A DNA stretch of 20,150 nucleotides from a virus. Where the stretch lies: the IMG/VR virus record IMGVR_UViG_3300009702_000096, positions 1 through 20,150 of that record; one strand, 5' to 3'. This document shows positions 1 to 20,150 of the stretch, piece after piece. Below the pieces are notes generated by a model that was given only the letters and a program-made list of their open reading frames with translations, was not told where the DNA came from and ran no database searches. The first letter of the stretch is position 1. Every line of letters starts with the position of its first letter. The translations under genes and the position numbers were made by a program.

Positions 1-60
1 CTGGGTCGGCTGCGGCTGGGTCGGCTGCGGCTGGGTCGGCTGCGGCTGGGTCGGCTGCGA
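1..60. repeat. 15-bp tandem repeat, 4 units
   Basis: The unit ctgggtcggctgcgg is repeated at 1-15, 16-30 and 31-45 exactly, and at 46-60 with only the last base changed. Read on the minus strand it encodes the pentapeptide QPTQP in frame. Since 15 is a multiple of 3, copy-number change would lengthen or shorten the linker without breaking the frame. The array reaches the window edge, so its full size is unknown. Confidence 0.95.
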
Positions 61-1350
61 CTGAGTGAGTCGCCCAGTCAGTTGCGCGAGCATCGACTGC
101 TTCATCTGCTCCTGAACCGGGGTTACGGTGGGAGTAGATTGAATCGCTTGTACCTTGTGCTCAACATTATCACTGCGGAATAACGGATTGTTTCTCAATT
201 GAGTAATAAACTGCTTCCGCTCTTCATTCTGCTGTGCGGTAGAGACCGCCTTACCCGCCGCTGCCGCCTTTATAGCATCCACCTGATCTGGTAGATCGAA
301 GGAATCTTCGAATGTTGGAGTCGAGACCGGAGCCACCTGGTCAGGGGTAGGTTGTCCAGCAGCTCCTCCCGGGGCCTCCCCGGCAATTTTCGACAGCCCA
401 CCGGCGATACCACCTACAGCGCCGCCGGTGATACCACCTAGCGCTGCGCCGGTAAGGGCACGGCTAGCGACACCTTTAGTGATGTCTTGGCCTAGTCCTA
501 GGTTCACGCCTGCTTTAGTCGACCCCTCTTCCACGGCTTCGCCTGGAGCTTCTGCGGCTACCCCAGTGGCCACCCGCCCGAGAACACTCTGCCCTGACCG
601 TAGATTACCCAGTTTCTCAAGTTGTGGGCCAATGACCGCGCCTGAGACGAACCCACCGGCGCCCGCGACCCGCGCAGCGGTAGCCGCTGCCTGATCCGCC
701 TCCTGTGGGCTCATACCCGACTGCAGCGCGGCCTGTCGAGCCTCATCGGCTGCGCTACCTGCGTTCAAGGCACCGATAGTCGTCCCGAACCCGCCGCGAG
801 TGGCCAGTTTTTCAGCCCTCTGCTGGGCGGCGATCTGAGCAGCTGTACGTTCCGCAGCAGGAGTCGCTAGTACGGTTCTGAGCGTAGGGCTCAAGGCTCG
901 CAGCCCTTTAGCTACCAGCCCACCCCCAGCAAAAGTAGGTACGAATGACCCTAAAGACTGCGCGACTTGTAACCCTACGCCACGAGCAGATGCATTGGGG
1001 TTGATTTGTAGGTCACTCAGCGAATTACCTTGGATCAACGGTTCAGCCATGGCTCGCTGTGACTCTGGAGAAATACCCTGCTCGATGCCCTGCGATACCC
1101 GGCGTAGTCCTCTAGCGATTGGATTGGACTGCCCTAAGACCAATGACGTAGGGGATTCCGCAATATCTGCTGCGCCACCTACTGCCCCAGACACCACTGC
1201 GCGTCCGATATCTCCTACAAAATTGGACTGAGGGGCAGCTGATGGGACGCTCGTGAATTTGAGCCGCTTACCAGGCGAGGTGGATGGTGAAGTATTCGAT
1301 GTTTGCGTTGTCTCCTTGGAATCAGGAGAGACCGATACCCAGCGAACCAT
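1..1350 (-). CDS. Large Ala/Gly-rich virion protein, N-terminal 450 codons (cut by window edge)
   Basis: The frame is open for 450 codons from the ATG at 1350 to base 1 with no stop, so the 3' end lies outside the window. The start overlaps the upstream stop by one base (TAATG), with a GAGGG Shine-Dalgarno. The N-terminal 40 residues are Ser/Thr/Pro-rich. A long Ala/Gly-rich part follows, with small-residue hydrophobic stretches such as ALGGITGGAVGGIAGG near residue 310 preceded by an EAPGEAVEEG segment. It ends in the repeat QPTQP. Gly-zipper stretches after a helical EAVEEG-like segment are typical of very large internal or ejected phage virion proteins, including polyvalent DarB-like ones. 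This role is inferred; no catalytic domain is visible in the part present. Its place after the adsorption genes fits an ejected protein. Confidence 0.85.
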   Translation of the reverse strand, partial: MVRWVSVSPDSKETTQTSNTSPSTSPGKRLKFTSVPSAAPQSNFVGDIGRAVVSGAVGGAADIAESPTSLVLGQSNPIARGLRRVSQGIEQGISPESQRAMAEPLIQGNSLSDLQINPNASARGVGLQVAQSLGSFVPTFAGGGLVAKGLRALSPTLRTVLATPAAERTAAQIAAQQRAEKLATRGGFGTTIGALNAGSAADEARQAALQSGMSPQEADQAAATAARVAGAGGFVSGAVIGPQLEKLGNLRSGQSVLGRVATGVAAEAPGEAVEEGSTKAGVNLGLGQDITKGVASRALTGAALGGITGGAVGGIAGGLSKIAGEAPGGAAGQPTPDQVAPVSTPTFEDSFDLPDQVDAIKAAAAGKAVSTAQQNEERKQFITQLRNNPLFRSDNVEHKVQAIQSTPTVTPVQEQMKQSMLAQLTGRLTQSQPTQPQPTQPQPTQPQPTQ

Positions 1351-2825
1351 TAGCGTCCCTCAGTAAGTGTTTGTACATTCCCCTGTTTATCCCGAATGAC
1401 CCCGTTGTCATCGATGATTGAGCCCGGAGGCAACAATGGAAACCCAAACTGAGCCAACCATTGATTGAGCGCATCTACCCGATCGCTCCCGGCGTTGTTA
1501 AATATCGACGATGGAATTCCCGCCGCCAACGCTGAGGCTACCTGAGAGACAGCAGTCTTGTCTGGGACGAACTTCCCATTCTCGTCCCGGCTGCCCTGTA
1601 CAGGAAGCGTAACGGGGTTCCCTTTGTCATTTATGACGCCTGGGAGCGGGAGTTTAAGCGTCTCCGCCTTACTTGGATTCTGCTTAGTGGCCAGTTGACT
1701 ACCTAACAGGTTCAAGTCTTGCCCACGTAGGGTGGCCGCAGTATTTGCTTGGTTATTCTGTGCCCCCAATGCGGTTCTAAGTAGATCTATCCCTTGCTGC
1801 CTACGGAACTTATCTCCTGGAGTGCCTTCACGATTGACCAACCCGAACCCTCGCCGCAACACCGCATCGATGGGACTCACCTGGGTTTGTGTCGGGGGAG
1901 GCGTAGTGCCATCTGCGGCGTCCAACAGCCGTCGTGCTCTAGCAGTATCCCCAGCAGCAGCCGCCCTTTGTGCTTCAGATAGCAAGTCGAACTTCGCCGA
2001 GTTTTCCGAGAAATTCTGAGAGTCCTGCGGGCTCAATACAGTCAGGGTCCCACCTCCAGGAGTGCCTACCGCGAACGGACCGTTCTCCGGCAGCGGTCCT
2101 CTGTTAAGCCCCTGAGCGACGGCTCGCATCCCTTGCCCAACGGTTCGCCCTTGATCGACTTCCCCAGGGAGCCCCCCTCGCCCCTGGTTGATGGTGTCAT
2201 TCTGATTCCCCTGGAATCGAATGAAGTTTCCGTTCCCAAAGTTCACCCCGGTACCTGTGGGGTTCACTGTGGCAGAGGGCTCGGTCACTACTGGAGCCGT
2301 GGGAGTTTGCGGGTTCGTCGTGGGAGTTTGCGGAGTGAGCCCAGCTACTTGCTGGAAGTCAGGATTATTACGCAGGGCAGGATTAAACACCTGTTCACGA
2401 GTAACGGGCGCGCCGTTCTTCAGGATGTTTAGCTCTCGTCCTATGGAGTCTACGCTCTGTATGGCCGCAGGGATTATATTGGTCGAGGTGAAGTCTCTTG
2501 CACGTTGTAAGCCTCGTCCTACACTTCTGGGGATCTCACCGAGGAGGTTTCCAAGTGCCCCAGACGCTTGCGCTGCCAACTTCACAGGGTTTTCCACTGG
2601 CCCCCCGTGTTCTCTGAGCGACCTTTGGATCAACCTCGTAGAACGATTGGGGCTAAATCCCGCAGGTGGCGGAGTGGGCGCCCGCGTCGGACCTCCGATA
2701 TGAATGGTGCCATCCGGTTTGATTTTGACCTGGGGTGTGTTTTGAGGGTTCGTAGTAACCCCGGTTTGCCCCGCTTGGGTGCGGAATTGGTTACGTTTCA
2801 GTCCAAATTGTGGTTCTTGCGCCAT
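1350..2825 (-). CDS. Low-complexity virion-associated protein, unknown function
   Basis: This 491-residue protein is not recognised. The N-terminal 60 residues are rich in Gln, Asn, Thr and Pro. A basic helical part follows (RSTRLIQRSLREHGG, about residues 61-75). Asn/Gln/Gly/Thr-rich sequence fills about 155-260. An Ala/Arg helix (AQRAAAAGDTARARRLLDAA) lies near 285-304, and a Pro/Val/Asn-rich C-terminal part ends in QTLTEGR. No signal peptide or membrane segment is apparent. The start has a good Shine-Dalgarno (GAGGA, 7 bases upstream), and the stop overlaps the next ATG. Its place between a coiled-coil protein and a large Ala/Gly-rich protein suggests an internal or tail-associated virion component, but this rests on context only. 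Confidence 0.8.
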   Translation of the reverse strand: MAQEPQFGLKRNQFRTQAGQTGVTTNPQNTPQVKIKPDGTIHIGGPTRAPTPPPAGFSPNRSTRLIQRSLREHGGPVENPVKLAAQASGALGNLLGEIPRSVGRGLQRARDFTSTNIIPAAIQSVDSIGRELNILKNGAPVTREQVFNPALRNNPDFQQVAGLTPQTPTTNPQTPTAPVVTEPSATVNPTGTGVNFGNGNFIRFQGNQNDTINQGRGGLPGEVDQGRTVGQGMRAVAQGLNRGPLPENGPFAVGTPGGGTLTVLSPQDSQNFSENSAKFDLLSEAQRAAAAGDTARARRLLDAADGTTPPPTQTQVSPIDAVLRRGFGLVNREGTPGDKFRRQQGIDLLRTALGAQNNQANTAATLRGQDLNLLGSQLATKQNPSKAETLKLPLPGVINDKGNPVTLPVQGSRDENGKFVPDKTAVSQVASALAAGIPSSIFNNAGSDRVDALNQWLAQFGFPLLPPGSIIDDNGVIRDKQGNVQTLTEGR

Positions 2826-2834
2826 GATGATTCC

Positions 2835-4745
2835 TCAGGCAGTAATTTCTTCAATGGTTGCTTCGTGAGCGATTGCGTTCATGGACCCAAGCGCACTGCC
2901 AGCAACCTGAGCAGCCACGTTCGCGGCTGACGTAGCAGCTTCGGTATTGGCTTTGACACTTTCAAGAAACAGCTGCGTTTGCTTCACAAACAACTCCAGG
3001 TTAGACCTGAAAGCCTCTGCGCTGGCATTAACCTCTGAGTTAAATCCAGCAGTTTGCGCGTCGTACATCTGAACTTTTGCCTCATTGACCGCTTTGAGCC
3101 TGGCTACATCGGCTTTGAATTTCTCCACATCCGCCGAGTATTTAAGCCCTTCTGTTTTTAGCTGGGCTTCAAACTTCTGTAGTTGCGCTTGGAACTTCTC
3201 AGTCACTGCCCGGTTATACGCAGCCTCACTGTTGAGAACAGCTACCCCTGCGTCCAACTTGGCTTTCTCTGCGTCGATCTGAGTCTGATACGCCCTCACT
3301 TGCTCAGTGTATGCGGTCACCTTAGCGGTATCCCCAGCAAGAGAGGCTTCATAGGCTTTCAGTTCTAGCTCCTTACTTTGAACCTTCGTCCCGTAGGCTC
3401 TTACCTGGCTTTCAAAAATATTTACCTTCAGCTGTTCTAACTTAGCTCTTGTGTTAATAGCTTCAAGTTTCTTAGAATAGATATCTACAAGGGATTGTTG
3501 AGCGTCTATACGAGCCTTCCACGCATCTACTGCTATCTGCTCTGCCGATTTCTTTGTTCGTTCAGCCTCCAACTCTATTTTGAACGCCTCCAAATCCGCT
3601 AACGCTGCTTTCAGCCGGGTATCGTATACTTCTGCCTCTACACGTAGCACCTCTGCCTCTGCTCTATACCTATCCAGGTATAACTTGAACATATCGGTTA
3701 TCATCGAGGCAAAGGTCTTCGCGTCTTCTATCGCTTGACTATATAGTGTCGCATGAGCCTGGAAAAATCCAAGCGCCGCCGACCATACTGCTTGACGAAG
3801 CTGACCGGATAGATTCATACAGAACTGCAGGTGTTGGATTTCTATCTTGGTGCGCTCTATGGCGGTCTCTGCAGCAAACTCAGCATTACGGTTCGCTGCA
3901 TCTCGTGAAGACGCTCGCAAAGCTTCATGCATCGCCCCTGGAGGGGCTACGAATCCGCGCTTGGCGAACTCAGCCACTGCTGTAGCTTGTTGTGCCTGGC
4001 TCTCTGCCACTACCCGGTTCCGTCCTCGGTCGAAAATCCGCTGCTCAATGGAATCAGGCAACACGGTGCCATCTAACCCCTCGCTGATACGCTTCTCTAG
4101 TTTGCTCATAGCAGCGTTATACTCAGGGATGTATTGATTCACCCATCCATCTACCAGGTTGTCTACGAAGTTCGCTACTTGAGGAAGGACCGATGCACGC
4201 CGAGACGCATAGTCTTGGGCAGGGTTGATATCTCCCGGGGCCGTCCCAGTGAATATCGCATCGAATGTTGGGACCGTGGGCCTCGGAGTTGCCCGCAGGT
4301 TCAGCTGGGACACTTCTGGCGCAACCGGAATATCAATCGTAGGGGCGTCCGGCACTACGAAGTTCGTGTTCACGGTTGGGCTGCTCGGAGCCGGAGGAAG
4401 ATCCAGAGATGGCTTGGTCTGCTGGAACAGCGCGCTGGTATCTAATGCATTCGGAGGAGTGATGCTAGATATAGACGAGCTACTAGGCGCAGGGGAGATG
4501 GGTATAAACGTAGGGTCCGGTATACTCGCTGTTGGAGGTGTATACGACCCAGTAAACGCAGGTACTGAAGTATCGAAGTTAGGCGGCTTTGGAGCAGTAG
4601 GCGTAGTAAACTGCGCAGGAGCATTAGAGTTATTGAGTTGAGTAAACGTCGCAATCTGTCCCAGCAACCTATGAGCGTCGTCTACAAACTGTGTTGCAGT
4701 CTGTTTAGCCGTATTGAAAAACGCAGTGGTGTCTACCGTAGTCAT
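2835..4745 (-). CDS. Proline-rich plus coiled-coil virion protein
   Basis: This 636-residue protein has a clear two-part build. Residues about 40-175 are Pro/Thr/Ser-rich and look extended. From about 180 to 600 the sequence is almost all helix-forming, with long Ala/Glu/Lys/Gln stretches such as KAALADLEAFKIELEAE and FQAQLQKFEAQLKTEG, which predicts long coiled coils. The boundary part (about 210-275) has the pattern LEKRISEGLDG, then IFDRGRNR, then FAKRGFVAPPGA. I recall this pattern from conserved structural proteins of many short-tailed phages. A short Ala/Gly-rich tail ends the protein. It begins with an ATGA overlap on the upstream gene and a GAGGA Shine-Dalgarno. A rod-like tail or internal virion component is inferred; the exact position in the particle is unknown. 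Confidence 0.85.
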   Translation of the reverse strand: MTTVDTTAFFNTAKQTATQFVDDAHRLLGQIATFTQLNNSNAPAQFTTPTAPKPPNFDTSVPAFTGSYTPPTASIPDPTFIPISPAPSSSSISSITPPNALDTSALFQQTKPSLDLPPAPSSPTVNTNFVVPDAPTIDIPVAPEVSQLNLRATPRPTVPTFDAIFTGTAPGDINPAQDYASRRASVLPQVANFVDNLVDGWVNQYIPEYNAAMSKLEKRISEGLDGTVLPDSIEQRIFDRGRNRVVAESQAQQATAVAEFAKRGFVAPPGAMHEALRASSRDAANRNAEFAAETAIERTKIEIQHLQFCMNLSGQLRQAVWSAALGFFQAHATLYSQAIEDAKTFASMITDMFKLYLDRYRAEAEVLRVEAEVYDTRLKAALADLEAFKIELEAERTKKSAEQIAVDAWKARIDAQQSLVDIYSKKLEAINTRAKLEQLKVNIFESQVRAYGTKVQSKELELKAYEASLAGDTAKVTAYTEQVRAYQTQIDAEKAKLDAGVAVLNSEAAYNRAVTEKFQAQLQKFEAQLKTEGLKYSADVEKFKADVARLKAVNEAKVQMYDAQTAGFNSEVNASAEAFRSNLELFVKQTQLFLESVKANTEAATSAANVAAQVAGSALGSMNAIAHEATIEEITA

Positions 4746-5215
4746 ATTTTCCTCGACAATACATCCACCAAAAATTCTACCCCATCAAGCTTTAAAGGCT
4801 CCCCGTCGAGATTACGAAACGCGAACTGCCAGTAATGTCCCTGTAACCCTTTAGGCATCTGTACCCGCTGAGCACCTTTATCGCTGAGATATAGCCCCTG
4901 GCTTTTTTTGTCTACATCCGTATCCACAAAGACTCTAGATGGTGTAGATAAATAACTATATAGTACTCGCTTTTTATGCTTAGTATCGAAATTTGTAGGA
5001 TGCAGTTTAGCTGCCGCCTGAATAGCTACCCCGGCGTCGGTCTCGCCTCCTAAAGTATACTCCTTGGTACGAGTCAGCCCTAGGTATTCTCCGTTGAAAA
5101 ACACAACCCAATTGAAGGGATAATTAGTAAATGTAGTAGTTTCCCCAACCTTCAAATTAGTTACGTAAGTAATCGGAGGTGCGGACGGACTACTTAGGGT
5201 TGCAATAAGCCTCAT
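4742..5215 (-). CDS. Small beta-rich virion protein, probable tail or fibre accessory
   Basis: This 157-residue protein begins with a Pro/Thr segment and then alternates polar and hydrophobic residues, suggesting beta sheet. The C-terminal third, with HYWQFAFRNLDGEPLKLDG then FLVDVLSRKI, resembles the end of the C-terminal domain of phage tail proteins that finish with a similar N-x-DG and LSR pattern. It may be a separate polypeptide carrying a domain that is fused in other phages. It overlaps the upstream 609-residue gene (ATGA, 4 bases) and the downstream coiled-coil gene (ATGA), so the three are probably translationally coupled. The function is not established. Confidence 0.8.
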   Translation of the reverse strand: MRLIATLSSPSAPPITYVTNLKVGETTTFTNYPFNWVVFFNGEYLGLTRTKEYTLGGETDAGVAIQAAAKLHPTNFDTKHKKRVLYSYLSTPSRVFVDTDVDKKSQGLYLSDKGAQRVQMPKGLQGHYWQFAFRNLDGEPLKLDGVEFLVDVLSRKI

Positions 5216-7041
5216 ATCGGTAACCTAATAATAGCTTGCCCCCAAGAGGTATGCAGCACGGGCAGCGTTCCTTGGAAATTCATTAACTCAGAGGTGCTAG
5301 TCTCCGCTAAGGTACTGATGGATGGCAACACCAGAGTACCATTCATTATACTACCAGTCGATGCAGCAGACCCCAGGGTAGGCGTCGAAAGGATAATCTG
5401 ACCGTACCCGCCGCCGTTGCTCTCACCCATTACCAACCTGGGGAGAGTCCCATGCGCCTCTGCCAGGAAGGTGCCTGTAATATGCCCAGATACAGTCGCC
5501 TTGGGTAGGTTTACTATGGCTTCGCCAGTATCCCCCCAAGGAGAGGTACCGGTGCTAGTCAGGGTGAGCGTCGGCAGAGACGCAGTGGTATCCACCCCAC
5601 TGTACGCCTGCAAAGAAACCTGTGAAGATATCCTCGCGGTCGCATACCCTATGTCTCCACTAATAGCCGCCCCATCCAGCGTAGGCTTAGGAATGGCGGT
5701 GACAAGCAGATTATCTGCAGGGATGAACTGATACTTGGTGTAAGCCTCACTCAGAAGAGGAGACAGTACAGCCGAACCTTCGGCGTACCCTGCTTTGCCA
5801 CCGAGAGAATAGACGGCAGGGAACTCCGCCGTCCCCGACCCGGTTATCTTCGATGTGCCGGTATCTGCTGCCGTAATTGGTGGGAACGTAGCTATCGCCC
5901 CACCTACAACGGTCGGAGGAAGAAGATCCTGTCTTCCTACGACCTGCGCGGCTCTCATAACCGCGCGGCCTACTCCTTTGACTCCTGAGAACCCACGAGC
6001 CTCTAATGCGTTTAGCCCCGTCCGTCCACTACGAACCGAAGAACCAGACGTTGTAGTCGGGGCCGATAGAGACATCCCGATATTCGCGCTGTCTGCTCCA
6101 ACGGAGAAAAACGTAGGGAAGATGCTTTGCCCCGAGGTCTCTTGACGACCTGATGCAGAACCTGCCTGTAGAGGAGCGGCCCGCGCAAGCCCAACCCCTC
6201 CGGACGCGGAGGCTGCTCCTAGTGCGTCGAGCCCAAAGAACGCGGCGGACCCAGCCCCCCAGTTAGCGGGAAGAGAAACGAACCCCGCAGTAGTGATCTC
6301 GTCTCCAGGAGCGTAGAGAGACGAAAGAGTGACCAAGGAGAGAGAAGTGCAAGGACGGCTACTGACATAGACTACAAGGCCATTCTTGCGGTACTCAATT
6401 ACTTGGTTGCGGCGGGTTATTCCAAAAGTATCGTTGCTGTCATAGGGTATGTAGAGACCAGCGACTGCCCTGCCGGATTCAATTACTCGTGCGTAACCCT
6501 TAGAGATATAGAAGCCATACTCTATCTCGCTAGGAGCTATCCAAGTAATTCTTGTCGGGTCAGATAACCCAGTAGCTACCTGTATAGAGGCTGCGGTAAC
6601 CTGGAACGTATAGGCGACGTCTCCGAATAGTTCTAAAGAAGACCGTCCACCCGTGTCCCATGCAAACCTAAGTTCGGCAAGTGCGTCCCGTAGAGACTTC
6701 GAAGGAAGTACAGAAAACGGCAGAGTATACGCAGTGGAGATTAGCGCGTATGTAGAAGATGGATTCCCAAATAGTTTGAGCCCGGTCAACGAAGAAGTAG
6801 ATGAAGCGAGCGGCCCAATCGGGTACCAAAACGGGATGTCTAAGGTTACATCATAGATGGACCTCCCAATAGGCGAAATAACCTGGTCTATACGAATCGG
6901 ATGGATCGGCGTCGAAATGAGGGACGTATACGTACCAGAGAACGGCGCGGGTGCGTACCGAGAAGTAATAGTCGGCGTACCCGCAACCGGGGTGGCTACA
7001 GCTGGCGCGGGGGGATTGTATGGCTTAGTCAAATACGGCAT
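5212..7041 (-). CDS. Tail/fibre protein with jelly-roll-like domain and about 20-residue LP repeats
   Basis: The 609-residue product starts with a Pro/Ala-rich leader (residues 1-35). Residues about 60-255 look like a lectin-type beta sandwich; the stretch FGITRRNQVIEYRKNGLVVY (206-225) followed by SLYAPGDEI has the pattern of jelly-roll or SPRY-like domains in phage host-binding proteins. From about 255 to 609 there are repeated small-residue segments with LP or FP roughly every 19-23 residues (clear cases at 386, 407, 489, 512, 533, 572, 593 and 607), separated by Gly/Ser/Thr-rich turns. This looks like a beta repeat. A host-binding fibre or spike role is inferred from these features and from neighbouring adaptor-like genes. 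The start lies after an 85-base gap with a weak GGGGG Shine-Dalgarno. Confidence 0.85.
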   Translation of the reverse strand: MPYLTKPYNPPAPAVATPVAGTPTITSRYAPAPFSGTYTSLISTPIHPIRIDQVISPIGRSIYDVTLDIPFWYPIGPLASSTSSLTGLKLFGNPSSTYALISTAYTLPFSVLPSKSLRDALAELRFAWDTGGRSSLELFGDVAYTFQVTAASIQVATGLSDPTRITWIAPSEIEYGFYISKGYARVIESGRAVAGLYIPYDSNDTFGITRRNQVIEYRKNGLVVYVSSRPCTSLSLVTLSSLYAPGDEITTAGFVSLPANWGAGSAAFFGLDALGAASASGGVGLARAAPLQAGSASGRQETSGQSIFPTFFSVGADSANIGMSLSAPTTTSGSSVRSGRTGLNALEARGFSGVKGVGRAVMRAAQVVGRQDLLPPTVVGGAIATFPPITAADTGTSKITGSGTAEFPAVYSLGGKAGYAEGSAVLSPLLSEAYTKYQFIPADNLLVTAIPKPTLDGAAISGDIGYATARISSQVSLQAYSGVDTTASLPTLTLTSTGTSPWGDTGEAIVNLPKATVSGHITGTFLAEAHGTLPRLVMGESNGGGYGQIILSTPTLGSAASTGSIMNGTLVLPSISTLAETSTSELMNFQGTLPVLHTSWGQAIIRLPI

Positions 7042-7126
7042 ATAAAACCCCCGCTATACAACCACGTGCCTTGGAATGTACCCACCCTCCAAACCTCAAT
7101 GGAGGAGGCCCAGATTCTGAGCATTC
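7042..7126 (-). other. Longest intergenic gap, with a possible hairpin
   Basis: This 85-base gap is the longest in the window. On the minus strand it contains CCTCCA and TGGAGG arms (7086-7091 and 7100-7105) around an 8-base loop. No T tract follows the hairpin, so it is not a convincing terminator. No convincing -35/-10 pair was seen. It could be RNA structure or a remnant of a recombination junction beside the paralogous gene. Confidence 0.4.
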
Positions 7127-7570
7127 TTAGAATGAGGGGATAACAATAGTGAAAAAATCTATAGTCTGAAGGACCCCCACCGTAAGTGACACAGAGGCCA
7201 GGTTCAAATCCGCCACTGCGGTACCCACAGTCCCTTGGATTCTTGGTTCTGTAGTAGATGCCACCCCGGTATCCGTCGCTCCTACGAACCTATAGTACGA
7301 CGCCGTGCCCGTAGCGGTGATTGTTCCAGACCACACTTCTGCAGGGTTCTTGGCCAGAGCCCCGTTGACTGCGGAGGTATCGAACGACAAACCCGTACCA
7401 GTGTTATTGACACTGATGGTAACCAGCAGGTTTGTGCTGGATACAGCATCATCTGCAGTGACCGGGGGTGTTCCAGAATAGATGTTAATAAATCCCCCAG
7501 TCAAGATCGTTTTTAGAGAGCTTGTATCAAGTAGTTGATTACGAAGCCCAGTAGACGTTTTAATAGCCAT
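7127..7570 (-). CDS. Conserved phage virion protein, paralog of the gene at 9895-10353
   Basis: This 147-residue protein belongs to a family I recall from many phage genomes, marked by MAIKTSTGLRNQLLD at the N-terminus, INIYSG, GTGLSFDT, NPAEVW and a C-terminal TID-F-P-F. It is small, rich in Thr, Ser, Gly and Val, with short beta-strand patterns and no cysteine. No enzymatic motif is seen. The family is usually annotated as hypothetical or structural. It lies directly downstream of the 762-residue gene and has a GGAG Shine-Dalgarno 7 bases before the ATG. A role as a small fibre or spike-associated subunit is inferred from context. By hand, about 40 percent of positions match the 152-residue paralog. 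Confidence 0.85.
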   Translation of the reverse strand: MAIKTSTGLRNQLLDTSSLKTILTGGFINIYSGTPPVTADDAVSSTNLLVTISVNNTGTGLSFDTSAVNGALAKNPAEVWSGTITATGTASYYRFVGATDTGVASTTEPRIQGTVGTAVADLNLASVSLTVGVLQTIDFFTIVIPSF

Positions 7571-7606
7571 TAGAAATCTCCATAGTAAGTTATTAATTAC
7601 TGTATC

Positions 7607-9895
7607 TTAAATCCATCCAATAGGTAATCCAAAGCGTTGTGTTTCTCCTTGGCGTATTACCCAATCATCACTATACACGATTGCGGCATAATTAGCATAC
7701 ACCGCTCCCGTTCTTGTTTGCTGTATGACCGGCGGAGCAGCAGGGTCACTGGCTGTAGGATTATATGGAGCGGTCCCTCCAGCTAACGAGTCATATGTAG
7801 CCGTATATATCGTAGGCGATCCAAATATATATCTACCAATGGCGTAAATATTATACGTATGAATATTAGCAGCAGGCTCTTCAATAGCCTCGAATATTGG
7901 TGATTCAAACGCAGCATGATCCCGCATAACCGATATCGTCTGATATACACGGTCAATAGAAATTATGGAATTATTACCAGTCAAATAAGTAGTTATAGTA
8001 TAAAAGTATCCATTATATGAATATACAACCTCGTCTCGTGAAACACCCATCCCAGGTAAATGATTTGTACCTGGTATTCTGTAACGCGATTTTTCTGATA
8101 CCTGCCTTATATTACTAGAAGCTACAAACACAGATTCACAATCATAGTCCGGGATTACTACATTTGCAGCATACTGTATTCCATCCATACGATAAGTGGT
8201 ATAGTTATTAGTACCTGGGAGGGGGGTGCCGATTGCATGCATTGTTACAGCTTGAAAGCCATGAGCTGTATCATGCGCAGTTCCAGGTATAGTCGTTGGT
8301 GTATTAAACACCCATTCTTCAGCTAATTGTAATAGCGCTGGACCACGACTGCAGAATTCTAATATAGCGTCTACGGAAGTCGTGCCTGCGGCATAATCAC
8401 CTACCTTGGGTACGTGTACCACACGAGGATTACTCCATCTGATATGATCTACACCAGTAGCTGGCGATTGATTAGCCCCTACGAAATTATACTTGGAGGT
8501 ATAAACCCCTAGGGTTCTAGAATTTGTTCGGGGATATATAATGTTTTCCCCACTGACCAACCCACAAAAATTAGCCTTCTTACTTGGTTTCTGTATAACT
8601 GTAAGGCTGGTATGTTTTACATTTACAATGTGAAGTGTATCAGCCCCTAAGGGTCCTGAATCATACCAACAATATACAGGGGCGTCGAAGTCTTCAATAG
8701 CCGAAGACGCAGGAGGAGACATCTCCATAAGTCCAGAAAGATTACACGAATAACACGGTACCTTCACATGAGCAAATCTAGGGTCCCAGCGATTAGGGCC
8801 GGATATCATGGCGAGGTTTCCGGTAAACCCACTTACAGTCCCAGTGCCTTGGTCTACACTAGGAACGAACGTAGCCGTAAATACATACGAGTTTAACTCT
8901 TCGTTCCCAGAAGCATTTATAGTATATCTATGAGTTACTATGGAAGCCTCAGTGCCCATAGTATTAAATTTCCAACTATAGGCTATGGGGTTACCATCAG
9001 CTATAGCTGATAGGTCTATAGTTACAGGGATAGATACTGGGCTAATTGTAGCTACAGCAAATATATAGGACTCAAGCTTCTCTGCTTTCTCAGGGTCTGT
9101 AGCCTTTATAACAAAATACTTAGATACTAAGGACTTCGCTATCTTAGGTATCTCTAATTTCCTAGCATATGCTCCGGTTCTGTTAAGAAATATCAACACC
9201 CATTCTTTAGTACCTTCAGACGTAAACAGCCCTACCCCATTTATACTGGTTGCGGGTCCATCAGGAGCCCCCCAAGGAAGCGATACCCCGTTTATGGATA
9301 AAGTATCCCTCTGTCCTGAACTCGTATAATCGTTACGATTTGCCCCATATACGGCTTGAACAAACTTACGCAGTTTGCCGCTGAAACACCCAGGGGGATT
9401 GAACGCCTGAGTACGTTTCTTGTTTAGGATATTTGGGCAGTACCCAACTGTAGAAGACGACCCAAGCATCGAAGAAACTTTGTCTTTCGACGCACATCCT
9501 AAAGCCGCGCTCTCAAACCCAGAAGTAACCCCTCCTTGACTATGTAAACTATCTATACTTAGGTTTTTTTCAAGCCTGTCTTTAGATGGTAAGGACTGCA
9601 AATATGAATTGAAATATACATTAGCGGGAAGATAGGTCTCAGGTAAACTAGGATGAGTATTGTGATAATAGGAAAATCCAGTTTCTAAATATATCACCCC
9701 ACCGGAGGCCGTAATGTAAATCCATTCTTGCGACCCGTAATAAACTACTCGAACGTATGTACGTCCATTATCTACTGCACAGGCGTAACTGCCACGAGTA
9801 GGGTCTTGTCGTTTGAACTTTCGTATTAGACTACGAGCGAAAGGCACCCACCGAGCAGCTTTACCTGTATCACCATCAAGTTGTATATGGGCCAT
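7607..9895 (-). CDS. Large orphan virion protein, candidate host-binding fibre or spike
   Basis: This 762-residue protein is not recognised. It is rich in Tyr, Asn, Ser, Thr and Gly, with long beta-like stretches, about ten cysteines scattered through it (including PCYSC), and no coiled coil or clear collagen-like repeat. The N-terminal 40 residues are basic (ARSLIRKFKRQDPTRG), perhaps a docking part. The last residues are FGLPIGWI, which match the LPxxW repeat unit of the protein encoded at 12668-14326. The DNA is visibly AT-richer than the head genes. The ATG overlaps the upstream stop (TAATG). A receptor-binding role is inferred from its size, the flanking paralogs and the adaptor-like genes upstream; no catalytic motif is seen. 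Confidence 0.8.
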   Translation of the reverse strand: MAHIQLDGDTGKAARWVPFARSLIRKFKRQDPTRGSYACAVDNGRTYVRVVYYGSQEWIYITASGGVIYLETGFSYYHNTHPSLPETYLPANVYFNSYLQSLPSKDRLEKNLSIDSLHSQGGVTSGFESAALGCASKDKVSSMLGSSSTVGYCPNILNKKRTQAFNPPGCFSGKLRKFVQAVYGANRNDYTSSGQRDTLSINGVSLPWGAPDGPATSINGVGLFTSEGTKEWVLIFLNRTGAYARKLEIPKIAKSLVSKYFVIKATDPEKAEKLESYIFAVATISPVSIPVTIDLSAIADGNPIAYSWKFNTMGTEASIVTHRYTINASGNEELNSYVFTATFVPSVDQGTGTVSGFTGNLAMISGPNRWDPRFAHVKVPCYSCNLSGLMEMSPPASSAIEDFDAPVYCWYDSGPLGADTLHIVNVKHTSLTVIQKPSKKANFCGLVSGENIIYPRTNSRTLGVYTSKYNFVGANQSPATGVDHIRWSNPRVVHVPKVGDYAAGTTSVDAILEFCSRGPALLQLAEEWVFNTPTTIPGTAHDTAHGFQAVTMHAIGTPLPGTNNYTTYRMDGIQYAANVVIPDYDCESVFVASSNIRQVSEKSRYRIPGTNHLPGMGVSRDEVVYSYNGYFYTITTYLTGNNSIISIDRVYQTISVMRDHAAFESPIFEAIEEPAANIHTYNIYAIGRYIFGSPTIYTATYDSLAGGTAPYNPTASDPAAPPVIQQTRTGAVYANYAAIVYSDDWVIRQGETQRFGLPIGWI

Positions 9896-10353
9896 TAAAA
9901 CTCTGGAAGTACGAATTGGAATACATCGATAGTATGCGGGGACCCAACTGTAACATGCACATTACTCATATTGAGGTCACCCCCAGTAGTGGCGATGCTT
10001 CCATCAAGACGTACTTCAACAGTGGATGAAATCGCTGGGTTTCCCCCCGCCGCGAAGAATCTAAACCACCCAGCTGTGCCTGCTACTGTTCCTGTCATTT
10101 GCCATACTTCTGAAGGTAGCTTGGATAGCGTACCAGCAGTCGGAGTGTCGAATGTCAAACCAGTCCCCGATGCGTTTACACTCACTACCCCCAGCAATGT
10201 TCCAGTCGCAGCAGCGTCTGCATTGGCAGGTTGAGCCCCACTATAAACATTGATCAACCCAAGATGTAACGCACCAGCTAAACCGTCTCCATTGAGCGCA
10301 GCCGAACGCCCCAGCAAAATATTCCGTAGTCCTGTAGATAGTTTTATAGCCAT
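9895..10353 (-). CDS. Conserved phage virion protein, divergent paralog of the gene at 7127-7570
   Basis: This 152-residue protein shares with the 147-residue one the N-terminal MAIK-STGLRN-LL, then IN-YSG, SVN--GTGL-FDT, L-K-P-EVW, DLN, TVG and TID-F-P-F in the same order. It has a short insert (about residues 15-30) between the N-terminal motif and IN-YSG. The two are therefore paralogs within one genome, separated by the 762-residue gene. It is small and beta-rich with no catalytic motif. A Shine-Dalgarno-like GAGGA lies upstream, and its stop overlaps the ATG of the 762-residue gene by one base, so production of the two is probably coupled. The function is unknown; a fibre-base or chaperone-like role is possible. 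Confidence 0.85.
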   Translation of the reverse strand: MAIKLSTGLRNILLGRSAALNGDGLAGALHLGLINVYSGAQPANADAAATGTLLGVVSVNASGTGLTFDTPTAGTLSKLPSEVWQMTGTVAGTAGWFRFFAAGGNPAISSTVEVRLDGSIATTGGDLNMSNVHVTVGSPHTIDVFQFVLPEF

Positions 10354-10363
10354 AGTTTAGTCC

Positions 10364-11551
10364 TCAATAAGCGTTGAAAGGAACTCCGTCCAAATTAGTC
10401 ATAACCATTGCGTACGTCTGCCCCTTACGGTTCACTAACGCCGTAGAACAAAAAGACCCAGGGGGCACACTTAGCTTTGACTCGAATTGATTAGTAAAGG
10501 AAGGAAACGTAACTACTCCACGTTCAGTCCACATGGCAACTACGCCATCCTTATCCCTAGCAATTGGGTACCCAGGGGGCATACCGTAGTCTGCAAGTTG
10601 TTTGAGTTGCCCATCGTTGTACAAATAAATTTCCCTCCGGGTACCGACGATTACTCCTTCAGGAGTACCCATCATGCCTGTAACCTGAAACGGCACGGGA
10701 AAGAAGTCTTCCTTTAAATTGAATATCCAGGGCCAATACGGGCGCGACCAAAAAACAAAGCTGGTATCTTGGCTGCTGTCATAGATCGCTGCGAATAATT
10801 TGGCTTCCTGGGCAGCCAAGGCGACCACCCCAGTGGGGATCGACGCCCCGTTTACCTGCTCGATGCTCAAAGGCTTCGCATAATGCTCAAACGAATCGTT
10901 GAACACTATGACCCCACCGTCGAGGGTTCCAACAAAATACAGTTCTTGGGCATCCGGTGGGCTGACATAGACATCTGTGGTGTACCCAGAAGGCGCTGTA
11001 GGGGCTTCTATCCTGAGTGCGGACCCTTCGTCTACCAACACCGTCATAAACGGCCCTGCGGCCCCCTCGATCCCCGTGGTTGTGTTTCTGTATACCGCAG
11101 TCACCTGATATTGCCCGGCGGAGAGAACGCCTGTTTGAGTCGTCACATTGACAGCTGAAGGAATAGGAACCCGGAGCCCTCGATGGTCCACCCCTCGTTC
11201 AATCTGCCCGGCTTGGGTAGCCCCTGCGTAGTAAACAGTATCGCCCCACTCTGCCCAATACAGAGGCTCAGTGCCCACTGTCCCCAACGAACCAGAGAAC
11301 CCTGTTGCATTGCGGACATGCAAACCCCCATTGTCTACCAAAAACAACCGCCTGCCGTCATAGGTGGCATACGCAGCGGTTAGATCGGTAAACCCACCAG
11401 ATTCTACATACCCATCCCGGCGCTCTAGAGTACTGGTCTCATCGATAACGATATTGGTGGCCTCAGCCAGAGCCCCAAACGGCTGGCGCTCGGGGCGTAC
11501 TGTATTGCGGATACCACGAAACTCATCAATAACGCTTACTTGACGAGGCAT
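10364..11551 (-). CDS. Propeller-like tail protein, candidate nozzle or DNA-stabilisation protein
   Basis: The 395-residue product begins with DEFRGIRNTVRPERQPFGAL, then ATNIVIDETSTLERRDG. This is the characteristic start of the phage virion family in which a short N-x-x-x-P motif precedes a beta-propeller. Repeated beta patterns follow, such as LYWAEWGDTVYYAG, EAKLFAAIYD and GVIVGTRREIYLYNDG, consistent with propeller blades. In podoviruses such proteins form the tail nozzle or plug that retains packaged DNA (P22 gp10-like); this comparison is by pattern, not by alignment. It lies just downstream of the fibre-tail adaptor candidate, with two bases between the stop and the ATG (TAGTATG). The start has only a weak Shine-Dalgarno. 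Confidence 0.8.
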   Translation of the reverse strand: MPRQVSVIDEFRGIRNTVRPERQPFGALAEATNIVIDETSTLERRDGYVESGGFTDLTAAYATYDGRRLFLVDNGGLHVRNATGFSGSLGTVGTEPLYWAEWGDTVYYAGATQAGQIERGVDHRGLRVPIPSAVNVTTQTGVLSAGQYQVTAVYRNTTTGIEGAAGPFMTVLVDEGSALRIEAPTAPSGYTTDVYVSPPDAQELYFVGTLDGGVIVFNDSFEHYAKPLSIEQVNGASIPTGVVALAAQEAKLFAAIYDSSQDTSFVFWSRPYWPWIFNLKEDFFPVPFQVTGMMGTPEGVIVGTRREIYLYNDGQLKQLADYGMPPGYPIARDKDGVVAMWTERGVVTFPSFTNQFESKLSVPPGSFCSTALVNRKGQTYAMVMTNLDGVPFNAY

Positions 11552-11552
11552 A

Positions 11553-11849
11553 CTAAATCACCGGATTACAACTGGGCGATACCACGCGAAAACATCCACT
11601 ACCTTCGAGAGTATTACCTTTCGACGTAGTAACTATGGCATTAACTGTATATATACTTCCAGGGGTTCCTCCATCGAGGCGAAACTGGATAGTTTTCCAG
11701 TTAATAGTTGCAAACCCGGATACTAGGTTTACTGGTGTTGTAACAACGGATACTACGTTTGTTATAGTTTCATCAGGTTCTGATCTAAGCAGAAAATCCA
11801 TGTCGAACAACAAACTTTCCGTTGAATATTTAATAAGTACCTGAGACAT
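11553..11849 (-). CDS. Probable phage fibre-tail adaptor protein
   Basis: The 98-residue protein has the pattern LFDMDFLLRSEPDETIT, then ATINWKTIQFRLDGGTPGS, then YTVNAIVTTSKGNTLEGSG. That order (a D-rich start, an L-x-GG-x-PG-x-x-Y-x-V segment and a TTSxGxxxE strand) matches the small Ig-like phage fibre-tail adaptor family as I recall it. These proteins join fibres to the tail or head-tail ring. The start overlaps the upstream stop (TAATG), with an AGGA Shine-Dalgarno about 10 bases before it. The following genes include propeller-like and fibre-like proteins, which agrees with an adaptor role. The assignment rests on motif order only. Confidence 0.8.
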   Translation of the reverse strand: MSQVLIKYSTESLLFDMDFLLRSEPDETITNVVSVVTTPVNLVSGFATINWKTIQFRLDGGTPGSIYTVNAIVTTSKGNTLEGSGCFRVVSPSCNPVI

Positions 11850-12604
11850 TAAACTGAGGTTCCTGACTCACGCAGTGTGTAAACCGTTTTAGTGGCTACG
11901 TCACCAGGGTTCAAGGTCAGTTCCAACCAGATTCCTTGCGCCGACCCAGGTGAATGATTTTGGGTATTCGCCACGTTCTTAGCTAGTGAGTCAAATACAT
12001 ACCCAGTGGGGGCTACCTGTCGATTATTACCGATCCCATTCGTATCCGTACCGTCCAAAACGGATTCTAATGCAAACGCGACCTTGCCTGTTAGGTCTGA
12101 CTGCTCAGAAATTACGGCGTTTGTTAGGGCTAGCGTAGCATTGTTGTTTCGGGAGAATATTTTTTCGTAGTACCGTCTAATCACTCCACCAGTTGCATCC
12201 GCAGCCACGTCATAAAATATCCGCCTAACCTGAAGCACCCCGGGCTCGAACGTAGCTACTGCGGCGGCGGCAGAATCCGTCACAGATACGATCCCAGTAG
12301 TGGCAGCAGACAACACCATTTTCATGATGCGCTCAAACGCCTGCGTGGTCGATACTGGGGTCGTGCCCGCTAATGTAATGATATCGCTGACAATGACTCC
12401 TGAAGCATCTCGTCCAGTTACAGTCAAAGTCTGAGTGGTGTCGGCTACGTTATCGGATACCGCCGTAACTACCCCAGTCGCAGAAATATCTGTAAATACA
12501 ACCTTAGCAGTTGTATCTACCGCGCCGCCTATATTAGTAGTGACGTCATTTTCCGCCATAGTAGCGGACCCATAAAATACGATATCATCTGCAGTGACAG
12601 GCAT
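11849..12604 (-). CDS. Conserved phage virion protein, function unknown
   Basis: This 251-residue protein begins MPVTADDIVFYGSATM and continues with NIGGAVDTTAKVVFTD, TQTLTVTGRDASG and FERIMKMVLSA. I recall this pattern from conserved structural proteins of many tailed phages, annotated only as virion protein. The N-terminal 120 residues look like a beta sandwich. The remainder has IFYDVAAD, then an RRYYEKIFSRNNN stretch, then a Gly/Asn-rich end. No enzymatic motif is visible. It has the best Shine-Dalgarno among the adsorption genes (AAAGGAG, 7 bases before the ATG) and follows a 63-base gap, so it may be a strongly translated head or tail surface subunit. The role is inferred from context. 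Confidence 0.8.
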   Translation of the reverse strand: MPVTADDIVFYGSATMAENDVTTNIGGAVDTTAKVVFTDISATGVVTAVSDNVADTTQTLTVTGRDASGVIVSDIITLAGTTPVSTTQAFERIMKMVLSAATTGIVSVTDSAAAAVATFEPGVLQVRRIFYDVAADATGGVIRRYYEKIFSRNNNATLALTNAVISEQSDLTGKVAFALESVLDGTDTNGIGNNRQVAPTGYVFDSLAKNVANTQNHSPGSAQGIWLELTLNPGDVATKTVYTLRESGTSV

Positions 12605-12667
12605 ATCAAATCTCCTTTAGTAAGCAATCATATAAATATTACGCTAGGTGCGTATGGCGAGTACGCG

Positions 12668-14326
12668 CTAAAATACTTCCCGGGGTCGCACTATAAATAC
12701 TCTATCATTCCCTGGTACAAACACTACGGCGTTGCCTCCTATCCATCCAGTAGGTATACTATAATCACCTAATAACTCCATGGACCAATCCATTGGGTTG
12801 ACCATAGGGTCTCCATAAACTTGCCATATCCATGAGGTAGATATGGAACCAGCTGCGCTTACAGTAACATCGGTAGTATAAGGGATGGCGGTATCAGTAA
12901 GTAAGTTACCCCTCCAGTAAATTGGAAGCACCGCACCTAGACTATTATCTACTACCGGATTCCAAGCCAAAGGCCATGAGGAATCTGCACGTACCAGTTG
13001 AAACCAAGCGATAGTCAAGTTTATGTTGGCAGCCCCCGCCAATACTTGCCGCCATGCTAAAGGAGACACGTTGACCGCATCAGGGCTGCTCTTCCACGCA
13101 ATTGGATGGGAAGTATTAAGCTGCGAAGCAATTACTTGTAACTGACCTCGTGGTAACGAATTACTTTTATTGGTGGTAGCTACCCAATCGACAGAAACTA
13201 AGGCAGAAAGCTGAGAAGTAGACTTGTGTGCGATACTAGAAATGAATTGTTTATCTACAGAACCTCCAAACGCTGTTTCCAAGCTCATGGCTTTATCAAA
13301 ACCATATATCCAATCAATTGGAAGAACAGCATAAGCCGGTACCTGAACGGGCTGTATCCATTCCATAGGTAATACATTATTATTATTATTATTATCTATG
13401 ATGGAGGCGATTGAAACTGGTAAACTACCATGACTATTTGAAGTAGCACTCCATGAAGTCGATATGGTGCTATCGCTTACTGGTGTTGTACTAAAAGCAG
13501 TTGGAGAAGTCTTATCTGCGGATAAAGTACTCGATGACTCAATAGAAAAAGACCTATAGACAAATACCGACCCTGCAGCAGGCCCTACAGTAGGAACAAA
13601 TAGCTTCCTATATCTTATAGGCGCATATGGGTCTGCAAATAATTCTTTTTGTTGTTCTGATGTTAACGCCCATGGGAATACATATACAAATTGATGTGTA
13701 CCAGGAGCAGTGTAGGATGGAGTTTCTATTCCAGACGATAGCTCTAAATCAGATAAACTATTTAAATCAGTTGGTGTTAAGTGTACCACTGAATAGTCGA
13801 AAGTTCCATCCAACCACGCCTTTAAAAGTCCGTTCCCATGGTGTGTCAGTGCATAGTTATAATAAACTCCTGAAGTTATAACATTGGTCGCGCTGTTACC
13901 TGGAGTATCAGCACTAGATAGTACTTTGTATCTATTATTTCCAACGTTTTTTCCTATACCAACAAATTGGGTTGACGATGTCCCGTTACTAAGAGTAGCG
14001 AACCTATTATAACCAGAGCTGTTTAAATAGTTTATAGTCCCTCGACCAATTATAGTCCACTCATCTACTACACTGAAAGTAGTTCCAATAGGGTAAACTA
14101 TTGTATAGCTAGCCGACGAACTTACTAAAAAACTACCATCTAAGTTCCACGTCAACGAACCATTTCTAATAGATGGCGCTACACCTGTAAGTGACTTCGG
14201 TTCCCCGCCCTGCTCTAATCCAAGCAACGCAAAAACAGAGTCACGCGCCATCCAATGCCCCCAGTCTACGGAAACTGGGAGCCTAGGCTTAGACGGTAAC
14301 CGCTGCCTTAGGAGAGCCTCAGGCAT
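12668..14326 (-). CDS. LamG-like virion protein with C-terminal LPxxW repeat array
   Basis: The 552-residue product has two parts. Residues about 50-235 look like a concanavalin/LamG-type beta sandwich: NYALTHHGNGLLKAWLDG and DLELSSG precede the YVFPWALTSEQQKELFADPY block that closes LamG-like domains in many phage proteins. From about 285 to 530 there is a periodic array in which a hydrophobic-P-hydrophobic-x-W motif recurs at W292, 323, 339, 381, 411, 425, 441, 455, 471, 499, 514 and 528. Most gaps are near 15 residues or multiples of it, and intervening copies have lost the Trp. An extra copy (VSVDW) lies at residue 22. A host-surface carbohydrate-binding or fibre role is plausible. The ATG overlaps the upstream stop (TAATG), and a run of six Asn sits at residues 312-317. 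Confidence 0.85.
   Translation of the reverse strand: MPEALLRQRLPSKPRLPVSVDWGHWMARDSVFALLGLEQGGEPKSLTGVAPSIRNGSLTWNLDGSFLVSSSASYTIVYPIGTTFSVVDEWTIIGRGTINYLNSSGYNRFATLSNGTSSTQFVGIGKNVGNNRYKVLSSADTPGNSATNVITSGVYYNYALTHHGNGLLKAWLDGTFDYSVVHLTPTDLNSLSDLELSSGIETPSYTAPGTHQFVYVFPWALTSEQQKELFADPYAPIRYRKLFVPTVGPAAGSVFVYRSFSIESSSTLSADKTSPTAFSTTPVSDSTISTSWSATSNSHGSLPVSIASIIDNNNNNNVLPMEWIQPVQVPAYAVLPIDWIYGFDKAMSLETAFGGSVDKQFISSIAHKSTSQLSALVSVDWVATTNKSNSLPRGQLQVIASQLNTSHPIAWKSSPDAVNVSPLAWRQVLAGAANINLTIAWFQLVRADSSWPLAWNPVVDNSLGAVLPIYWRGNLLTDTAIPYTTDVTVSAAGSISTSWIWQVYGDPMVNPMDWSMELLGDYSIPTGWIGGNAVVFVPGNDRVFIVRPREVF
13376..13393. repeat. (ATT)6 trinucleotide repeat inside the LamG-like gene
   Basis: Six ATT units on the plus strand read as six AAT codons on the minus strand, giving six Asn in a row (residues 312-317) just before the first clear LPMEW repeat. 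Unit length 3 means slippage changes only the length of the Asn tract, not the frame. Confidence 0.95.
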
Positions 14327-14718
14327 TAAAATTCAACCATCATTATTTCTGCTGTACTAGCAGCGACGTTAAACACCCCTAGCAACACGCCTTCGCCATT
14401 ATTGGGCCATGTTACCCCACCATCAGTTGAATGTTGCAGGATCACCGTATAGTCCCCTGCAGCGGTACCGCCAGTAATTTCAATCCGAAGGCTTGCTCCA
14501 TAGTACCCTTCCCCTACCGCGATATTACTAATGCTTGTGCCACTCACCCAAGTCACACTTGCGAGTGACACAGCGGTTAAGAATGTCTGTTCGGTACCCT
14601 CAAATGCCTTACTACCATCAGTGGCGTTAGGTTTCCATCGCAGGCCTTTTACTGTGATAGCTCCAGATACAGCTCCAGTACCATTGTAAACTTGTACTCT
14701 CCAATGCGGACCTAACAT
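14326..14718 (-). CDS. Small beta-rich virion protein, unknown
   Basis: This 130-residue protein is not recognised. Its sequence alternates small polar and hydrophobic residues (ASLRIEITGGTAAGDYTVIL, then QHSTDGGVTWP), which suggests a single beta-sandwich domain. The QHSTDGGxTW pattern also occurs in BNR/Asp-box-like sialidase repeats, but one copy alone does not support that assignment. The start is well supported by AGGAG six bases upstream (14725-14729). The stop overlaps the ATG of the LamG-like gene by one base. It probably is a structural subunit that assembles with the LamG-like protein or precedes it at the tail; the role is inferred from context. Confidence 0.75.
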   Translation of the reverse strand: MLGPHWRVQVYNGTGAVSGAITVKGLRWKPNATDGSKAFEGTEQTFLTAVSLASVTWVSGTSISNIAVGEGYYGASLRIEITGGTAAGDYTVILQHSTDGGVTWPNNGEGVLLGVFNVAASTAEIMMVEF

Positions 14719-14776
14719 ATATGGCTCCTATGTGATACTTGGACAAAGGTAGGATGCTTAACACACCGTCCCATTT

Positions 14777-15481
14777 TTACCCTCCGAAGGGTCGGGAGTA
14801 GGCTGCTTTCCCCCCTTTACCTTCTTGCATCATTCGCTCAAGCTTAGCAGATGCGCGGTTAGAAAAATGCCTCTCGAACTGCGCCAATTCTTTAAGCGCC
14901 TTCGTAGGATCAGATAAATCTGCGTCATTTACAGAGTACGCTTCGTACAACACCCAATGTACCAAATACCTATGCAACCTATCTGGTATGGGAGGAATAT
15001 CAGTGTCTAAAACCAGTTTCTCTGTATCTAAAGGCGCTCTATATACTTCCAGTAGAAGTGTAGTAGCTTTCTCTGGTATAGGAGCTAAATGTATTCCCTC
15101 ATAATCCCGCCAGTAATGTAGCGAGTAATTTGTATACATATTATCCCTAGGAGTAAATCCTATAACAGATAGGTCTGTACGAGATCCAGGGATAACGGTC
15201 GTATATATCGGATTACCTTGTGCATCAACCTGCCCGGTATCAGCACGAGCCCGCACAATAGATTGCACCGAAGGATGCAGTTGATAATCTGCTACAAATG
15301 GTGTAACTGAAATCTGGGTAACTGCCGGAGTAGAAGAATCAAAAATTAGCCGAGAACGCTCCGTAGCCTCTACAACCGCAGTGTTTATAAATGAATTTAG
15401 GTCTGAATTGCGCCAACCATAAGGCGTAACAGTGTCCTGCAGTCTATTTCTGGCTAGGGCGCGTAGCTCTCCTAGGTTCAT
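14777..15481 (-). CDS. Head-tail adaptor (connector) protein
   Basis: This 234-residue protein has the N-terminal pattern LRALARNRLQDT, then WRNSDLNSFINTAVVEATER. That is the hallmark of a widespread phage connector family in which the second helix binds below the portal. The middle is beta-rich (about 55-165, with HYWRDYEGIHLAPIP and LLLEVYRAPL), followed by a helical C-terminal part rich in charged residues. It stands four genes downstream of the capsid gene, as head-completion genes do in podoviruses. Its ATG overlaps the stop of the upstream gene (TAATG) with GAGG upstream. The connector role is established for the family by position and pattern; the exact ring in the neck is inferred. 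Confidence 0.8.
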   Translation of the reverse strand: MNLGELRALARNRLQDTVTPYGWRNSDLNSFINTAVVEATERSRLIFDSSTPAVTQISVTPFVADYQLHPSVQSIVRARADTGQVDAQGNPIYTTVIPGSRTDLSVIGFTPRDNMYTNYSLHYWRDYEGIHLAPIPEKATTLLLEVYRAPLDTEKLVLDTDIPPIPDRLHRYLVHWVLYEAYSVNDADLSDPTKALKELAQFERHFSNRASAKLERMMQEGKGGKAAYSRPFGG

Positions 15482-15987
15482 TACGTAGCCTCACCAAGCA
15501 CACTAAATGGGAACCTACGTACTACTTTATTTTCAACCTTAGACCCATCGCTCGATGGGATGGAGACAGGGAACACTGCCTGCTCTAAAACATCAATGAC
15601 CTCTTTCGGAACTTTTACTTCAGTATCCCGTGGAATCTGCCAAACATAACCATTCACTCCAACAGGAACATACGGTGTGTTATCTACACCTTCTTGGCTA
15701 TGAATGATCAGCCTATACTTTTTAGTTCTGGTGCGTTTCGTTCCCGTAGCAGGTTTTATTTCTACAACAGGTTCAGTATCCTCAGCTTCTACTTCCTTAT
15801 CGCTGGATTTAGCCTTAGCCTTAGCCTTAGCCTTAGCAGCTATTTTATTACTTGCCTCGTCGATTGCTTCTATTAGTGCGGTCTTCGTCATAGTATCTGG
15901 GTCTAAGTCCAAACCAAATTCAGACTTAGCGATCAATGCTAATTCTGCTTCAGACCTTGCAGTCAAAAATTCTTTCGTATATGCCAT
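15481..15987 (-). CDS. Head-associated protein with SAP/HeH-like N-terminus and (AK)n linker
   Basis: The 168-residue product starts with a helical stretch (SEAELALIAKSEFGLDLDPD followed by MTKTALIEAI), which resembles the helix-extended loop-helix (SAP/HeH) fold that can bind nucleic acid. A run of alternating Ala and Lys follows (about residues 51-60), then an acidic stretch and a basic RTRTKK. The C-terminal half is beta-rich (YRLIIHSQEGVDN then NGYVWQIPRDTEVKVP), a pattern I recall from conserved phage proteins near the capsid gene. It lies directly after the strong terminator at 16001-16026, with GGAG touching the T tract. A DNA- or head-vertex-binding role is inferred, not shown. Confidence 0.75.
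   Translation of the reverse strand: MAYTKEFLTARSEAELALIAKSEFGLDLDPDTMTKTALIEAIDEASNKIAAKAKAKAKAKSSDKEVEAEDTEPVVEIKPATGTKRTRTKKYRLIIHSQEGVDNTPYVPVGVNGYVWQIPRDTEVKVPKEVIDVLEQAVFPVSIPSSDGSKVENKVVRRFPFSVLGEAT
15809..15838. repeat. Hexanucleotide repeat (ttagcc)5 encoding Ala-Lys
   Basis: Five six-base units, the last ending in a instead of c, encode alternating Lys and Ala on the minus strand. The unit length is a multiple of three, so the frame is kept when units are gained or lost. It joins the helical N-terminal part to the acidic middle of the gene product and may act as a flexible or helical linker of variable length. Confidence 0.9.
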
Positions 15988-15996
15988 TGTTGTTTA

Positions 15997-16000
15997 CTCC
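15997..16000 (-). promoter_or_regulatory. Shine-Dalgarno adjoining the terminator T tract
   Basis: GGAG on the minus strand lies 9 bases before the ATG of the gene at 15481-15987 and touches the run of seven T of the terminator. There is no room for a separate promoter between them. Confidence 0.7.
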
Positions 16001-16026
16001 AAAAAAATCCCCCGCCGAAGCGGGGG
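16001..16026 (-). terminator. Strong intrinsic terminator
   Basis: On the minus strand, CCCCCGC, loop TTCG and GCGGGGG form a perfect 7-bp stem with a stable tetraloop, followed by one A and seven T. It lies 19 bases after the stop of the gene ending at 16046. It therefore ends, or partly ends, the transcript of the capsid-side genes before the connector and tail genes. Confidence 0.92.
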
Positions 16027-16045
16027 TAAAATGCGCCTATGTATA

Positions 16046-16609
16046 TTACAGCGCGGTCCGTGCAGGTAGGGTCATAACATCATAGAATGTAGCCGTAATT
16101 CCAGTAGCATTCAACGCGGTAATACCAGGGACAAAAGAAGTTACAGTATCAGTCTCTACTTTGATGAGACCAATCGCTGTGAATGATACTGGCACCCCTG
16201 GCAAGAACTGAATAGTAGACTCCTGTAAAACCGTATTCGATGGATACGGATCAGTTTGAGTCTGTGACGCATTGACCCCCCAGTTCTTATCAGCGTAGTA
16301 TGTAGTCCCATTCTGAAATACCGTTTTGAAGGTATCTCCTTGTATGGTAGCCACATTACCAGCAGCGTCTGCAACCAATGCGAAAAAGACTTTCTCGTTA
16401 GGACCAATACTAGTATTCCCAGCACTAAACGCTTGTGCGGAAAGCACGGCCAAATTGTGAATTACCCCATCGACAGTATAATCTACTGCGTTGGCCGTAT
16501 CCAAGGCTACTGGTGTGGTTGTATTAAAAGTTAGACCTGCTGCGCCTAAACAAACATTGCCTAGCGAAGTTCGGTACTCGTCGTTCATAAAAACCGCTAA
16601 TCTACCCAT
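16046..16609 (-). CDS. Virion protein after the capsid gene, candidate decoration or head-surface protein
   Basis: This 187-residue protein is not recognised. It has Thr/Ala/Val/Gly-rich beta-like sequence (TPVALDTANAVDYTVDG, FFALVADAAGNVATIQ, VPVSFTAIGLIKVETD) and a C-terminal hydrophobic strand (ATFYDVMTLPARTAL). No cysteine-rich or catalytic motif is present apart from a single Cys near residue 20. It is set apart from its neighbours by a terminator on each side, the capsid terminator upstream and the strong one downstream, so it probably accumulates to an intermediate level. Position and size fit a decoration protein or head fibre; this is inference. The start has GAGGT 8 bases upstream, close behind the T tract of the capsid terminator. 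Confidence 0.8.
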   Translation of the reverse strand: MGRLAVFMNDEYRTSLGNVCLGAAGLTFNTTTPVALDTANAVDYTVDGVIHNLAVLSAQAFSAGNTSIGPNEKVFFALVADAAGNVATIQGDTFKTVFQNGTTYYADKNWGVNASQTQTDPYPSNTVLQESTIQFLPGVPVSFTAIGLIKVETDTVTSFVPGITALNATGITATFYDVMTLPARTAL

Positions 16610-16628
16610 ATCGTTATACCTCTTAAGT

Positions 16629-16653
16629 AAAAAGCCTGCATATAGCAGGCTTA
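16629..16653 (-). terminator. Intrinsic terminator after the capsid gene
   Basis: On the minus strand, AAGCCTGC, loop TATAT and GCAGGCTT form an 8-bp stem that runs into TTTTT. The stem starts 16 bases after the capsid stop. The T tract is 5 bases from the Shine-Dalgarno of the next gene. It probably attenuates readthrough so that the capsid message is the most abundant, as is usual after major capsid genes. Confidence 0.85.
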
Positions 16654-16668
16654 TGATTTATCTAAATA

Positions 16669-17697
16669 TTATGCAGACGCCACAACCTCTGCGCGAACCA
16701 TAAACATATCATTTAGGATAACTGCGGTCTGCATGGTCTTCCAAGAGATATGTCCACGTTGCGCGAGAGGATCGCTATCAGACGGTTTCGGGTTTACGAC
16801 CATCGGAGTAAGTGCATTCTTACCCTTCAGCGGTACCAGACCATAGGCGTCTCTAGCAATATACAAGATCGGGTATACATCTGGGTTGGTCCCTGACGTG
16901 GACTGCAACGCGATACCGGTAGCGCCGGTGTTACCATTGACCCCACCGTTAGTCGCCAACGTGCCTGTAGCTGCGTCTGCCCAGGGTTCGATGATGGTGG
17001 AGCTTAGATACCGAACGTCTTCGACCTTACCGATCTCGGATTCATACGGGGTCATGCTGCCGTACCGCTCGATAGGGACAAACCCGGCCATGTCTCGGAT
17101 ATCGGCCTCCAAGTCAGGATGCACCAACGCGATGTACGACGGAGCTACGTTAGCAGTCTCATAGCTCGGGGTACTACGAACGACGGTGGTGATTACTCTG
17201 GCGTTCTGCCGTTTGAGCGCCCGCGTGACTCGGCGCTGAAACGGAGTGCTGATCGTGGTAGTCAACGCCGTGCGCGAAGTCCCGTTGGTGTACATCACAT
17301 TGGTGCCCGCTCGAAGAATTTCGAACCGCATCCGCTCGACCATTTGAGCTGCCTGCTCAGACAACACCATGGTGCCTTCCCGAAGTACTGGGTCTTCGTG
17401 GGTGTCCATCACTACATCGGTGATGGTAATGCGGTCCCCCATCTGTTTTACGACCGCAGTTACATCAGTGGCCGTGAGCTTATCCGCAGTGGGGGTCACC
17501 CCTTCAACCAGATACTTCGGAGTGTTGTCCAAAGAGTTATATCGGCGGAACTTAACCGTCTTCGTAGACCTCTGCGGCAACGGTTTCGCCTGGCCGAATT
17601 TTTCGATGAGCAGATACGGCAGAGCGCGTTTCAAAAAATCTTTGGACGCAAATGCTGCGGTACGCGGGGAAATATCCCCATATTGAGTAGTAGGCAT
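16669..17697 (-). CDS. Major capsid protein, N4-gp56 type
   Basis: The 342-residue product carries the N-terminal block MPTTQYGDISPRTAAFASKD, then LLIEKFGQAKPLPQRSTKTV and FRRYNSL, which I recognise as the N4-gp56 family of major capsid proteins. These form the icosahedral shell (HK97-like fold) of many short-tailed phages. Later family features include ITDVVMDTHEDPVLRE, then a helix with QAAQMVERMRFEILRAGTNV, and a C-terminal TAVILNDMFMVRAEVV. Length is usual for the family. Two in-frame ATGs are possible, at 17703 and 17697. AGGAGG lies at 17706-17711, only 2 bases from the first but 8 from the second, so 17697 is preferred. Scaffold upstream and terminator downstream agree with high expression. 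Confidence 0.93.
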   Translation of the reverse strand: MPTTQYGDISPRTAAFASKDFLKRALPYLLIEKFGQAKPLPQRSTKTVKFRRYNSLDNTPKYLVEGVTPTADKLTATDVTAVVKQMGDRITITDVVMDTHEDPVLREGTMVLSEQAAQMVERMRFEILRAGTNVMYTNGTSRTALTTTISTPFQRRVTRALKRQNARVITTVVRSTPSYETANVAPSYIALVHPDLEADIRDMAGFVPIERYGSMTPYESEIGKVEDVRYLSSTIIEPWADAATGTLATNGGVNGNTGATGIALQSTSGTNPDVYPILYIARDAYGLVPLKGKNALTPMVVNPKPSDSDPLAQRGHISWKTMQTAVILNDMFMVRAEVVASA

Positions 17698-17705
17698 GAG
17701 CATTA

Positions 17706-17711
17706 CCTCCT
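17706..17711 (-). promoter_or_regulatory. Shine-Dalgarno AGGAGG of the capsid gene
   Basis: The perfect AGGAGG is 8 bases before the ATG at 17697 and 2 bases before the ATG at 17703. The spacing favours the downstream start and drops residues Met-Leu from the longer reading. It is the strongest ribosome binding site in the window, as expected for the coat protein. Confidence 0.9.
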
Positions 17712-17724
17712 AAAAAGGTTGATA

Positions 17725-17754
17725 ATGGGAGCTTAATTTGGAGCTTCCTCCCAT
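17725..17754. other. 7-bp perfect inverted repeat at the scaffold stop
   Basis: ATGGGAG (17725-17731) and CTCCCAT (17748-17754) flank a 16-base loop across the end of the scaffold gene, about 14 bases upstream of the capsid Shine-Dalgarno. The loop can also pair GCTT with GAGC in a shorter competing hairpin. There is no T tract after it on the minus strand, so it is not a terminator. It could shape the mRNA at the scaffold-coat junction. It could also be chance. Confidence 0.35.
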
Positions 17755-18578
17755 GCCGAGTCAAAGTCTTCTACGTCTGGAGCAGCCTTTGCAGGGAACG
17801 ACCCCCGCCGGTTCTTAACCGCAGTTGCTGACGCGACTTTGCCTGGCGGCACGGAAGACTTGGATTTAGGCTTCGCCACTGAAGCCTTGTATTCATCCAA
17901 TAGCGAAATAACCTCTTGCGGAGTTCCTTGATCCACAATCCGGGTATACGCAGGTTTCAAATGTACTGGTCTGGATTCTATCCATGCCTGAAACTCAGGA
18001 GACTCTGCTACGTCATAAGCGTCTGGATGAACTGCTTCGATTGTCTGTGCATGAGTCTGCGCGAGGATTTCTTGTAGACTTTGCTCTACTGGAGTCACTC
18101 GATTCATCGCCTGAGCAACTAAATCTTGCGCTCTACGATTGGCGATCAGCTCCATGGCTTGAACTACTTCGTCCGAGTATTTTTCCCTGAACTCATTTAA
18201 GAAAGCTTCGTCGTCATCCTGGGTTTCAGGGGTCTCAGAAGCTTCAGGGGTCTCAGAAGTAGATTCCTTGGTCTGTTCGCGGTAAGCTCGAAACCGACCC
18301 TCAAGAGCTTTATAGTCTCGACGGAGCTTTTCAAGCTCGGCATTGATGTCTACGTGTTCTTCACCGGATTCCTCAGCTTCTTCAGCTTCTTCATCCGATT
18401 CTGATAATCCCTCCTCGGGGATATCTTCATCTTCAACTAAAGATTCATCGCCTTCTAACGATTCAGTTTCAACGGATTCCTCATCCCCCGAAACATTGGA
18501 ACCTTCAGTGGATTCAGAGCTAGTTTCCTCAGGATCTTCATCCCAAGCGGTATCGAAGTCGTTTTGTGTTTCAGGCAT
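17733..18578 (-). CDS. Scaffolding protein
   Basis: The 281-residue protein lies directly upstream of the capsid gene and has the usual scaffold layout. An N-terminal, very acidic Glu/Asp/Ser half (to about residue 75) leads into coiled-coil-like helices (AELEKLRRDYKALEGRFRAY, then a region with VEQSLQEILAQTHAQ). A basic C-terminal stretch follows (KSKSSVPPG to KNRRGSF), and then a final acidic tail. Scaffolds guide coat assembly and leave or are degraded on maturation. Unusual here, DFDTAW-D-E near residues 7-14 recurs as DFDSAW-E-E near 271-278 at the extreme C-terminus. An 18-bp duplication gives SETPEA-SETPET. The start has GGAG 8 bases upstream. Confidence 0.9.
   Translation of the reverse strand: MPETQNDFDTAWDEDPEETSSESTEGSNVSGDEESVETESLEGDESLVEDEDIPEEGLSESDEEAEEAEESGEEHVDINAELEKLRRDYKALEGRFRAYREQTKESTSETPEASETPETQDDDEAFLNEFREKYSDEVVQAMELIANRRAQDLVAQAMNRVTPVEQSLQEILAQTHAQTIEAVHPDAYDVAESPEFQAWIESRPVHLKPAYTRIVDQGTPQEVISLLDEYKASVAKPKSKSSVPPGKVASATAVKNRRGSFPAKAAPDVEDFDSAWEEAPN
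18225..18260. repeat. 18-bp tandem duplication in the scaffold gene
   Basis: The unit ttcaggggtctcagaagc at 18225-18242 is followed by a copy at 18243-18260 that differs only in the last base. On the minus strand it encodes SETPEA then SETPET in the acidic, flexible part of the scaffold. Being 18 bases long, it keeps the frame. Confidence 0.9.
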
Positions 18579-18634
18579 AACATAATCTCCATGGGCCTTA
18601 TATAGGGCATGGTTGTAAATATACTGACATAAGG

Positions 18635-18868
18635 TCAGCTACGTGGAGGTTCAGCTAGTGACTTCCGTACGCGAAGAAGATGCCTGATAGCTCCTTGGAG
18701 GTATGGCACGTCCGTCGGGGCGGCACTCACTAACTGATCTTTTAAAGTCTGTATATGAAGATCAAGTAACTTGATTAATTGCTTGACTTCCAGGAGTTCC
18801 GATTTCGCCCGAAGCTCCTGAGTCAGTTTCTTGAGTTGCTGCTGGTTGGTTAGGCTGCTGTAGTCCAT
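18635..18868 (-). CDS. Small helical protein overlapping the portal 3' end
   Basis: The 77-residue product is mostly charged helix (QQLKKLTQELRAKSELLEVK, then QLIKLLDLHIQTLKDQLV), with a short Pro-rich turn and a basic end (RHLLRVRKSLAEPPRS). It is not recognised. Its ATG at 18868 lies inside the portal gene, giving a 107-base overlap, and no clear Shine-Dalgarno precedes it. Without it, 183 bases between portal and scaffold would be unassigned, so a gene here is likely even if the true start is uncertain. Small helical proteins after portal genes are common in podoviruses. Confidence in the gene is moderate; function is unknown. Confidence 0.6.
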   Translation of the reverse strand: MDYSSLTNQQQLKKLTQELRAKSELLEVKQLIKLLDLHIQTLKDQLVSAAPTDVPYLQGAIRHLLRVRKSLAEPPRS

Positions 18869-20150
18869 AATTCAACAATTGATCTATTTGTTGTTCTAAA
18901 GCTTGTTCTTTACTGAGAACGATGTCATCACCAAGTTCTAGCACCTGTTGGCGCTGTTTATTTAGTTCTTGTCGGTCTATATATGGTGCATCGAATTGGT
19001 TCATAGTAGCCGCAGCGAACTGTTCCAAATTCTGCGCTCTGATTTCACGAGCAACTAGGCTGGAAGTACCTTTTACTTTGACATTGAAATCGCCCTTTAT
19101 AGAAGGGTCAGGATTAAATTGCATATTCCAATGATACATAGCCTCGATAAAGGGTTTTTGTACATCATCGTCTATGCTAAACAATTGATCCTTGAAGGTT
19201 ATCTGCGCGGCAGTCATCAACAATGACAATCCACCTACTGTGCGACCAACAGAACCTTTACTAGACGCTTCCCCGTGCATAAAACTTGGAAGCGTGGACT
19301 CATGTACATTGGAAGCAAAATATTGTGCAAGCTCAAGATATTCACGAGTGTGGGAAGGTACATCAATAGCGCGTACTGCTGGGTACTGAGATTCCTGACC
19401 CACCCCCTGTCTAAGCCACACCTTTCGCGGATATACATCTCTGGGGTCTTCGTCGGGATGGATCAGATCGACGTTGACCTCGAACTGTGGACCTGCTGTA
19501 ATGGCCGCATTGTCCATCATGGCGCGGACACTGGCATTCAATCCTTTTTGGTCGTCTCGCATAATGGCTGGAATCCCTTCGCCAAAAATAGAGGTTTCGT
19601 CCTTAGCCCAATAATACCCATAAATAGGCATAGTCACGCCATCGATAGGCTGAATCTCGGCTTTGATTATACGGTCGCCGAGTATAAAGATGTTCGCCCA
19701 ATACTCTTCTATGGACTCATCCATCGGTAGTTCAATACCTAATGATTCTATTTCGTCGCGTTCTAGTACCCCCCAGCGCTCAAGTAACTCATAACGCTTT
19801 TTGGAAGAAATGTCAGCGGATAGATTGAGCCCTAACCTACGAAGTTCTATCTCCCAATGAGTAGGTGTAAAATCTGTTTCACGATGCTCTTTAAGATACT
19901 TAAGAATGACCTCACTTTGGAAATCATCACGTCTCATCAACTCAAACAGTTGATGTCTTGGTACAACTGTTCTCTGGTAATGAAACCTAGCTTCAGAGAA
20001 CGTAGTAGCCGAGCTATCGGGATAAGACTCCCATACAGGTACAAATTCAACATAGGGTTTTATAATAGGGGATGTTTTAAATTCCCATTCTCCTACGTCG
20101 TTTAATACCCAAGACCTGGTTGACTCGTTGCTTACCAATGGGCCTTTTAA
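18762..20150 (-). CDS. Portal protein (5' end outside the window)
   Basis: The frame stays open to base 20150, with no stop between base 20150 and the TTG at 20136-20138, so the gene begins to the right of the window. The 462 residues present show the portal pattern YGYYWAKDETSIFGEGIP, then DDQKGLNASVRAMMDNA, then ITAGPQFEV, and the helical stem and clip region after it, ending in a Gln/Ala/Thr-rich tail. The portal forms the dodecameric ring at one head vertex through which DNA enters and leaves. The (F)GxGIPxxMRDxQxxLNxxxRxxxDN block is characteristic of portals of short-tailed phages. The small helical gene overlaps its 3' end. Head genes follow, which fits. Confidence 0.9.
   Translation of the reverse strand, partial: LKGPLVSNESTRSWVLNDVGEWEFKTSPIIKPYVEFVPVWESYPDSSATTFSEARFHYQRTVVPRHQLFELMRRDDFQSEVILKYLKEHRETDFTPTHWEIELRRLGLNLSADISSKKRYELLERWGVLERDEIESLGIELPMDESIEEYWANIFILGDRIIKAEIQPIDGVTMPIYGYYWAKDETSIFGEGIPAIMRDDQKGLNASVRAMMDNAAITAGPQFEVNVDLIHPDEDPRDVYPRKVWLRQGVGQESQYPAVRAIDVPSHTREYLELAQYFASNVHESTLPSFMHGEASSKGSVGRTVGGLSLLMTAAQITFKDQLFSIDDDVQKPFIEAMYHWNMQFNPDPSIKGDFNVKVKGTSSLVAREIRAQNLEQFAAATMNQFDAPYIDRQELNKQRQQVLELGDDIVLSKEQALEQQIDQLLNYGLQQPNQPAATQETDSGASGEIGTPGSQAINQVT

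Follow-up and report, generated by a model that had tools for sequence, protein, structure and literature searches.

The window considered here, a complete IMG/VR record of 20,150 bases (IMGVR_UViG_3300009702_000096), contains a gene on the minus strand (12668..14326) for a 552-residue protein, P0001, in which tryptophan residues recur at near-regular intervals. This arrangement raises the question of what such an array does in a phage particle, i.e., whether it forms a rigid shaft, binds the host surface, serves as a passive spacer or holds together a segmented fiber.

A point of reference for the last of these possibilities is found in podophage GP4. In the structure study of Zheng et al., fiber I is said to consist of gp80 dimers, five in number, which an elongated rope protein links together on a 15-fold adaptor. 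GP4 has a 15:12 mismatch (PMC10925440), and 8JOU_g is a fibril that joins an adhesin to the collar (PMC13243795).

Architecture and periodicity of P0001

From its open reading frame, P0001 is composed of an N-terminal head (residues 1-245, 13592..14326), the Trp-repeat array (residues 283-535, 12722..13480) and a short C-terminal tail (residues 536-552, 12671..12721), all encoded on the minus strand. The head resembles LamG by eye only; the case for the LamG-like domain proposed in the earlier note is weak, as residues 1-245 have no Pfam match even at E 10, and in the closest relative, L009, the corresponding gene matches Laminin_G_3 at E=0.003 only, which is below the Pfam cut-off. The tail, FVPGNDRVFIVRPREVF, resembles the tails of the form R-x-phi-x-V in other proteins at the rope position, but because 12% of background ORFs also carry the loose form of this pattern within their final 80 residues, the likeness is by itself weak evidence. 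No direct homologue of P0001 was found by tblastn in phage records or by Pfam, PHROGs and IMG/VR peptide scans; a tblastn match in Aeromonas phage BUCT552 was rejected, being antisense to an annotated tail gene.

The earlier note had listed Trp at residues 292, 323, 339, 381, 411, 425, 441, 455, 471, 499, 514 and 528, and all 12 positions are correct; two further Trp residues, 451 and 501, lie off the motif. The hydrophobic-P-hydrophobic-x-W motif that it had described around these residues is present, but it is looser than claimed, with Pro in 8 of the 12 copies. A loose regular expression for the motif fits half of the copies (6/12); among 5,000 shuffled sequences, it fitted 0.31 copies on average and never more than 4. 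The proposed spacing near 15 residues is borne out by a periodogram of the Trp positions, which has its best period at 14.7 (1/5,000 shuffles as good), and by a BLOSUM62 autocorrelation over all residues from 281 to 535, where the top lags are 30 and 14 (1/1,000 shuffles as good); the same autocorrelation gave no repeat signal for residues 1-245. When the degenerate copies LPVSI, LPRGQ and IPYTT are taken in together with two inferred units between residues 339 and 381, the array comprises about 17 units at gaps of 14 to 17 residues, mostly 14. This gap set is that of the related arrays described below, some of which (L097) also display the alternation of 14 and 16 that is seen in P0001 from residue 411 to 471.

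At the DNA level, the sole repeat that Tandem Repeats Finder identified in the array gene is a stretch of (ATT)n at 13376-13395 that encodes an Asn run of P0001. The units are therefore not recent DNA duplications; they have fully diverged and yet have been kept in register.

A family of 14-residue repeats in phages

Related arrays were retrieved from viral contigs by means of a degenerate DNA pattern in which the P-phi-[ED]-W motif comes three times in a row; an earlier pattern had been dropped because it gave simple DNA repeats only. About 11 other array genes were found, all in IMG/VR phage contigs (L088, L089, L090/L159, L093, L095/L102, L096, L097/L098, L154, L156, L157 and L158, counted after merging loci that share one contig or one gene). 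Their units have the consensus D-H-Q-I-P-[VI]-E-W, after which come six variable residues. The Trp-to-Trp spacing is 14, or 15-17 where there are short insertions: among the 141 gaps below 20 residues, 99 measure exactly 14, the rest being 12 and 15-18, and gaps of 28-30 also occur. A three-unit profile of this LPxEW repeat, built without the window, scores P0001 at 41.9 bits (E=1.1e-11) as its sole match among 3,247 proteins, while the best of 1,000 shuffled sequences reached 10.1 bits. As judged by this profile, the P0001 array is one diverged member of the LPxEW repeat family.

The family is without a Pfam model, and a literature search on the motif returned nothing relevant. PHROG 6079, annotated as "tail protein", matches several of the related arrays (1e-13 to 3e-6) but not P0001. 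When the P-phi-[ED]-W pattern was applied to about 85,000 bacterial and archaeal species, one genome each, it picked out 49 stretches, all of them simple DNA repeats or spurious frames and none a diverged array. Within the limits of the DNA pattern used, the family thus looks virus-borne; pattern counts are minimum figures throughout, because the array of the window itself would escape the pattern. A set of annotated 42-bp repeats in the Microcystis phage Ma-LMM01 (L152, 5989-6269), which has a weak array resemblance in translation, is intergenic and was judged to be a chance likeness. In L097, near-identical 90-bp units (5 copies, 10187-10635) reach the end of the locus, and just upstream of them are found ORFs of 134 and 370 residues that appear transposase-like by eye.

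Exposed Trp residues often bind sugars, and a possible explanation of the array is that of a multivalent adhesin in which every motif attaches directly to a polymer of the host surface. The position of the array after an N-terminal head, which may be lectin-like, would be in line with such a role, as would the PHROG 6079 annotation. However, the positions that are conserved in the family are hydrophobic residues, Pro and an acidic residue, the unit length is kept at 14 across unrelated phages, and the array of L156 is found without a large N-terminal head. An adhesin appears to us quite unlikely.

Another explanation would be that the array is a flexible spacer, without a docking function, whose period was left behind by an old tandem duplication. 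The strong sequence drift in the P0001 array, the expansion at the DNA level in L097 (90 bp x 5) and the poor structure prediction discussed below would all be expected in this case. What makes a spacer improbable is that the register is kept after the DNA similarity between units is gone, and that it is kept across the approximately 11 array genes; retention of the motif in register despite lost DNA similarity argues for selection on each unit.

Structure prediction

The earlier note had proposed two forms for the array, i.e., a regular beta solenoid or a string of peptide ligands on the virion surface. The first of these corresponds to a self-standing solenoid or triple beta spiral, which would act as a rigid fiber shaft. 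The adenovirus fiber shaft is a triple beta spiral with a 15-residue repeat, and units of 14-17 residues, each with one hydrophobic strand and Pro, and with short insertions between units, would fit a shaft repeat. AlphaFold2, run with shallow alignments, places a strand at many of the motifs, but the mean pLDDT is 29.5 for P0001, and a highly regular relative reached 43.0. Neither model displays a confident fold, and both are too poor to count for or against a solenoid. A Trp in every unit would, in our estimation, be unusual for the packed core of a solenoid, and we consider a self-standing shaft unlikely.

The AlphaFold2 result matches the reported presence, in phage LSH1 and other phages, of a C-terminal region beside such heads that could not be modeled, an observation that puzzled the LSH1 authors (PMC13243795).

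Genes surrounding the array

The array lies in a virion gene module: a homologue of a gp77-type adaptor and genes for small virion proteins are found nearby, all on the minus strand. The adaptor homologue is gene J (11553..11849), located two genes downstream of the array gene, which by profile alignment is related to the GP4 fiber-tail adaptor gp77 (PF23148; Pfam 2.9e-10, PDB 8jou_D 4.4e-6). P0001 belongs to a real but unnamed repeat family, and its gene has a fiber adaptor in the neighborhood. Between the array gene and the adaptor resides gene K (11849..12604, 251 residues), the product of which is 59% identical to that of its positional counterpart in L156. The array gene is immediately preceded by gene M (14326..14718, 130 residues) and, further upstream, by gene N (14777..15481), a member of the SU10 adaptor family (PF24175); K, M and N are likewise on the minus strand. 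Gene N is an upstream landmark common to several array loci, and its homologues precede the array gene in L088, L102, L158, L159, L154 and L096.

Gene H (9895..10353) belongs to the small virion protein family phrog_3758 and, from the position of its homologue in L012 (see below), may encode a bead protein; by sequence comparison, gene F (7127..7570) is its paralogue at 49% identity. F and H are each followed by a large gene. A search with a gp80 profile found no gp80 homologue in the window, and comparison of K, H/F and M with gp80 by hhalign yielded no detectable relation, so these proteins were rejected as gp80 relatives.

Corresponding cassettes in other phages

The gene order of the window, i.e., array gene, K homologue (59% identity) and gp77 homologue, is found also in L156. 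This phage looks temperate because a phage integrase and lysis genes were seen by eye among its translated ORFs. In most array loci (L088, L096, L102, L158 and others) no gp77 homologue was found within the locus DNA examined.

About 14 further phages harbor a different short repeat, usually of 20-23 residues, at or near the place of the array gene, often beside gp80. In BcepMigl, BcepIL02 and JC1 (all from Burkholderia), Itty13 (Pseudomonas), Mae-JY04 (Microcystis) and the phage DSL-LC06, a gp80-type protein is encoded directly upstream of the short-repeat protein, and the gp77 homologue comes directly after the repeat protein or one gene later. The gp56 protein of BcepMigl matches PF23140 ("GP4 fiber I protein gp80") and PDB 8jou_a, a protein with 10 chains in the PDB entry. 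The repeat protein of the same phage, gp57, has no PDB match, and the view that it corresponds to the GP4 rope is for this reason unproven.

Related contigs, 80 in number, were gathered via the major capsid protein. In the capsid relatives L009, L012, L015, L017 and L018, a protein with a lag of 20, 21 or 42 is encoded at or next to the adaptor. L009, which is the closest syntenic relative, encodes gp80 (1.3e-18), a protein that joins an N-terminal head to 20-residue repeats, and a gp77-like product (3e-4); a glycosyltransferase-like ORF (by eye) lies inside this fiber cassette at 14789-15475. In L012, a homologue of gene H (29% identity) is located directly between the rope-position gene and the adaptor, and H and its paralogue F are therefore candidate bead proteins. 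Significant periodicity (p<=0.01) was seen in 11 of 16 rope-position genes and in 17 of 229 other ORFs; the corresponding Fisher p of 1.7e-8 is too optimistic, because some rope genes were chosen by eye and several of the loci are related, and the excess of periodicity among these sequences is indicative only.

When compared to the GP4-type fiber I cassette, which consists of gp80 (PF23140), a repeat protein at the rope position and gp77 (PF23148), the window shares the gp77 homologue two genes downstream, a short-repeat protein in the neighborhood and small virion proteins in the module. It differs in that the repeats are of the 14-residue LPxEW type instead of 20-23 residues rich in Gly, Ala and Ser, that gp80 is not detectable and that an extra gene, K, lies between array and adaptor. 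We therefore place P0001 with the GP4-type appendages by analogy in position and plan, and not as a proven member, since gp80 was searched for and not detected.

Two other phages display similar plans. In LSH1, gp34-gp35-gp36 comprise an adhesin with an unpredictable C-terminus, a dimer that matches 8JOU_g and an Ig-fold protein (PMC13243795). As in the window, a head with an AlphaFold-opaque C-terminal region is followed by a fibril or candidate bead protein and then by an Ig-like protein; LSH1 differs in being a siphovirus, with a beta-helix lyase-like domain for its head. In A-1(L), five flexible bead-chain fibers (gp82-gp81-gp80) that have a larger bead at the tip are carried on a neck ring of 15-fold symmetry (PMC10966104). 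Here the likeness to the window is one of working plan only. The beads of A-1(L) are trimers that connect to one another head to tail, with no rope involved.

A proposed role as fiber rope

We propose, with a probability of about one half, that P0001 is the rope of a fiber-I-like neck or tail appendage. The proposal builds on three observations, namely the repeat family, the homology of gene J to the adaptor and the recurrent neighborhood, from which we infer the docking of the array, its partner, its orientation and its role as a ruler. That the array gene belongs to such a cassette has good support. The N-terminal head would constitute the tip domain, each 14-residue LPxxW segment would dock as an extended strand into a small bead protein (for which H/F, K or M are candidates), and the C-terminus would join the adaptor ring, such that the number of repeats would set the length of the fiber. 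The string of peptide ligands mentioned above comes nearest to this scheme, except that we seek the partners in the phage's own fiber rather than in the host. If P0001 is a rope of this kind, the period and count of the repeats would predict the bead partner and the fiber length from sequence alone. With this proposal, long, repetitive phage proteins that are opaque to structure prediction acquire a role that can be tested.

A more tentative extension, which we consider rather doubtful, is that the LPxEW arrays form a second, unrelated class of ropes in which each 14-residue segment docks one bead subunit, the chemistry of the repeat is fitted to beads of another family than gp80, and the number of units serves as a length ruler. 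In that case, related phages would be expected to swap rope and bead together.

Other repetitive proteins in the window

Three further reading frames on the minus strand of the window display repetitive sequence. A 609-residue protein (5212-7041) has a weak periodicity of 20/21 residues in its C-terminal half (39/1,000 shuffles as good) and could be a second short-repeat virion protein. A 636-residue protein (2835-4745), which matches PHROG 10969, has lags of 14, 21, 11 and 18 (0/1,000 shuffles as good), a pattern that suggests a long coiled coil. The ORF at 1-1350 leaves the end of the contig within a low-complexity QPTQP repeat.
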